NCBI RefSeq assembly: GCF_004614235.1
Contig: NZ_SPVH01000006.1
Coordinates: forward strand, 806,001-870,000
DNA length: 64,000 bases
Source of the DNA: Brevundimonas intermedia
GTDB lineage: Bacteria; Pseudomonadota; Alphaproteobacteria; Caulobacterales; Caulobacteraceae
Reading direction: 5' to 3'
Below the pieces are notes generated by a model. The model was not told where the DNA came from and did no database searches. It saw only the letters and a program-made list of their open reading frames with translations. The position numbers and the translations under genes are program-made. Positions 1-64,000 of this stretch are shown piece by piece (position 1 is the first letter of the stretch; each line of letters opens with the position of its first letter).

Positions 1-1
1 T

Positions 2-643
2 GACCTGTCGATGGCGGAGGTGGCGATGGCTTCCGGCTTCGGCAGCGTGCGACGGTTCAATGAGACATTCCAGGCCCTCTACGGCCGCGCGCCGTCGGAC
101 CTGCGCCGGCGCAAGGTCGAAGGCGAGCCGGGCGGGGCGATCAAGATCGGCCTATCCTATCGCCCGCCCTATGACTGGGCCGCCATGATGACGACGCTGG
201 CGATGCGCGGCGTCGCGGACGAGGCGGTGGTCGATGATGTCTGGACCCGGCGGCTGCGCATCGATGTGGATGGCACGGACGGGGCTGTGACGGTGCGCCC
301 CGCCGCCATGGGCAGGGCGGCGGTCGAGGTGCGGGTCGGCGAGCTGACGGCCTTGCCCGGCGTTCTGGCGCGGGTGAGGCGGGTGTTCGATCTCGCCGCC
401 GATCCCGAGGCGATCACGCGCGACCTGTCAGCCGATCCCGTCCTACGGGCGGCCGTCGAGGCCCGGCCCGGACTGAGGCCTGCGGGCGACTGGATCGACG
501 CGGGCGAGGATGCGCCCAGCGATCGGCTGACGACGACGGATGCGGCCTTGATGGCGCGCGCGGAGCAGTGGCGGCCGTGGCGGGCCTATGGCGCCCTGTA
601 CTGGCCCCTGATCGAGGAGCGGCGACATGACAAAGCAGCCTGA
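2..643 (+). CDS. AraC-HTH/AlkA-type DNA repair protein, 5' cut by window edge and lacking most of the glycosylase core
   Basis: The frame is open at the left edge, so the N-terminus lies outside the window. The visible part starts in an AraC-type helix-turn-helix (ASGFGSVRRFNETF), as in Ada/AlkA fusion regulators. It continues into the AlkA N-terminal domain (SYRPPYDWAAM) up to RPGLRPAGDW. In E. coli AlkA roughly 115 residues follow this point, carrying the helix-hairpin-helix and most of the 3-methyladenine glycosylase fold. Here the chain passes almost at once to the C-terminal helix (ALMARAEQWRPWRAY). A PSD that could match the catalytic-Asp loop remains. The frame is intact, so this looks like an in-frame internal deletion. 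It overlaps the repair gene ogt by 17 bases. It probably still binds DNA; glycosylase activity is doubtful. Confidence 0.75.
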   Translation, partial: DLSMAEVAMASGFGSVRRFNETFQALYGRAPSDLRRRKVEGEPGGAIKIGLSYRPPYDWAAMMTTLAMRGVADEAVVDDVWTRRLRIDVDGTDGAVTVRPAAMGRAAVEVRVGELTALPGVLARVRRVFDLAADPEAITRDLSADPVLRAAVEARPGLRPAGDWIDAGEDAPSDRLTTTDAALMARAEQWRPWRAYGALYWPLIEERRHDKAA

Positions 644-1154
644 GATGCATCTGACCCTGGACCGAATCCCGTCGCCCGTGGGCGAGGTGCTGGTCGTCAC
701 CGACGCGGGCGGGGCGGTGCGGGCGCTGGATTTCCACGACTACGAGGCGCGGCTGCGGCTGCTGCTGCGTCGTCACTATGGCGAGGTCGTCCTGACCGAG
801 GGCCGCGCGCCTCAGCGGGTGCGTCAGGCCGTCGAGGCCTGGTTCGGCGGAGACCTGACCGCCTTCGACGCTGTCGAGGTAAAGACCGGCGGCACGGATT
901 TCCAACGCTCCGTCTGGCGGGCCCTGCGGGATATTCCCGCCGGCGAGACGCGCAGCTACGGCCAGCTGGCGACCGCGATCGGCGCACCCAAGGCGGTGCG
1001 GGCGGTCGGCCTGGCCAACGGCGCCAACCCGGTCGGGGTCATCGTGCCCTGCCATCGCGTGATCGGGGCCAACGGAACGCTGACGGGCTATGCGGGCGGG
1101 CTGGAGCGCAAGCGCTGGCTGCTGGCGCATGAGGCGGGCGGGCGGTTGCTTTAG
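627..1154 (+). CDS. ogt: Methylated-DNA--protein-cysteine S-methyltransferase
   Basis: Suicide repair enzyme that moves the methyl group from O6-methylguanine in DNA to its own cysteine. The 175-residue length fits the Ogt family. The active-site motif PCHRVI is present with the acceptor cysteine at about residue 142. It is preceded by the DNA-binding helix region (SYGQLATAIGAPKAVRAVG) and followed by the GYAGGLERKRWLL tail typical of the family. The start lies inside the end of the upstream AlkA-type gene, so the two repair genes are probably co-transcribed and translationally coupled. The stop overlaps the convergent LamG gene by 4 bases. Confidence 0.95.
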   Translation: MTKQPEMHLTLDRIPSPVGEVLVVTDAGGAVRALDFHDYEARLRLLLRRHYGEVVLTEGRAPQRVRQAVEAWFGGDLTAFDAVEVKTGGTDFQRSVWRALRDIPAGETRSYGQLATAIGAPKAVRAVGLANGANPVGVIVPCHRVIGANGTLTGYAGGLERKRWLLAHEAGGRLL

Positions 1155-1861
1155 CGCCGCGTGAACCGTTCGGGCGGCAGGGCGGCGTGGGTGAAGCGGG
1201 CCCGGCGCACCGCGCCCTTGAAATAGTTCACCCGGTTCATGCGGCAGCCAACCGAGGCGCGACCCGGCCCTTGGGGCTTGAACGGCACGGCATGTTCGCC
1301 CTGCAGCACGCCGTCGACATAGGCCCTGTACATGACGCCGTCGAAGGTCTGGGCGACGTGGAACCACTGGCCGCAAGGGTAGAGGCGCTCGGGAAAGATC
1401 AGGGTGTGGTTGTAGCCGGGGCCGCGCGTGAAGGCGTCCAGGTACCAGCGATCCTGAACCACCCGGATCTCGAACAGGAAGCGCGTCTGGGACGGGGGCT
1501 GACCGGCGGGCGCCTCTTCGGCGAGATGGAACCAGCGCTGCTCGAAGGCGCCGCCGTCGGGCCGAAACAGGGCTTCGAAGGTAAAGGTCTCGGCCCCGGC
1601 CAGCGGGTGATCCTCGATGAACAGGGCGTCGTCCACGCCGTCGAACAGCACCGCGCGACCATAGGGACTGTCGATCAGGACGGGCGCGCCCTCGACGCTG
1701 GTCGCGACCCCGCCGATGTCTGCCAACCGATCAAAGGTCCACACCGTCCGGCGCGGCGCGGCGGTCCCCATCGTCGCACATCCCGGCAGAATCGCGCCCG
1801 CGACGCCCGATGCGCCCAAGGCCATCAGGCGGCGGCGGTCGAGGGGCAGGGCGTCAGGCAT
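1151..1861 (-). CDS. LamG/concanavalin-like domain protein with Tat-type lipoprotein signal
   Basis: 236 residues. The N-terminus has DRRRLMALGASG followed by a lipobox-like LPGC, which suggests Tat-dependent export and lipid attachment. The rest looks like a LamG/concanavalin A-like jelly-roll: it opens with WTFD and contains VLFDGVDDALFIEDHPL, a central FTFEALFRP strand, and WFHVAQTFDGVMYRAYVDG, the usual 'viewer must see the span' pattern of LamG_3 domains. This fold binds carbohydrate in many proteins, but no ligand can be named here. It stands alone on the minus strand, convergent with ogt. The assignment is by motif pattern only. Confidence 0.75.
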   Translation of the reverse strand: MPDALPLDRRRLMALGASGVAGAILPGCATMGTAAPRRTVWTFDRLADIGGVATSVEGAPVLIDSPYGRAVLFDGVDDALFIEDHPLAGAETFTFEALFRPDGGAFEQRWFHLAEEAPAGQPPSQTRFLFEIRVVQDRWYLDAFTRGPGYNHTLIFPERLYPCGQWFHVAQTFDGVMYRAYVDGVLQGEHAVPFKPQGPGRASVGCRMNRVNYFKGAVRRARFTHAALPPERFTRR

Positions 1862-1971
1862 GGTTCGATCTCACGGCGGTTTTGTCGCGCGACACTATGG
1901 GAATGGCCGCGCGAGGCAACGGCCTGCGCTCCGGTTCGTTATCGGCATCCCTACAGACTGGAGTATCGACG

Positions 1972-2370
1972 ATGAAACTTTCCAATGGCGCGCTGGTGGC
2001 GGTGGTCGATGGCGAAAAGCTGGCCCTGTTCAAGAACACGAACGCCTCGGAGATCAAGCTGACGCCGCTGGAAAATCCCCCGATCGCGGATCGCGTCTCC
2101 GGCTCGGCCGGCCGGCGTTCGAATGAGGCTAATCCCGACAACGATACCCAGGCCGAAGACGGCTTCGCCATGGGCGTCGCAGAGGTGCTGAACAAATGGT
2201 CGGTCACCAACAAGATCGACGAACTGCTGGTGATCGCCGCGCCCAAGACCTTGGGCGAGCTGCGCAAGCACTGGCACAAGGACCTTCAGGCCAAGCTGGT
2301 CGGCGAAATCGCCAAGGATCTGACGGGCCATTCCAGCGACCAGATCGCCGCGGCGATCGACAAGGCGTGA
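1972..2370 (+). CDS. Host attachment family protein
   Basis: 132 residues, soluble, with no signal peptide. The sequence (KLSNGALVAVVDGEKLALFKN near the start, then a disordered stretch rich in N, D and E, then ELLVIAAPKTLGELRKHWHK) matches the host-attachment protein family. That family is named from an Agrobacterium plant-attachment locus, but its biochemical function is unknown. I chose the ATG at 1972 because TGGAG sits 8 bases upstream; longer in-frame starts reach into the divergent gene and lack a ribosome site. A strong intrinsic terminator follows about 60 bases after the stop. Confidence 0.85.
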   Translation: MKLSNGALVAVVDGEKLALFKNTNASEIKLTPLENPPIADRVSGSAGRRSNEANPDNDTQAEDGFAMGVAEVLNKWSVTNKIDELLVIAAPKTLGELRKHWHKDLQAKLVGEIAKDLTGHSSDQIAAAIDKA

Positions 2371-2682
2371 GCTAGATCGGTCGGTCGCTGCATCGCAGAT
2401 GTGCAATCGACCTGTCGCCGACGTTTGAAAGGGCCGCATATCGCCGCAGTGCGATATGCGGCCCTTCTGTTTTGGCGGGTGCGTCCAGGGCGATGAAATC
2501 GCGGAATAATCTCAGCACTCACGACGTGCTGGCGATCATTCAGCGCGTTAATCCTTGTGGTCAAAATGCGACAGCATTGCCACAAAGTTGCAGCATTTCG
2601 TTGATCTGCGATTGACGCCTGCTGCATTGCAGCAAAATCCTTGCAGCCATCGCGACTCCTCTCGCGATGATTGGGGATAATC
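2371..2682. promoter_or_regulatory. 312-base intergenic region with 15-bp palindrome upstream of the TonB-dependent receptor
   Basis: Between the terminator and the receptor start, the DNA is more AT-rich than its surroundings. A TTGACG (2612-2617) could be a -35 element. Directly after it lies a perfect palindrome, TGCTGCATTGCAGCA (2620-2634). Partial echoes of its core (CAGCATT, GCAGCAT) occur at about 2570 and 2590. This suggests a repressor or activator site controlling the receptor, but the binding protein cannot be named. No open frame in the stretch looks coding. Confidence 0.4.
2429..2473 (+). terminator. Intrinsic terminator after the host-attachment gene
   Basis: A perfect 16-bp inverted repeat (AAGGGCCGCATATCGC, loop CGCAGT, then its complement) is followed by CTGTTTT. 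It stands about 60 bases downstream of the host-attachment stop and would isolate that gene from the TonB-dependent receptor. Confidence 0.85.
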
Positions 2683-5600
2683 ATGCATAAAAAAGCGGTT
2701 TTCCGCTCGATCCTGCTTGGAGGATCGATTCTGGGCGCCATATCGACGCCTGCCTTCGCTCAATCCACGCCGGACCAGCCGTCCGAAGTCGATGAGATCG
2801 TCGTCACGGGCTCGCGCCTGTCTGCGACCGCCGCGACACAGGCGGCTCAGCCGGTTCAGGTGGTGACGGCGCAATCGATCGAGGCCCAGGGCGTGACGCA
2901 GGTCGCCGACCTGCTCGACCGCATTCCGGCGCTGCAATCCTCGACCAGCTCGGCTCAGGCGAACGGCGGCGCCGCGACCCTCAACCTGCGCGGCATGGGA
3001 GCGGAGCGCACCCTGACTCTGGTCAATGGGCGCCGCTATGTCGCCGGCGTGCCCGGATCGGCCGCCGTGGACGTCAGCAGCATTCCGGCTGGCCTGATCG
3101 AACGGGTCGAAGTCCTGACCGGCGGCGCCTCCGCCGTCTATGGTTCAGACGCGGTCACCGGCGTGGTCAACTTCATCCTCAAGGACGACTACGAGGGCAC
3201 CGAGATGACGGTGCAGGGCGGCCTGTCCGGCGAAGGCGATGCAGAGGAGTTCTATATCTCGCTGCTGCACGGCCGGAACTTTGACAATGGGCGCGGCAAC
3301 TTCACGATCGGCGTTCAAGGCAACGAACGCTCCGAGCTCTACTACGGGGATCGCAGCTATTCGAAAAACAACGGGACCTACGACGACTACACCAACCCCG
3401 CGCTCTTCTTCCAGGTCGGCGATCCCCTGCCTCCCGGCCGCACCCTGGCCCAGACGCGAGGCCGAACGATCCTCGTCGGCGGCGCACCGCGCTTCGCTGG
3501 AACCGATGCGTCGCTGATCACGCGCGCCCAGACGGCGACCCCGCGCGCCTTTATCGCCGATCCCCGCTTCTCGATCTCCAGCACCAGCGGCCTGATCGGC
3601 ATCGATCTGGACGGCGACGGCTATGCAGATCCGGCCGGCTTCTTCTCCAATCCGCAGGTCAACGCCGACTGCAACACCAACCGCAACGGCCAGCTCGGAT
3701 ATGGCTGCTACACCGTCGATCCGGTCACCGGGCAGCTGCGGCCCTTCCAGGACGGCCTCTATGCCGGCTCCTCCAACCAGTCGGGCGGCGACGGCGCAGC
3801 GCAAGTGTTCGACAACCAGAGCCTGCTGCCCAAGGAGTCGAGCTATTCGGTCAGCTTCACGGCCAACTACAACCTCTCGACCTTCTTCAACCCGTTCGTC
3901 GAGATCAATGCGTCGTGGAACAAGGGCACGACGTTCAGCCCCTACAACACCTATGACGACTCGATTCCGATCTCGCTGGACAACCCCTTCATTCCTGCGG
4001 CGCTGAGGGCCCTGGTCAACGCCGAGATCGCGGCCGACCCCAGCGTCGCCGGCACGGCGCAGATCGCGCTTTCGCGAGACCATATCGACATCTTCGATCC
4101 CAAGGCCGTCAGCGACCGCCGCACCTATCGCGCCGTGGTCGGCACGCGGGGCGAGCTTGATCTGGGCTGGAACTACGAGCTGTCGTTCAACTATGGCCGC
4201 ACCGAGCGGGACACGACCTTCGCTGTGCGACTGGAGGACCGCTTCTTCGCCGCCCTCGACGCCGTCACCGATCCGGTCACAGGCCAGGCGGTCTGCCGCT
4301 CGACCCTCGATCCCACGGCGGCGCCGCCCATTTCGGGTCTCTATCCCGGGTTCGGCGGGCCGGTGCCGAACCCGTTCCAGACCTTCACGCCGGGCGCGGG
4401 TTCGGATTGCCGCCCGCTGAACCTGTTCGGCCTGGGCAATGTCAGCCCGGAAGCCTCGGCCTTCGTCGGACCGCTGGCGACCGACACCTCCCTGATCCAG
4501 CAAACGGTCGTCTCGGGCTTCCTGGCCGGCGATCTGTCGCGCTGGTTCAGCCTGCCGGGCGGCCCGATCAGCTTCGCCCTCGGCGGCGAGTATCGCAAGG
4601 AACAGAGCGACTTCAATCCGAACGATTATGACGAGCAGGGCGTGACCTTCCGCTACGCCACCACGGCCGCCGTTTCCGGCGAGTTCGAGGTGTCGGAAGG
4701 CTTTGTCGAGATCAGTTTCCCGCTGCTGGCGGACCTGCCGTTCGCTCAGACCCTGACGCTGAACACCGCCGCCCGGTTCGGCGACTATACCAACATCGGC
4801 AATACGGAGACCTTCAAGGCGGACCTGGTCTGGGCGCCGGTGACCGACGTCCGGTTCCGCGGGGGCGTGGCCAAGGCCGTGCGTGCGCCGAACATCGCCG
4901 AACTGTTCACGCCCTTGCAGACCGCCGGCTTCCGTCCGATCGATCCCTGCTCGGCCGAGAACATCACGCAGGGGACAAGCTCGCGCGAGGCCAACTGCCG
5001 GGCGGATCTGGCCCGTTACGGCGTGACGGTCGGCTCCACCTACGACTTCGAAGACCCGCTGACGGCCCAGTTCTTCGGCGCGGCCGGCGGCAACCCCGAT
5101 CTGCAGGCGGAAACCTCGGATTCCTGGACGGCGGGCGTGGTGCTGCAACCGCGCTTCGTCCCGAACTTCACGCTGACGGCCGACTACTGGAACATCAAGA
5201 TCGAGAACGCCATCGCCTCGGTCTCGGCCCAGGACATCGTCAACAGCTGCTATGACGCGCCCAGCATCGCCAACCAGTATTGCGCCCTGCTCAGCCGCGA
5301 CGATCGTCCCGGTTCTCTGACCCAGGGCGGACTGGACTATCTGCAGCAGAGCCAGGTGAACTTCGCCGGACTGGAGGCGTCGGGCGTCGATTTCAACGCC
5401 GTCTACCGTCTGGATCTGGGCACGTTCGGCAAGTCGGAGTGGGGCTCGCTGGCCCTGGGCGTCGGCGGCACCTGGCTGGAAGACCGCAACGACTTCCCGT
5501 TCGTGGCGGACGCGACCCTGGCCAATCCGGTCAAGGAGCAGCTGAACTCGCCCGAGTGGGTGGTCAACACCTCCGTCCGCTGGAGCGTGGGCGACTTCAC

Positions 5601-5859
5601 CGCCGGCCTGTTCTCGAACTATCAGAGCAAGCAGACCCGTTCGGGCGTCGAGATCGAGAATACGGTGTCCTTCGACGCGCCGTGGAACGATCCCATCTGG
5701 ACCCACGACGCCTCGCTGTCCTGGGACATCGACGGCAAGAGCGACCTGATCCTGGGCGTCAACAACCTGACGGACGAGGAGCCATTCCTCAGCACGGTGG
5801 CGACCCCGGTTTCGGCGCGCGGCCGCTATGTCTTCGTGCGGTTCAGCAAGAAGCTCTGA
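2683..5859 (+). CDS. TonB-dependent outer-membrane receptor
   Basis: 1058 residues. A signal peptide ends at about residue 27 (TPAFAQ). A TonB-box-like EVDEIVVTGSRL follows, then a plug domain (LNLRGMGAERTLTLVNGRRY, GGASAVYGSDAVTGVVNFIL) and a long beta-barrel ending in aromatic FVRFSKKL. It takes up an unknown substrate across the outer membrane using TonB/ExbBD energy. The SxxxSAVYGSDAVxGVVN plug style and size resemble the large receptors for carbohydrates or peptides that are abundant in Caulobacterales; the ligand cannot be read from sequence. I prefer the ATG at 2683, with GGGG six bases upstream, over a TTG four codons earlier. It is monocistronic with its own terminator. Confidence 0.93.
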   Translation: MHKKAVFRSILLGGSILGAISTPAFAQSTPDQPSEVDEIVVTGSRLSATAATQAAQPVQVVTAQSIEAQGVTQVADLLDRIPALQSSTSSAQANGGAATLNLRGMGAERTLTLVNGRRYVAGVPGSAAVDVSSIPAGLIERVEVLTGGASAVYGSDAVTGVVNFILKDDYEGTEMTVQGGLSGEGDAEEFYISLLHGRNFDNGRGNFTIGVQGNERSELYYGDRSYSKNNGTYDDYTNPALFFQVGDPLPPGRTLAQTRGRTILVGGAPRFAGTDASLITRAQTATPRAFIADPRFSISSTSGLIGIDLDGDGYADPAGFFSNPQVNADCNTNRNGQLGYGCYTVDPVTGQLRPFQDGLYAGSSNQSGGDGAAQVFDNQSLLPKESSYSVSFTANYNLSTFFNPFVEINASWNKGTTFSPYNTYDDSIPISLDNPFIPAALRALVNAEIAADPSVAGTAQIALSRDHIDIFDPKAVSDRRTYRAVVGTRGELDLGWNYELSFNYGRTERDTTFAVRLEDRFFAALDAVTDPVTGQAVCRSTLDPTAAPPISGLYPGFGGPVPNPFQTFTPGAGSDCRPLNLFGLGNVSPEASAFVGPLATDTSLIQQTVVSGFLAGDLSRWFSLPGGPISFALGGEYRKEQSDFNPNDYDEQGVTFRYATTAAVSGEFEVSEGFVEISFPLLADLPFAQTLTLNTAARFGDYTNIGNTETFKADLVWAPVTDVRFRGGVAKAVRAPNIAELFTPLQTAGFRPIDPCSAENITQGTSSREANCRADLARYGVTVGSTYDFEDPLTAQFFGAAGGNPDLQAETSDSWTAGVVLQPRFVPNFTLTADYWNIKIENAIASVSAQDIVNSCYDAPSIANQYCALLSRDDRPGSLTQGGLDYLQQSQVNFAGLEASGVDFNAVYRLDLGTFGKSEWGSLALGVGGTWLEDRNDFPFVADATLANPVKEQLNSPEWVVNTSVRWSVGDFTAGLFSNYQSKQTRSGVEIENTVSFDAPWNDPIWTHDASLSWDIDGKSDLILGVNNLTDEEPFLSTVATPVSARGRYVFVRFSKKL

Positions 5860-5875
5860 TCACCGTCAGGAAAAG

Positions 5876-5911
5876 AGGGGCGGCGGCCGGAAACGGTCGC
5901 CGCCCTTTTGC
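5876..5911 (+). terminator. Intrinsic terminator after the TonB-dependent receptor
   Basis: A GC-rich stem (GGGCGGCGGCC paired with GGTCGCCGCCC, one mismatch, loop GGAAAC) is followed by TTTTGCTT, starting 17 bases after the receptor stop. It abuts the 3' end of the convergent ilvA and may act in both directions. Confidence 0.8.
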
Positions 5912-5914
5912 TTG

Positions 5915-7429
5915 TCAGGCGCCGTCCAGAAACAGCCGGCAGGCGGGGTTGGCGGTCTCGTCCACATAAGGGTAGCCCAGGTCGGCGAGGGCGGCGGTCA
6001 GTTGGGCCTGCTCCTGCGGGGGCACGCTGATGCCGGCCAGCACCCGGCCCACGTCGTCGCCGTGGTTGCGATAGTGGAACAGGGTCAGGGCCCAGGCGGG
6101 CTGGAGGCTGTTCAGGAAACGCAGGAAGGCGCCGGGCCGTTCGGGGAACTGGAAGCGCAGGATCCGTTCGTGGGGCAGGCCGACGGTGCGGCCGCCGACC
6201 ATGTAGCGGACGTGCAGCTTGGCCGTCTCGTTGTCGCTCATGTCCTCGACCGCGTAGCCGCCGGCGCGCAGGGTGGCGATCAGGTCGTCGCGCTCGTGCG
6301 GCCCGTTCCTCAGGGCGACGCCGACGAAGATCTGGGCGTCGCCGTCGCCGGACCAGCGGTAGTTGAACTCAGTCACCGAGCGGCCGTCCAGGCTGTCGAG
6401 GAAGCGGCGGTAGTCGTCGCGGTCGTCCTTCATGGCCACGGCCAGCAGGGCCTCGGCCCCTTCGCCGATCTCGGCCCGTTCGGCGACGTGTCGCAGCCGG
6501 TCGAAGTTCAGATTGGCGCCCGAGTTGATCGCGATCAGCGTGCCCGCGCCGGGATGGGCTGCGGCCCAGGCCTTGAGCCCCGCCAGCGCCACGGCGCCCG
6601 AAGGTTCGGCGATGGCGCGGCTGTCGTCGAAGATATCCTTGATGGCGGCGCAGATGGCGTCGGTGTCCACCAGGACGATCTCGTCCAGCAGGTCCTTGCA
6701 CAGACGGAAGGTGTGATCCCCGGCACGGCGCACAGCCACCCCGTCGGCGAACAGGCCGACCTCGTTCAGGGTCACGACCTCGCCGGCGTCGATGGACGCC
6801 TTCATCGTGGGGGCGTCGATGGGCTCGACGCCGATGACGCGGGTGTCGGGCCGCAGGAATTTGACGATGGCGGCGACCCCGGCCGCCAGCCCCCCGCCGC
6901 CGATGGGCACGAAGATCGCCTCGATCGGATCGGCGTGCTGGCGCGCGATCTCCAGCCCCACCGTGCCCTGGCCGGCGATGACGTCGGGATCGTCGAACGG
7001 GTGGATGAAGGCGGCGCCCGTCTGGCTCTCCAGATAACGGGCGTGGGCGTAGGCCTCGTCGAAGCTTTCGCCGTGCAAGACCACCTCGCCGCCCAGGGCG
7101 CGCACGGCGGCGACCTTGATGCCGGGGGTGGTGGTCGGCATGACGATAGTGGCGGGCGTATTGCGGCGGGCGGCGGCCAGGGCTACCCCTTGGGCGTGGT
7201 TGCCGGCCGAGGCGCAGATGACGCCCTTGGACAGTTCGTCCTCCGACAGGGCGGCGATCTTGTTGTAGGCGCCGCGAATCTTGAACGAAAAGACCGGCTG
7301 CAGGTCCTCGCGCTTCAGCAGCACGGGCCGGGCCAGCCGCGCCGACAGGCGGCGCAGCGGGTCGAGAGGCGTTTCCTCCGCCACGTCATAGACGCGGGCG
7401 GTGAGGATGCGGCGGATAGTGTCCTGCAC
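5915..7429 (-). CDS. ilvA: Threonine ammonia-lyase, biosynthetic (threonine dehydratase)
   Basis: Deaminates threonine to 2-oxobutanoate, the first step of isoleucine synthesis. The PLP lysine lies in PVFSFKIRGAYNK at about residue 50, and the glycine-rich phosphate loop is PIGGGGLAAG. Two C-terminal ACT-like regulatory modules follow (FLDSLDGRSVTEFNYRW; ILRFQFPERPGAFLRFL), which marks the feedback-regulated biosynthetic form. The GTG at 7429 gives 504 residues, close to the E. coli 514, and begins at the conserved TIRRILTARVYDVAEETPL. A start 24 codons further upstream adds unrelated sequence. It stands alone; isoleucine inhibition is expected from the family. Confidence 0.93.
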   Translation of the reverse strand: MQDTIRRILTARVYDVAEETPLDPLRRLSARLARPVLLKREDLQPVFSFKIRGAYNKIAALSEDELSKGVICASAGNHAQGVALAAARRNTPATIVMPTTTPGIKVAAVRALGGEVVLHGESFDEAYAHARYLESQTGAAFIHPFDDPDVIAGQGTVGLEIARQHADPIEAIFVPIGGGGLAAGVAAIVKFLRPDTRVIGVEPIDAPTMKASIDAGEVVTLNEVGLFADGVAVRRAGDHTFRLCKDLLDEIVLVDTDAICAAIKDIFDDSRAIAEPSGAVALAGLKAWAAAHPGAGTLIAINSGANLNFDRLRHVAERAEIGEGAEALLAVAMKDDRDDYRRFLDSLDGRSVTEFNYRWSGDGDAQIFVGVALRNGPHERDDLIATLRAGGYAVEDMSDNETAKLHVRYMVGGRTVGLPHERILRFQFPERPGAFLRFLNSLQPAWALTLFHYRNHGDDVGRVLAGISVPPQEQAQLTAALADLGYPYVDETANPACRLFLDGA

Positions 7430-7568
7430 GTTTGTATCGTCTTTTCGGCCTGGCAAAGATCGAATGTGTCGATAGGAGCGCAAGCAGGCTAGGTCGAGCA
7501 CAAATGATGCTGATCGTCGTTGCGGGCATACCAGATCAATCCGCCGGCGCCATTTCCGCCTTGTCGGA

Positions 7569-7604
7569 TGTAACCCTAAGGTTACATGTAACCCTTAGGT
7601 GTCA
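7569..7604 (+). promoter_or_regulatory. Two tandem palindromes upstream of the membrane protein/XRE pair
   Basis: TGTAACC-CTAA-GGTTACA (7569-7586) is a perfect palindrome. It is followed immediately by TGTAACC-CTTA-GGTGTCA (7587-7604), whose right arm matches 5 of 7. The centres are 18 bp apart, about two helical turns. A weak promoter may overlap (TTGTCG at 7561). The placement just before a two-gene unit ending in an XRE regulator suggests autoregulation by a dimeric repressor; this is an inference. Confidence 0.6.
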
Positions 7605-7624
7605 TGGCGGACGGAGGCTCTTGG

Positions 7625-8338
7625 ATGGGGCGGGCGACGGCTGAAGAAATGAAATCGCGAGCACGAGCGCGATTGAGCCGCCAGAGGCTGGAATGGGGGC
7701 TGCTGGCCTGTCTCGTATTGGCGGCGGTCATCCTGATGGTTGTAGCGGCGCGCGCGCCGGAGGCGGCGCGCGCGCCGGAGGCGGCGCTGCTGTCGATGAC
7801 GGCCGTCTTCTTCGCCTTGGTGGTGCTGGGGCTGGTTGTCGTCATGGCGTTCGACCTCTGGGGAAAGCGCCAGGCCGATCTGGAAGTCTTGGCGGGTGGA
7901 CCGGATAAGGATCAGGTCCAGAGCAGCGAGGCCTTCGGCCTCGTTTTCCTGGCGGCGCTGGGGTTGCTCTACATGGCGTTCGGCGTCGAGGCGGGGTGGC
8001 GGATCGCGTCGCAAACGGGAGACATTGACGATTGGTGGAGCGCGATATTTTCGCTGGCGATGCCTGGGGTCGTGATGAGCACCGTCCTGAGTGACAAGTT
8101 TCGAACGCGGCAGGCGGGCGCCCTGCCCAAGCCGGCGGACGAACTTGTGATCCACTTCAGGCGACACGCCTTGGTCTGGTCGTTCCGCGCGACACTGGTC
8201 GCGTTGGCGGCCCTCTATGTCGCCGGTCTTTACGACGGCCGTCTGGCGGTGGCGGGCGCACCCATTGTGTTCGAGGCAGCGGCCCTGACCGCCGCTCTTC
8301 GGTACTGGTGGCTGGATCGTGCAGCTTCGCATGGCTGA
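7625..8338 (+). CDS. Multi-pass membrane protein paired with an XRE regulator
   Basis: 237 residues of unrecognised family. It has a basic N-terminal segment, then about six hydrophobic helices in pairs (near residues 25-42, 58-80, 105-122, 140-155, 187-203, 210-222). The short loop between helices 1 and 2 contains AARAPE encoded twice by an exact 18-bp tandem duplication (7745-7780). I chose the ATG at 7625 because GGAGG lies 7 bases before it; an earlier ATG lies inside the operator. Its end overlaps the XRE gene by 8 bases. Small XRE proteins commonly pair with membrane proteins of this kind and control their expression; the cellular role is unknown. Confidence 0.7.
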   Translation: MGRATAEEMKSRARARLSRQRLEWGLLACLVLAAVILMVVAARAPEAARAPEAALLSMTAVFFALVVLGLVVVMAFDLWGKRQADLEVLAGGPDKDQVQSSEAFGLVFLAALGLLYMAFGVEAGWRIASQTGDIDDWWSAIFSLAMPGVVMSTVLSDKFRTRQAGALPKPADELVIHFRRHALVWSFRATLVALAALYVAGLYDGRLAVAGAPIVFEAAALTAALRYWWLDRAASHG

Positions 8339-8540
8339 GCCCAGGCTGGTCGTGCGGCTGAAGGAGGTACGCACGGCAGCCGGCCTGACGCAGCAGGAGC
8401 TGGCGGATCGCGCCCGAGTGTCGCGCAAGACCGTGAACACGATCGAGAACCGGATATTCACCCCATCGGTCGTGGTGGCCCTGACCCTGGCCAAGGCGTT
8501 GGGCGTGCCGCTGGACGTCCTGTTCGAGTTGACCGACTAA
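8331..8540 (+). CDS. Small XRE-family helix-turn-helix regulator
   Basis: 69 residues made almost entirely of a Cro/CI-type HTH: VRLKEVRTAAGLTQQELADRA, then VSRKTVNTIENRIFTPS as recognition helix, and ALTLAKALGVPLDVLFEL. This is the single-domain regulator type (YozG-like) that typically sits beside a membrane-protein gene. The ATG at 8331 overlaps the upstream stop (ATGGCTGA), so translation is coupled. A GTG 12 bases earlier is possible but less likely. It is the natural candidate to bind the tandem palindromes at 7569-7604. Confidence 0.88.
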   Translation: MAEPRLVVRLKEVRTAAGLTQQELADRARVSRKTVNTIENRIFTPSVVVALTLAKALGVPLDVLFELTD

Positions 8541-8549
8541 CAATCCCTC

Positions 8550-8607
8550 TTGCACCGCGTCCGCATCGGCCTACATTGCTTCTGCTTATGCTAACTTTGA
8601 GCATAAG
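8550..8607 (+). promoter_or_regulatory. nad operon promoter and candidate repressor operator
   Basis: TTGCAC (8550-8555), a 16-base spacer and TACATT (8572-8577) form a plausible sigma-70 promoter with +1 near 8584. Starting there is a perfect inverted repeat, CTTATGCT-7 nt-AGCATAAG (8585-8607). A palindrome covering the start site is a typical repressor position. Alphaproteobacterial nadABC operons are known to be controlled by NadQ (COG4111), or in other lineages by NrtR or NiaR. NadQ is the likely candidate here, but I could not compare this site with a consensus. Confidence 0.6.
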
Positions 8608-8624
8608 GGTCTAGGGAGACGGTC

Positions 8625-9704
8625 ATGGCGGACGGCGCCTTTGGTCTGACGAAGGAACTGGAGCGGGAGACCGCCGGGGTGTGGGCGAAGGTCAAGGACC
8701 ACGTCACGCCGCTGGAGTGGCCGGCCCAGGCGCGGTTGATCAGCGAGATCAACCGGCTGAAGCGCGAGCGCGACGCCGTGATCCTGGCCCACAACTATAT
8801 GACGCCCGAGATCTTCCACGGGGTCGGCGACTATGTCGGCGACAGCCTGGGCCTGGCCAAGGAGGCCGCACGGTCGGACGCCAAGGTCATCGTCCAGGCG
8901 GGCGTGCACTTCATGGCCGAGACGTCCAAGATCCTGAGCCCTGAGAAGACCGTGCTGATCCCCGATCTGCGGGCGGGATGTTCGCTGGCGTCTTCGATCA
9001 CGGGGGCGGACGTGCGGCTGATCAAGCAGCGCTATCCGGGCCTGCCGGTCGTCACCTATGTGAACACCACGGCCGATGTGAAGGCCGAGACCGACATCTG
9101 CTGCACCAGCGCCAACGCCGTTCAGGTGGTGGAATGGGCGGCGAAGGAATGGGGCGTGGACCGGGTCATCCTGATCCCCGACGAATATCTGGCGCGCAAT
9201 GTCGCGGCCCAGACGACGGTCGGGATCATCGCCTGGAAGGGCCGCTGCGAGGTGCATGAGCGGTTCACGGTGGACGACATCGCCGAGATGCGCGCCGCCT
9301 ATCCAGGTGCCGAGATCCTGGCCCACCCCGAATGTCCGGAAGACGTGCTGGCGGCGGCGGACTTCGCCGGATCGACGGCGGCGATGACCGACTATGTCGA
9401 GACGCGGCGGCCCAAACAGGTGGTCCTGATCACCGAATGTTCTATGGCCTCGAACGTGGCCGGGGACGTGCCGGGCGTGCAGTTCATCGGCCCGTGCAAC
9501 CTGTGCCCGCACATGAAGCGGATCACGCTGGAAAACATCCGCGACTGCCTGTTGCACATGCAGTTCGAGGTCACGGTGCCCGCCGACATGATCGAACGCG
9601 GACGCCTGGCGGTGCAGCGGATGATCGACCTGCCGCCGCCACTGGTTCCCGCGCGCTACGACCTGGTCAAGGCGCGTCATCACGTCGATGTGGAGCTGAT
9701 CTGA
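8625..9704 (+). CDS. nadA: Quinolinate synthase
   Basis: Condenses iminoaspartate with dihydroxyacetone phosphate to quinolinate using a [4Fe-4S] cluster. The three expected cluster cysteines are visible: RAGCSLA (about 119), GRCEVHERF (about 208) and the last Cys of CNLCPHM (about 294). The substrate-binding HNYMTPE and GVHFMAETSKIL motifs are also present. The 359-residue length is normal. GGGAG precedes the ATG. It is the first gene of a nad operon, 56 bases before the site-2 protease homologue, behind a promoter and palindromic operator. Confidence 0.95.
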   Translation: MADGAFGLTKELERETAGVWAKVKDHVTPLEWPAQARLISEINRLKRERDAVILAHNYMTPEIFHGVGDYVGDSLGLAKEAARSDAKVIVQAGVHFMAETSKILSPEKTVLIPDLRAGCSLASSITGADVRLIKQRYPGLPVVTYVNTTADVKAETDICCTSANAVQVVEWAAKEWGVDRVILIPDEYLARNVAAQTTVGIIAWKGRCEVHERFTVDDIAEMRAAYPGAEILAHPECPEDVLAAADFAGSTAAMTDYVETRRPKQVVLITECSMASNVAGDVPGVQFIGPCNLCPHMKRITLENIRDCLLHMQFEVTVPADMIERGRLAVQRMIDLPPPLVPARYDLVKARHHVDVELI

Positions 9705-9760
9705 GCGACGCGGCGATCGGTCCCGGCGACGGGACGGTCGTCCGCGCCCATCTGGACGCC

Positions 9761-10636
9761 ATGAGCAACTCCGACACCCCAAACCCCACGCCCCTCAGCC
9801 CCTCTGGCCGCGCGCCCGGTCCTTGGGATGCTCGGCCCGAGGACGCCGCCGTTCGTGAGGCGCAGGTCGAGCGCGCCGCCCTTGAGGCCCCGGTCGAGAA
9901 GGACCAAAGCCTGGTTTGGGCCCTGCTGTCCACGGCCCTGATGGGCGGCTTCCTGTGGTGGGTCACGGGCAGCGCCATCGTGGCGGGCGCGGTGCTGATC
10001 GGCCTGTTTGTCCACGAGGCGGGGCATGCCCTGGCGATGAACAAGCTCGGCATGGGGCCGGCGCGCATCTACATCATTCCCTTCCTGGGCGGACTGGCCA
10101 AGGCGCGGCGCGAACCGAAAAGCGAATGGGACGGCGTGCTGGTGTCGCTGGCCGGGCCGGCCTTCGGCCTGCTGGCCATGATCCCCTTCGTCGGGGTCTG
10201 GATGGCGCTGGGGCAGGGGGAGTGGCTGATGGGCGCCTTCTTCATCGCCATGCTGAACCTGGTGAACCTGGTCCCTGCGCCGCCGCTGGACGGATCCAAG
10301 GCGCTGGGGCCGGTGTTGACGCGGGTGCATCCCCGTCTTGAGCAGATCGTGCTGCTGGTCATCGGCGTAGCCGTGGTCTGGTGGGGACTGTCCACGGGTC
10401 GGTTCATCCTGGCCGCCTTCCTGGCGCTGTCGGTGTTCAGCCATCTGAAGCGTGGCGTCTGGCGCGCGGCCTGGGGGACGCTGAGCTGGCCCGAGGCGGG
10501 CAGGAGCCTGGCGCTGTATCTGCTGACCCTGGCGGTGTGCGCGGCGGCCGCTGTCGGCGCTCTGATGCCGATGACCGGGGGCGATCCCGCCGGTGCAGTG
10601 CAACTGGGCCTGAACTATCTCGGAGTGCGCGGATGA
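9761..10636 (+). CDS. Site-2 protease (M50) family membrane protein in the nad operon
   Basis: 291 residues. After a Pro-rich cytosolic N-terminus come about six hydrophobic helices. The zinc motif FVHEAGHALAM (HExxH) lies in one. A second metal-ligand motif, NLVPAPPLDGSKAL, corresponds to the NPxxDG of M50 proteases, so the enzyme should be an active intramembrane metalloprotease. No PDZ domain is seen, which places it with the small archaeal/bacterial group rather than RseP. It lies between nadA and nadB and overlaps the nadB start by ATGA, so it is co-translated with NAD synthesis genes. The substrate is unknown. The ATG at 9761 lacks a strong ribosome site; longer forms are not credible. 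Confidence 0.88.
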   Translation: MSNSDTPNPTPLSPSGRAPGPWDARPEDAAVREAQVERAALEAPVEKDQSLVWALLSTALMGGFLWWVTGSAIVAGAVLIGLFVHEAGHALAMNKLGMGPARIYIIPFLGGLAKARREPKSEWDGVLVSLAGPAFGLLAMIPFVGVWMALGQGEWLMGAFFIAMLNLVNLVPAPPLDGSKALGPVLTRVHPRLEQIVLLVIGVAVVWWGLSTGRFILAAFLALSVFSHLKRGVWRAAWGTLSWPEAGRSLALYLLTLAVCAAAAVGALMPMTGGDPAGAVQLGLNYLGVRG

Positions 10637-12147
10637 ACCGGACGCGGCATGACGGACCGCTGATCGTCGGCGCAGGCCTGGCGGGACTGTCGGCCGCGCT
10701 GGAGGCGGCGAAGGCGGGCGTGAAGGTGCTGGTCGTGACGCCGGAGCCGCTGTTGAACGCCTGTTCGTCCGCCTGGGCGCAGGGCGGTATGGCGGCGGCC
10801 CTGACGGCGCAGGATTCGGCCGAACGTCATGCGAAGGATACCGAGGCGGCCGGCGCGGGCCTGGTCGAGCCGAGCGCGGCGCGGGCCCTGACCGGCGCGG
10901 GGCGCGAGACGGTGGAATGGCTGGCGGCCCTGGGCGCGCCGTTCGACCGGGATGCAGACGGCGGTTTCGTCGTCAGCCTGGAGGCGGCCCATTCCGTCCC
11001 CCGCGTGGCGCGGGTCGGCGGCGACGGCGCGGGGCGGGCCATCCTGTCGGCCGTGGTCGCGGCGGTGCGAGCCGAGAAGCGGATCGAGGTCTGGGACGAC
11101 GCGCGGCTGAAGGGCCTGCTGCGGGACGCCGACGGCCGTGTGGTCGGGGCGGTGGTCGTGCGCGGCGGGCGTCTGGTCGAGATCACGGCCACGGCCGTGG
11201 TGCTTGCCACCGGCGGGGCGGGCGGCCTGTTCGCGGCGACTACGACCCCGGCGGCGTTGAAGGGCGAGGGGATGGCGCTGGCGGCGCGGGCCGGGGCGGA
11301 AATTCTCGATCCCGAGTTCGTGCAGTTCCACCCCACCGCTATCGACGCGGGATTGGATCCCGCGCCCCTGGCGACCGAGGCGCTGCGGGGCGAGGGTGCG
11401 CGGCTGATCGATGGCGAGGGTCGGTTCTTGCTGGGTGACGAGAGCGACGCCGATCTGAAACCGCGCGATGTTGTGGCGCGTGCGGTCCATGCGGCGCGGG
11501 CCGAAGGACGGGGCGCCTTTCTGGATGCGCGCACGGCGATCGGCGAGGCCTTCCCGCACGAGTTTCCCGCCGTCTTCGCCGCCTGCATGCGCAGAGGTCT
11601 GGACCCGCGCGTCAGTCCCATTCCGGTGATGGCGGCCTGCCACTATCACATGGGCGGGATCGCCGCCGATGCGGACGGACGCACGACGGTTCCGGGGCTC
11701 TATGCGGTCGGAGAATGCGCGGCGACGGGGGTGCATGGCGCCAACCGGCTGGCGTCCAACTCTCTGCTCGAAGCGGCGGCCTTTGGGCGGCGCGCGGGTG
11801 TGGCGGCGGCCCTGGAGACGGGCGGCGGGCGTCCTGCGCCGGTCGAGATCGCGCCCGATCTGCCGAATGCGGCGATGGCTGAGCTACGCACCGCGATGAC
11901 GGCTCATGCGGGCGTGGTGCGCGATGCGGAGGGGCTGTCGGCCCTGATCGCCCTGATCGACAGGCTGGAGGGCCAGCACGGGCCGGCGGCCGTTCTGCTG
12001 GCGGCGCGGCTGATCGCCCAGGCGGCGCTGGATCGGCGCGAGAGCCGGGGCGGCCACTATCGTTCAGACTATCCTCAGACGGCGGCGCGCGCCGACCACA
12101 CGCGGGTGCGGATCACGCGCCGGGCGGCGCTGGAGGCGGCGGAATGA
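10633..12147 (+). CDS. nadB: L-aspartate oxidase
   Basis: FAD enzyme oxidising L-aspartate to iminoaspartate for NadA. The N-terminal dinucleotide fold is PLIVGAGLAGLSAALEA, followed by CSSAWAQGGMAAAL. Further conserved blocks are FVQFHPTA, the catalytic-region TEALRGEGARLID, and HYHMGGIAADADGRTTVPGLYAVGE with ANRLASNSLLEA. The 504 residues are slightly shorter than E. coli NadB (540), as in many alphaproteobacteria. The start overlaps the upstream M50 stop (ATGA) and the stop overlaps nadC by 4 bases, giving a tightly coupled operon. Confidence 0.95.
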   Translation: MNRTRHDGPLIVGAGLAGLSAALEAAKAGVKVLVVTPEPLLNACSSAWAQGGMAAALTAQDSAERHAKDTEAAGAGLVEPSAARALTGAGRETVEWLAALGAPFDRDADGGFVVSLEAAHSVPRVARVGGDGAGRAILSAVVAAVRAEKRIEVWDDARLKGLLRDADGRVVGAVVVRGGRLVEITATAVVLATGGAGGLFAATTTPAALKGEGMALAARAGAEILDPEFVQFHPTAIDAGLDPAPLATEALRGEGARLIDGEGRFLLGDESDADLKPRDVVARAVHAARAEGRGAFLDARTAIGEAFPHEFPAVFAACMRRGLDPRVSPIPVMAACHYHMGGIAADADGRTTVPGLYAVGECAATGVHGANRLASNSLLEAAAFGRRAGVAAALETGGGRPAPVEIAPDLPNAAMAELRTAMTAHAGVVRDAEGLSALIALIDRLEGQHGPAAVLLAARLIAQAALDRRESRGGHYRSDYPQTAARADHTRVRITRRAALEAAE

Positions 12148-13001
12148 GACGGCTTCCTGATCTCCTGATCGAACCCGTCGTGCGCATGGCGCTGGCGGAG
12201 GACCTGGGGCGGGCGGGCGACATGACCGCCATGGCCTGCATTCCCGAGGGTGCGCGCATGAAGGCGGCGTTCGCGGCGCGCAAGCCGGGCGTGCTGGCCG
12301 GGATCGACTGTGTGCGGCCGGCGGTGCTGGCCATGGATCCGAAGGCGTTCGTGGACGTGCGCCTCCATGACAGCGACGCCTTCGAGGCGGGCGCGGTTCT
12401 GGCGGTGGTCGAGGCCGACGCCCGCGCCTTCCTATCGGCCGAGCGGACGGCGCTGAATCTGCTCGGGCGGCTCAGCGGCGTGGCGACCCTGACGCGAACC
12501 TATGTCGATGCGGTCGCGGGAACGTGGGCGCGGATCGCGGATACGCGCAAGACCACGCCGGGTCTGCGCGCGCTGGAGAAGCACGCCGTGGCCTGTGGCG
12601 GCGGGATGAACCATCGCTTCGGTCTGGATGACGCTATCCTGATCAAGGACAACCACGTCGCCGTCTGCGGCGGGGTCGCCGAGGCGGTACGGCGGGCCAA
12701 GGCCTTCGCCCCGCACCTGATGAAGGTCGAGGTCGAGGTGGACGGGCTGGATCAGCTGGACGCCGTTCTGGCCCTGATCGATGAGGGCATCGCGCCGGAC
12801 GTGATCATGCTGGACAACTTCAGCCTCTCGGACCTGCGGGCCGCCGTGGCGCGCGTCGCCGGTCGGGTCGTGCTGGAAGCCTCTGGCGGGGTCGATTTGA
12901 CGACTGTGCGCGGCATCGCCGAGACGGGCGTCGACGTTATCTCGGTCGGCGCCCTGACCCATTCGGCCCCGGTTCTCGACATCGGTCTGGACGCGCTCTA
13001 G
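12144..13001 (+). CDS. nadC: Nicotinate-nucleotide pyrophosphorylase (carboxylating)
   Basis: Converts quinolinate and PRPP to nicotinate mononucleotide, CO2 and pyrophosphate. 285 residues. The conserved blocks are ERTALNLLGRLSGVATLT, DTRKTTPGLRALEKHAV, GGGMNHRFGLDDAILIKDNHV, the barrel strand VEVEVDGLDQL, and a C-terminal LEASGGVDLTTVRGIAETGVD. It is the last gene of the nad operon, joined to nadB by an ATGA overlap. About 28 bases separate its stop from the convergent cell-wall hydrolase; an inverted repeat there (CCTCCAG...CTGGAGG, 13012-13046) has no T-run and is only a weak terminator candidate. Confidence 0.96.
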   Translation: MRRLPDLLIEPVVRMALAEDLGRAGDMTAMACIPEGARMKAAFAARKPGVLAGIDCVRPAVLAMDPKAFVDVRLHDSDAFEAGAVLAVVEADARAFLSAERTALNLLGRLSGVATLTRTYVDAVAGTWARIADTRKTTPGLRALEKHAVACGGGMNHRFGLDDAILIKDNHVAVCGGVAEAVRRAKAFAPHLMKVEVEVDGLDQLDAVLALIDEGIAPDVIMLDNFSLSDLRAAVARVAGRVVLEASGGVDLTTVRGIAETGVDVISVGALTHSAPVLDIGLDAL

Positions 13002-13028
13002 CCGCCAGACCCTCCAGACCTGGGCCGA

Positions 13029-14180
13029 TCAGGCCGGGCTGGAGGCCGTTTCGACGATGTCGGTCTTGGCGGGGGCTTCGGCCGGACGCGCGGGACGCGA
13101 AACCGGCTGGGCGTTGGCGGCGCGGGCGGTGGTCGGCGCCGGGGTCGTCGCGGCGGCCGGGCGCGGCGTCGTCGCCGGCTGGGCGGCCGGAGCCGGCAGG
13201 GACCGGCCTTCCTGCGCCAGCACCATCGTATAGGCCACGGCCTGTCCGGCCTGACGCGCGGTCTCGACCGGGTTGAGGCCGGCTTGGATCAGGCGCGGCT
13301 GTTCCGCAGGCGCCGAAGGCCGCGCGGCATAGGTGAAGGCGCCGCTGGAACCCGAACGTCCGCCGAAGCGATAGAACAGATGGCTGCCGACCTGGCTGAC
13401 CTGAACCAGCGACGACCGCCAGCCCGGCGCGACGGCGGTGGTGTGGAAGTGGGTGGCGTTGCCGACGCGGGCGAAGACCGCGCCCGACATGGCGTCCGAC
13501 GCGACCGCGCGCGCGCGGTTCCAGGCGGTCTGATTGACGCGACCGCGCATCACGCCCGAGCAGGTGAAGGAAAACTGGCAGCCGGTGCTGCGGGCCGCGC
13601 CCTGGAACACCACGCCGCAGACGGTCTTGGGGAAGGCGGGGTGGCGCACGCGGTTCAGGACGACCTGGGCCACGGCCTTCATGCCGTCGCCGCCTTCGCC
13701 GCGGGCTTCATAATAGACGGCCTGGGTCAGGCAATCGAGGTCGCGGCTGGCGTCCAGGGCGTTGGCCATCTGGAAGGGGCGGGCGGCGGTCGGGGCGGTC
13801 AGGCTGGCGCGGCGCAGATTGGCGTCGCCAGGCGCACGCAGTTGTTCGAGACGGGCGGCCAGCAGTTCGGCCTGTCGGTCGCGCTGGGCCGAGCCGGCGC
13901 TGGTATAGGGATCGTGGCGACGCGCGATGGTCAGGGCGCTGGCGTCCAGGCCGCCTGCGGCGGCGGCGAGCGCTTCTTCGGTGAAACCGGCGGCGGTCGC
14001 ACCCTGAATCCGTTCGGCTTGGGCGCGCAGCGTCGTCGCGCGCGCCGTCGTGCCGCCCAGATAGGCGCAACCGATCGCCAGTCCCACCAGACCGCCAAAG
14101 GCTGCGGCTGCCGTCATGGGCTTGATCTTGGCCACACGATCGGCGCGCAGAATGGCGCGCGTCTGCGAGGAATGCGACAA
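13029..14180 (-). CDS. Cell wall hydrolase, SleB (Hydrolase_2) family, membrane-anchored
   Basis: 383 residues. One N-terminal membrane helix (AAAAFGGLVGLAIGCAYLGG, about residues 24-43) is followed by a linker and the SleB-type catalytic domain. The domain has LTQAVYYEARGEGGDGMKAV with the catalytic glutamate, VVLNRVRHPAFPKTVCGVVF and TGCQFSFTC. A Pro/Ala/Thr-rich tail follows. It probably cleaves peptidoglycan glycan strands in the periplasm. The TTG at 14180 has AGGA eight bases upstream; an ATG 21 codons later would start at the helix and is the alternative. A second member of the family lies at 18975-20156. Confidence 0.88.
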   Translation of the reverse strand: MSHSSQTRAILRADRVAKIKPMTAAAAFGGLVGLAIGCAYLGGTTARATTLRAQAERIQGATAAGFTEEALAAAAGGLDASALTIARRHDPYTSAGSAQRDRQAELLAARLEQLRAPGDANLRRASLTAPTAARPFQMANALDASRDLDCLTQAVYYEARGEGGDGMKAVAQVVLNRVRHPAFPKTVCGVVFQGAARSTGCQFSFTCSGVMRGRVNQTAWNRARAVASDAMSGAVFARVGNATHFHTTAVAPGWRSSLVQVSQVGSHLFYRFGGRSGSSGAFTYAARPSAPAEQPRLIQAGLNPVETARQAGQAVAYTMVLAQEGRSLPAPAAQPATTPRPAAATTPAPTTARAANAQPVSRPARPAEAPAKTDIVETASSPA

Positions 14181-14629
14181 CGAGATAGTCCTGTTCAGCA
14201 GGGCGAGAAACGCGGCCCCCGGGGGTAGTCTTGCCGGCGAGGCGACTCTGCGGTCGCATTCCAGCCTGCAATTTCCGGCGCTCGGCTCACTGGCCCGGGC
14301 GTCGAGGACGGGCCTTTAGCCAGCCTTTTATGGCCTCAATGTGTTCGATTCGCAATCCGATGGTTAAGGTGGCGAAACGACTAGGTATTTTTCAGATGGT
14401 GGGCGGCGTGTGGCCGAAATCCGGCGCATCCCGCATAATCGAACTATCGAATACTGTATTCGGTTACACAGAACCTGCCCGTCGAACGACGTGTTGCGGT
14501 GCAGTGGACTAAAGATGTTGCCTTGGTCTGTTCAAGATTGTGACGGTGTGCGTAATCGCTACTAAAGCGAAAGGCAGGAACCGCGTGGCGGCGTTCGCGT
14601 TCAAGCTTGGCCTTTTGGAGAGAAGCACC
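14181..14629. promoter_or_regulatory. 449-base intergenic region with a 15-bp palindrome
   Basis: This gap separates the divergent cell-wall hydrolase from a small lipoprotein gene. No open frame in it shows the strong GC3 bias of real genes here, and the stretch from 14330 to 14560 is relatively AT-rich. A perfect palindrome CGAATAC-T-GTATTCG lies at 14448-14462, about 170 bases before the lipoprotein start, and could be an operator. I see no terminator or clear promoter hexamers. The region could hold a small RNA or long 5' leader, but nothing shows this. Confidence 0.35.
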
Positions 14630-14815
14630 ATGTCCCGAACACTCGTTCTGACCGCCGCCGTCGCCGCCGCCCTGACCCTGGCCGCCTGCGGCGCCACCAT
14701 CGAACAGAAGGCCGCCAGCGGCGCCATCGCCGGCGCCGTCGTAGGCGGACCCGTCGGCGCCGCTGTTGGCGGGGCCGCCGGAACGGCCGTGGGCCAGGCG
14801 CAAAAGCCGAACTGA
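14630..14815 (+). CDS. Small glycine-zipper lipoprotein
   Basis: 61 residues. The signal peptide ends in a lipobox (LTLAACGA), so the mature protein would be a lipoprotein of about 40 residues. It consists mainly of a glycine-zipper helix (SGAIAGAVVGGPVGAAVGGAAG), as in YMGG-like and Rickettsia 17-kDa-type outer-membrane lipoproteins. GGAG lies nine bases before the ATG at 14630, which decides against a longer frame. It is probably an envelope-stress or structural outer-membrane lipoprotein; the exact role is unknown. Confidence 0.85.
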   Translation: MSRTLVLTAAVAAALTLAACGATIEQKAASGAIAGAVVGGPVGAAVGGAAGTAVGQAQKPN

Positions 14816-15065
14816 CCCGGCGTTGATCGCGCCCGTTCGGATGGCGGCCCTTGCCATCGGGCGGGCGCGACCTACCTCAGACAAGGCGTGTCGATGGCGA
14901 CGTCGTCGCACGCCAAATGACGCTCAGAACCGATTTCCTGGCGGCGAACCTTGATTTTCGCCCGCTTATCGGCTTTGTGCCCCCCGCTTCGGGATGCGCG
15001 TTTTTTCGCCGCCTGACCCCCGACGGCCGCCCCTGGTCGTTCACAAGGAACCCTGACGCTTTCGC

Positions 15066-15422
15066 ATGAAAGATCTGAAGACCGGATTCTCCGACCGCAT
15101 TACCGCCCAGCAGGAGGCCAAGAAGGCCCTGCTCGCCAAATTCAAGCCGAAGGCCGCTGCGCCCGACCCCGAATTCGATCGGCTGGCTGAGAAGCGCGCC
15201 GCCGAAAAGGAAGCCCTGCGTCAACAACACGAGATGGCCAAGGCCGAACAGCGCCGCGAGAAGGCCGATAAGGACGCCGCTCGCATGGCTGCCGATCTCG
15301 CCGCTCAGGAAGCGATCGAGGCCGAGAAGCGCGCCGACCGCAAGGCGCGCAAGCAGTTGACCAAGGAAGAGCAGAAGGAAAAGCGCGACGCCCGTTACGC
15401 CGCGCGCAAGGCGCGCCGCTAG
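15066..15422 (+). CDS. DUF6481 family charged helical protein
   Basis: 118 residues, almost entirely charged alpha helix rich in Lys, Glu, Ala and Arg (KEALRQQHEMAKAEQRREKADK; KQLTKEEQKEKRDARYAARKARR), with no signal peptide or membrane segment. The composition and the closing RDARYAARKARR match the DUF6481 family common in alphaproteobacteria. The strongly basic tail suggests contact with nucleic acid or the ribosome, but this is a guess. A good terminator follows. Confidence 0.82.
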   Translation: MKDLKTGFSDRITAQQEAKKALLAKFKPKAAAPDPEFDRLAEKRAAEKEALRQQHEMAKAEQRREKADKDAARMAADLAAQEAIEAEKRADRKARKQLTKEEQKEKRDARYAARKARR

Positions 15423-15460
15423 GCCCCCACCCACTGCTGGGCCGACTGCTGAAAAGATCG

Positions 15461-15492
15461 ACGCGTCGCAGCTCTGCGGCGCGTTTTTCTTT
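15461..15492 (+). terminator. Intrinsic terminator after the DUF6481 gene
   Basis: A ten-base stem (ACGCGTCGCA with TGCGGCGCGT, one G-T pair) and loop GCTC are followed by TTTTCTTT. It lies 39 bases after the DUF6481 stop and just before the 3' end of the convergent hybrid kinase. Confidence 0.8.
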
Positions 15493-15497
15493 GCCCG

Positions 15498-18400
15498 TCA
15501 GGTCACTGGCGTGGCGCTCATGCGCTCCAGCAAGGCGCGCAACTGGTCCGACGAATAGGGTTTGCGCAGCAGGGGCCAGGTCGTGTCGGCCAGCACCGCA
15601 TCCACATCCTCGCCGACATAGCCCGAGGTTAGGGCGATCCGCAGCTCCGGCCACTCGACCGCCGCCGTGCGCGCCAGTTCCACCCCGCTCATGCCGCCGG
15701 GCATGACCACATCGGTCAGCATCACGTCGAAGCGGTCGGCGTTTAGGAACTTCAGCGCGTCGTCGCCATTCTCGGCCCAGTCGACCTCAAGCCCGAAACC
15801 TTCCAGGATTTCCAGCGCCACGGCGGCGACGCCGGGATCGTCCTCGACCAGCAACATCCGCCCGCCCTCAGCCAGGGGCGCGTCGTCCCCGTACGCCGCG
15901 ACCGGCGCCGCCACCGCATCCTCGGCGGACAGGGGCGGCAGATAGAGACAGATCTCGGCCCCCTCTCCCGGCTCGGACTCGATATGGACGCCGCCGCCAG
16001 ACTGGCGCGCGAATCCATAGACCTGGCTGAGGCCCAGGCCCGTGCCCTTGCCGACGCCCTTGGTGGTGAAGAAGGGTTCGAACACCCGATCGCGGATCTC
16101 GGGCGACATGCCTTCGCCATTGTCGGACACGGCGACGCAGACATAGTCGCCGGGCGGCAGTTCTGCGACCTGCCCGGCCTCGACCGTGCAGGCCCGCGTC
16201 TGGACGGTGATGCGCGCATGACGGCTCTTGGCCCCCGTCACATCGCCCAGGGCGTCGCGGGCGTTGACGATCAGGTTCAGCAGCGCCGCCTCGAACTGGG
16301 CCGGGTCCACATTGGCGCGCGCGCCGCCGCGCTTCAGCTTTACCTTGAAGTCCACCGCCTCTCCGACGGCGCGACGCAACAGGGGTTCGCTCTCGCGGAT
16401 CAGGGCGTTCAGGTCGATCGGCTCGGGCCTCAGGGCCTGACGTCGCGAGAAGGCCAGCAGCTGGTGCGTCAGGCTCTCGCCACGGCGCGCGGCCGCCAGA
16501 GCCGCCTCGCCCAGCTTCTTGCGCTTGGCCGGATCGTCGCTGCGCAGAATGATGTCCAGGGCGCCGATCACCACGGTCAGCAGGTTGTTGAAGTCGTGGG
16601 CCACCCCGCCGGTCAGTCGCCCGACCGCCTCCATCCGCTGGGCGTGCACCAGCTGGGCCTCGGCCTGGGCCTTGTCGATCAGCGCCTCGTCGACCCGCTC
16701 CGCCAGCAGTTCGTTGATCCTTTTCAGATCGTCCTCGGCGCGCTTGGCGTCGGTCACGTCCAGGCAGGCGCCGACATAGCCCTGGAACTGTCCCGAGGCG
16801 TCGAAGCGGGGCACGCCCTCGTTGCGCAGCCAGCGCAGACCCAGCAGCGGGTGGTTGACCCGCGTCAGGGCCTCGAACCGATCCCTGGCCTCGAAAGCCC
16901 GCATGAAGGCGGCGACGAACACGCCCTCGTCGTCCGGGTGGATCAGGGTGCGCCAGCTGTCGGGCAGATGGCCGTCGGCCTCGACCCCGAAGAAGGTGCG
17001 ATAGCGCCTGTTGGCGAACACCATCTGGGCGGCGTCGTCGCTCATCCAGATCAGGGCCGGCGCGCTGTCGGCGACGATGCGGAACCGATTTTCCGATTCC
17101 TCCAGCCTGGCCTGGGCCGCCCGCATGTCGGTCACGTCGAAGGCGACGCCGACGAAGCCGACGACTTCGGACCCGTTCAGACGCGGGCGCGAGAAGGACT
17201 TCAGCCAGCGCCACTCGCCGTCGTGACGCCGATAGCGGGCCTCCAGCGAAAACGGCTCGCGGGTCGCTTCGCCCGACACGGACTCCGCCAAGATGCGGGG
17301 CTGGTCGTGGGGATGCAGCGCCTCGCGCCAGTCGAGGGCGCGGACGGTTTCATAGTCCGCGCCATAGAAGTCGACATAGGCCTGGTTGACGAAGGCGCGG
17401 GTGCGGTCCTGCTGCGTGACCCAGATCAGCACCGGGGCCGTGTCTGCGATGGCGCGGAAACGTTGCTCGCTCTCGCGGGTCTCGTTCTCGGCGCGGGCGC
17501 GCTCGACTTCGGCCCAGGTCCTGGCGGCGACCTCCTCGACCAGAGTCACCTGCGCCTCGGTCCAGCGACGCGGCGTCGCGGAATGAACATAGAGAAAGGC
17601 GCGCAGCCGTCCCGTGCGGATCAGGGGCGCGCGGATCAGGGCGCGGGTTTGTATGGCGTCGAAGGCGTCGGCGAAGGCGGCCGTGCGGGCGTCCTCCCGG
17701 ACGTCTTCGATCTGGATCGTGCGGCCTTCCGCAAGGTCCGCGATCAGGCCTTCGCCGAAGGCGTTCAGGCTGAACTGCCCCTGGGCGCTGGCGACGCCTG
17801 CGGTCCAGTCGCGGCTCATGGACACGATGCCCGCCGCCTGGTCCACCTCGCCATAGCCGACCCTGTCGGCGTCCAGTACGGCGCCCAGGGCGCTCTCGAC
17901 ATCGGCCATGATCTCTTCGGGATCGGTCAGGTCGCGCAGCCGGTCGCTGAGGTCCAGAAGGAAGGCCTGACGACGCTCAGCGCGCGCCGCCGTCTCCAGC
18001 GCCTCGCGCGTCTCCGTCACGTCGAACGAAATCCCGGCATAGCCCAGGAAGACGCCCTGGCCGTCGAAGCGGGGTCGCACGATGGCCCGCATCCAGCGCC
18101 AGAGGCCGTCCTGCCCCTGTATCCGCGCCTCCATCTCGAAGGGCTTGCGATCCGCCGCCCCCGCCTTCTCCGCAGCATTGACGGTCTCAAGATCGTCGGG
18201 ATGCACAGCCGACTTCCAGCCGCCTTTGCGCAGTGTCTCCACGCTGAGGCCATGCAGGGCGAAGACGGCCGCATTGACGAACTCGAACTCGCCGTTGGCG
18301 TCCAGCAGCCAGATCGGCGAGGGGGCCGTGTCGGCCAGCAATCGGAACCGCGTCTCGCTTTCGCTCAGTCGCGAAATGGCGCTGCGTAGCGAGGCGCCCA

Positions 18401-18791
18401 CGGCGGAGATGAACAGACCGACGAGCACGAAATTCCAGGTCGCCGCGCCGCCGATGGCGTCCAGGATGCCGTCTCGGCCGGTGGCCGTGATGGCGACGAT
18501 CGCCCAACCGCCCCCTGTGCAGACAGCCAGGGCGGCGAGTGCGCCGGTCCAACCGCCCGCAAGCGCCGCCAGGGTGACGGCCGGCAGCAGGATGGTGAAC
18601 CCTGTCACCTCGCCATACAGCGGAGAGGCGGCCGCCCGGACGACCAAACCCAGCAGGGCGATGCCGACCCCGATCAGCACGCGACGCAGCGGCGACATCG
18701 TCGGCAGGCGCGCCAAGCCGACAAGCCAGCGATCCATGCCCGCGATACGCCGTTTCGATACGCCTGCGCTCATACCGTTGGTTCGCCCCAT
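15498..18791 (-). CDS. Membrane hybrid sensor histidine kinase (PAS-GAF-PAS-PAS-HisKA-HATPase-REC)
   Basis: 1097 residues. About four membrane helices (residues 35-140) with [24 protein letters not shown] resemble the KdpD-type DUF4118 sensor region. PAS1 (about 145-270), GAF (about 275-430), PAS2 (about 440-560) and PAS3 (about 565-690) follow. The phospho-acceptor H-box is [11 protein letters not shown]. The ATPase boxes are [15 protein letters not shown] and [10 protein letters not shown]-terminal receiver holds LLVEDDPG and [12 protein letters not shown] with the phospho-Asp. It probably senses an internal or redox cue and passes phosphate through its own receiver to an unlinked partner. 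An ATG six codons in is an alternative start. It is divergent from the cell-wall hydrolase downstream. Confidence 0.93.
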
Positions 18792-18974
18792 CAGCGTCGC
18801 GTTTGCGAAGCTGGAACGCAGCTTTACACCTTGCGTTTCGGGCGACCACCCCCGTTGCGCAGCGGGGGTCGCCGTAACGACGGTCGCCGGATCGCCGGAA
18901 AATGGCCTATAAGTCCGAATAGATGCGCGGTTTCAGCGAGCGGCGATTGCGCCGATCGCGGCTGTGGACGGTGA

Positions 18975-20156
18975 ATGACCCTGTTGCCCTGGAAGACCAT
19001 GTGGACGGCGCTGCGGCGTTCGGCGGCGGCCTTGCCTGCGGCCGGCGCGGTGCTGGGCGTCGCCATGGCCGCCGGGTCGAGCGTGCGCCCGGACGTGGAC
19101 CGTACTGCCGAGGCCGTGTCGCGCATCACCGGCGGCGATCTGGGCGAGGGCGGGCTGAACGCGATCAAGGGCCGTCTGACCCCGTCGCAACTGGCCCTGG
19201 CCATGCGGCACGATCCCAACCTGCTGCAGCCGGCCCTGTATGGACTGACGCCGGGCTGGGAAAGCCTGACCCTGGCGGGCAAGCCGGGCCTGGAGCCGGG
19301 CAAGAGCGGGCTGGAGGCCCAGCGTTTGAACGCCGCCTTGGCGCCCGCGTCCGGCGCGCTGCGTCCCGCCCTGCCGTTCGTGTTCAAGGGCAGCGCCGAT
19401 GATCGTCGACGGGCTCTGCGCTGCCTGACCCAGGCCGTCTATTTCGAGGCGGCGCTGGAGCCGGACAGCGGTCAGGCCGGCGTGGCCCAGGTGGTGCTGA
19501 ACCGGGTGCGCGATCCCAACTACGCCAACACCGTCTGCGGCGTGGTGTTCGAGGGCGCCGAGCGGACCACGGGCTGCCAGTTCAGCTTCACCTGCGACGG
19601 CTCGCTGGCCCAGGCGCCGGTCGGCTGGGCCTGGGATCGGGCGCGCAAGGTCGCGGAAAAGGCGTTGAACGGCGAGGTCGCCCAGCAGGTCGGCACCGCC
19701 ACCCATTATCACGCCGACTATGTGCATCCCTGGTGGGCGCCGACGGTGGCCAAGGTGACGCAGATCGGCGCGCACATCTTCTATCGCTGGAAGGGCGTCT
19801 ATGGCGAGACCGCCGCCTTCCGCAAAGTCTACAACGGCCGCGAGCCGGTCATCGACGAGGCGCGCTTCTCGCGGCCCCGCCTGACCATCGCCGCCGGCGC
19901 CGCGACCGGCGGCCCCGATCCGGACGCCCCGGCCAAGGACGCCCCCTTGCGCACCGTCGAGGTCGATGGTCAGCAGCGTGTCGTCGGCGTGGTCAGCCTG
20001 GGCGGACGCCGCCTGCCGACCCGTGACGAGGTCGCCGCCATCAACGCCCGCCTGACCGCCCTGGAACGGCCCGCAGCCGCGCCCAGGCCCGCCGCCCCTG
20101 CGCCTGAGGGCGTGGCGACCATGGACGTCGAAGAAGTCGGTCGTCCCGCGAACTGA
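18975..20156 (+). CDS. Cell wall hydrolase, SleB (Hydrolase_2) family, second copy
   Basis: 393 residues. It has a short cytosolic start, a membrane or signal helix (ALPAAGAVLGVAMAAGSS), a linker, and the catalytic domain with LTQAVYFEAALEPDSGQAGV, VVLNRVRDPNYANTVCGVVF and TGCQFSFTC. A long Pro/Ala-rich C-terminus follows (APRPAAPAPEG). It shares domain order and key motifs with the copy at 13029-14180, so the two are paralogues. In this copy the motif around the catalytic Glu reads YFEAALEPDSG instead of YEARGEGGDG. It probably remodels peptidoglycan in the periplasm. It is divergent from the hybrid kinase across about 180 bases containing a GC-rich hairpin (18841-18873). Confidence 0.87.
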   Translation: MTLLPWKTMWTALRRSAAALPAAGAVLGVAMAAGSSVRPDVDRTAEAVSRITGGDLGEGGLNAIKGRLTPSQLALAMRHDPNLLQPALYGLTPGWESLTLAGKPGLEPGKSGLEAQRLNAALAPASGALRPALPFVFKGSADDRRRALRCLTQAVYFEAALEPDSGQAGVAQVVLNRVRDPNYANTVCGVVFEGAERTTGCQFSFTCDGSLAQAPVGWAWDRARKVAEKALNGEVAQQVGTATHYHADYVHPWWAPTVAKVTQIGAHIFYRWKGVYGETAAFRKVYNGREPVIDEARFSRPRLTIAAGAATGGPDPDAPAKDAPLRTVEVDGQQRVVGVVSLGGRRLPTRDEVAAINARLTALERPAAAPRPAAPAPEGVATMDVEEVGRPAN

Positions 20157-20194
20157 GATCCCGCATTGCAACGCTATGACCGATCTGGGCATTG

Positions 20195-22174
20195 ATGCAT
20201 GTGCCCGGACATTTCCTGCCCGACGAGGACGCCTGCTTGACCCACCCCGAAGTCGAATGTCCTAGGTGGGACGAGGCTGACCGCTTGAGAGCGCTCAAAC
20301 AATATGGCGTGCTGGACACGACGCCCGAGGCGTCGTTCGACGACCTCGCCAATCTGGCCGCGCGCCTCTGCGAGACGACCATGGCCGCCGTCAGCCTGGT
20401 CGACGCCGAGCGTCAGTGGTTCAAGGCCGAGATCGGCCTGGGCGCGCGCGAAACACCGCGCCCTCTGTCCTTCTGCGCCCACGCCATGCTCGCCGACGAC
20501 GCCATGGTCGTGAAGGACGCACTTCTGGACCCCAGGTTCGCCGACAACACGCTGGTGACGGGCGCGCCGCATATCCGCTTTTATGCCGGCCATCCGCTGA
20601 AGACGTCGGACGGCGTGTCGCTGGGCGCGCTCTGCGTGCTGGACGAAAAGCCGCGTCCCGAAGGCCTGACCGAACTTCAGGCCATGGCGCTGAAGACCTT
20701 GGCCGATCAGGTCATGACCCAGCTGGAACTGCGCCGCGCCCTGCTGGAGCGGGACCGCAGCCAGCATACCGCGCGTCTGGCGATGGAGGCCTCGGCCTAT
20801 GTCGGCGCATGGGACTGGGACATCACCCGAAATCTGGTTGTAGCCGACGAACGGTTCGCCCGGATGTACGGCGTCGATGCAGTCGCCGCCCAGGACGGCG
20901 CGCCGATCGAGATGTTCACCGCAAGCGTCCACCCCGACGACGCCGCCCGCGTCCACGACGAGATCGAGCGCGCAAAGTCCGGCGAGGGCGTGTTCCTGAG
21001 CGAATACCGCCTGACCAGCAACGGCGCGGTGCGCTGGGTTCTGGCGCGCGGTCAGGTCTATTTCGACCGCGCGGGCGAGGCTGTTCGCCTGCCCGGCATC
21101 GCCGTGGACATCACCGAGCGCAAGCAGATCGAGACCGATCTCGCCGAGACCGCGCGGGCGCTGAGCGAGAGCGAGACCCGCTTCCGCGTCCTGGCCGACG
21201 CCATGCCGCAGATGGTCTGGTCGACCCTGCCCGACGGCTTCCACGACTACTACAACGCCCGCTGGTACGAGTTCACGGGCGTCCCGGCCGGTTCGACGGA
21301 CGGCGAGGGCTGGAACGACATGTTCCACGCCGACGATCAGGAGCGGGCCTGGGCGGTGTGGCGGCATTCGCTGGACACCGGCGAGCCCTATGAGATCGAA
21401 TACCGGCTGAAGCATCACAGCGGCGTCTATCGCTGGACGCTGGGACGGGCGGTCGCGGTGCGCGACGAACAGGGCGAGATCACCCGCTGGTTCGGCACCC
21501 TGACCGACATCGACGAGCTGAAGAAGCTGGAACAGGGCCGCGAGCTGGTCAGCCAGGAGCTGAGCCACCGGATCAAGAACATCTTCGCGGTGATCACGGC
21601 GTTGGTCGCCCTGTCGGCGCGTCAATACCCCGAGGCCAAGGCCTTCTCCGCCTCCTTGCGCACCCGCATCGCCGCCCTGGCCCGGGCGCACGAGTTCGTG
21701 CGGCCGCACACAGAGACGTCAAAGCCGACGGTCGGCGCCACGACGCTGCATTCCTTCCTGTCGGACCTGTTCAAGGCCTATGCCGACGAGACGGGCGCCC
21801 CGCGCGTCAGGATCACGGGAGACGACGCCGTGTTCGACGATCAGGCCGCGACCTCGGTCGCCCTGTTGTTTCACGAACTGGCGACCAATGCGGCCAAATA
21901 CGGGGCCCTGTCCGAAAAGGGCGGCATTGTCGCCCTGTCCACCGCGCGCAACGAGGATCGGTTCGTCCTGACCTGGAGCGAAAGCGGCGGCCCGACCCTT
22001 CAAGGCGAGCCTACGCGCACCGGCTTCGGCTCCTCCCTGGCGACATTGTCGGTCCAAGGACAATTGGGCGGACGGCTGGAACGCGAATGGCGCGATGAAG
22101 GTTTAAGGGTCATCGTCGATCTGCCGGCGACGGCGCTTTCACGTCGAAGGGCTGCAAGCGGTGTCAGAAATTAG
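20195..22174 (+). CDS. Soluble GAF-PAS-PAS HWE-family histidine kinase
   Basis: 659 residues, no membrane segment. Domains run GAF (about 25-175, YGVLDTTPEASFDDLANLAA), PAS (about 190-310, GAWDWDITRNLVVADERFARMYG), PAS with PAC (about 325-450) and an HWE/HisKA_2 kinase core (from about 450). The kinase core shows SHRIKNIFAVITALV with the phospho-His, and the N-box ELATNAAKYGALS. HWE kinases are frequent in alphaproteobacteria, often in light, redox or general stress pathways. The lone receiver directly downstream is the likely partner. The start is uncertain: no strong ribosome site precedes ATG 20195 or the TTG one codon earlier. Confidence 0.92.
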   Translation: MHVPGHFLPDEDACLTHPEVECPRWDEADRLRALKQYGVLDTTPEASFDDLANLAARLCETTMAAVSLVDAERQWFKAEIGLGARETPRPLSFCAHAMLADDAMVVKDALLDPRFADNTLVTGAPHIRFYAGHPLKTSDGVSLGALCVLDEKPRPEGLTELQAMALKTLADQVMTQLELRRALLERDRSQHTARLAMEASAYVGAWDWDITRNLVVADERFARMYGVDAVAAQDGAPIEMFTASVHPDDAARVHDEIERAKSGEGVFLSEYRLTSNGAVRWVLARGQVYFDRAGEAVRLPGIAVDITERKQIETDLAETARALSESETRFRVLADAMPQMVWSTLPDGFHDYYNARWYEFTGVPAGSTDGEGWNDMFHADDQERAWAVWRHSLDTGEPYEIEYRLKHHSGVYRWTLGRAVAVRDEQGEITRWFGTLTDIDELKKLEQGRELVSQELSHRIKNIFAVITALVALSARQYPEAKAFSASLRTRIAALARAHEFVRPHTETSKPTVGATTLHSFLSDLFKAYADETGAPRVRITGDDAVFDDQAATSVALLFHELATNAAKYGALSEKGGIVALSTARNEDRFVLTWSESGGPTLQGEPTRTGFGSSLATLSVQGQLGGRLEREWRDEGLRVIVDLPATALSRRRAASGVRN

Positions 22175-22237
22175 CCTTATGTTGAAACCTATCGGGCAAA
22201 CCCGCATTGTGTACGTTCCCGAGCACAAGCATCACCC

Positions 22238-22645
22238 ATGACCGCGCGTATCCTCATCATAGAAGACGAAGCTCTCGTCGCCATGGAGCTGCGCTTCGTC
22301 CTGGAAGATCTGGGACATGAAGTCCTCGGGGTCGCCGCGACCGCAAAGGCCGCGCTCGACCTGGTGCGCGAGAACGACGTGGACCTGGCTCTGGTCGATA
22401 TCCACCTGTCCGACGGCCCCACCGGAATCGGTTTGGGTCGCGAACTGGGCCAGGACATGGGCGTTTCCGTACTGTTCATGACGGCCAACCCCGGCATGGT
22501 GCGCGACGGCGTCGCCGGCACCATCGGCGTGCTTTCCAAGCCTACCGACGAACATGCGGTCCAGACCGCCGTGGACTATGCCCTGCGCCGCCGTCACGGC
22601 GAGCCGGTCGAATACGCGCCGCCAGGTCTTCAACTCTTCGCCTGA
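22238..22645 (+). CDS. Single-domain response regulator
   Basis: 135 residues forming one receiver domain with no output domain. The acidic pair (IIEDE, about residues 10-11), phospho-acceptor Asp54 (ALVDIHLSDG), the switch Thr83 (FMTAN) and Lys102 (SKPTD) are all present, so it should be phosphorylated. It follows the HWE kinase by 63 bases on the same strand. Lone receivers next to HWE kinases usually act as phosphate shuttles or sinks, or bind a protein target; no DNA-binding function is expected. Confidence 0.93.
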   Translation: MTARILIIEDEALVAMELRFVLEDLGHEVLGVAATAKAALDLVRENDVDLALVDIHLSDGPTGIGLGRELGQDMGVSVLFMTANPGMVRDGVAGTIGVLSKPTDEHAVQTAVDYALRRRHGEPVEYAPPGLQLFA

Positions 22646-22715
22646 CCGCTTCCAAGGCGGTTGCGGTCGCTGCGATGCGGCATATGTCGAGGGCTCCCCA
22701 CAGGAGACCTCCCCC

Positions 22716-23675
22716 ATGACGACCCTGACCAAACGCAAGCTCGGCTCCAGCGGCCTGAACATCGCTCCCCTGGTGTTCGGCGGAAACGTCTTCGGCTGGA
22801 CGGCCGATGAGGCGACGTCATTCGCCCTGTTGGATGGGTTCGTCGAGGCCGGCTTCGACGCCATCGACACCGCCGACGCCTATTCGCGCTGGGTTCCGGG
22901 CCATTCGGGCGGCGAGAGCGAGGTCATCATCGGCAAATGGCTGAAGGCGCGCGGGCGACGTGACAACGTCAAGATCCTGACCAAGGTCGGCTCGGACATG
23001 GGCCAGGGCCACAACGACCTGTCGCCGGCCTGGATCGAGACGGCGGTCGAGGCGTCGCTGCGCCGGCTCCAAACCGACTATATCGACCTGTACCAGACCC
23101 ACTGGCCCGACCCGAAGACGCCGCAGGAAGAGACCCTGCGCACGCTCGACAAGCTGGTGAAGGCGGGCAAGGTGCGGGCCATCGGCACGTCGAACCATTC
23201 GGCCAAACAGGTCAGCGAGGCGCTGGCGATCTCCGACCGCGAAGGCCTGGCCGCATATGCGACGATCCAGCCGCACTACAACCTCTACAGCCGCGACACC
23301 TTCGAGGGCGGGTTGCAGGACCTGGCGGTCGAGAAGGGCCTGGGCGTCATCACCTATTTCAGCCTGGAAAGCGGCTTCCTGACCGGTAAGTACAAGACCG
23401 TCGATCAGATCGCCGGGACCAAGCGCGAGGGAATGCTGAAGGACAAGTTCGACGAGCGCGGCGTGCGCATCCTGGCGGTGCTGGACGCCGTGGCCCAGAA
23501 GAACGAGGCCACCTCCGCTCAGGTCGCCCTGGCCTGGCTGCTGGCGCAGCCGGGCGTGACCGCGCCCATCGTCAGCGCGACCTCGACCGAGCAACTGGCC
23601 GACACGCTGAAGGCGGCGACCCTGACGTTGTCGGACGAGGATCTGGCGGAACTGACGGAGGCGTCGGCTTACTGA
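22716..23675 (+). CDS. Aldo/keto reductase
   Basis: 319 residues of the NADPH-dependent AKR barrel. The catalytic Asp and Tyr lie in FDAIDTADAYSRW, the Lys in VKILTKVGS, and the His in LYQTHWPDP. NADPH-binding segments are IQPHYNLYSR and IVSATSTEQL. The family reduces aldehydes and ketones; the closest style (GGNVFGWTADEATSFALLD) is the YajO/Tas-like group, with no substrate readable. The ATG at 22716 follows AGGAGA with suitable spacing. It is convergent with trxB across 16 bases. Confidence 0.92.
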   Translation: MTTLTKRKLGSSGLNIAPLVFGGNVFGWTADEATSFALLDGFVEAGFDAIDTADAYSRWVPGHSGGESEVIIGKWLKARGRRDNVKILTKVGSDMGQGHNDLSPAWIETAVEASLRRLQTDYIDLYQTHWPDPKTPQEETLRTLDKLVKAGKVRAIGTSNHSAKQVSEALAISDREGLAAYATIQPHYNLYSRDTFEGGLQDLAVEKGLGVITYFSLESGFLTGKYKTVDQIAGTKREGMLKDKFDERGVRILAVLDAVAQKNEATSAQVALAWLLAQPGVTAPIVSATSTEQLADTLKAATLTLSDEDLAELTEASAY

Positions 23676-23691
23676 TGCCGAAGGATCGGGG

Positions 23692-24699
23692 TCACCAGAC
23701 CCCGATCTTCTCCGCCTCGGCGTGGCTGATGGGGTTGTGGGCCTTGGCGTGGTCTTCTTCGGCGAGGAAGCGGCTGACTTCCAGGGCGGCCATACAGCCC
23801 ATGCCGGCGGCGGTGACGGCCTGGCGATAGATGTCGTCGGTCACGTCGCCTGCGGCCCAGACGCCCTCGATCTCGGTCGAGGCCGTGCCGGGCTTGACCC
23901 GCAGATAGCCGCCGGCGTTGGTTTCCAGCTGACCCTTGAACAGTTCCGACGACGGGGCGTGGCCGATGGCGATGAAGACGCCGTCGGCGGGGATGTCCTG
24001 CGTCGAGCCGTCCTGAACGTTCTTCAGGCGCACGCCCGTGACGTTCTTGGCCATGCCGTCGACGACGCCGACGATCTCCTCGATGGCCGAGTTCCAGATC
24101 ACTTCCACCTTGGGGTGGGCGAACAGGCGGTCCTGCAGGATCTTCTCGGCGCGGAACTCGTCGCGGCGGTGAACGACCGTGACCTTGGACGCGAAGTTGG
24201 TCAGGAACAGCGCCTCTTCGACGGCGGTGTTGCCGCCGCCGACGACCACGACGTCCTTGCCGCGATAGAAGAAGCCGTCGCAGGTGGCGCAGGCCGAGAC
24301 GCCGAAGCCCTGGTAAGCGGCCTCGCTCTCCAGCCCCAGCCACTTGGCCTGGGCGCCGGTGGAGATGATGATGGTCTCGGCCAGGATCTCGTCGCCGCCG
24401 TCCAGCTTTAGCTTGAACGGGCGTTGCGACAGGTCGGCGGAGACGACGATGTCGTGGATGACCTCGGTCCCGACATGCAGGGCCTGGGCCTGCATCTGCT
24501 CCATCAGCCAGGGGCCCTGGATGGTGTCGGCGAAGCCGGGATAGTTCTCGACGTCGGTGGTGATGGTCAGCTGGCCGCCGGGCTGGATGCCGGCGATGAC
24601 GACGGGGTTCAGCGAGGCGCGGGCGGCGTAGATGGCGGCGGTCCAGCCGGCGGGGCCGGAACCGATGATGGCGACGCGAACGGTACGAGCTTGGGTCAT
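23692..24699 (-). CDS. trxB: Thioredoxin reductase (NADPH)
   Basis: 335 residues. An N-terminal FAD fold (VAIIGSGPAGWTAAIYAARA) is followed by the redox-active CATC in GVSACATCDGFFYRG and the NADPH fold VVVVGGGNTAVEEALFL with HRRDEFRAEK. The C-terminal FAD motif is GVWAAGDVTDDIYRQ. It passes electrons from NADPH to thioredoxin for ribonucleotide reductase and disulfide repair. Length and motif order are fully normal. It is divergent from a small glycine-rich protein. Confidence 0.96.
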   Translation of the reverse strand: MTQARTVRVAIIGSGPAGWTAAIYAARASLNPVVIAGIQPGGQLTITTDVENYPGFADTIQGPWLMEQMQAQALHVGTEVIHDIVVSADLSQRPFKLKLDGGDEILAETIIISTGAQAKWLGLESEAAYQGFGVSACATCDGFFYRGKDVVVVGGGNTAVEEALFLTNFASKVTVVHRRDEFRAEKILQDRLFAHPKVEVIWNSAIEEIVGVVDGMAKNVTGVRLKNVQDGSTQDIPADGVFIAIGHAPSSELFKGQLETNAGGYLRVKPGTASTEIEGVWAAGDVTDDIYRQAVTAAGMGCMAALEVSRFLAEEDHAKAHNPISHAEAEKIGVW

Positions 24700-24768
24700 G
24701 GCCCCTATTTAGGGGCTGATTCCCGTTTGCGCGATGATAGTCTCGTCTGACGAGAAGGGGAGATGGGG

Positions 24769-25068
24769 ATGACCAACAAGGGTGCAGCCTTTTTGCCGAT
24801 CGGGATCGGCATGGGGGTGTCGATCGGGGTGGCGCTGGGCGTGGCGCTGGACAACATCGGCCTGGGTCTGGCCCTCGGCACGGCCATCGGATCGGGCCTC
24901 GGTGTGGCGCTGATGGGCGCGGTCAACGCCAAGGCCAGCCCCGCCAAGAAAGGCGATGGGTCGGACGGGGGCGGCGCGGTGATCCCGTCCTCGGACACGC
25001 ATCATCAGGGCGGCCATGACGGGGGCTCGGATGGCGGCGGGGATGGCGGCGGCGGCGCGGGCGACTAA
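24769..25068 (+). CDS. Small membrane protein with glycine-rich tail
   Basis: 99 residues. The N-terminal half is one long hydrophobic glycine-zipper stretch (IGIGMGVSIGVALGVALDNIGLGLALG and beyond) that could form two packed helices. The C-terminal half is hydrophilic, rich in Gly, Asp and His (near HHQGGHDGG), possibly metal-binding but low-complexity. AAGGGGAG ends six bases before ATG 24769, which I prefer over an ATG two codons earlier that lies against the ribosome site. The family is not recognised. A short palindrome with a T-run (25090-25110) may terminate it. Confidence 0.65.
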   Translation: MTNKGAAFLPIGIGMGVSIGVALGVALDNIGLGLALGTAIGSGLGVALMGAVNAKASPAKKGDGSDGGGAVIPSSDTHHQGGHDGGSDGGGDGGGGAGD

Positions 25069-25183
25069 ACGCCACTGTATTTTTTTGAGTGCACTTTAGT
25101 GCAGATTTTTGCGAGCCATTCTTAAAGCGCTTCCCGGGCCGTGGATCGACCCTAGGTCACGCCTGCGTCAGGATCGGACGTCG

Positions 25184-26179
25184 TCAGCGCGCCCGCATTG
25201 CCTCCAGCACCGCGCGCGCGGCACGGTCGGTCTCGGCCAGGGGATCGTAGGTCCAGCTGTCCAGCGTGCCGTCAAAGGGTTGCGTCGCGCCGCGTGATTG
25301 CAGGTCGTCGTGCAGGCGGGCGAACTTGTCGCCGGATTTTAGCGGAATCATCGGCAGGACGTGGACCGGCTTGCCGGTCGAGGCGGCCTCGGCGGCCATG
25401 TTGGCGCTGTCCTCGGTGACCAGCACATGGTCGGCGAAATGCAGGAAGCCGAACAGGGGGTTGTCGCCCGTTCCGTCCCATATCCAGCCGGGCAGGTCGG
25501 ACAGGCGCGCAGTCATGGCTGCCTTCGCCGCGTCCGGCGTGCGGCGCGAGAAGGTCAGCATCAGCGAGCCGCCCGACGCCCGCACGGCGTCCGCGATCTG
25601 GTCGCCCAAATCCGCCGCATGGGCCTCGGGCAGGTCGAAGGCCCTGGACTTGCCGCCGATCAGCACGGCGACGCGCGGGTGAGGCAGGGGGGCGATCCGG
25701 TCGGCGAATGCGGGCGCAGCCTCGGCGATCCGCTGCGGCGTTATGCGGTGGGGCGAGCCGGTGATCTCGAAGACATTGTCGCCCGACAGTTCGTCATGGG
25801 CGGGGGCCAAGATCAGGTCGTAGCGGTCGTTGGCCCAGCGCGGATCCTGGGTCTGGACGACGAAGGTCTTGCCGTCGCTCCAGGCCTTGACGCGGGTCGA
25901 GAGGGGTAGCGTAGCCCGGCCTGTGGCGATCCACAGGTCCGGCCACGGGCCAGCCAGAGGCGCGGACGCCAGCATGGCCGGGGTCTTCAACGCCGATGGC
26001 AGGCGGTCGAACAGCGGCCGCCAGCGGATGTGTTTGATCGCGATCTCGGCAGCGGTCAGGCGCTGGACGGCCTCGGCGAGGCCCAGCGCCTGGTTCTCGA
26101 TGCCGGCGCGGCCGTCGGAAACGACCCAGATGGAGAGGGGGCGCGCTGATGCCGCCCCCGCCGCCACTGTTACTTCCAC
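25184..26179 (-). CDS. ELM1/DUF1022 family protein (mitochondrial-fission ELM1-like)
   Basis: 331 residues, soluble. The start ([21 protein letters not shown]), the central [14 protein letters not shown] and [10 protein letters not shown], and the C-terminal [22 protein letters not shown] match the ELM1 family. This is a GT-B-like fold named after a plant organelle fission protein, with unknown function in bacteria; the C-terminal motif resembles nucleotide-sugar-binding loops. The GTG at 26179 lies inside the end of greA (10-base overlap), so translation is coupled to it. No ATG is available near the conserved start. Confidence 0.85.
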
Positions 26180-26643
26180 TCGACCTTGAGGATTTCATAG
26201 GCCTTCACGCCGCCGGGGGTGTTGACCTCGACGACGTCGCCGACCTCCTTGGAGATCATGGCGCGGGCGATGGGCGAGGCGATGGAGACCTTGCCCTTCT
26301 TCACGTCGGCTTCGTGCTCACCGACGATCTGATAGCGGGCCTCTTCCTCGGTGTCCTCGTCGACCACGGTGACTGTGGCGCCGAACTTGACCTGGCTGCC
26401 CGACAGTTTCGACACGTCGATAACCTGGGCGCGGCTGATCTTGTCCTCGATGTCCGCGATCTGGCCTTCGATCCAGCCCTGCCGCTCCTTGGCGGCATGG
26501 TATTCGGCGTTTTCAGACAGGTCGCCATGTTCGCGGGCCTCCGAAATGGCCGCGATGACGCTCGGCCTTTCGACCGACTTCAATTGCTTCAGTTGATCGT
26601 CGAGGACACGGTAGCCCTCGCCCGTCATCGGCACTTTTTCCAT
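26170..26643 (-). CDS. greA: Transcription elongation factor GreA
   Basis: 157 residues. It rescues backtracked RNA polymerase by stimulating cleavage of the transcript. The N-terminal coiled coil ([19 protein letters not shown]) carries the conserved acidic tip after [16 protein letters not shown], where the DLSENAEY motif holds the catalytic Asp and Glu. The C-terminal FKBP-like domain ends IGRAM-like ([18 protein letters not shown]). It is the first gene of a two-gene unit with the ELM1-like protein. Confidence 0.96.
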
Positions 26644-26744
26644 TGGTGTCGTGATTTTTCTGGTTCGCCCGGAGACTGGAAAGACGCGAAGTAAGCATAC
26701 AAAAGGCCGCGGGGCGGGCGCGGCCGGGCATCAATACTAGGGTT

Positions 26745-26770
26745 TCCCGCTCAAGATTTCAAGAGCGGGA
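26745..26770. terminator. Hairpin between small membrane gene and greA
   Basis: TCCCGCTC and GAGCGGGA form an 8-bp perfect stem around a 10-base loop. It lies between two minus-strand genes, downstream of the small membrane protein. No clear T-run follows on either strand, so it may be a weak terminator or an mRNA-stabilising hairpin. Confidence 0.45.
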
Positions 26771-26789
26771 CCCCGAGCCGATGAAAACA

Positions 26790-26990
26790 TCAGGCTCGCG
26801 CGGGCGGTTCGGAATTGGGATCGCGGCGCAGGACGCCCTTGATCAGGCTGTACGCCAGCCAAGCGACGGCCGCGAGACCGGCCAGCATGAACAGGCCCGA
26901 GACAAGGGCGGCTCCTGCAGCCATGAAGGCCAGGATGAAGGCGACGGCCGCTGCAAGTCCGGCCACGATCTGAATGGTTTGAAGGCGCAT
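26790..26990 (-). CDS. Small two-helix membrane protein
   Basis: 66 residues with two hydrophobic helices (IVAGLAAAVAFILAFMAAGAAL and FMLAGLAAVAWLAYSLIKGVL) and a short charged C-terminal tail (RRDPNSEPPARA). No family is recognised. Its codon use fits the neighbours and the frame is clean, which supports a real gene. It lies about 150 bases upstream of greA on the same strand with a hairpin between them. Confidence 0.6.
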   Translation of the reverse strand: MRLQTIQIVAGLAAAVAFILAFMAAGAALVSGLFMLAGLAAVAWLAYSLIKGVLRRDPNSEPPARA

Positions 26991-27044
26991 GGCCTATCAA
27001 CGTCTTGGGCCACGCCGGGTTGCGTCGCCCCGATCACGATCCGA

Positions 27045-27710
27045 TCACGCGTAACTGTAGGGGCCGCCGCGCTCCAGGGCGCGCTGATAGGCGGGGCGGG
27101 CGTGGATGCGGGCCAGGAAGGCTTTCAGGCGGGGTTTCGTCGCGGCGTCGAATGCGCGGTCTGCGCCGGCCTCGACGGGGAAGCTCATCATGATGTCGGC
27201 GGCGGTGAACTGATCGCCCGCGAACCATTCGGAGCGGCCCAGTTCGTCCTCCCAGAAGCCGACGTGGGTCTTGAGCTGGGGATCGACGAAGCTGGTGAGG
27301 GCCTTGTTCGCGATGCTCTTGACCAGGGGCTTCAGCAGGGCCGGCGCACGGCGCGGCAGCATGCCGAACACCAGTTTCAGCAGCAGGGGCGGCATGGCCG
27401 ACCCTTCGGCATAATGCAGCCAGTAGGTGAAGCGACGACCGTCCTCGGTCCCCGCCGCCGGCCGCAGCCGTCCCTGGCCGTAGGTGTCCAGCAGATATTC
27501 GACGATGGCCCCGGTCTCGGCGACCTTGACCCCGCCGTCCTCGATCACCGGTGACTTTCCCAGCGGGTGGATGGCCAGCAGTTCGGGGGGAGCCAGGCGA
27601 TTGCCGGCGTTGCGCTCATAGCGGACGACCTCATAGTCCAGACCCAACTCTTCCAGCAGCCACAGGACGCGCTGCGAACGGCTGTCGTTCAGGTGGTGGA
27701 CTTTGATCAT
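27045..27710 (-). CDS. Glutathione S-transferase
   Basis: 221 residues. The N-terminal thioredoxin-like domain has HHLNDSRSQRVLWLLEELGL with a Ser in the catalytic position, the cis-Pro loop GKSPVIEDG, and the glutathione-contact ETGAIVEYLLDTYG. The all-helical C-terminal domain carries FAGDQFTAADIMMSFPVEA (N-capping box). It probably conjugates or reduces small electrophiles or peroxides; the substrate is unknown. The ATG at 27710 starts just before the first strand (MIKVHHL); a longer frame has no homology. Confidence 0.93.
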   Translation of the reverse strand: MIKVHHLNDSRSQRVLWLLEELGLDYEVVRYERNAGNRLAPPELLAIHPLGKSPVIEDGGVKVAETGAIVEYLLDTYGQGRLRPAAGTEDGRRFTYWLHYAEGSAMPPLLLKLVFGMLPRRAPALLKPLVKSIANKALTSFVDPQLKTHVGFWEDELGRSEWFAGDQFTAADIMMSFPVEAGADRAFDAATKPRLKAFLARIHARPAYQRALERGGPYSYA

Positions 27711-27758
27711 GGGTCGGCTCCAGGCGGCGAGGCGCAACTATTCGCATCGCCGCCCCAG

Positions 27759-27790
27759 AAGTCGAGGGGGAAGTCGAGGGGGAAGTCGAG
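27759..27790. repeat. Short tandem repeat, 12-bp unit
   Basis: AAGTCGAGGGGG occurs twice in full and once in part, in the gap between the GST gene and the next small gene. The unit keeps frame length but lies outside genes. It is probably replication slippage with no clear role. Confidence 0.7.
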
Positions 27791-27792
27791 CG

Positions 27793-28005
27793 CTATCGCG
27801 GACGACGACCGCTCCAGCGCGCGCGCGGCTCGGGCGCAGGCTTGGGCGTGACCTGGGGCTTGGCGCCTTCGCGACGGTTGCGCCACACCTCATAGGCCAG
27901 GGTGGCCAGGGCGAGCTTGCCGGCATGGCGACCGGCGACGCGCCGACCGCCCTTGGACAGCAGCAGGCCGCCGAGCATGGGAACGAGTTTGTGCAGACGG
28001 GACAT
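27793..28005 (-). CDS. Small basic protein of unknown function
   Basis: 70 residues. The first half could form an amphipathic or membrane-associated helix (LVPMLGGLLLSKGGRR, LALATLAYEVWRN). The tail is Arg/Pro-rich (PAPEPRARWSGRRPR). AAAGGAG lies eight bases before the ATG, an unusually strong ribosome site for this window, which supports a real, well-translated gene. No family is recognised. Confidence 0.65.
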   Translation of the reverse strand: MSRLHKLVPMLGGLLLSKGGRRVAGRHAGKLALATLAYEVWRNRREGAKPQVTPKPAPEPRARWSGRRPR

Positions 28006-28132
28006 GGTTGATCTCCTTTGGCGGCTTAACGCGCCGTCTGGCGTCGCGGTTCGCCCTGCGACGACATGAACTGAAGATCGCCGACAGAAGGTTTGGCGCG
28101 CGCGCCGCGAAAAGCGGTGCTAGCTCTGGTTT

Positions 28133-29434
28133 ATGAGCCAATCTCGCATCGCCGCCTTCTTCACCTCGTTGAGCTTCTTCGTCATCGCCGCCCTGGTCGC
28201 GGGGGTGGTCGTCGGGGCCCTGGCGCAGGGGACGCAGGCGTCGTGGCTGACTGGATCGCTGGGGGTGGTCGAAAGCCTGGGCCAGGTCTGGCTGAATGCG
28301 CTGCGCATGACGGTCATTCCCCTGGTGTTCAGCCTGCTGGTGACCGGCATCGTCTCCATCGCCGACGCCGCCGCGACGGGGCGAATCGCCGTGCGGTCGC
28401 TGGTGGTGTTCGGCGTGCTGCTGGTCGGGGCCACCGTCTATGCGATCCTGGCGGGGCTGGGCCTGCTGGCAGTCTGGCCCATCGATCCGGAGGCGGGCAG
28501 GGGGCTGCTGGCCGGCGTGACGACCGAATCGCTGACGACCGTGGGCGAGGCGGCGCGGACCGACGGCCTGCGCGCCTTCCTGGCCAGCCTGGCGCCGGCG
28601 AATGTGATCAAGGCGGCGGCGGACGACGGGGTGTTGGCGGTCGTGGTCTTCGCCGTCGCCTTCGGTTTCGCCGCGACCCGGATCAAGACGGAGTTGCGCC
28701 GGCCCCTGGCGGGCTTCTTCGAGGCGGTGGCCGAGACCATGGTTGTGATCGTCCACTGGGTGCTGCTGGCCGCGCCGTTCGGCGTGTTCGCCCTGGCGCT
28801 GGGCGTGGGCTTGCGGGCCGGGCTGGGGGTGGCGGGGACGCTGGCCCACTATGTCGCCATCGTCTGCCTGAGCCAGATCGGCCTGATCCTGATCATCTAT
28901 GTCGTCGCCATCGTCTGGGGGCGGATTTCGCTGGCCCGGTTCGCCCGCGCCGTGGCCCCGGCCCAGGTCGTCGCCGTCTCGACCCAGTCTTCGCTCGCCA
29001 GCCTGCCGGTCATGATCGAGCGGGCGCGCGACTGGCTGGGCGTGCCCCAGACCTCGGCGGGTCTGGTCCTGCCGCTGGCGGTGGCGGTGTTTCGCATCAC
29101 CAGCCCGGTCGCGAACCTGGCGGTCTGCCTCTATGTGGCGCAGCTGCACGGGGTGGAACTCAGCCTCGGCGTGCTGATCGCGGGCGGTCTGACGGCCATC
29201 GCCGTGTCGATCGCCTCGGTCGGCCTGCCCGGTCAGGTCAGCTTCTTCGCCGCCATCGGCCCCATCTGCCTGGCCATGGGCCTGCCGCTAGGGGTGCTGC
29301 CGCTGTTGCTGGCGGTCGAGGTCATCCCCGACATCTTCCGCACCGTCGGCAACGTCACCGCCGACCTGGCCGCGACCCGGATCGTGGCGGGCGAGGATGG
29401 GGAGGATAAAGCCGACACAGAAGTCAGGGGATAG
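28133..29434 (+). CDS. Dicarboxylate/amino acid:cation symporter (SDF/DAACS family), variant
   Basis: 433 residues with eight main helices and two re-entrant hairpins, as in the GltPh/DctA fold. HP1 keeps a recognisable serine motif (STQSSLASLPV). TM8 keeps DIFRTVGNVTADLAATRIV, matching the substrate-binding Asp and Asn positions. The usual NMDGT of TM7 is replaced by FRITSPVANL, so sodium coupling or substrate choice may differ from classical members. It is followed two bases later by an exported esterase gene and is probably co-transcribed with it. Confidence 0.88.
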   Translation: MSQSRIAAFFTSLSFFVIAALVAGVVVGALAQGTQASWLTGSLGVVESLGQVWLNALRMTVIPLVFSLLVTGIVSIADAAATGRIAVRSLVVFGVLLVGATVYAILAGLGLLAVWPIDPEAGRGLLAGVTTESLTTVGEAARTDGLRAFLASLAPANVIKAAADDGVLAVVVFAVAFGFAATRIKTELRRPLAGFFEAVAETMVVIVHWVLLAAPFGVFALALGVGLRAGLGVAGTLAHYVAIVCLSQIGLILIIYVVAIVWGRISLARFARAVAPAQVVAVSTQSSLASLPVMIERARDWLGVPQTSAGLVLPLAVAVFRITSPVANLAVCLYVAQLHGVELSLGVLIAGGLTAIAVSIASVGLPGQVSFFAAIGPICLAMGLPLGVLPLLLAVEVIPDIFRTVGNVTADLAATRIVAGEDGEDKADTEVRG

Positions 29435-29436
29435 GT

Positions 29437-30519
29437 ATGCGCGTATCAAAGGGATGGGCGACGCTGGTCGCCGCCGTGCTGGTCTTGGCTGCGGGAGGCC
29501 AAACCTTCGCCCAGACGACCGAGCCTATGCCGGTCAATGTCGGCGGGCGGGTGATCCGGGACGCAGATCATGGGCTGAGGTTCGGCTGGCCGGGCGTCTA
29601 TTTCGAGAGCCGGTTCAACGGAACGGGCGTGCGGGTGCGTTTCGATGCGCCGGGCGAATATCTGCGACTGCTGGTGGACGGCGAGGAGAAGGCGGCGTTT
29701 CGCGGTGCGGGGCGCATGGACCTGGCGCTGGAAGATCTGACGGCCGGGGACCATGTCGTTCGGTTGGAAAAACAGAGCGAGAGCCAGACGGGCGGCGGGC
29801 GTTTGCTGGGCTTCTTCCCAGTGGGTGCGACGACGCCCCTGCCGGCGCCCGCCCGATCGCGCCAGATCGAGTTCATCGGCGATTCCTACACCGTCGGCTA
29901 TGGCGACCTCTCGATGGGTCGGTCTTGCACGGCCGAGGAAATCCACGCCTGGACGGATACCCAGAGCGCCTTTGGACCCAGGGTCGCGCGCCGGTTCGAC
30001 GCCGACTATCGGATCAACGCCTATTCCGGTTACGGCGTGGTGCGGAACTATGGCGGCAGGGATGCGGGGCAGAGCCTGCCCGTCCTCTATCCCCGCCTAA
30101 AGCCGGATGACGCCACGGCGGCTGTGGGCGACGACAGCTGGCGGCCGGAATTCATCGTCATCAACCTGGGCACCAACGATTTTTCGACCCCGCTGGCGGC
30201 GGGGGAAGCCTGGGCCGACGAGGCGGCTCTGCGCGACGCCTATCGCCGGCGCTATGTCGCCTTCGTAAAGGATTTGCACAGGACGCAGCCGCAGGCGCGG
30301 TTCATCCTGATGGGGTCGGACAGCTTCGGCGCCGATGTCGAACAGGTCGCCGCCGTCGTGAACGCCGAGACGCCGGGACTGACCACGCCGGTGCGGTTCG
30401 GCGGCCTGGACCTGCAGGCGTGCGACTGGCACCCGTCCCAGGCCGATCATGTGCGACTGGCGACACTGGTCGAGGGCGTGATCGCAACCCTGGACAGCGA
30501 GTGGCGGCCCGCGCCCTAG
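29437..30519 (+). CDS. Exported SGNH hydrolase, CE2-like (acetylxylan esterase type)
   Basis: 360 residues with a signal peptide (cleavage near QTFAQ). An N-terminal beta domain (GVYFESRFNGTGVRVRFDA, EYLRLLVDGEE) precedes the SGNH catalytic domain. Catalytic Ser is in EFIGDSYTVGYG, the oxyanion Gly/Asn in VINLGTNDFS, and the Asp/His in CDWHPSQADH. This two-domain order is that of carbohydrate esterase family 2, which removes acetyl groups from xylan or other polysaccharides. It acts outside the cytoplasm and may supply products to the preceding transporter. Confidence 0.9.
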   Translation: MRVSKGWATLVAAVLVLAAGGQTFAQTTEPMPVNVGGRVIRDADHGLRFGWPGVYFESRFNGTGVRVRFDAPGEYLRLLVDGEEKAAFRGAGRMDLALEDLTAGDHVVRLEKQSESQTGGGRLLGFFPVGATTPLPAPARSRQIEFIGDSYTVGYGDLSMGRSCTAEEIHAWTDTQSAFGPRVARRFDADYRINAYSGYGVVRNYGGRDAGQSLPVLYPRLKPDDATAAVGDDSWRPEFIVINLGTNDFSTPLAAGEAWADEAALRDAYRRRYVAFVKDLHRTQPQARFILMGSDSFGADVEQVAAVVNAETPGLTTPVRFGGLDLQACDWHPSQADHVRLATLVEGVIATLDSEWRPAP

Positions 30520-30531
30520 CCGACCCTGAGT

Positions 30532-30816
30532 TCAGAGCACGACCCAGGCCGCGCCCGCCGCCAGCAGGATCAGGTGGAGGAGGACGACTAGGCCGAACTG
30601 CGTCCTGAACGGCTCCTTGCGCGTCTTGTGGCGCAGCAGATGCTGACACATCCAGGCGCCCAGGCCGCCGATCAGGCCAAACAGCAGCAGGGTCGCCTCC
30701 GGCGTGCGCCACAGGCCCGCGCGCGCCCTCTGCTTGTCCCTGGCGAAGGCGGCGAACCCTAACACTTCGGCGCACAGGATGGCGATCAGCGCAATGTCGA
30801 GATTGGAGATCGGCAT
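30532..30816 (-). CDS. DUF1294 family membrane protein
   Basis: 94 residues. The conserved FAAFARDKQRARAGLWRTPE, LLFGLIGGLGAWMCQHLLRHKT and KEPFRTQF define DUF1294, a small bacterial membrane family of unknown function with three hydrophobic helices. In other bacteria the domain is often fused to a cold-shock domain; here it stands alone. It is convergent with the CE2-like esterase gene. Confidence 0.88.
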   Translation of the reverse strand: MPISNLDIALIAILCAEVLGFAAFARDKQRARAGLWRTPEATLLLFGLIGGLGAWMCQHLLRHKTRKEPFRTQFGLVVLLHLILLAAGAAWVVL

Positions 30817-30880
30817 GTCCCTGGCTTTCGGCCGCTACGCATTCGCAGCGTGTGGCCGAAAGCCGGAGATTTCGTCAACG

Positions 30881-34180
<3,300 letters not shown>

Positions 34181-34205
34181 CGCCAGCTCTTCTTCTTATT
34201 GAACG

Positions 34206-34520
34206 CTAATGGGTCACGACCGCGCAGTCCCAGCCGTCGTAGTCCAGCTGAAACGCTGCGGCCCAGGTCTGCATCATGGCGGAGGTCGCGGCGAACGACG
34301 CCTCGTCCACCGCCATGGTGGTCTCAAGTGTGGTGGAGTCGTCGGCGCCGCCGGTCAGGAAGCCGGCGCGACGCGCGACCTCGTTCAGGTCGCCGTGGTC
34401 GCCTTCGCCATAGAAGTAGAATCGCGTGTGACGCGGGGTCACGCCGCTGTCGCCCTGTTCGGCCAGCGCCGCGCGCACCATGGCGTCGCGTTCGTCATGA
34501 CTGATGTCCGAGGCGTCCAA
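34206..34520 (-). CDS. RraB-like ribonuclease E inhibitor domain protein
   Basis: 104 residues. The pattern (ALAEQGDSGVTPRHTRFYFYGEG, then a helix, and a closing FQLDYDGWDCAVVTH) resembles the RraB family. In E. coli RraB binds RNase E and reduces its activity. Similarity is moderate and the role here is inferred. The start given is a TTG with GAAGGA about a dozen bases upstream; an ATG 13 codons later is equally possible. It is directly upstream of carB. Confidence 0.7.
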   Translation of the reverse strand: MDASDISHDERDAMVRAALAEQGDSGVTPRHTRFYFYGEGDHGDLNEVARRAGFLTGGADDSTTLETTMAVDEASFAATSAMMQTWAAAFQLDYDGWDCAVVTH

Positions 34521-34646
34521 GGGGCTGCGTCGTCCTTCGTTCTCTACGCGCGCGAGAAGTCCCCGCAGAGCCTGGCCCTGCGACGCTCACGTCTGCTTGT
34601 CGGTTAAGCGGCCCGTTTAGAGAGGGAGGGGCGGGGGGGCAAGACC

Positions 34647-35348
34647 TTATGCGTCCGCGCTCGCCGCGATCCAGTCGGGCAGTTCGCCGATGCGGGCCAG
34701 GGAGACGTAGCGGGGCTCGTTCACGGGGGCGTCGGCCAGTTCGTGGGCCCAGGTGACGTGGTAGGGGATGTGGACGCCGAAGGCGCCGGCGGCGATGGCA
34801 GGCAGGACGTCGGACTTCATCGAATTGCCGGCCATGACGGCGTCGGCGGGACCTGTTCCGTGGCGGTTGAAGACGCGGTCGTAGGTGGCGCGGTCCTTCT
34901 CGGACACGATCTCGACGGCGCTGAACCGGTCGCCAAGGCCCGAGGCGGCCAGCTTGCGTTCCTGGTCCAGCAGGTCGCCCTTGGTGATCAGGACCAGGCG
35001 GTATTTCTCGGACAGTTCGGCGATGACCTCGTCCACGCCGGGCAGGGTCTCGACGGGGTGGGCCAGCATCTCGCGGCCGGCCGCCAGGATCTCGCGCACG
35101 ACATGGGGCGGGGCCTCGCCGCCCGTCAGCTCCATCGCCGTCTCGATCATCGACAGGGTGAAGCCCTTCACACCATAACCATAGAGGCGCAGGTTGCGCT
35201 GTTCGGTCTCGGCGAGACGCGCCTCGATGGTCGGCGTGTCGCCGTGATCGGCCAGCAGATCGACGAACCGCGCATGGGTCAGGCGGAAGATCGTCTCGTT
35301 GTGCCAAAGGGTGTCGTCGGCATCGAGGCCGACCGTGGTGATGCTCAT
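34647..35348 (-). CDS. HAD-superfamily hydrolase
   Basis: 233 residues. The nucleophile motif DADDTLW, the motif II threonine LITKGD and motif III/IV (EIVSEKD, VMAGNSMKSDVLPAIAAG) define a subclass I HAD phosphatase of the YjjG-like type. The substrate is unknown; such enzymes often clear phosphorylated sugars, nucleotides or damaged metabolites. It is divergent from the SDR gene, with about 40 bases between the starts. Confidence 0.92.
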   Translation of the reverse strand: MSITTVGLDADDTLWHNETIFRLTHARFVDLLADHGDTPTIEARLAETEQRNLRLYGYGVKGFTLSMIETAMELTGGEAPPHVVREILAAGREMLAHPVETLPGVDEVIAELSEKYRLVLITKGDLLDQERKLAASGLGDRFSAVEIVSEKDRATYDRVFNRHGTGPADAVMAGNSMKSDVLPAIAAGAFGVHIPYHVTWAHELADAPVNEPRYVSLARIGELPDWIAASADA

Positions 35349-35389
35349 GCCGCGCCCCTATCATGGGATGAATGCGGAGGGGAGACGCG

Positions 35390-36100
35390 ATGAACGGATC
35401 GGCAGTGGTGATCGGGGCGACGGGCGGCATCGGCCGGGCGATGGTCGAACGGATCGTGAGCGGCGGAGCGTTCGAGACGGTCTGGGCCGCGTCGCGGTCG
35501 GGCGCGGACGTGGCGGGCGCGCAAGGCCTGGCTGCCGATCTGGAGGAGGAGGCTGGGCTGGCCCGCGCCGCCGAACGGATCGGCCAGGGGGCGGCGCCGA
35601 CCCTGATCGTGGTCGCGACCGGCGTGCTGCACGACGGGTTTCAGCCGGAGCGCAGTCTGCGCCAGCTCGATGCGGATCACATGCTGCGGGACTACCGGGT
35701 CAACGCCGTCGGACCGGCGCTGGCGGCCAAGCACCTGTTGCCATTGATGCCGCGGGATCGGCGGGCGGTGTTTGCGGCCCTGTCGGCGCGGGGGGGGTCG
35801 ATTTCTGACAATCGGCTGGGCGGCTGGCACGCGTATCGTGCATCCAAGGCGGCGCTGAACATGATCCTGCGCAATCTGGCGATCGAGATGGGGCGCAGCC
35901 ACCCGCAGGCGGTGATCGCCGGCTTGCATCCCGGCACGGTGGACACGGGTCTGAGCGCGCCGTTCCAGAAGGGGGTGGCCGAGGGGCGGCTGTTCACGGC
36001 CGACCATTCCGCAGAGCGGCTGCTGGCGGTTCTGTCGGGCCTGACGCCGGCCGACAGCGGCGGTGTCTTCGCCTGGGACGGGGCGCGGGTGCCGGAATGA
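35390..36100 (+). CDS. Short-chain dehydrogenase/reductase, C-factor-like
   Basis: 236 residues of Rossmann-fold SDR. The cofactor loop is VIGATGGIGRAMVER, the catalytic Tyr and Lys are in WHAYRASKAALNM, and PGTVDTGLSAPF follows. The general pattern (NaxGP replaced by NAVGPALAAKHLLP) matches the C-factor/CsgA-like SDR group. The substrate is unknown. GGAGGGGAG six bases before the ATG at 35390 fixes the start over an ATG six codons earlier. It may share a transcript with the S41 protease gene 52 bases on. Confidence 0.9.
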   Translation: MNGSAVVIGATGGIGRAMVERIVSGGAFETVWAASRSGADVAGAQGLAADLEEEAGLARAAERIGQGAAPTLIVVATGVLHDGFQPERSLRQLDADHMLRDYRVNAVGPALAAKHLLPLMPRDRRAVFAALSARGGSISDNRLGGWHAYRASKAALNMILRNLAIEMGRSHPQAVIAGLHPGTVDTGLSAPFQKGVAEGRLFTADHSAERLLAVLSGLTPADSGGVFAWDGARVPE

Positions 36101-36152
36101 CGCGCCAATAACGCGCAGTCGTGACTTGAGCCAAAGGGGCGTCTGGCGTCAG

Positions 36153-37448
36153 ATGCCGTCCATGCGCGTCAGAGTTTCCGTCCGGCTTTTCAGCCTCTTG
36201 TTGCTCGGCCTGCCGTTGAGCGGGCCGGCAGCGGCCCAGCCGGCCGGCGCTACTGTGTCTATCCAGTCCATGGCCGCGCCCCAGACGCGAGACCGCGCGC
36301 GCCTGAACCAGCGGGTGTTCGACCGGGTGTGGAGCGAGGTCCGGCGCGGCTATTACGACCCGACCCTGCACGGCGTGGACTGGAATGCGGCGCGGGTGCA
36401 GTTCCGGCCCCAGGCCTTGGCGGCGACCGACGAGCGGGGGCTGTATCGGGTCATCAACGTGATGCTCGATTTGCTGGACGACGGGCACGCCGCCGCCAGT
36501 CCGCCGGCTGCGGTTCGGCGCCAAGAGGCCCAGTTCGCGCGGCGCGCCGTCATGGGCCTGACGTTGATGCGGGGCGAGACGCCCGACGACTGGACCGTCG
36601 AACGCATCCGGCCCGGTTCGCCGGCCGAGGAGGCGGGGGTGCAACTGGGCTGGTCGCTGAACTCGGTCGATGGTCGGCCCTGGGGGCCGGATGTCGAGAC
36701 GCACGAAGGACAGCCGGTGCGACTGGTCCTGACGGACGAGAAAGGCCAGCGGCACGAGACCGCCCTGACCCCGCGCGTGATGGACGCGGTCGAGCCGTTC
36801 ACGGCGGACAAGTCACGACCGGGCGTGCTGGTCCTGCGGGTCGAGCAGTTCGACAAGGGGCTGGGCGCGTGGATGGGCAGCGAGTTGGAAGGCCTGCCGG
36901 CCGATATCGACGTGGTGCTGGACCTGCGCGGCAATCCGGGTGGTCGTTTGATGGAGGCCGAGGCCGTCCTGACCTGTTTCCTGCCCGCCAATCAGGCCTG
37001 GGCCACGCGGCGGGGACGCAGCGGCCGGGCGGTGGTGCTGCGGGCGGCGGGCGACTGCGGCGATCGACGCGATCCCTTGGCGAACGACGTCGCGGTGCTG
37101 GTGGACCAGGGCAGTCGCAGCGCGGCGGAACTGACGCCGGCGGCCCTGCAGGAGGCGCGGCGCGGGATCGTGGTCGGCGAGAAGACGGGGGGATCGGTCC
37201 TGATCGCGCAGGAGACCAACCTGCCCGACGGTGGGAAGCTGACGCTCAGCCGGGCGGACTTCGTGACCTCGGGCGGCATGCGGCTGGAGAAGCGGGGCGT
37301 CACGCCCGACATCGCCGCGCCGCGCACCGTGGCCCAGCGCCGCGCCGGCGACGACCCCGCGCTGGAGGCCGCCATCGCCGCGCTTCAGGCGGAGGATCGG
37401 GATAACCCAGATAGGGCCAGGGCCGACACCCCCGCCAGCGGCATCTAG
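36153..37448 (+). CDS. Exported S41-family (C-terminal processing) protease
   Basis: 431 residues. A signal peptide (LFSLLLLGLPLSGPAAAQ) is followed by a helical N-domain, a PDZ-like segment (WTVERIRPGSPAEEAGVQLGW) and the S41 catalytic domain. DVVLDLRGNPGG precedes the core. The Ser lies in LVDQGSRSAAELTPAALQ and the Lys in VVGEKTGGSVLIAQE, giving the usual Ser-Lys pair. It probably processes periplasmic proteins at their C-termini. The start is uncertain between ATG 36153 and ATG 36162; neither has a strong ribosome site. Confidence 0.9.
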   Translation: MPSMRVRVSVRLFSLLLLGLPLSGPAAAQPAGATVSIQSMAAPQTRDRARLNQRVFDRVWSEVRRGYYDPTLHGVDWNAARVQFRPQALAATDERGLYRVINVMLDLLDDGHAAASPPAAVRRQEAQFARRAVMGLTLMRGETPDDWTVERIRPGSPAEEAGVQLGWSLNSVDGRPWGPDVETHEGQPVRLVLTDEKGQRHETALTPRVMDAVEPFTADKSRPGVLVLRVEQFDKGLGAWMGSELEGLPADIDVVLDLRGNPGGRLMEAEAVLTCFLPANQAWATRRGRSGRAVVLRAAGDCGDRRDPLANDVAVLVDQGSRSAAELTPAALQEARRGIVVGEKTGGSVLIAQETNLPDGGKLTLSRADFVTSGGMRLEKRGVTPDIAAPRTVAQRRAGDDPALEAAIAALQAEDRDNPDRARADTPASGI

Positions 37449-37449
37449 A

Positions 37450-37686
37450 TCAGCAGCATTTGAAGCCGCCGGCGCCGCCGAAACGGCGCTGTTCGTGCAG
37501 GCGGAAGAAGGCCGTCTTGTCCAGCGGCGGCTGGTCGGCGTGGGTCGCGGTCGCATGGGCGACGTAGGCGTCGTAGTCCGGCTGGCCGATCATGGCGCCC
37601 GCCGTGCGCCTGACGCCGCGACCCCACCGCAGGGCGGTGTCGCGGCACAGGCAGAGCAGGTCGTCCTGGGTTTGAGGACTAGGCAC
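37450..37686 (-). CDS. YbdD/YjiX family CstA-associated small protein
   Basis: 78 residues. The Trp/Gly motif and YDAYVAHATATHADQPPLDKTAFFRLHEQRRFGGAGGFKCC are hallmarks of the YbdD/YjiX family (DUF466). Members are encoded immediately after CstA or its paralogue BtsT and are thought to assist that transporter. Here it overlaps the cstA stop by 8 bases. Its end is 2 bases from the convergent S41 protease gene. Confidence 0.92.
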   Translation of the reverse strand: MPSPQTQDDLLCLCRDTALRWGRGVRRTAGAMIGQPDYDAYVAHATATHADQPPLDKTAFFRLHEQRRFGGAGGFKCC

Positions 37687-39766
37687 GGGCGATGTCCGCC
37701 GCTTCGTCGGCCGGCGTCAGGTCGTGCGCTTCGGGATATTCGCGCACGGTCGGCCGGTTGTTGCGGTAGGCCTTGCGGCACGCCAGCACGCCGTAGATCA
37801 CCATGGTGACCACCACGAACAGGAAGCCCGCCGTCAGCGTGGAGTTGACGTAGTCGTTGACGATGATGCGGTGCATGTCGCCGATGCTCTTGGCCGGGGC
37901 GATCAGCTCGCCGGCGCCCAGGGCCTCCTGATACCTGCGGGCGTGGGCCAGGAAGCCGATGCGGACTTCCGGGTGGAACAGCTTCTGCAAGCCGGCCGTC
38001 AGGGTGCAGATCAACAGCCAGGTCGCCGGGACCATGGTGACCCAAGCGTATCTCTCGCGCTTCATCTTGAACAGGACGACGGTGCCCAGGATCAGGGCGA
38101 CGGCGGCCAGCATCTGGTTGGCGATGCCGAACAGAGGCCACAGGCTGTTGATGCCGCCCAGCGGATCGACCACGCCGGTGTAGAGGAAATACCCCCACAG
38201 GCCGACCGTCAGGGCCGTGGCGACGACGTTGGCGCTCCAGGACTTGGTCTCGCGCATCTTGGGCACGGCGACGCCCAGCAGATCCTGGATCATGAAGCGG
38301 CACACGCGGGTGCCGGCGTCGACCGTGGTCAGGATGAACAAGGCCTCGAACAGGATGGCGAAGTGATACCAGAAGGCCATCATGGCCTTGCCGCCGATGA
38401 CGCTGGACAGGATGTGGGCCATGCCGACCGCCAGGGTCGGGGCGCCGCCCGCGCGCGACAGGATCGAGTTCTCGCCCACGTCTCGGGCCAGTTGCTCAAG
38501 CTCTCCGGGGGTGATGTGGAAGCCCCACTGGGCGACCGCGGCGGCGGCCGAGACCGCATCGTTGCCGATGATGGCGACCGGGCTGTTCATGGCGAAATAG
38601 ACCGCCGGGTCCAGCACCGTGGCGGCGATCAGGGCCATGACGGCGACGAAGCTTTCGCACAGCATGGCGCCGTAGCCGATCAGCGGGATCTGATTCTCGT
38701 TCTCAAGCAGCTTGGGCGTGGTGCCCGACGAGATCAGGGCGTGGAAGCCTGAGACCGCTCCGCAAGCAATGGTGATGAACAGGAAGGGGAACAGGGCGCC
38801 GGCGAAGACAGGGCCGGTGCCGTCGATGAAGGGGGTGATGGCCGGCATCTGCAGGTGCGGACGCACGATCAGGATGCCGATGGCCAGGGCCACGATCGCG
38901 CCGATCTTCAGGAAGGTCGACAGATAGTCGCGCGGCGCCAGCAGCAGCCAGACCGGAATGACCGAGGCGATGAAGCCATAGACCATCATCAGGATGGCCA
39001 GGGTCGGGCCGGTCAGGGTGAAGGCCGGGCCCCAGAACGGATCGGCCGCGACATGGCCCCCGCCGATGATGGCCAGGATCAGCAGGACGACGCCGATGAC
39101 CGAAATCTCGCCCACGCGGCCGGGCCGCAGATAGCGGGTGTACAGGCCCATGAAGATGGCGATGGGAATGGTGGCGGCGACGGTGAAGGTGCCCCACGGG
39201 CTTTCCGCCAAGGCCTTGACCACGACCAGGGCCAGAACGGCCAGGATGATGACCATGATCATCAGCACGCCGACCTGGGCGATGATGCCGGGGATGGTGC
39301 CCATCTCGGTGCGGATCATGTCGCCCAGCGACTTGCCGTCGCGACGGGTGGACATGAACAGGACGATCATGTCCTGCACCGCGCCCGCCAGAACCACGCC
39401 GACCAGGATCCACAGCACGCCGGGCAGATAGCCCATCTGGGCGGCCAGCACCGGCCCGACCAGCGGCCCCGCGCCGGCGATGGCGGCGAAGTGGTGACCG
39501 AACAGGACGTTGCGGGGCGTCGGCACATAGTCCAGCCCGTCATTGCGGCGCATGGCCGGCGTCAGACGCGCGGCGTCCAGCTTCAGCACCTTGTTGGCCA
39601 GGAAGCGGGCGTAGAACCGATAGGCGATGGCGTAGGTGCAGACGGCGGCGACAACCATCCAGACCGCGCTGATGCTCTCGCCCTGATGCAGGGCGATGAC
39701 GCCGAGGGACACGGCCCCCAGTATGGCGATGGCGCCGAAAATTATGGGTGTGCTGAGTTTGCCCAC
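37679..39766 (-). CDS. cstA: Carbon starvation protein CstA, peptide/pyruvate transporter
   Basis: 695 residues with about 18 membrane helices, close to the E. coli 701. Family blocks are HHFAAIAGAGPLVGPVLAAQ, GVVLAGAVQDMIVLF, and FHALISSGTTPKLLENE, plus LFILTTVDAGTRVCRF. The family imports peptides or pyruvate during carbon limitation. The GTG at 39766 has GGAGGG upstream at good spacing. It forms an operon with the YbdD-like gene. An upstream repeat region separates it from purT. Confidence 0.95.
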   Translation of the reverse strand: MGKLSTPIIFGAIAILGAVSLGVIALHQGESISAVWMVVAAVCTYAIAYRFYARFLANKVLKLDAARLTPAMRRNDGLDYVPTPRNVLFGHHFAAIAGAGPLVGPVLAAQMGYLPGVLWILVGVVLAGAVQDMIVLFMSTRRDGKSLGDMIRTEMGTIPGIIAQVGVLMIMVIILAVLALVVVKALAESPWGTFTVAATIPIAIFMGLYTRYLRPGRVGEISVIGVVLLILAIIGGGHVAADPFWGPAFTLTGPTLAILMMVYGFIASVIPVWLLLAPRDYLSTFLKIGAIVALAIGILIVRPHLQMPAITPFIDGTGPVFAGALFPFLFITIACGAVSGFHALISSGTTPKLLENENQIPLIGYGAMLCESFVAVMALIAATVLDPAVYFAMNSPVAIIGNDAVSAAAAVAQWGFHITPGELEQLARDVGENSILSRAGGAPTLAVGMAHILSSVIGGKAMMAFWYHFAILFEALFILTTVDAGTRVCRFMIQDLLGVAVPKMRETKSWSANVVATALTVGLWGYFLYTGVVDPLGGINSLWPLFGIANQMLAAVALILGTVVLFKMKRERYAWVTMVPATWLLICTLTAGLQKLFHPEVRIGFLAHARRYQEALGAGELIAPAKSIGDMHRIIVNDYVNSTLTAGFLFVVVTMVIYGVLACRKAYRNNRPTVREYPEAHDLTPADEAADIARA

Positions 39767-39869
39767 GACAGATCCCTCCCGGCCGGCTGACTGCGGCCCT
39801 CGCCGTTGGTTTGCACCACAATGCGGGACAAGGCCAATCGACTAAAGTCGTAGAAATGCAGGATCACAA

Positions 39870-40018
39870 GTCTCCTCCCTGCGGAGCGGGGAGGTGGCGC
39901 GGCTCCTTCGCGCCGTGACAGAGGGGTTCTGCGACGCATCACAGGCGTTTGTGGGACTTCAAGAGCCCCTCCACCACGCTTCGCGCGGTCCCCCTCCCCG
40001 CAAAGCGGGGAGGAGACG
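39870..40018. repeat. Inverted pair of a GC-rich hairpin repeat
   Basis: Two diverged copies of one element face each other across about 40 bases. The left copy reads CTCCTCCC-GC-gga-GC-GGGGAGG followed by a second hairpin and AGGGGTTCT. The right copy, read on the minus strand, is CTCCTCCC-CGC-ttt-GCG-GGGAGG followed by a related hairpin and AGGGGCTCT. Each copy folds on itself and the pair can fold together. It fills the gap between cstA and purT. From memory, repeats of this sort are scattered through Brevundimonas and Caulobacter genomes. Confidence 0.7.
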
Positions 40019-40024
40019 ATGGTG

Positions 40025-41221
40025 CTAAGCCCGGACCACCTTGACCCGCCCGGCCGCTTCGCGCGCCCGTTCGCGGGCTTCATCGACGTCGGCGCCGCGG
40101 GCGGTGGCGACGCCCATGCGGCGGCGGTCGAAGGCTTCGGGTTTGCCGAAGAGGCGCAGGTCGGCGGTGGGGACGGAGAGGGCTTCGGCGACGCCTTCGA
40201 AGGCGACGCCCTGGGCCTCCAGGCCGCCGTAGATGACGGCGCTGGCGGCGGGTTCGCGCAGGGTGACGTCGACGGGCAGGCCCAGGATGGCGCGGGCGTG
40301 GAGGGCGAACTCGCTCATCGTCTGGCTGGCCAGGGTGACCAAGCCCGTGTCGTGGGGGCGGGGCGAGACCTCGGAGAACCAGACCTGGTCGTCCTTGACG
40401 AATAGTTCGACGCCGAAGACGCCGAGACCGCCCAGGGCGTCCGTGACCTTGCCGGCGATGTCTTGCGAGGCGGCCAGCGCTGCGGGGGTCATGGCCTGGG
40501 GCTGCCAGCTTTCGACGTAGTCGCCCTTGACCTGGCGGTGGCCGATGGGGGCGCAGAAGTCCGTGCGGGTCGACCCGTCGGCGGCGCGCGAGCGGACGGT
40601 CAGAAGCGTGATCTCAAAATCGAAGTCGATGCGGCCCTCGACGATGACGCGGGCGCCGGCGACGCGGCCGCTGTCTTGCGCATAGGTCCAGGCGTCGGCG
40701 ATCTCATCGGCGCTTTCGACGAAGGATTGCCCCTTGCCGGACGACGACATGACCGGTTTGACGAAACAGGGGTAGCCGACGGTTTCGGCGCCGGCCGCCA
40801 GTTCCTCGGCGCTGCCGGCGAAGGCGTAGGGGCTGGTGGGCAGGCCCAGGTCCTCGGCGGCCAGGCGGCGGATGCCCTCGCGGTTCATGGTCAGTTGCAC
40901 GGCGCGGGCGGTGGGGATGACCACGGCCATGCCGGCGGCCTCGATGTCGGTCAGGACCTCGGTGGCGATGGCCTCGATCTCGGGCACGATGAAGTGCGGG
41001 GCCTCGGCCATGATCAGGCCGTTCAGCACCTGGGGGTCGGTCATGGGGATGACGTGGCTGCGGTGCGCCACCTGCATGGCCGGGGCGTTGGGATAGCGGT
41101 CCACGGCGACGACCTCGACGCCCAGCCGCTGAAGCTCGATAGCGACCTCCTTGCCCAGTTCGCCCGCGCCCAGCAGCATGACGCGGACAGCGGTGTCGGA
41201 AAGCGGGGTGCCGAGTTTCAT
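40025..41221 (-). CDS. purT: Formate-dependent phosphoribosylglycinamide formyltransferase
   Basis: 398 residues. It makes FGAR from GAR using formate and ATP, replacing the folate-dependent PurN. The ATP-grasp fold starts with [21 protein letters not shown] and contains [15 protein letters not shown], with [25 protein letters not shown] near the metal-binding end. It is the last gene of the tkt operon, five bases after the glyoxalase-fold gene. Its product feeds PurS/Q/L encoded farther along the window. Confidence 0.96.
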
Positions 41222-41226
41222 CGCGG

Positions 41227-41619
41227 TCAGGCTCCGGTAGCGGGTTCGATCAGGTCCCAGGCGTTTCCGTAGAGGTCTTCGAAGACCGCCACCTTGCCAT
41301 AGGTCTCATGTCGCGGGGTTTCGCGGAAGTGAACGCCGGCGGCAAGCCAGGCGGCGTGGTCGCGCATCAGGTCGTCGGTTTCGAGGAACAGCCAGACGCG
41401 GCCGCCGGCCTGGTTTCCGACCTGGGCCTTCTGGGCGTCGGTCGTGGCGCGGGCGAGCAGCAGGCTGGTTTCGCCGCCTTTGGGGGTGACGCGCACCCAG
41501 CGTTTGCCGCCGCCCATGTCGGTATCCTCGCTGAGGTCGAAACCCAGCGTGCCGACATAGAAGGCGATGGCCGCGTCATAGTCGTGGACTAGCAGGCTGA
41601 CGGCGCCGATACGGCTCAT
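41227..41619 (-). CDS. VOC (glyoxalase/bleomycin-resistance) family protein
   Basis: 130 residues with the beta-alpha-beta-beta-beta pattern of the VOC fold: [21 protein letters not shown], then [20 protein letters not shown], and [24 protein letters not shown] ending in [18 protein letters not shown] His and Glu in expected positions could bind metal. The function (isomerase, dioxygenase or resistance) cannot be told. The ATG overlaps the esterase stop (ATGA), which fixes the start at 41619. Confidence 0.92.
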
Positions 41620-42467
41620 GGGGCCGGAACCGCATAGAGGCGGCGGAAGGCGTCCAGCGCGGCGCCGTGGTAGATGGTGGCGTGGGTCTCGGTCGGGCGG
41701 GGCGTGAAGCTCCAGCTCAGGCCGGGCAGGGCGTGGTCGCGCAGATTGGCGGTCAGGACGTCCATAGGGGCCTGCATCTCGGGGCCCTCGTCGCCCAGGG
41801 TCAGGATCAGGGTGCGGGGGTCGTTCGACTGATCGCGCAGGCGGGCGCCGGACTGACGCGCCAGAACGCCGCCGTCCCACCACAGGCTGGGGCTGACGGC
41901 GACATAGGCGTCGAACATCTGCGGTTCCTTGAGAAAGGTCTCGACCACGAACAGGCCAGCGAGGGACTCGCCCATCAGCGCCGTCTCGCCGCTGGTGCGG
42001 AAGCGGGTTTCGACGAAGGGCTGGACCTCTTCGGCCACGAAGCGGCGGAAGCGATCCGAATGGCCCTGGGTCGGATAGCGGGCGATCAGGTCGGGATCTT
42101 GCGTCGGCAGGGCCAGTTCGTTGCGACGATCCACCGAGGCGATGCCGACCACGATCACGTCGCGGGTCGTGCCGGCGACGGTCCCGAGCTGGGCCAGGCC
42201 CGAGATGTGGTGGAAGTCCTGATCCTGACCGCCGTCCAGGACATAAAGGACGGGGTAGGTCTGGCCGCTGTCGGCATAGCCGGGGGGCAGCCAGACGTTG
42301 ATTTCCCGCGTCGCGCCCATGATGGCCGAGGGCAGGGTGTAGGACCGGCCGATGACGATGGGGGTTTCGGCGGGGGTTGCTTCCGAGGCAGTCTGGGCGA
42401 GAGCGATGGTCGGCAGGACGCTCAGGCCCGCCGACAGGGCCAGGGCGCGCAAGGCAAGGGCTATCAA
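41616..42467 (-). CDS. Exported esterase, enterochelin-esterase/IroE-like alpha/beta hydrolase
   Basis: 283 residues. A signal peptide ends near TIALAQ. The hydrolase fold shows INVWLPPGYADSGQTYPVLYVLDGGQ, the nucleophile elbow LMGESLAGLF, and a late His (TETHATIYHGA). This is the D-esterase/IroE-like group, which cleaves ferric-siderophore lactones or simple esters; the substrate is not shown. I chose a TTG start at 42467: GGAG lies seven bases upstream, and the TTG overlaps the previous gene's stop as TTGA. A TTG ten codons earlier is weaker. Confidence 0.85.
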   Translation of the reverse strand: MIALALRALALSAGLSVLPTIALAQTASEATPAETPIVIGRSYTLPSAIMGATREINVWLPPGYADSGQTYPVLYVLDGGQDQDFHHISGLAQLGTVAGTTRDVIVVGIASVDRRNELALPTQDPDLIARYPTQGHSDRFRRFVAEEVQPFVETRFRTSGETALMGESLAGLFVVETFLKEPQMFDAYVAVSPSLWWDGGVLARQSGARLRDQSNDPRTLILTLGDEGPEMQAPMDVLTANLRDHALPGLSWSFTPRPTETHATIYHGAALDAFRRLYAVPAP

Positions 42468-43240
42468 ATCGGCAACTCCGAAGAATGAGCCGCCCAACCC
42501 CTGTCGCGTTCGGCGGCGTCGATGGCGTCGACCAGTTCGTCGGCAGCGCCCCGTCGGCGCAGTTCTTCGGTCGGCATGATACTGCTCTGGGCGCAGGCGG
42601 CGTCTTGCCCCATCAGAGCCGGCGCGATGGCCAGGCCGCCTCGCTCGGCGTCCAGCCAGATGCGAAGTCCGCCCGTTTGGGACTGGTCGAGGATGCGCCC
42701 CCCACAGTTCGCGCGTGTCTGGGCGTCCATCGACGCCAGAACATGTTCGGCATGCCAGGCGATCAGCACCTTGGATCGCACGGTGGCCTCGTAGACAAAA
42801 TCCAGGGTGTCGGCCTGGTCCCGAGGCTCGATCAGTTCCAAGGGCAGAACATTCGACCAGTCGATCGTGTCGCCGGTGGTCAGGTCGTAGGTCATCCGCA
42901 GCTCGGTGGCGTTAGGCGGGGCGTCGCTGCAGGACGCGACATCGTGGATCACAAGGCTGGCGAACCTGGGGCCGGACATGGGGACCGAGACGCGGCGCGA
43001 CCACTGCGACCGTTCAGGCGCGGTCGCCATGCAGTGCGTCCGCTCGGACGCGCCGGTATCGTCCAAAGCGCCGGTCAGGTGTTCGAATTGCCGCGCGGCG
43101 CGGTCGTCGCCGGTCAGTCGGGGCAGGACTTCGACGCCCTCGACCGTATCCGGCCGTCCGATCAGGCGGCTGGCGGGGGCCTGACTCTCCGATGCGCCAC
43201 CGATCAGCAGCAGGAAGGTCAGGCCCGCCGAGGCGATCAT
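42464..43240 (-). CDS. Exported protein of unknown function in the tkt operon
   Basis: 258 residues with a short N-terminal signal-like helix (MIASAGLTFLLLIGGASES). Several cysteines (near 70, 104, 180, 213) would suit disulfides in the periplasm. The middle segment (TYDLTTGDTIDWSNVLPLEL) recalls the DUF3298-type 'input = output' beta layers, but I do not recognise the family. Its ATG overlaps the transketolase stop (TAATG) and its stop overlaps the esterase start, so it is translated as part of that operon. Confidence 0.8.
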   Translation of the reverse strand: MIASAGLTFLLLIGGASESQAPASRLIGRPDTVEGVEVLPRLTGDDRAARQFEHLTGALDDTGASERTHCMATAPERSQWSRRVSVPMSGPRFASLVIHDVASCSDAPPNATELRMTYDLTTGDTIDWSNVLPLELIEPRDQADTLDFVYEATVRSKVLIAWHAEHVLASMDAQTRANCGGRILDQSQTGGLRIWLDAERGGLAIAPALMGQDAACAQSSIMPTEELRRRGAADELVDAIDAAERDRGWAAHSSELPI

Positions 43241-45231
43241 TACAGCCGCGCCTTGACCGCCGCGACGACGGCCTCGGCGGTGATGCCGAACTTGTCGTAC
43301 AGGACTTCGGCTGGGGCCGAGGCGCCGAAGCCGGTCATGCCGATGAAGGCGCCGTCTTCGCCGATGAACCGTTCCCAGCCCTGTTTGATCGCGGCTTCCA
43401 CCGCAACGCGCACGGTGCCGCGGCCGATGACCGAGGCCTGGTAGGCGGCGTCCTGTTGCTCGAACAGTTCGAAACAGGGGACGGAGACGACGCGGGTCGG
43501 CGTGCCTTCGGCTTCCAGCGTCTCGGCGGCCTTCAGGGCGAGGGCCAGTTCCGTGCCGGTGCCGAACAGGGTGGCCTTGGCCTCTCCGTTCGCCGCCTTG
43601 ATCTCATAGGCGCCCTTGGCTGACAGGTTCTCAGTCGCCGCGACGGTGCGGACGGCCGGGGTCTTCTGGCGCGACAGGGCCATGGCCGAGGGGGCGGTCT
43701 TGGTCTCCAGCGCGATCTTCCAGCATTCCATGGCCTCGACCGTATCGGCGGGGCGGAAGACCAGCAGGTTGGGGATGGCGCGAAGCGCCGCCAGGTGTTC
43801 GACCGGCTGGTGCGTCGGGCCGTCCTCGCCCAGGCCGATGGAATCGTGCGTCAGGACGTGGATGGCGCGGACGCCCATCAGGGCGCCCAGGCGGATGGCC
43901 GGTCGGCTGTAGTCCGAGAAGACCATGAAGGTCCCGGCGTAGGGGATGACCCCGCCGTGCAGGGCCAGGCCGTTCATGGCAGCGGCCATGCCGAACTCGC
44001 GGATGCCCCAGTTGACGTAGCGACCCTCATACGACGGCGCGTCCAGGATCGGGGTGCCGGCGACGAAGGTGTTGTTCGAGCCGGTCAGGTCGGCCGAGCC
44101 GCCGACCAGTTCGGGGATGGAGGCGAAGACCTGGTCCAGGGCGGCGCCCGACGACTGGCGCGTAGCCTGGGCCGGCTGGGTCTCGATCAGTTCGGCGATC
44201 TTGGCGTTCAGGGCGTCGAAGGCGCCCTCGGGCAGGTCGCCCTTCATGGCGCGGGTGAAGTCGGCGGCCTGGGCCGAGGCGGCGAGGCGGGCTTCCCACT
44301 TCTTGCGGTCCTTGGCGCCGCGACGCCCGACCTTGGCCCAGGCGTCGGCGATGGTCGCCGGCATTTCGAAGGGTTCGTGATCCCAGGCCAGGCCCAGACG
44401 GGTGGCGGCGATCTCGGCGGCGCCCAGGGCCGCGCCGTGGGTCTTGTGGCTGCCTTCCATGGTGGCGGCGCCCTTGCCGATCTTGGTCTTGCAGGCGATC
44501 AGGGTCGGCTTGTCCTGACGCGTGGCCCATTTCAGGGCGGCCTTGATGGCGTTCATGTCATGGCCGTCGATGGCCTTGACCGCCCAGCCGGCGGCCTTGA
44601 AGCGGGCCTTCTGGTCGGTGGCGTCGGACAGGGAGACCTTGCCGTCGATGGTGATCTCGTTGTCGTCCCACAGGACGGTCAGCTTGTTCAGGCGATAGCG
44701 GCCGGCCAGGGCGATGGCTTCCTGGCTGACGCCTTCCATCAGGCAGCCGTCGCCGGCGACGACCCAGGTGCGGTGGTCGACCAGGTCGTCGCCGTATTTG
44801 GCGGCGAGGTGACGCTCGGCCATCGCGAAGCCGATCGAGGTGGCCAGGCCCTGGCCCAGGGGGCCGGTGGTGACCTCGACGCCGGGCATGTGGCCGTATT
44901 CCGGGTGACCGGCGGTCTTGGAGCCCCACTGGCGGAAGTTCGACAGTTCTTCCTTGGTCGCGGCCTTGTAGCCGGTCAGGTGCAACAGGGCGTAGATCAG
45001 CATCGAGCCGTGGCCCGCCGACAGGATGAAGCGGTCACGGTCGGCCCAGTCGGGGCGCGACGCGTCGAACTTCAGAAACTTGGAAAACAACACCGTGGCG
45101 ACGTCGGCCATGCCCATGGGCATGCCGGGGTGGCCCGACTTGGCCTTCTCGACCCCGTCCATGGCGAGGACGCGGATGGCGTTCGCCATCTGCTCGGGCG
45201 TGGCCTTTGGTGCGGTTTTGGCGTCGGTCAC
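43240..45231 (-). CDS. tkt: Transketolase
   Basis: 663 residues of the thiamine-diphosphate enzyme that moves two-carbon units between sugar phosphates. Visible blocks include SGHPGMPMGMADVATVLF, the ThDP pyrophosphate site VVAGDGCLMEGVSQEA, HKTHGAALGAAE, the pyrimidine-domain MVFSDYSRPAIRLGAL, and THDSIGLGEDGPTHQPVEH with catalytic His residues. The length is normal. It is the first gene of a five-gene operon ending in purT, linking pentose phosphate supply with purine synthesis. It is divergent from the zapA pair. Confidence 0.97.
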   Translation of the reverse strand: MTDAKTAPKATPEQMANAIRVLAMDGVEKAKSGHPGMPMGMADVATVLFSKFLKFDASRPDWADRDRFILSAGHGSMLIYALLHLTGYKAATKEELSNFRQWGSKTAGHPEYGHMPGVEVTTGPLGQGLATSIGFAMAERHLAAKYGDDLVDHRTWVVAGDGCLMEGVSQEAIALAGRYRLNKLTVLWDDNEITIDGKVSLSDATDQKARFKAAGWAVKAIDGHDMNAIKAALKWATRQDKPTLIACKTKIGKGAATMEGSHKTHGAALGAAEIAATRLGLAWDHEPFEMPATIADAWAKVGRRGAKDRKKWEARLAASAQAADFTRAMKGDLPEGAFDALNAKIAELIETQPAQATRQSSGAALDQVFASIPELVGGSADLTGSNNTFVAGTPILDAPSYEGRYVNWGIREFGMAAAMNGLALHGGVIPYAGTFMVFSDYSRPAIRLGALMGVRAIHVLTHDSIGLGEDGPTHQPVEHLAALRAIPNLLVFRPADTVEAMECWKIALETKTAPSAMALSRQKTPAVRTVAATENLSAKGAYEIKAANGEAKATLFGTGTELALALKAAETLEAEGTPTRVVSVPCFELFEQQDAAYQASVIGRGTVRVAVEAAIKQGWERFIGEDGAFIGMTGFGASAPAEVLYDKFGITAEAVVAAVKARL

Positions 45232-45326
45232 GGTGGAGACCTCTGTATGGGACGGCGGAAAAAGGGGGCGCGCCGCTTTACCCCGGCGCGTCCTCGGGTT
45301 CTATACGCAATTTGAAGGAGCGACCG

Positions 45327-45590
45327 ATGGCAGACGCCACCACGGCCGCACGGGCGCGTATCGACCGCGCCTTGGCCGAACTGGAACGCAAGATCCTGGA
45401 GCTGAAGGCGCGCCCCGCCTCGGCGCCCGCGATTGCGGACGACGACCTGTTCGCGCCTCGTCCTTCGGATTCGGGGGCCGCCGATCAGCGCGTCGCCGAG
45501 TTGGAGGCCGCAGGACGCGAGGCCTCCGACGCCCTGGCTCGCGCGGCCGAGGCCGTGCGCGGCGTGTTGGCCGAAAGCGAGGCCGGCTGA
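45327..45590 (+). CDS. DUF4164-like coiled-coil protein upstream of zapA
   Basis: 87 residues: two coiled-coil helices (ARIDRALAELERKILELKARP; RVAELEAAGREASDALARAA) joined by a polar linker. This fits DUF4164, commonly found just before zapA in alphaproteobacteria, which suggests a ZapB-like divisome accessory role. GAAGGAG six bases before the ATG fixes the start. The stop overlaps the zapA start (TGATG). Confidence 0.85.
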   Translation: MADATTAARARIDRALAELERKILELKARPASAPAIADDDLFAPRPSDSGAADQRVAELEAAGREASDALARAAEAVRGVLAESEAG

Positions 45591-45910
45591 TGGCGACGGT
45601 GACGGTAGAGGTCAACGGGCGGCCCTATGCGGTGGGGTGCGCCGACGGGCAGGAGGAGCGGGTCCGCATCCTGGCCAAACAGTTCGACAACCAGGTGCGC
45701 CAGGTGGCCCAGGACGTGGGGCATGTCGGGGACCTGCGGCTGTTCCTGATGTCGGCCCTGATTCTGGCCGACGAACTGCACGAGGCGCGCCTGAACGGCG
45801 GCAAGGCGGGGCCGTCCACCCTGGCCCCGGCGCCGGCCTCGACGGACGGGGTCGCCGAGGCGCTGAACGCCGTCGCCGCCCGGATCGAGAAGATCGCCCA
45901 GGGCATCTGA
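45590..45910 (+). CDS. zapA: Cell division protein ZapA
   Basis: 106 residues. ZapA crosslinks FtsZ filaments at the division site. The N-terminal globular part has VTVEVNGRPYAVGCADGQEERV, followed by the coiled coil LAKQFDNQVRQVAQDVGHVGDLRLFLMSALILADEL and a short C-terminal helix. The ATG overlaps the previous stop by one base. Its position before 6S RNA and fau is the conserved order. Confidence 0.94.
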   Translation: MATVTVEVNGRPYAVGCADGQEERVRILAKQFDNQVRQVAQDVGHVGDLRLFLMSALILADELHEARLNGGKAGPSTLAPAPASTDGVAEALNAVAARIEKIAQGI

Positions 45911-45975
45911 TCGGTATCTGATCAAAGATTCGACGCAGGCTGGCGCAAGCCGAGGCGAAGGCCTATCTTGCTCGA

Positions 45976-46150
45976 CGGCGGGTCTTGCTGCGGCCCACGT
46001 CGAAGGCATACATTTCCTCGCGACCTTAATTCACTCAAAGGGATCTGTCCCTGTCCGGGCTTGAGGGCCTGGGCATATGGAGCCCACCTGGCTACCCAGG
46101 TTCGAGAGGATTTAAACGCCCTTCACGGTTCTTGCGGCGCCGCCAACCTC
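45976..46150 (+). ncRNA. ssrS: 6S RNA
   Basis: The gap between zapA and fau is the conserved place for 6S RNA, which binds the housekeeping RNA polymerase and reduces transcription in slow growth. The sequence carries typical alphaproteobacterial 6S pieces: GGATCTGTCCCT, GCATATGGAGCCCACCTGG, CCAGGTTCGAGAGGATT and AAACGCCCTTCACGG. GGCGG near the 5' end pairs with CCGCC near the 3' end to close the long rod. A -10-like TATCTT (45964-45969) precedes the 5' end and a T-run follows (46155-46161). Ends are approximate, within about 10 bases. Confidence 0.87.
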
Positions 46151-46289
46151 TCTCTTTTTTTGTGTTATCGCTCGCCGCGCGGCGGCTCGCTGCTTGAGCA
46201 CGTTTGTGCGCTATCTCTTGCGATGCGGTCGCTCCCTGCTGGAGCGCGCGCATCTCGCTTTGTTTGACGCGTCGGATAGGGGTGGCCTA

Positions 46290-46847
46290 ATGATTCAGGA
46301 CAAGCATGAGCTGCGGTCCGCCGCACGGGCGCTACGCAAACGGTTGGCCGAGACCGATCCCCTGGCGGCCTCACGCGCGGCGGATCATGTGGACGCCCTG
46401 CCGCCCGCCGAGATCGTCGCCCTCTATCGCGCCATGGGGTCCGAGCTGGATGCCGACGCCCTGGCCGTGGCGCTGGAGGCCGCGGGCCGTCGGCTATGCC
46501 TGCCGGTGGTGGTCCAGCGCGACGCCCCCATGGAGTTTCGCGCCTGGTCGCCGGGCGAGCCGCTGGAACTGGACGCCGCCGGATGCCCCGCGCCCCTGCC
46601 GCTGGCGCAGGTCGTCACGCCCGACCTGATCCTGACGCCCCTGCTGGCGTATGACGATCGGGGTGGGCGCCTGGGTCAGGGCGGCGGCTATTACGACCGC
46701 ACCTTCGCCGCTCGCCCCGACGCGCTGCGCATCGGCTTCGCCTATGCCGGCCAGAAGGTCGAGCGGCTTGAGCTGGAAGCGCATGACATCCGACTGCATG
46801 GGGTTCTGACCGAGGCGAGCTACGCGGACTTTGGCATATCCCATTGA
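46290..46847 (+). CDS. fau: 5-formyltetrahydrofolate cyclo-ligase
   Basis: 185 residues. It converts 5-formyl-THF to 5,10-methenyl-THF. The ATP and substrate motif GRLGQGGGYYDRTFA is diagnostic, with LRSAARALRKRLAETDPLAA at the N-terminus and TPLLAYDDRG before the motif. The ATG at 46290 follows AGGGG. In many bacteria it lies in the 6S transcript. Its stop overlaps the -35 element of the vapBC promoter. Confidence 0.95.
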   Translation: MIQDKHELRSAARALRKRLAETDPLAASRAADHVDALPPAEIVALYRAMGSELDADALAVALEAAGRRLCLPVVVQRDAPMEFRAWSPGEPLELDAAGCPAPLPLAQVVTPDLILTPLLAYDDRGGRLGQGGGYYDRTFAARPDALRIGFAYAGQKVERLELEAHDIRLHGVLTEASYADFGISH

Positions 46848-46879
46848 CATATACGTGCCGCCAGCCGATATCGACGCCA
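46844..46879 (+). promoter_or_regulatory. vapBC promoter, predicted leaderless start
   Basis: A consensus -35 TTGACA (46844-46849) lies over the fau stop codon. After exactly 17 bases comes GATATC (46867-46872), a half-matching -10. Six bases later is the vapB ATG (46879), so +1 would fall on or beside the start codon and no ribosome site is present. Repressor sites for VapBC would be expected here but no clear palindrome is visible. Confidence 0.55.
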
Positions 46880-47115
46880 TGAGCCCCCCGCTGAAAGCCA
46901 CGGTCTTCAAGTCCAATCGCTCGCAGGCTGTGCGGCTGCCCAAGGCCGTGGCCTTTCCCGACGACGTGAAGGAGCTTCGCGTCATCAAGGAGGGCAAGAG
47001 CCTGCGCCTGGTGCCGGTGAACGCATTGTGGGACGACTTCTTCGACCGGCCCGGCATCCCGGACTGGCCGGATCGCGAGCCTCAAGGCGAATGGCCGGAA
47101 CGTGAGCCGCTCTGA
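46879..47115 (+). CDS. vapB: VapB-type antitoxin (SpoVT/AbrB-like)
   Basis: 78 residues. The N-terminal swapped-hairpin DNA-binding domain is KATVFKSNRSQAVRLPKAVAF...ELRVIKEGKSLRLVP, as in VapB/VagC antitoxins. The C-terminal acidic and Trp-rich tail (WDDFFDRPGIPDWPDREP) is the toxin-neutralising part. It represses its own operon with VapC. The ATG at 46879 begins exactly at the conserved domain; a TTG 16 codons earlier reads through the promoter and is unlikely. vapC follows three bases after the stop. Confidence 0.92.
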   Translation: MSPPLKATVFKSNRSQAVRLPKAVAFPDDVKELRVIKEGKSLRLVPVNALWDDFFDRPGIPDWPDREPQGEWPEREPL

Positions 47116-47118
47116 GTG

Positions 47119-47538
47119 ATGGACTACCTGCTTGATGCAGATATCTGCATCCACGTATTGCGCCGGCGCGCGCCGGACCTGCGTGAGCGCTTCGCAGCAT
47201 CCGTTGGTCGGATCGCCCTTTCCACCGTCACCCTCACGGAGCTTTTGGTAGGCGTCGCCAAGTCTTACGATCCAGGTATGCGGCACGAAGAACTGCTGCG
47301 GTTCCGTTCCCGACTTGACCTTCTGGACTTCGACGAAGCTGCCGCAGCCCATGCATCGGATATCCGCGCGAGCTTGGAACGCAGCGGCCAGAAGATCGGG
47401 CCGCTTGATACTCTATTGGCCGGCCAGGCACGTAGCCTTGGCCTTACGGTCGTAACGGCGAACGTCCGGGAGTTCTCGCGTGTCGAGGGCCTGCTGGTCG
47501 AAAACTGGCTTGGCCAGGGACAAGGCTTTCACGAATGA
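47119..47538 (+). CDS. vapC: VapC-type PIN-domain ribonuclease toxin
   Basis: 139 residues. The PIN-domain acidic residues are in place: Asp6 in YLLDADIC, Glu41 in TLTELLVG, Asp97 in IGPLDTLLAGQA, and TANVREF at the end. VapC toxins cut tRNA or rRNA to stop translation when VapB is degraded. An alternative GTG is one codon earlier. Its last codons overlap the ymdB start as ATGA. Confidence 0.93.
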   Translation: MDYLLDADICIHVLRRRAPDLRERFAASVGRIALSTVTLTELLVGVAKSYDPGMRHEELLRFRSRLDLLDFDEAAAAHASDIRASLERSGQKIGPLDTLLAGQARSLGLTVVTANVREFSRVEGLLVENWLGQGQGFHE

Positions 47539-48356
47539 GACTGGCATTTTTCGGGGACGTCATCGGCAAGTCCGGCCGTGACGGGATCAGCGATCATCTT
47601 CCGGGCCTGAAGCGCGACCTGAAGCTCGACTTCGTGGTGATCAATGCGGAGAACGCCGCAGGCGGGTTCGGCATCACCGAGAATACGGCGCGCGAGCTGT
47701 TCATGGCCGGCGCCGACTGCCTGACGCTGGGCAACCACAGCTGGGACCAGCGCGAGGCCCTGACCTATATCGTGCGCGAGCCGCGCCTGATCCGGCCGGC
47801 CAACTATCCGCGCCTGATGGATGCGCCCGGCGCTGGGGCAAATCTGTTCGAGACCCATTCGGGCCGCACCGTCCTGGTCATGAACGTGCTGGGCCGGGTG
47901 CATATGGACCCGATGGACGATCCGTTCGGCGCGGTTGAGCGCGAGCTGGCGGCCGCGCCTCTGGGCGCCGTAGCCGACGCGGTGATCGTCGACATGCATG
48001 CCGAGGTCACGTCCGAGAAGATGGCCATGGGGCATTTCTGCGACGGTCGCGCTTCGCTGGTCGTCGGCACCCACACCCACGTCCCGACTGCCGACTGCCA
48101 AATCCTGCCCGGCGGCACGGCCTATCAGACCGACGCCGGCGGTTGCTGCGACTATGACAGCGTCATCGGCAACGAGAAGGAAGAGCCGCTGCGGCGCTTC
48201 ACCACCCGCATCTCGGGCGGGCGCTACATGCCCGCGTCCGGGCCGGCGACGGTGTGCGGCGTGTTCGTGGAGACGGACGACAAGACCGGGCTGGCGACGC
48301 GCGTCGAGCCGATCCGCGTCGGCGGGCGCCTGTCCCAGGCGGTGCCGGTGCTCTAA
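47535..48356 (+). CDS. ymdB: YmdB-type metallophosphoesterase (TIGR00282)
   Basis: 273 residues. The metal and active-site motifs are MRLAFFGDVIGKSGR (Asp), VVINAENAAGGFGIT, LTLGNHSWDQ, VVDMHAE-like VIVDMHAEVTSEK, and VVGTHTHVPTAD. The B. subtilis homologue hydrolyses 2',3'-cyclic nucleotides and affects RNA turnover and biofilm switching. Many alphaproteobacteria carry this gene directly after fau; here vapBC lies between and overlaps its ATG. Confidence 0.92.
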   Translation: MRLAFFGDVIGKSGRDGISDHLPGLKRDLKLDFVVINAENAAGGFGITENTARELFMAGADCLTLGNHSWDQREALTYIVREPRLIRPANYPRLMDAPGAGANLFETHSGRTVLVMNVLGRVHMDPMDDPFGAVERELAAAPLGAVADAVIVDMHAEVTSEKMAMGHFCDGRASLVVGTHTHVPTADCQILPGGTAYQTDAGGCCDYDSVIGNEKEEPLRRFTTRISGGRYMPASGPATVCGVFVETDDKTGLATRVEPIRVGGRLSQAVPVL

Positions 48357-48360
48357 GGCG

Positions 48361-49437
48361 TCAGGCGGCGCCCCGGCGGCGTTCGATCAGGGTGCGGCGA
48401 ACGGCCTGAAGATTCGCCGCACGCCGCTGGGGCGTATGGGTCGCCAGGACATAGGCCTGGCCCGCGCGCGCCAGGGCCAGCCGTTCCTCGGGCGTCGAGA
48501 TCAGCCGTTTCATCGCCGCCGCCAGCGTCCGGGGCGTCACCGCATCGACATATAGGGCGTGCGGCCCGCTGGCTTCGCGCAGGCCGCCTCGGCCGGAGGA
48601 GATCAGGGCTGCGCCAGCCGCATGGGCCTCGATCGCCGTCAGTCCGAACGGCTCGTCCCAGACGGACGGCGTCAGGGCGATGGCCGCCGACTGCATCCGT
48701 CGCCGGACCTCGGCCAAGGGCGCGGACTTCAGCACCTCGACCCGGTCGCCATAGGGTTCCAGCGGCGCGACGTGCCGGGCCGCCCAGCGCGCGTGGTCGT
48801 CCCAGTCGTTCAGCATCAGCACGGCGCGCCAGTCGGGGTGGGCGTCCAGCACGGCGGGCAGGGCGGCGCACAGGACATCGACGCCCTTCTCAGGCATGGC
48901 GCGCCCGGCGAAGGCGATCACCGGTTCTCGGTTCTCGGGCGAGGCCAGCCAGGCGCTCGCTTCGATGGGGTTGGGCACGGCGAACGCCCGGTCGTCCAGA
49001 TCGGGGAAGGTGCGCACGAAGGCGTCGCGCTCGGCTATGCTGACGAAGACCAGGCCGTCCAGACGCTCATAGCGCGCTCTGTAACGCCAGCGGTCGATGG
49101 GGTGGCGCGGCGGGCGCAGGGCGTTGTGGCGATAGAGCAGGTGGGGCGTGCCGGGCAGGGCCTGCTGCACCGCCATCGCCTGTTTCACCTGCTGATGATG
49201 TTCGATCACGTCGGGTCGAAAGGCCCGCAGCCGTTCGATCAGGGTGGGAATGCGGATGCGGCCGGGGGGCAGGGCGTCCACGCCCGGCGCATTGTGATCG
49301 TCCGCCCCGCTACAGCAGAAGATGCGCGTCTCGCCGCCCTGATCGACGCCCGCCATCGTCCGCACGACGGTCTCCATCGAGTTGGGCTGGGCTTCGGAAA
49401 ACAGGCATCCCGGAGGGAGCAGGACGGCGGTGCGCAA
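48361..49437 (-). CDS. Glycosyltransferase family 4 (GT-B)
   Basis: 358 residues. The C-terminal GT-B domain has VIAFAGRAMPEKGVDVLCAALP, then TPSVWDEPFGLTAIEAHAAGAALISSGRGGL with the nucleotide-sugar-binding Glu motif (EPFGLTAIE). The N-terminal domain is short. It adds a sugar to a glycan or lipid acceptor, perhaps for lipopolysaccharide or capsule. The start is probably TTG. It is convergent with ymdB, with only four bases between stops. Confidence 0.9.
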   Translation of the reverse strand: MRTAVLLPPGCLFSEAQPNSMETVVRTMAGVDQGGETRIFCCSGADDHNAPGVDALPPGRIRIPTLIERLRAFRPDVIEHHQQVKQAMAVQQALPGTPHLLYRHNALRPPRHPIDRWRYRARYERLDGLVFVSIAERDAFVRTFPDLDDRAFAVPNPIEASAWLASPENREPVIAFAGRAMPEKGVDVLCAALPAVLDAHPDWRAVLMLNDWDDHARWAARHVAPLEPYGDRVEVLKSAPLAEVRRRMQSAAIALTPSVWDEPFGLTAIEAHAAGAALISSGRGGLREASGPHALYVDAVTPRTLAAAMKRLISTPEERLALARAGQAYVLATHTPQRRAANLQAVRRTLIERRRGAA

Positions 49438-49500
49438 GGGCGAGTTCCGATGGGAGGACCGCGCGCCTTATAGACAGTTCATGGCGGGACGGCGACGCTT

Positions 49501-50073
49501 CTAACTGTTGGGATAGCCCAGTTCCGGCTCCATCCGCTCAAAGATGCGGTTCATGGCGTAGGCGTCCAGATTGGGCAGGGCGATATGGCCGAAGCGCAGC
49601 GACAACTGGTCCTCGGCGCGCGTCTCGCCGCCTCGGGATACGGCGGCGACGTAGAAGGCCGACGCCAGACCCGTGCGATCCGATCCGCCGGCGCAGTGGA
49701 TCAGCAAGGGTTTCGGCGCATCGCGCATGATGGCGATCAGGGTGTGGACCTCCTGCGGCGTCAGTTCTTCCTTGGACGACATGCGGAAGTTGATGTGCTG
49801 GATGCCCAGGCGACGACTGTCGGCGACCTCGTCATCGTACCAGGGCGAGCCGGGGTTGGGACCGCGCAGGTTCAGCACGGTGCGGATGCCGTGCTGGCGC
49901 TCCATCCGGTCCAGCAGTCCGGGACGCGGCTGACCGGCGCGATAGAGCTCGCCGGGAATGACGGTGTGGACATTGCCGCTTAAAGCGACGGTGCCGATGT
50001 AGGCGATCAGGCAGACGAGGGCGATCCCGGCCGAGATCAGCCCCAACTTCAAGGGTGAGACGCGGCGGATCAC
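49501..50073 (-). CDS. Membrane-anchored dual-specificity/tyrosine phosphatase-like protein
   Basis: 190 residues. One N-terminal membrane helix (LGLISAGIALVCLIAYIGTVAL) is followed by the phosphatase domain with GELYRAGQPRPGLLDRMERQ, TVLNLRG and the active-site loop LLIHCAGGSDRTGLAS (HCxxGxxRT). The catalytic domain would face the periplasm. It recalls DSP-like lipid or phosphotyrosine phosphatases. I chose the GTG at 50073, which overlaps the upstream stop (GTGA); an ATG eight codons earlier is possible. Confidence 0.88.
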   Translation of the reverse strand: MIRRVSPLKLGLISAGIALVCLIAYIGTVALSGNVHTVIPGELYRAGQPRPGLLDRMERQHGIRTVLNLRGPNPGSPWYDDEVADSRRLGIQHINFRMSSKEELTPQEVHTLIAIMRDAPKPLLIHCAGGSDRTGLASAFYVAAVSRGGETRAEDQLSLRFGHIALPNLDAYAMNRIFERMEPELGYPNS

Positions 50074-50856
50074 GCGGAGCGCGCTCCGGTGAACCATTTG
50101 CGATAGTCGGCGGTGGTGGCGATCAGCAGCATCACGAGCAGGCCCAGCAGCGCCGCCGTCGATCCGATGGCGCCCAAGTCCAGCCCGCCCTTGGCGTGCG
50201 ATTTCGTCAGCAGGTCGCCCATGGTCGCTCCAAAGGGTCGGGTCAGGACGAAGGCGATCCAGAACAGGACGGTGGTTGAGATGCTGGTGAACTTCCAGAC
50301 TAGGATGGTCAAGGCGACGCCGCCCGAGATCAGGACATTGCTCCATAGATAACCCAGGCCCGAGGTGTCGGCCAGAAAGTCGCCCAAGGCCGTCCCCAGG
50401 GTGTTCGAGGCCAAAATCGCCAGCCAATAGAAGATCTCCACCTCCGGCTCGCGGATATGATCGACCTTCAGCGAGCCATAGGTCAGCCGCCAGGCCGTCA
50501 GCACGGCGATCAGGACACAGGCGATGATCGTCGCGCCCGTGGCGTAGCCCAGGCCCAGGCTGCGATCCATGAAGTCGGACAGGGTCGTCCCTGCCGTGCT
50601 GATGGGCAGGATCACCAGCCAGTAGAGGGCGGGATGAAATCGCTTCGCGCGCAGCTGCATGCAGGGTGATCACGAAGAAGCCCAGCAGGATCAGCGAACT
50701 GACGGCATAACCGACCTTCAGCGTCATCGACACCAGGTCGCCGCCGGTCTCTCCGACCGTGGTCGCGCAGATCTTCATCAACCAGAAGGCCAAGGTGACC
50801 TTCGCCACCTTGTCCACCGCCGCGGCGGCAGACGGTTCAGCGGGCGTGGTGCTCAT
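50070..50856 (-). pseudogene. COG4705-like membrane protein split by a one-base frameshift
   Basis: Two adjacent frames together make one protein of about 261 residues. Part 1 starts at ATG 50856 (MSTTPAEPSAAAAVDKVAKV) and includes WLMKICATTVGETGGDLVSM. Part 2, in another frame from about 50660, has QLRAKRFHPALYWLVILP, FLDRS-like DFMDRSLGLGYATG and ASNTLGTALGDFLADTSGLGY. Both halves match the internally repeated COG4705 family of unknown function. The switch lies at about 50655-50665, where one extra base in CTGCATGCAGCTG moves the frame. It could be a real mutation or a sequencing error. Confidence 0.8.
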
Positions 50857-50915
50857 CGTGGCGATCCGGTTTCGACGTCCCACGACGCGCCGTCTTTGCG
50901 GCCAAGATTGGGCTG

Positions 50916-52310
50916 TCAGACGGCCCGGCGCCGCGCCCTCAGCCGCAGTCGCATCGGTTCGCGGCTGCGCAGGGTGATCTGGTGCACCGGGCGGGGTTCG
51001 ACGGTGGTCAGGGCCTCGACCTCGGCGGCGCGCAAGATGGCGGCCAGGGCGATCATCGCCTCCTGGATGGCGAAGGCGGCGCCGATGCAGACGCGGGGCC
51101 CGGCGCTGAAGGGGATGTAGGCGTAGCGGTCGATGGACTTGCGTTTCTGGGGCAGAAAGCGTTCCGGCTTGAAGGCGTCGGGGTCGTCCCACAGCAGGCT
51201 GTGGCGTTGCAGGATCCAAGGGGAGATGATGACGGTGGTGCCGGCCTTGATCGGCTGGCCGCCGATCTCGTCGTCGGCCAGGGCCTTGCGCGCCATGGTC
51301 GGGGCGGGCGGGAACAGGCGCATGGTCTCGTCCAGCACGGCGCGGGTCCAGGGCAGGGCGTCGGCCCATTTGGGATCGGAGACGTCGAAGGCGTCGGCCT
51401 CGGCCTGGAGCCGAGCCAGGTATTCGGGCTGGCGCGACAACAGGTGCAGGGTCCAGCCGAGGGCGCGGGCCGTGGTCTCGTGCCCCGCCAGGATGAAGGT
51501 CAGGATGTTGGCGGCGACTTCTTCATCGCTCAATCCGGGTCCGCCGTTCTCGTCGCGGGCCAGCAGCAGGGCGCTGAGCAGGTCGGCGGGCGGGGCGTCT
51601 CCGGTCTCGATCCGGGCGCGGCGCGCCTCGACCAGTGTGGTGACGCGCTGTTCGAAGAAGCGGGCCGAGCGGAAACTGGCCAAGCGGCCCAGGCGCGGGG
51701 CCCAGTCCGGGGCCCCCAGCACGTCCAGCGGGTCGATGCGGGCGCCATTGGCCAGGAATTGGTTCAGGGCGCGCTCGAACCCGCGCGCCTCGCCGCCCAG
51801 CTCGTCCGAGAACATGGTGGCCGACAGGATGTCGAAGGTCAGGCCGGACATCTCGCTGTCGATATCCAGCACGCGTCCCCGCGCCGACAGGGACCAGCCG
51901 GCGACGCGGGCCTGGCAGACCTCGGCCATGCGGGCGTTCAGCGTCGCCATCTTGGCGGGGGTGAAGAGCGGGGCCAGGATGCGGCGGGCGCGGCGCCAGG
52001 TGTCGCCCTCGGTCAGCAGCAGGCCTTCGGCCAGCATGGGGCCCAGCACCCGGCGTTGCAGGTCGCCCTTCTCATAGTTGGCGGCGTTCTCGGTCAGGAC
52101 GTGGCGGACGCCTTCGGGGTGGCTGACCACCAGGATCTCGCCGAAGGCCGAGTTGCCGTGCAGTTGCGGCTCGGTGAAATGCCGCTCGGACCACATCTGG
52201 ATCGGGTCGCGCCAGCTGATCCACAGGAAGGGCAGCAGCGACAGGGGCTTGCCCTTCCGCCGGGGCGGTATGGCGGGGCGGAAGATGGTGTCGGCCGTCG
52301 TCGCGTCCAT
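50916..52310 (-). CDS. Cytochrome P450
   Basis: 464 residues. Haem and oxygen motifs are all present: I-helix AGHETTARALGW, K-helix ExxR in VLDETMRLFPPAP, and the haem loop PFSAGPRVCIGAAFA with the axial Cys. The N-terminus has no membrane anchor, so it is soluble and depends on ferredoxin partners not in this window. The substrate is unknown; the style resembles fatty-acid or terpene P450s (CYP102/CYP4-like). GGGACGG upstream of ATG 52310 fixes the start. It follows parE by 28 bases and may share its transcript. Confidence 0.94.
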   Translation of the reverse strand: MDATTADTIFRPAIPPRRKGKPLSLLPFLWISWRDPIQMWSERHFTEPQLHGNSAFGEILVVSHPEGVRHVLTENAANYEKGDLQRRVLGPMLAEGLLLTEGDTWRRARRILAPLFTPAKMATLNARMAEVCQARVAGWSLSARGRVLDIDSEMSGLTFDILSATMFSDELGGEARGFERALNQFLANGARIDPLDVLGAPDWAPRLGRLASFRSARFFEQRVTTLVEARRARIETGDAPPADLLSALLLARDENGGPGLSDEEVAANILTFILAGHETTARALGWTLHLLSRQPEYLARLQAEADAFDVSDPKWADALPWTRAVLDETMRLFPPAPTMARKALADDEIGGQPIKAGTTVIISPWILQRHSLLWDDPDAFKPERFLPQKRKSIDRYAYIPFSAGPRVCIGAAFAIQEAMIALAAILRAAEVEALTTVEPRPVHQITLRSREPMRLRLRARRRAV

Positions 52311-52338
52311 AGGACCGTCCCTTAAGCAGATCGCCGGT

Positions 52339-52653
52339 TCAGCCGGGCGCATCGTCCCTGAAACGTTCGATCTGGTGCATGCGTTCATGCAGGATCGTCA
52401 CGATCCCGACGGCGCCGTCCGACAATACGCGCCAATAGACGTAGTGGTGTTCACGGCGGACGTAGAAGCCCTCGACGCCGAACTCGGCCGGGATGGTGCG
52501 CCATGCGACCCGGCGGGCCGCAATGTCCTCGAAACAGGCGAACAGGCGACGGATGTAGGCCTGCCCTTGCGCCTCGCCCCAGGTCTCGCAGCTGTAAGTG
52601 TAGATGTCGTCGAGCCGACGACTGGCCGCTTCCTGAATGCGAAAGTCGGCCAC
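52339..52653 (-). CDS. parE: ParE/RelE-family toxin
   Basis: 104 residues of the RelE/ParE fold: RIQEAASRRLDDIYTYSCETWG at the start, FEDIAARRVAWRTIPAEFGVEGFYVRREHHYVYWRV in the core sheet, and IVTILHERMHQIERFRDD at the end. The ParE group inhibits DNA gyrase rather than cutting mRNA, and the tail lacks clear RelE catalytic residues. It lies five bases after its antitoxin parD. Confidence 0.9.
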   Translation of the reverse strand: MADFRIQEAASRRLDDIYTYSCETWGEAQGQAYIRRLFACFEDIAARRVAWRTIPAEFGVEGFYVRREHHYVYWRVLSDGAVGIVTILHERMHQIERFRDDAPG

Positions 52654-52658
52654 GGCGC

Positions 52659-52916
52659 TCAGCGTCGGGCGTTGCGGGCGAACACGGCGTCGGCGTCCAG
52701 AGCCGTATAACTGGACTCAGGGGCAGCGAAGGCCGTCTTCAGTTCGGCTTTGAGCCGTTCGAAACTTGCGGCCTCGACCCGCTCGCGGTCGCGTCTGATC
52801 AGATCGCGGACGTATTCGCTGACGTTCTCATAGGCGCCGTCCTTGCCCACGTTTTGTGAAACGAACTCACTCAACGGGCCGGTGACACGGACATTCAAGG
52901 TCATAGAGTTCGGCAT
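52659..52916 (-). CDS. parD: ParD-type antitoxin (ribbon-helix-helix)
   Basis: 85 residues. The N-terminal ribbon-helix-helix is MTLNVRVTGPLSEFVSQNV...YENVSEYVRDLIRRDRERVE, typical of ParD/CopG-type antitoxins. The flexible C-terminus (LKTAFAAPESSYTALDADAVF) would wrap ParE. GAGGAGAG precedes the ATG. It represses its own promoter; a 29-bp perfect palindrome lies directly upstream. Confidence 0.93.
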   Translation of the reverse strand: MPNSMTLNVRVTGPLSEFVSQNVGKDGAYENVSEYVRDLIRRDRERVEAASFERLKAELKTAFAAPESSYTALDADAVFARNARR

Positions 52917-52927
52917 GACGCTCTCCT

Positions 52928-52962
52928 CGTCCTCAATATGAGGAATATTGAGGACGTTGCAA
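52928..52962 (-). promoter_or_regulatory. parDE promoter with palindromic operator
   Basis: On the minus strand TTGCAA (52957-52962) and CATATT (52935-52940) are separated by 16 bases and form a promoter. The whole spacer and -10 lie within a perfect 12-bp inverted repeat, CGTCCTCAATAT-5 nt-ATATTGAGGACG (52928-52956). A ribbon-helix-helix dimer pair binding here would block RNA polymerase, which is the classic ParD/ParDE autoregulation. Confidence 0.8.
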
Positions 52963-52985
52963 GTGGCGTCTAGCCTGTCCTGATG

Positions 52986-53489
52986 TCAGCGAGGGCGCGA
53001 CGCCCTGGCGATGGCGCCGAGCAACCGCGACATATCTTCAGCGGCCGAATCCTTCGCGCGTTGGCTTGAGGACGCGGGTTTCGAAACCGGGGCCGTCGGC
53101 GCCGCTGGAGCCGTTTGAGAGGCTCTCTTCTTTTCGCGTCGCTCGAACAGAAAGCGTTGAAGACCCCAGACAAGGTGAGGCGTCCACGGCTGGCCGCAGG
53201 CGGTTGTCTTCCCCGCCTTGTTCAGCAGGCCGGCGACTTCGTTGGGTCGGGTGAAGCCGCCCTTGAAACAGGCGCGGAGCAGAGGGTCGAGCTCATCCAG
53301 AAACGCCTCCTTGGAGCGATCGCGAAAGGCGAAATGCTTCAGCTCGTCTCTTGTGATCTGTGACGGCTTGGACGACGGGCGTCCGGCAGGCCGCTCCGGC
53401 TTCTGCGCCCGAGAGCGTCCCGTCGGCGCCGCCTTGGCCTTGGAGGGACCCGCCCTTTTTCCACCGCCGAGATAGGATCCCTTGGCCAC
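52986..53489 (-). CDS. Protein with a recombinase-like helix-turn-helix
   Basis: 167 residues. A basic, Ser/Lys/Pro-rich N-terminus (GKRAGPSKAKAAPTGRS) leads to an ordered middle: LDPLLRACFKGGFTRPNEVAGLLNKAGKTTACGQPWTPHLVWGLQRFL. The 'VAxxLNxxGxxTxxGxxWTPxxV' pattern matches the DNA-binding end of large serine recombinases and related proteins, but no catalytic domain is present. The tail is again basic and Ala-rich. It probably binds DNA. GTG 53489 is two bases after the DUF305 stop, so it ends the purL unit. Confidence 0.7.
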   Translation of the reverse strand: MAKGSYLGGGKRAGPSKAKAAPTGRSRAQKPERPAGRPSSKPSQITRDELKHFAFRDRSKEAFLDELDPLLRACFKGGFTRPNEVAGLLNKAGKTTACGQPWTPHLVWGLQRFLFERREKKRASQTAPAAPTAPVSKPASSSQRAKDSAAEDMSRLLGAIARASRPR

Positions 53490-53491
53490 GC

Positions 53492-53925
53492 TCAGTTGGC
53501 CGGCGCGGATGTCGGCGCCCAGGCCTTCATTTCGGCGATCTCGCGCGTCTGAGTATCGACGACGCTCTGGGCCATGCGGCGGATGTCGGGGTCGCGGCTG
53601 TCGCGCAGGGCGACTTCGGCCATGGCGATGGCGCCCTCGTGATGGGCGATCATCTTGGCGACATAGGCCTGGTCGACGGTTTGGCCCGATGCGGCGGCCA
53701 TCTTCTCGTGCATCTCGGCTTCGGACGCGGCGAAGGCCTGATCGCCGGGCGTAGGGCCGGCCTTGGCGTGACCGGCGTGGGCGGCGGCCTGAGTCTCGGC
53801 CGTGGTGCGGGTCGCCGCCGCATGGTTGGCGGCCGACGTGTCGCGCAGCGCCTGCTCCACCGGGTCGCCGCCGCCGTCGCAGGCGGCCAGCAGACCGAGC
53901 AGAGCAAGCGGTGCGAGAACGCGGA

Positions 53926-53929
<4 letters not shown>
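53492..53929 (-). CDS. DUF305 family lipoprotein
   Basis: 145 residues. A lipoprotein signal ([15 protein letters not shown]) is followed by a Thr/Ala/His linker and a DUF305 helical domain: [43 protein letters not shown]. The MxxHHxGAIxMA motif is the family signature, with Met and His that could bind copper or other metals. The ATG overlaps the purL stop (ATGA), so it is translated with purL, an unusual partner. Confidence 0.9.
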
Positions 53930-56142
<2,213 letters not shown>

Positions 56143-56252
56143 GGGCGGCGCTTCTAGCCGCAGATGGGCCAAATGTCAGCCCGCCCGGCGCAAGATCGGG
56201 GAACATCGAACATCTCAGACGGTTGATTCCTACGACAGCCACAGGAGCCATC

Positions 56253-56393
56253 ATGACCGACACGCCCATCGACCCCGCCGCAACACCCGAAGACGAGGAT
56301 CTGCCCGAGATCGCCGCCGACGACGCCGGCGCGTCCGCTTTGGCCGAAAAGGCCCAGAAACAGGCCGACGACACCGAGGAGGACGCGGCATGA
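56253..56393 (+). CDS. Very small acidic protein
   Basis: 46 residues starting MTDTPIDPAATPEDEDLPE and ending EDAA; strongly acidic, no membrane segment. AGGAG six bases before the ATG and a 4-base ATGA overlap into the next gene support a real gene. No family is recognised. It is divergent from purL. Confidence 0.55.
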   Translation: MTDTPIDPAATPEDEDLPEIAADDAGASALAEKAQKQADDTEEDAA

Positions 56394-56641
56394 GCAAGCC
56401 TCACACCGACCGCATCACGCCGGCCTCCGGTCAGCAGATGGATCGCTCGAATGATCCCGAAACGACGGCGGAGATGGACGCGGCTGCGCCGGAGGCCGCA
56501 ATGGCCAGCCGTCGTCAGCGTCTGACGGGCTCGGCGGTCGGGGTCGGCAGCGTGGGTTTCGATGAGGACGGAGCCTTCGACGTCGGCGCCGACGATCACG
56601 AGCCCCAAGATGACGCTGTCACAGATACGATCAAACCCTGA
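56390..56641 (+). CDS. Small hydrophilic protein of unknown function
   Basis: 83 residues, polar and acidic (SGQQMDRSNDPETTAEMDAAAP; GFDEDGAFDVGADDHEP) with one short Arg-rich segment (SRRQRLTGS). GAGGAGG seven bases before the ATG is a strong ribosome site. It overlaps the preceding small gene by ATGA, so both form a two-gene unit. The family is not recognised; it looks largely disordered. Confidence 0.6.
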   Translation: MSKPHTDRITPASGQQMDRSNDPETTAEMDAAAPEAAMASRRQRLTGSAVGVGSVGFDEDGAFDVGADDHEPQDDAVTDTIKP

Positions 56642-56653
56642 TCAGCCTCCTTT

Positions 56654-56782
56654 CCGCTCATCCCGGCGAAAGCCGGGACCAAGCGCTTTGGGCGCAAGTT
56701 GCGTGAGACCAAAGGTCAGAGGTCATCCGAGGCACTGGTAGATGCGAAAGAACTGGGTTCCGGCTTTCGCCGGGATGAGCGG
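56654..56782. repeat. Inverted repeat of a 25-bp hairpin element
   Basis: The left arm (56654-56678) starts CCGCTCATCCCGGCG and the right arm (56758-56782) is its reverse complement with one mismatch. Each arm also folds by itself (CCCGGC-gaaa-GCCGGG). About 80 bases of non-coding DNA lie between. From memory this CCCGGCGAAAGCCGGG element is common in Caulobacterales and Sphingomonadales genomes. It lies at the 3' ends of two convergent genes, where it could stop or stabilise both transcripts. Confidence 0.75.
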
Positions 56783-56801
56783 GGAGTGAAGGGTCCGAGC
56801 C

Positions 56802-57599
56802 TTAGCGGGCGCGTTCGACGCCCGGCCGCAGGCGGAAGGTCAGCAGCAGCCCGCCGACCAGCAGGATGATGGCGCCGGCCAGGGCCGTGAAGGCGACGGC
56901 GGGCTTGTCCGCCTGTTCGGCGACGAAGGCGCCCAGCAGGCCCCAGGCCGTCGGCAGCGGGTAGGCCATCGTCCGCAGCACCGCCGTGACCGCCAGGGCG
57001 ACGACCACGACCGCCACGATGGCGACGATGGCCCACAGGCTGGGCGACAGGGCGGCGGGCAGGGCGTCGAAGGCCGTCACCGTCGTGATTAGATTCAGCG
57101 GCGCGGCCACCGTCAACCAACCGGCCAGGGCGGCCAGCGGCCAGACCAGCAGGATACGCTCGCGGTCCATCAGCCTCAGCGCGCGGATATGGCCCGACAC
57201 CGCCAGCAACGGCAGCAGCAGGGCGATCAGCGAGGCGAAAATCACCCCCACGCTGGCGGCCTTCAGGTTCATGGCCGCCACGATGATCCAGAAGCCGATG
57301 CCGAAGAAGGCGACGGCGGACGGCAGGCCCATCCGATTAAGCAGGGGGCTTTCGCCCGTTTGAGGCAGGGCCTGGCGGATCGCATAGGCCAGGATGCCCA
57401 CATAGATCAGGCCCCAGATCGAGAAGGCGTATCCGGCGACCCTCAGGGTGGTGTTCCCGTCGGCGGCGAACTCGGCTTGGTTCAGGCCCAGCCCGGCCAG
57501 GTTCTGAACCAGGGGCACGACGATGGCGAACAGGGCGGCAGCCAGGACGACCAGGCGCCGGGTGCGCTGGCGCGGTGTGGGGCGGATGATGGAGGACAT
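56802..57599 (-). CDS. Multi-pass membrane protein, TspO/MBR-like
   Basis: 265 residues with about eight hydrophobic helices. The first conserved part (LRVAGYAFSIWGLIYVGILAYAIRQALP) has the 'FSIWGLIY' pattern seen in tryptophan-rich sensory protein (TspO)-related membrane proteins. Later segments are more diverged (ILLVWPLAALAGWLTVAAPLNLI). This suggests a distant TspO relative that could bind tetrapyrroles or lipids, but the function is unproven. It ends by the hairpin repeat and is convergent with the small acidic genes. Confidence 0.65.
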   Translation of the reverse strand: MSSIIRPTPRQRTRRLVVLAAALFAIVVPLVQNLAGLGLNQAEFAADGNTTLRVAGYAFSIWGLIYVGILAYAIRQALPQTGESPLLNRMGLPSAVAFFGIGFWIIVAAMNLKAASVGVIFASLIALLLPLLAVSGHIRALRLMDRERILLVWPLAALAGWLTVAAPLNLITTVTAFDALPAALSPSLWAIVAIVAVVVVALAVTAVLRTMAYPLPTAWGLLGAFVAEQADKPAVAFTALAGAIILLVGGLLLTFRLRPGVERAR

Positions 57600-57715
57600 T
57601 CGGGTTCCAGTGCGACGCTTGTCGCCCCTTTACGCGCCGGACCGCCAGAAGGTTCATCCATCACGCTATAAAAGTGAAGCTTGCATTGGCGTTCGACGGC
57701 CTCATCCTGCGTGAC

Positions 57716-58099
57716 ATGACGATCAAGGCTCGCCTTCTTTGCCTGTGCCTCACCGCCTTCGCCGCCGTTGCGGTGGCAGGCGAGGGGCGGGCGCAGACCG
57801 CATCGACCCTGACCGCGCCCGTCCAAGCGGCATGGACCCGCGTCCGTTCCGCCCTGACGCCCCAGCAACAGGCCAATGAGGTTCGGGCTTTCATGGCGGC
57901 TCTGGCCTCGGCCAATGGTCGGCCGACCCTGCCGCCGCTTGATGCCCGCGACATCGCCTCGGGTCGTGCGGTGTCGCTTGACGACCCCGCCCTGCTGCTG
58001 CGCCCACAGGCGCACGAGATCACTCTGACTGTCGGTGGTCAGTTCCTGATCTTCCGCCCCCTGTCGCGCGCCAGCCTGGAGCCGTTTTTCGGTCGATAG
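57716..58099 (+). CDS. Small exported protein of unknown function
   Basis: 127 residues. The signal peptide is TIKARLLCLCLTAFAAVAVAG with cleavage near GRAQ. The mature part (RVRSALTPQQQANEVRAFMAALASANG) is helical at first and ends with a short beta section (HEITLTVGGQFLIFRPLS). I chose ATG 57716; a GTG 14 codons upstream lacks signal-peptide form. No family is recognised. It probably acts in the periplasm. Confidence 0.65.
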   Translation: MTIKARLLCLCLTAFAAVAVAGEGRAQTASTLTAPVQAAWTRVRSALTPQQQANEVRAFMAALASANGRPTLPPLDARDIASGRAVSLDDPALLLRPQAHEITLTVGGQFLIFRPLSRASLEPFFGR

Positions 58100-58157
58100 G
58101 AACAATCGCCGCGACCGAACGGTTGTCAGGGTCAGCCTTCAACACAGGAAGACCCCC

Positions 58158-58361
58158 ATGGCCGATCCCGACACCGACAACGACACGCCCTCGCTCGAAG
58201 ACGAGGTCGAAGCCAACCGGGCCATCGAACAGGGCCTCGGCGTTGGCGCGCGCGAGCTGGCCGCCCAGCGCGAGCCCGGCGAAAAGGCGTCAGACGATGC
58301 AGACCAAGACGACCGGGCCGCCGACCTTTCCGACGGTCGGGCTCAGGTCAAGGATATCTGA
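58158..58361 (+). CDS. Small acidic protein of unknown function
   Basis: 67 residues, rich in Asp and Glu (PDTDNDTPSLEDEVEANRAIEQG; EKASDDADQDDRAADLSDG), probably disordered and soluble. CAGGAAG precedes the ATG at useful distance. It resembles in character the two small acidic genes at 56253-56641, although I see no sequence alignment between them. No family is recognised. Confidence 0.6.
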   Translation: MADPDTDNDTPSLEDEVEANRAIEQGLGVGARELAAQREPGEKASDDADQDDRAADLSDGRAQVKDI

Positions 58362-58369
58362 GACCCGCT

Positions 58370-58457
58370 TCAGGGCTCCATCTTGAAGTTGACGGCGAAG
58401 CGGATCATGCGGACGGCCAGGGGCGTCGTCGCTGAGCCCGCCAGCCCGCGGTCACCG
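58370..58457 (-). pseudogene. Possible 3' remnant of an outer-membrane barrel gene
   Basis: Directly after the purQ stop, one minus-strand frame runs about 29 codons to a TGA and ends TTPLAVRMIRFAVNFKMEP. The alternating hydrophobic pattern with an aromatic near the end is typical of the last strand of a beta-barrel protein, and nearly every codon ends in G or C as in real genes here. No start or upstream part exists, because purQ occupies the space. It could be the leftover end of a deleted gene, or chance. Confidence 0.35.
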
Positions 58458-59120
58458 TCAAGCGGCGGCGTAGATGCTCTGGAACAGCGTCGCGCCGTCG
58501 GCCGAGCCTAGTTCGGCCTCGAAGGCGCGGTCCGGGTGGGGCATCATGCCAAGGACGTTGCCGCGCGCGTTCTGGATGCCGGCGATGTCGTTGACCGAGC
58601 CGTTGGGGTTGTCGACGTAGCGGAACACGACCTGTCCCTCGCCCTCGATCCGGGCCAGGGTCTCGGCGTCGGCGAAGAAGTTTCCGTCGCCGTTGCCCTG
58701 GGTCATCGTGACTTCGGCTTGGCCCTCATAGCCGGCGGTGAAGCGGGTCTGGCCGTTGGCGACGGTCAGGGCGATGGGCTTGCAGACGTATTTCAGGCCC
58801 TTGTTGCGCAGCAGGGCGCCGGGCAGCATTCCGGCCTCGCACAGGATCTGGAAGCCGTTGCAGATGCCGACCACGGCGACGCCGTCGTCCGCCGCCTTCT
58901 TCACCGCCTGCATCACCGGCGATTGGGCCGCCATGGCGCCGCAGCGCAGATAGTCGCCGTAGGAAAAGCCGCCGGGAATGACGATCAGGTCCAGGCCCGA
59001 CGGCAGTTCGGTGTCTGCGTGCCACACCATGGAGACGGGCTCGCTGGTGGAGCGTTCGACGGCGACCTTGCAGTCGCGATCACAGTTGGAACCGGGGAAG
59101 ACGATGACGGCTGCGCTCAT
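58458..59120 (-). CDS. purQ: Phosphoribosylformylglycinamidine synthase subunit PurQ
   Basis: 220 residues, the class I glutaminase that feeds ammonia to PurL. The nucleophile Cys is in [15 protein letters not shown], the oxyanion region is [15 protein letters not shown], and the His-x-x partner is [24 protein letters not shown] opens the protein; ATG 59120 is chosen because [10 protein letters not shown] is the usual start. The coiled-coil gene upstream is 33 bases away. Confidence 0.95.
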
Positions 59121-59153
59121 GGCGCGGCCCTCTAGCACCGTTTTCGGGAAATG

Positions 59154-59384
59154 TCAGTGCGCGGGTTCGAGAAGACCTAGGCGCGTTTCGATCCGGCCGA
59201 GACGGGCGTCGTGACGATCGACGATCTGATAGATGTTCGCGATGTCCTGACCCAAGCCAGTGATGTGGGTTCGGATAGCCTGAAGCTCGCCCTTCACGTC
59301 CCGGATGTCCGCTTTCACGGATCCGAGGTCGTGCTGCATGGACTTCAGCACTTCGTAGATCAGGTCATTGGTCACTTCGGCCAT
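59154..59384 (-). CDS. Small coiled-coil protein
   Basis: 76 residues, almost fully coiled coil: EVLKSMQHDLGSVKADIRDVKGE, then GLGQDIANIYQIVDRHDARLGRIETRLGLLE. It has no membrane segment. Such short coiled coils occur widely in alphaproteobacteria without known function. It is between the MFS transporter and purQ on the same strand. Confidence 0.75.
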   Translation of the reverse strand: MAEVTNDLIYEVLKSMQHDLGSVKADIRDVKGELQAIRTHITGLGQDIANIYQIVDRHDARLGRIETRLGLLEPAH

Positions 59385-59421
59385 GTCTCATCCTAACAGA
59401 ATCGCTGGCGGAGTGAAACGC

Positions 59422-60630
59422 TCAGGTTGAAGCCGTCACGCGCGACCGACCCGTCAGCCAGGCGATCAGGAAGATGGCGAACCCGCCCAGCGACAGGCCC
59501 ACGCCGACCCAAGCGGTCGAGGTCCAGCCGTAACCCGCCGCGATGGCCATGCCGCCCAGCAGGGGGCCGATGGCGTTGGCGGTGTTGAAGGCCGAGTGGT
59601 TCAGCGCAGCTGCCAGGGTCTGGGCGTCGCCGGCGACGTCCATCAGTCGCGTCTGCAACACCGAGCCCAGGCCGCCGCCTCCGCCGATCAGGAAGACGAC
59701 GCCCATCACGGCCCACAGATTCGACGCCGCCATGGGATACAGCGCCAGAGCCGCCGCGCTCCACAGCAACAGGCCGCCCGCCGCCTTGAACCCCACATGG
59801 TCGGCCGCCCAGGCGCCCAGGATGTTGCCCAGGAACATGCCGACGCCGAAGACGGCGAAGACCCAGGGCAGCACCTCGGCCCCCACGCCCGTCACCGCCT
59901 GCAGCGTCGAGGCCAGATAGGCGTAGACCGCAAACATGCCGCCGAAGCCGACGGCGCCGACGCCCAGCGTCAGCCAGACCTGTCCCCGCTTCAGCGCGCC
60001 CAGCTCTCGCCAAGGGCTGGCGTCGGGGTGGGCCGGATCGCGCGGGGCGAACAGGGCGACCAGCGCCATGGTGATCACCGCCAGCACGCCCACGATGGCG
60101 AAGGTCCAGCGCCAGCCATAGGCATGGCTGATGATGTTGACGACGGGCACGCCCAACACCGTCCCGACCGTCAGCCCCATCAGGATGGTCGAGACGGCGC
60201 GTGTGCGGAAATGCAGCGGCACGATGGAGGCGGCGACCAGGGCCGCCACTCCGAAATAGGCCCCGTGGGGCAGGCCGCTGAGGAAGCGGAACACCAGCAT
60301 CCAGCCGTAGGTGGGCGCCAAGGCGCTGAGCACATTGCCGACGGCGAACAGGGCCATGAAGCCGATCAGCAGATGCCAGCGCGGCAGCCGCGCCCCCAGC
60401 ACCGCCAGGATCGGCGCCCCCACCACGACGCCTGCGGCATAGGCGCTGATGACATGGCCGGCGGTCGGCGCATCGACGCCCAGGCCTGCGGCGAAGTCGG
60501 GCAGGATGCTCATGGCCGCGAACTCGGTCACGCCGATGGCGAACCCACCCATGGCCAGGGCGATCAGCACGAGTGCGACCGCCCCGCGCGAGCGGATGGG
60601 AAGGGCGGTGTCGAGGGCGGCGTCTGTCAT
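59422..60630 (-). CDS. MFS transporter, DHA1 (AraJ/drug efflux) group
   Basis: 402 residues with 12 helices. The first half carries GVTEFAAMSILPDFAAGLGV (motif D1-like) and the loop motif A region LGARLPRWHLLIGFMALFAVGN. The second half has LGNILGAWAADHVGFKAAGG and the late helix ALNHSAFNTANAIGPLLGG. The DHA1/AraJ group exports sugars, purines (PbuE) or drugs. Given the purine genes nearby, a purine exporter is conceivable but not shown. ATG 60630 is preferred over one four codons earlier. Confidence 0.92.
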   Translation of the reverse strand: MTDAALDTALPIRSRGAVALVLIALAMGGFAIGVTEFAAMSILPDFAAGLGVDAPTAGHVISAYAAGVVVGAPILAVLGARLPRWHLLIGFMALFAVGNVLSALAPTYGWMLVFRFLSGLPHGAYFGVAALVAASIVPLHFRTRAVSTILMGLTVGTVLGVPVVNIISHAYGWRWTFAIVGVLAVITMALVALFAPRDPAHPDASPWRELGALKRGQVWLTLGVGAVGFGGMFAVYAYLASTLQAVTGVGAEVLPWVFAVFGVGMFLGNILGAWAADHVGFKAAGGLLLWSAAALALYPMAASNLWAVMGVVFLIGGGGGLGSVLQTRLMDVAGDAQTLAAALNHSAFNTANAIGPLLGGMAIAAGYGWTSTAWVGVGLSLGGFAIFLIAWLTGRSRVTAST

Positions 60631-60682
60631 GTTGCGCTGCAAACTAATCAGCGTTCATGACACCACAAGGGCGGCCGGCCGA

Positions 60683-61162
60683 TCAGCCCTTGTTTTCGTA
60701 GGTCGCCGTGATCGACGCCTTGGCGAGGGTGTGGAAGTGCAGATTGAAGCCGAACACGGCGCCCGAGTTGTCGGCCGTGACGTCCAGGCTTTCCACATCC
60801 ACGGCGAAGACGGTGAAGATGTAGCGGTGCGGACCATGGCCGGGAGGCGGGGCGGCGCCGCCGAAGCCGGCCTGTCCATAGTCGGTGCGGCCCTGGATGG
60901 CGCTGTGCGGCAGGTGGCCGCCGGACGATCCGGCCCCGCTGGCCAACTCGGTCACATCGGCAGGGATGTTGGCCACGGTCCAGTGCCAGAAGCCCGAGCC
61001 GGTCGGCGCATCGGGATCGTAGCAGGTGATCGCATAGCTCTTGGTGCCCTCCGGCGCCCCGGACCAGGCGAGGTGCGGGGACAGATTGCCCTTGGCGTGA
61101 ACCTGGGCGTCCGGCAGCACGCCGCCGTCCTGAATGTCGGTGGAGGTGAGGGTGAAGGTCAT
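60683..61162 (-). CDS. YbhB/YbcL family (PEBP-like) protein
   Basis: 159 residues with the phosphatidylethanolamine-binding fold: NLSPHLAWSGAPEGTKSYAITCYDPDAPTGSGFWHWTVANIP and the ligand pocket HGPHRYIFTVFAVD. Bacterial members have no proven function. GGAG five bases before ATG 61162 fixes the start; a longer frame would begin inside the hairpin repeat. It lies downstream of purS on the same strand. Confidence 0.93.
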   Translation of the reverse strand: MTFTLTSTDIQDGGVLPDAQVHAKGNLSPHLAWSGAPEGTKSYAITCYDPDAPTGSGFWHWTVANIPADVTELASGAGSSGGHLPHSAIQGRTDYGQAGFGGAAPPPGHGPHRYIFTVFAVDVESLDVTADNSGAVFGFNLHFHTLAKASITATYENKG

Positions 61163-61220
61163 TGGCGCTCCGTCAATCAAGCCGTCTGCTAAACTGGCGT
61201 CGATGTCGAAGGATGCAACC

Positions 61221-61250
61221 GTCTCCTCCCCCATGAAATGGGGAGGAGAC
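61221..61250. repeat. Palindromic hairpin after purS
   Basis: GTCTCCTCCC (61221-61230) and GGGAGGAGAC (61241-61250) form a 10-bp perfect stem, extended by CCAT/ATGG around a 3-base loop. The arms resemble the repeat at 39870-40018 (CTCCTCCC...GGGAGGAG). It may terminate the purine operon or be a member of the same repeat family. Confidence 0.65.
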
Positions 61251-61258
61251 GACAGATT

Positions 61259-61495
61259 TTAAGTCGCCTCGATGCGGTAGCTTTCGATCACCGTATTGGC
61301 GAGCAGTTGCTCGCACATTTTCTTGGCTTCGGCCTGCGGGTCTTCGGCGCCGGTGAGGTCGAACTCGATCAGCTTGCCGACGCGGGCGTTCGAGACGCCC
61401 GACCAGCCCAGACCCTGCAGGGCGCCTTCGACGGCCTTGCCCTGGACGTCCAGGACGCCGGGCTTGAGGAAGACGTGAACCTTGATTTTGGCCAT
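61259..61495 (-). CDS. purS: Phosphoribosylformylglycinamidine synthase subunit PurS
   Basis: 78 residues. PurS bridges PurL and PurQ. KIKVHVFLKPGVLDVQGKAVEGALQGLGW and the closing KKMCEQLLANTVIESYRIE match the family. The ATG overlaps the vapD stop as TGATG. It is the last gene of a four-gene unit starting with purC. Confidence 0.95.
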   Translation of the reverse strand: MAKIKVHVFLKPGVLDVQGKAVEGALQGLGWSGVSNARVGKLIEFDLTGAEDPQAEAKKMCEQLLANTVIESYRIEAT

Positions 61496-61779
61496 CAGCC
61501 GTTGCCTTTCATGAAGGGGGTGAAGTCGGACCATTGTTCGATGCGGAAGGCTCGAACATCCCGAACACATTGTGGGAACCACGTCAGCGCCTTCAGCGCG
61601 TTCATGGTTTGAAGCAGATTAGCCAGGTCCTCGACCTCGGTGACGTAGACGCTGCCCTGGATGCGAGCGAAGCCGTAGCGCTTGAGCGTGCGGCCGATCT
61701 CGTCATAGGCCTGGGTCACGCCTTTCGGGTGGACGGCTTCCGTTTCTGCCACCGCCAGGTCGAAAGCGATGGCGAACAT
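61495..61779 (-). CDS. vapD: VapD-like (Cas2-fold) ribonuclease protein
   Basis: 94 residues. FAIAFDLAVAETEAVHPKG opens with the strand carrying the conserved Asp of VapD/Cas2-like folds. QAYDEIGRTLKRYGFARIQGSVYVTEVEDLANLLQTMNAL and WFPQCVRDVRAFRIEQWSDFT follow the VapD family pattern. VapD proteins are mRNA endonucleases that act as toxins or in stress. It lies between a DUF5397-like gene and purS, overlapping each by one base (TGATG). No CRISPR array or Cas1 is nearby, so a Cas2 role is not supported. Confidence 0.85.
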   Translation of the reverse strand: MFAIAFDLAVAETEAVHPKGVTQAYDEIGRTLKRYGFARIQGSVYVTEVEDLANLLQTMNALKALTWFPQCVRDVRAFRIEQWSDFTPFMKGNG

Positions 61780-61985
61780 CAGGCCCTGGGATCCTGTCGG
61801 GCGGCAGCGGCGGGATAGGTCAGTTCCTCGCCGCTTTGGACGACACGAATCCTAACCCTGTCGTCGCCGCTGGGACCGAGGATTTCGTAAAGGGGGCCTT
61901 CTGCGCCGAAGTGGCGAAACCGTGCGACGCCCGTCATATCGACGTCGTGGGCGAACACGGCTCCGGTCTCTTCGACGCTGCTCAT
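61779..61985 (-). CDS. DUF5397-like small protein, candidate VapX-type antitoxin partner
   Basis: 68 residues: [20 protein letters not shown], then FRHFGAEGPLYEILGPSGDDRVRIRVVQSGEELTYPAAAARQDP. The 'YEILGPxGxxxVRIRVxxSGEELxYP' pattern is what I recall of DUF5397 proteins, which sit directly before vapD. In Haemophilus the small partner VapX counteracts VapD. A similar role is inferred from position. The ATG overlaps the purC stop by one base. Confidence 0.72.
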   Translation of the reverse strand: MSSVEETGAVFAHDVDMTGVARFRHFGAEGPLYEILGPSGDDRVRIRVVQSGEELTYPAAAARQDPRA

Positions 61986-62743
61986 CAATGCAGGCCGCCC
62001 TGGATCACCGTCGGCATGCCTTTCATGATGCCCAGGCGACGCGCGACTTCGGTATAGCTTTCGATGACATTGCCGAGATCGCGGCGGAAGCGATCCTTGT
62101 CCAGCTTCTCGCCGGTGGTTGTGTCCCACAGGCGGCAGCTGTCGGGGCTGATCTCGTCGGCCAGCAGCACGCGGCTGAAGTCGTTTTCCCAGACGCGGCC
62201 GAACTCGATCTTGAAGTCGACCAGGGTGATGCCGACCGCGCTGAACATGCCCGACAGATAGTCGTTCACGCGCACGGTCATGGCCAGCATGTCGTCCAGT
62301 TCCTGGGTCGAGGCCCAGTTGAAGGCGGTGATGTGCTCTTCGGTGACCATCGGGTCGTTGAGCTCATCCTTCTTGTAGTAGAATTCGATGATCGAGCGGG
62401 GCAGGGGCGTGCCTTCCTCGATGCCCAGGCGCTGGCTCATCGAGCCGGCGACGATGTTGCGGCAGACGACTTCCAGCGGAATGATCTCGACTTCGCGGAT
62501 CAACTGCTCGCGCAGGTTCAGGCGTTTGATGAAGTGGTTGGTCACGCCGATGCCGTTCAGGCGCGACATGATGAATTCGCTGATCTGGTTGTTGACCACG
62601 CCCTTGCCTTCTAGGACCGCCTTCTTCTGCGCGTTGAACGCGGTGGCGTCGTCCTTGAAATACTGGATCAGGGTGCCGGGCTCGGGTCCTTCGTACAGGA
62701 TCTTGGCCTTGCCTTCGTAGATCTTCTTGCGCTTGCTGTTCAT
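61985..62743 (-). CDS. purC: Phosphoribosylaminoimidazole-succinocarboxamide synthase
   Basis: 252 residues. It joins CAIR and aspartate to give SAICAR. Conserved blocks: [57 protein letters not shown] and [17 protein letters not shown] 62743 ([12 protein letters not shown]) begins the domain. It is the first gene of the purC-DUF5397-vapD-purS unit. Confidence 0.96.
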
Positions 62744-63032
62744 GGTCCGGTCCCGGCTTACGGGCGCCCTCCAGAAACAAAAATCGCGCGGCCATTTTTG
62801 GATGGGGAAGACCCGGTCCTGGCGGCGCGTTTCGGAATCGTTCGGGCAGTCAATCTCGTTCGGCGTCTCCTTAGCCGAAGGCGGGCCTCGATACAAATGA
62901 GGATGGCGACGCGCGGATTGGATGGGGACAGGATGTCCACCCGACTGAAGTCAGGTTGCGTTCATGGACGGGCGGTCTATAGACGGCGCTTGCCCCGACG
63001 TTAGCGGGGTGGACGGAGCTTTGCTGAGCGAA

Positions 63033-63356
63033 ATGACGACCTTCGACGATCGGGAAAAGGCCTTCGAGGCTAAATACGCCCTCGATCAGGAGCAGGAATT
63101 CAAGGCCATCGCCCGGCGCAACCGGATGCTGGGCCTGTGGGCTGCCGAAAAGATGGGCCTGTCGAGCGAGAGCGCGGATCAATACGCCGCCGCCGTCGTG
63201 CGCGCCGATTTCGAGCAGCCGGGCGACGAGGACGTGTTCCGCAAGGTCGCCGGCGACTTCAAGGCCTCGGGCCTGTCGGTGTCGGAAGGTGAGATTCGCT
63301 CCAAGATCGACGAGCTGGCCTCGATCGCCCGCGAAGGCATTCGCGCCGGCGAATAA
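63033..63356 (+). CDS. DUF1476 protein, F1-ATPase zeta-type inhibitor subunit
   Basis: 107 residues. MTTFDDREKAFEAKYALDQ, RNRMLGLWAAEKMGLS, and ADFEQPGDEDVFRKV match the DUF1476 family. In Paracoccus and related alphaproteobacteria this protein (zeta) binds F1-ATPase and blocks ATP hydrolysis. The ATG at 63033 begins the conserved domain and has only a weak ribosome site; a small hairpin (CCCCG/CGGGG, 62993-63009) lies in the leader. It is divergent from purC. Confidence 0.92.
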   Translation: MTTFDDREKAFEAKYALDQEQEFKAIARRNRMLGLWAAEKMGLSSESADQYAAAVVRADFEQPGDEDVFRKVAGDFKASGLSVSEGEIRSKIDELASIAREGIRAGE

Positions 63357-63388
63357 GTCCTAGGCCTTCGGGCTGATCCGAGAATTCG

Positions 63389-63426
63389 AAAGGGCCGCAC
63401 CCGGGGGAAAGTGCGGCCCTTTCTTT
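63389..63426 (+). terminator. Intrinsic terminator after the DUF1476 gene
   Basis: A 12-bp perfect stem (AAAGGGCCGCAC with GTGCGGCCCTTT, loop of 10 bases) is followed by CTTTTC, starting about 30 bases after the stop. Its GGGCCGCA/TGCGGCCC core is like that of the terminator at 2429. Confidence 0.85.
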
Positions 63427-63500
63427 TCGCCGGGGACGTTGGGGGATGTCTTACCCGGCGTAGTGTGCGTCTCGCGCCCTTGAAGAACACGAGCGCCGAG

Positions 63501-63542
63501 ATTTGGTTTCAGGCGTTCCCGCCCGAAACCAAATTATTTTTT
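63501..63542 (+). terminator. Terminator-like hairpin before the fasciclin gene end
   Basis: ATTTGGTTTC (63501-63510) pairs with GAAACCAAAT (63525-63534), with GGCG/CGCC continuing inside, and TTATTTTTT follows on the plus strand. The T-run overlaps the fasciclin stop codon. On the plus strand it is a complete terminator; for the minus-strand fasciclin gene it gives only the hairpin. Confidence 0.65.
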
Positions 63543-63999
63543 ACGGCATCAGAACCGTGTCCACGACGTGGACCACGCCGTTGGATTGACCCACGTCGGC
63601 CTGGGTGATGGTGGACGTGCCGCCCTTGGCGTCGGTGATGACCCAGGTGTTGTTCGGGCCGGCCGAAACCTTCAGCTCTTCGCCCTGAACCGTCTTCAGC
63701 GTGGCGGTTCCACCGTTGGCCTGGGCCTGGGCGGCGATGTCGGCGGCCGTCAGGCGACCGGCGACCACGTGATAGGTCAGGATCTTGGTCAGGTCGGCCT
63801 TCATCGCCGGCTGCATCAGGCTGGTGCGCGTCGCCTCGGGGATCTTCTCGAAGGCGGCGTTGTCAGGCGCGAAGACGGTGAAGGGGCCGGGGCCCTGCAG
63901 CGTCTCGACCAGACCGGCGGCGGTCACGGCCGACACCAGGGTGCTGAGGTTCGACGCCTTGGACGCATTGGCGACGATGGTTTCGTTGGGGCTCATGGC
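63541..63999 (-). CDS. Fasciclin (FAS1) domain protein, 5' end beyond the window
   Basis: About 150 residues visible. They contain one FAS1 domain: NLSTLVSAVTAAGLVETLQGPGPFTVFAPDNAAFEKIP (first conserved box), then LTYHVVAGRLTAADI and the second box NGVVHVVDTVLMP. The frame is open at the right edge; an ATG at 63996 starts just before the domain, but members usually have a signal peptide, so the true start is probably outside. FAS1 proteins are exported adhesion or matrix proteins. Confidence 0.9.
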   Translation of the reverse strand, partial: AMSPNETIVANASKASNLSTLVSAVTAAGLVETLQGPGPFTVFAPDNAAFEKIPEATRTSLMQPAMKADLTKILTYHVVAGRLTAADIAAQAQANGGTATLKTVQGEELKVSAGPNNTWVITDAKGGTSTITQADVGQSNGVVHVVDTVLMP

Positions 64000-64000
64000 G

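Follow-up and report, generated by a model that had tools for sequence, protein, structure and literature searches.

What is left of an AlkA-type protein once its glycosylase core has gone? The question is raised by the first positions of the window, by which we mean the whole stretch of 64,000 nucleotides of Brevundimonas intermedia DNA that was analysed. A sequence-only reading had described here an AraC-type helix-turn-helix (HTH) and a normal AlkA N-terminal domain (AlkA_N) in an open frame, with about 115 residues containing the helix-hairpin-helix (HhH) motif missing, and had suggested a DNA-binding regulator or lesion sensor coupled to ogt. The parts of the locus are listed below; the structural model is that of L066, a protein 94% identical to the one encoded here.

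2 to 643, plus strand: 3' part of a short Ada-AlkA gene, its last 213 codons and stop (translated frame)
2 to 109, plus strand: end part of the AraC-type HTH, protein residues 151-186 (Pfam HTH_AraC/HTH_18)
146 to 490, plus strand: AlkA N-terminal domain, residues 199-313 (Pfam PF06029, E 1e-24; pLDDT 86-96 for residues 201-310 of the L066 model)
242 to 244, plus strand: codon of W231, which aligns with E. coli AlkA Y35 (row alignment, from which the E. coli numbering is taken)
491 to 541, plus strand: short linker replacing the HhH-GPD core, residues 314-330 (alignments)
542 to 637, plus strand: two C-terminal helices, residues 331-340 and 344-362 (alignment, L066 model and superposition)
569 to 589, plus strand: WRPWRAY, equivalent to AlkA 260-266 (alignment)
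627 to 1154, plus strand: ogt, O6-methylguanine-DNA methyltransferase (open reading frame and Pfam)

The window cuts the gene, whose whole open reading frame (L002:5552-6643) encodes 363 amino acids and starts 449 bases 5' of the window, at G000:C6:805552. The frame from 2 to 643 is open, as the ORF listing and the translation confirm, and within it Pfam recovers the end of the HTH and AlkA_N, in keeping with the initial description. In a Pfam scan of the whole protein, an Ada_Zn_binding domain occupies residues 9-73, 5' of the window (PF02805, E 3e-31), and the AraC-type HTH spans residues 108-187 (PF12833, E 3e-23); the NCBIfam Ada model matches residues 5-172 at E 4e-25, with a score far below its cut-off. 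The HTH is thus intact, and the DNA-binding regulator part of the proposal stands. A sensor is also likely, but it is most likely the intact Ada zinc/methyl-acceptor domain rather than the AlkA remnant to which lesion sensing had been assigned. The Ada-domain cysteines C36, C40, C67 and C70 are invariant in all 43 aligned proteins, 23 of them short, and four short proteins from three groups each gave Ada_Zn, HTH and AlkA_N when scanned with Pfam. The nearest named record, from Brevundimonas sp. G8, is 94% identical.

The core itself is absent. HhH-GPD (PF00730) gave no match at E 0.001 in this protein or in three other short ones scanned, and was found in the full-length relative L162. The stretch from RPGLRxxG plus one residue to the first W of WRPW is 26 residues long here versus 152-156 in five full-length relatives, so that some 126-130 residues are missing, somewhat more than first estimated; in full-length relatives this segment includes the hairpin motif and an FPxxD motif. 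The motif around AlkA D238, presumably the catalytic Asp, is gone; the Brevundimonas linker does contain an Asp (PSD), in a region where the alignment carries no confidence. At position 352, the equivalent of AlkA W272, which we take to be the active-site Trp of the last helix, this protein has Pro. Trp occupies that position in 47 of 48 full-length rows versus 1 of 45 short rows, and a count made independently of the alignment, six residues past the motif Tyr, found Trp in 73 of 78 distinct long proteins versus 1 of 98 distinct short ones. The linkers that replace the core vary freely from lineage to lineage. In one Brevundimonas short protein (L226, from G099) the C-terminus has diverged and the linker is unlike those of the other genus members in the same alignment.

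Comparison with sister strains, which had been proposed as a check, shows that the short form is common to the genus. The part of the protein encoded in the window was matched in 122 of 131 Brevundimonas genomes, single-contig ones included, and 120 of these matches form one stretch reaching at least residue 198 of 213, that of G004 passing its own stop near the end. The other two are G066, where the match is split between contig ends, and G001, where a stop interrupts the short gene (L063). No longer form was found among the 131 genomes searched. All 131 have an Ada_Zn domain, and the nine that lack the short protein (L217-L225) encode a classical Ada of 347-361 amino acids with Ada_Zn, HTH and the PCHR methyltransferase motif. 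At 20 loci retrieved from the family's other genera, the protein is 482-518 amino acids long. Ten Brevundimonas genomes (G018, G024, G028, G030, G044, G054, G062, G079, G093 and G111) have a second Ada_Zn frame besides the short protein, nine of these frames being 158-237 amino acids long.

Short forms were also found, in a draw of 385 alphaproteobacterial genomes, in two other families, here coded f70 and f56. Within f70 the short form is present in 54 of 65 genomes of genus g97 (50 matches cover the full query, and four are in pieces or cut by a contig end), and in genus g195 three relatives are full length and a fourth is broken. Six of 11 genomes of the f56 genus g187 have it, and G799, from another genus of f56, has the full-length form. 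An assembly or sequencing deletion, the objection foreseen at the outset, would have to have arisen in 122 of 131 genomes, including single-contig ones, in independent named records and in two further families, and we give it practically no credence. We also considered and rejected a pseudogene for the genus as a whole, on the basis of dN/dS and the conserved overlap with ogt; single broken copies do exist, such as that of G001 and the Ada-AlkA gene of G531 (L216), which has a frame change.

To place these forms relative to one another, we built a careful tree from 56 rows, using the shared region only; the rows dropped from the larger set included several long branches and some diverged short sequences. 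In this tree the short proteins of Brevundimonas group as a single clade (100/99) within full-length Caulobacteraceae, and those of f70 as a second clade (100/100) in a separate, supported region. A single clade for all short forms was rejected (p 0.0109), and a clade of f70 with f56 was not (p 0.216), which together indicate at least two origins. An earlier quick tree of 93 rows did not reject a single origin (p 0.205); that tree was not fully searched, since a constrained search ended 30.7 log units better than the unconstrained tree. Parsimony counts three origins, and the 93-row tree counted four. The core was therefore likely deleted at least twice, and sequence comparison indicates that the change is genus-wide and recurrent rather than a quirk of one strain. 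Another f70 protein, the 452-residue Ada-AlkA at L214:1492-2847 (G731, genus g307), has 113 residues in the core region, a degenerate HhH core, no HhH-GPD match in Pfam and no final Trp; its partly deleted core looks like a half-way stage. Ten further matches in the class, confined to approximately residues 4-206 and lying in frames of 189-235 amino acids, are shorter Ada_Zn and HTH relatives without AlkA_N, and so a sensor can do without the remaining AlkA parts. Among 628 matching plasmid records, five were looked at: four are long forms, of 458-516 amino acids by reading, and one (L235) has a different arrangement, in which a conjugative Methylobacterium indicum plasmid carries adjoining genes for an AlkA_N protein, Ada and a 2OG-Fe(II) oxygenase (L235:2477-5327).

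We next turn to the AlkA parts that were kept, namely AlkA_N and the C-terminal helices, together referred to as the shell. The residue alignment comprised 93 chosen rows, 45 short and 48 long (L214 included), with near-copies, fragments and broken genes excluded. W340, P342, W343 and Y346, the W-PW--Y core, are invariant in all 93. Position 231, which corresponds to AlkA Y35, is Trp in 44 of 45 short rows (the exception is one f56 row) and Tyr in 48 of 48 full-length rows; over all columns compared, this Trp is the strongest gain common to the three short groups. On a tree built without that column, the Tyr-to-Trp change needs three events, the same number as the short form. Position 215 goes from mostly Phe in long rows to mostly Ala in short ones.

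The retained parts are under purifying selection. Median pairwise dN/dS (pairs with dS between 0.15 and 2) across 25 Brevundimonas was 0.10 for Ada, 0.085 for HTH, 0.31 for AlkA_N, 0.22 for the linker and 0.03 for the C-terminal motif; across 18 full-length relatives, which are more diverged, it was 0.175 for Ada, 0.209 for HTH, 0.401 for AlkA_N, 0.059 for the C-terminal motif and 0.326 for the core. The log-identity ratio of AlkA_N to HTH was higher in Brevundimonas short proteins than in full-length ones, at 2.20 versus 2.01, 2.93 versus 2.24 and 3.87 versus 2.60 in HTH identity bins of 0.70-0.78, 0.78-0.85 and 0.85-0.92, respectively, and some relaxation of AlkA_N is therefore possible in that genus. 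No such speed-up was seen in f70 (1.34 and 1.72), and that in f56 is slight (2.50, four pairs). The C-terminal segment overall is also more variable in short Brevundimonas proteins, with an identity of 0.72 versus 0.89 for full-length ones in the 0.78-0.85 bin.

In the structural model, the shell is predicted to stay folded. Mean pLDDT was 84, with blocks of 86-96 over AlkA_N and 82-89 over the C-terminal helices up to residue 360. Residues 195-358 of the model superpose by VIA-align on E. coli AlkA with a Z-score of 15.2 (155 residues aligned, rmsd 2.7 Å), and the alignment reaches AlkA residue 278, so that the last helix is predicted in its AlkA place despite the absent core. With Foldseek alone, the alignment to AlkA covered only about 115 columns; as a yardstick, L093, a full-length relative, scores Z 35.4 across 274 residues. 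Thus, the retained parts are predicted to keep their AlkA places.

If the short protein no longer excises bases, another enzyme might. The genome has three HhH-GPD matches, which by reading are Nth-like, MutY-like and a stand-alone AlkA-type protein of 217 amino acids (L035), the only AlkA-like one of the three; its match to the NCBIfam AlkA model runs from model position 94 on and is below cut-off. L035 has N-terminal and C-terminal parts of its own, including a WRPYRA...LLW terminus, shares 38% identity with the L162 core region, and occurs in 71 relatives without a strong fused match. On these grounds we rejected fission, in which the excised core would have moved to another gene, and take L035 to be a separate paralogue. 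All 56 Brevundimonas drawn have the stand-alone gene, among them all 49 with the short form, as do all 35 short-form f70/g97 genomes searched. In f56 a relative was matched in all six short-form genomes, though weakly (about 35% identity, E 1e-12 to 1e-14; in three, the matched stretch contains a stop). Among 20 full-length controls, the separate gene was present in four, the match lay inside the fused gene only in four, and 12 had none. Since the separate AlkA-type gene is kept, loss of glycosylase activity from the whole cell need not follow.

The fused full-length and stand-alone genes are rarely found together. Across the 193 other Caulobacteraceae genomes of the draw, 105 have a strong fused match only, 71 the stand-alone gene only, three both and 14 neither (Fisher p 2e-34, without correction for kinship). 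These figures count as absent six matches, namely G173, which covers the Ada and HTH part only, and five weaker matches of unlisted extent; with all six counted as present, the numbers are 110 fused only, 70 stand-alone only, four both and nine neither. Genus g32 divides into 26 genomes with the fused gene and 28 with the stand-alone one, none having both. This pattern suggests a redundancy that could have permitted the deletion, and the fused glycosylase most likely became redundant. Presence of the separate gene does not force deletion, as it also occurs in some long-form f70 genomes.

A conserved candidate site, GTCCGAAAACCGCGAGAC, lies at L002:5504-5521, 48 bases 5' of the gene and outside the window, and is also found at full-length Ada-AlkA genes from other Proteobacteria; scanning the window itself gave no occurrence. 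Its core, GTCCGAAAACCGC, stands 48-49 bases 5' of most start codons. Counting distinct proteins with at least 100 bases upstream, we found GTCCGAAAACCGC exactly in 60 of 61 short Brevundimonas upstreams, in 24 of 31 from f70 (the other seven have one mismatch) and in five of six from f56; for full-length genes it was exact in 34 of 82, with 17 more at one mismatch. None of the nine Brevundimonas with a classical Ada has it within one mismatch, a level reached by one of 3780 upstreams in a shuffled control. The site accompanies the fused regulator with or without its core. The L035 locus gave no match within 4 mismatches of the 20-base upstream site, so co-regulation of that gene is unsupported. 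In several of 12 aligned upstreams, GAGACA is followed 17 bases later by CATCCT or CATTCT just 5' of the ATG, which by eye resembles a weak promoter whose leader would be very short.

The short gene and ogt share 17 bases, from the ogt ATG to the stop of the short gene, which bears out the coupling proposed earlier. An ogt-like frame overlaps the gene end in each of the 90 distinct short genes from Brevundimonas and f70 that have 700 or more bases of downstream sequence, and lies near 41 of 71 full-length genes, and the link to ogt is thus probably older than the core deletion. None of the six f56 short genes has an adjacent ogt, so a role in docking Ogt cannot be general. Beyond ogt, the product of window positions 1151-1861 (minus strand) matches Laminin_G_3, a concanavalin-like lectin domain, and that of 1972-2370 (plus strand) matches baeRF family 12/Host_attach (both Pfam).

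We propose, with a probability of roughly 0.75, that the protein senses methylation in the manner of Ada and activates ogt, its glycosylase core having been deleted and its AlkA shell kept as a non-catalytic module. A fused Ada-AlkA regulator would have lost its HhH glycosylase core in the ancestor of Brevundimonas. By analogy with the Ada family, the zinc domain would accept a methyl group from the damaged DNA backbone, and the methylated protein would bind the putative operator, some 48 bases upstream of its start codon, and activate both its own gene and the overlapping ogt. Base excision would be left to the separate 217-residue AlkA-type protein, a presumptive glycosylase. The AlkA N-terminal domain and C-terminal helices would fold together without the core and be kept as a non-catalytic module of the regulator; our guess is that they most likely serve for protein contact or positioning, with RNA polymerase, a second subunit or Ogt as the partner.

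The main rival to this first choice holds that the shell has no function of its own and is a structural relic, kept because deleting more would cost the protein its fold or disrupt the overlap between its gene and ogt. That AlkA_N has the highest dN/dS in the protein (0.31), evolving relatively faster than in full-length proteins, and that linkers differ freely between lineages, would fit such a relic. Persisting purifying selection, the four residues invariant in 93 of 93 rows and the shared Tyr-to-Trp swap do not; moreover, although shell-less Ada_Zn and HTH relatives exist, only the split G066 and the interrupted G001 lack the shell among the 122 matches in the genus. We regard a relic as possible but somewhat doubtful. 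Less probable still, and in our view unlikely, is that the shell still helps to recognise lesions, either by contacting DNA as a component of the sensor or by recruiting the separate glycosylase in trans. The AlkA fold that the shell keeps in the L066 model, and the separate AlkA-type gene in every short-form genome searched (49 Brevundimonas, 35 f70/g97 and, weakly, six f56), are compatible with this. However, in E. coli AlkA, DNA contact lies mostly in the core region, which is missing here, the active-site Trp position has lost its Trp in 44 of 45 short rows while the remaining helix motif is kept, and the separate glycosylase has its own ends and should need no folding partner. We therefore retain the positioning or contact module as our preferred reading of the shell.

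The short protein combines features of several known systems. Like E. coli Ada, it has a methyl-acceptor zinc domain and an AraC-type HTH; Ada ends in a methyltransferase domain, which here is the separate ogt. It shares with E. coli AlkA the N-terminal domain and last helices, on which the model superposes, but lacks the HhH-GPD core. Bacillus subtilis divides the functions between AdaA, an Ada_Zn and AraC-type sensor-activator, and AdaB, an O6-methylguanine methyltransferase. The short protein would work like AdaA with AdaB, yet by descent it is an Ada-AlkA; to our knowledge, AdaA has neither AlkA_N nor the AlkA C-terminal helices.

Closer in architecture is the fused Ada-AlkA of Mycobacterium, in which the Ada A domain is joined to AlkA and Ogt is separate, as here, and which is alkylation-inducible but keeps its glycosylase (PMC7432924). 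The same paper describes the M. smegmatis protein as binding DNA and co-eluting with Ogt, and names residues 329, 383, 440 and 442 as contacts in a docking model (PMC7432924); by position, these probably fall in the part missing here. The complex makes an Ogt contact plausible for the short protein, and the f56 genes without ogt, together with the docking contacts, speak against this as a general role. In a relative, Caulobacter Cada2 is a methylation-switched activator of the adaptive response; it differs from the short protein in having a methyltransferase domain and no four-cysteine domain, and its site consists of GCAA and CGG with a 3-base spacer, not GTCCGAAAACCGC (PMC10957082).

In the parts of the literature accessible to our search we found no description of a core-less Ada-AlkA, and the search returned no paper on an AlkA/Ada alkylation response in Brevundimonas. 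A review of glycosylase domains calls the reason for the likeness of the AlkA N-terminal domain to TATA-box binding protein totally obscure, with no such function confirmed (PMC9266487). Since the core was removed and the N-terminal domain kept, most likely more than once, these proteins offer a clean system in which to ask what that domain does. We tentatively entertain the broader idea, which we consider rather less than an even bet, that the TATA-box-binding-protein-like shell was turned at least twice independently into a non-catalytic regulatory module of the Ada sensor, the Tyr-to-Trp swap at the Y35 position being the recurring adaptation by which the shell can work after core loss. If so, full-length Ada-AlkA, and perhaps AlkA too, would already have used the shell for regulation or contact. 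The finding also illustrates how a fusion of sensor and enzyme can lose the enzyme with the sensor conserved; as a caution for annotation, genes named for AlkA in these bacteria may encode no glycosylase.
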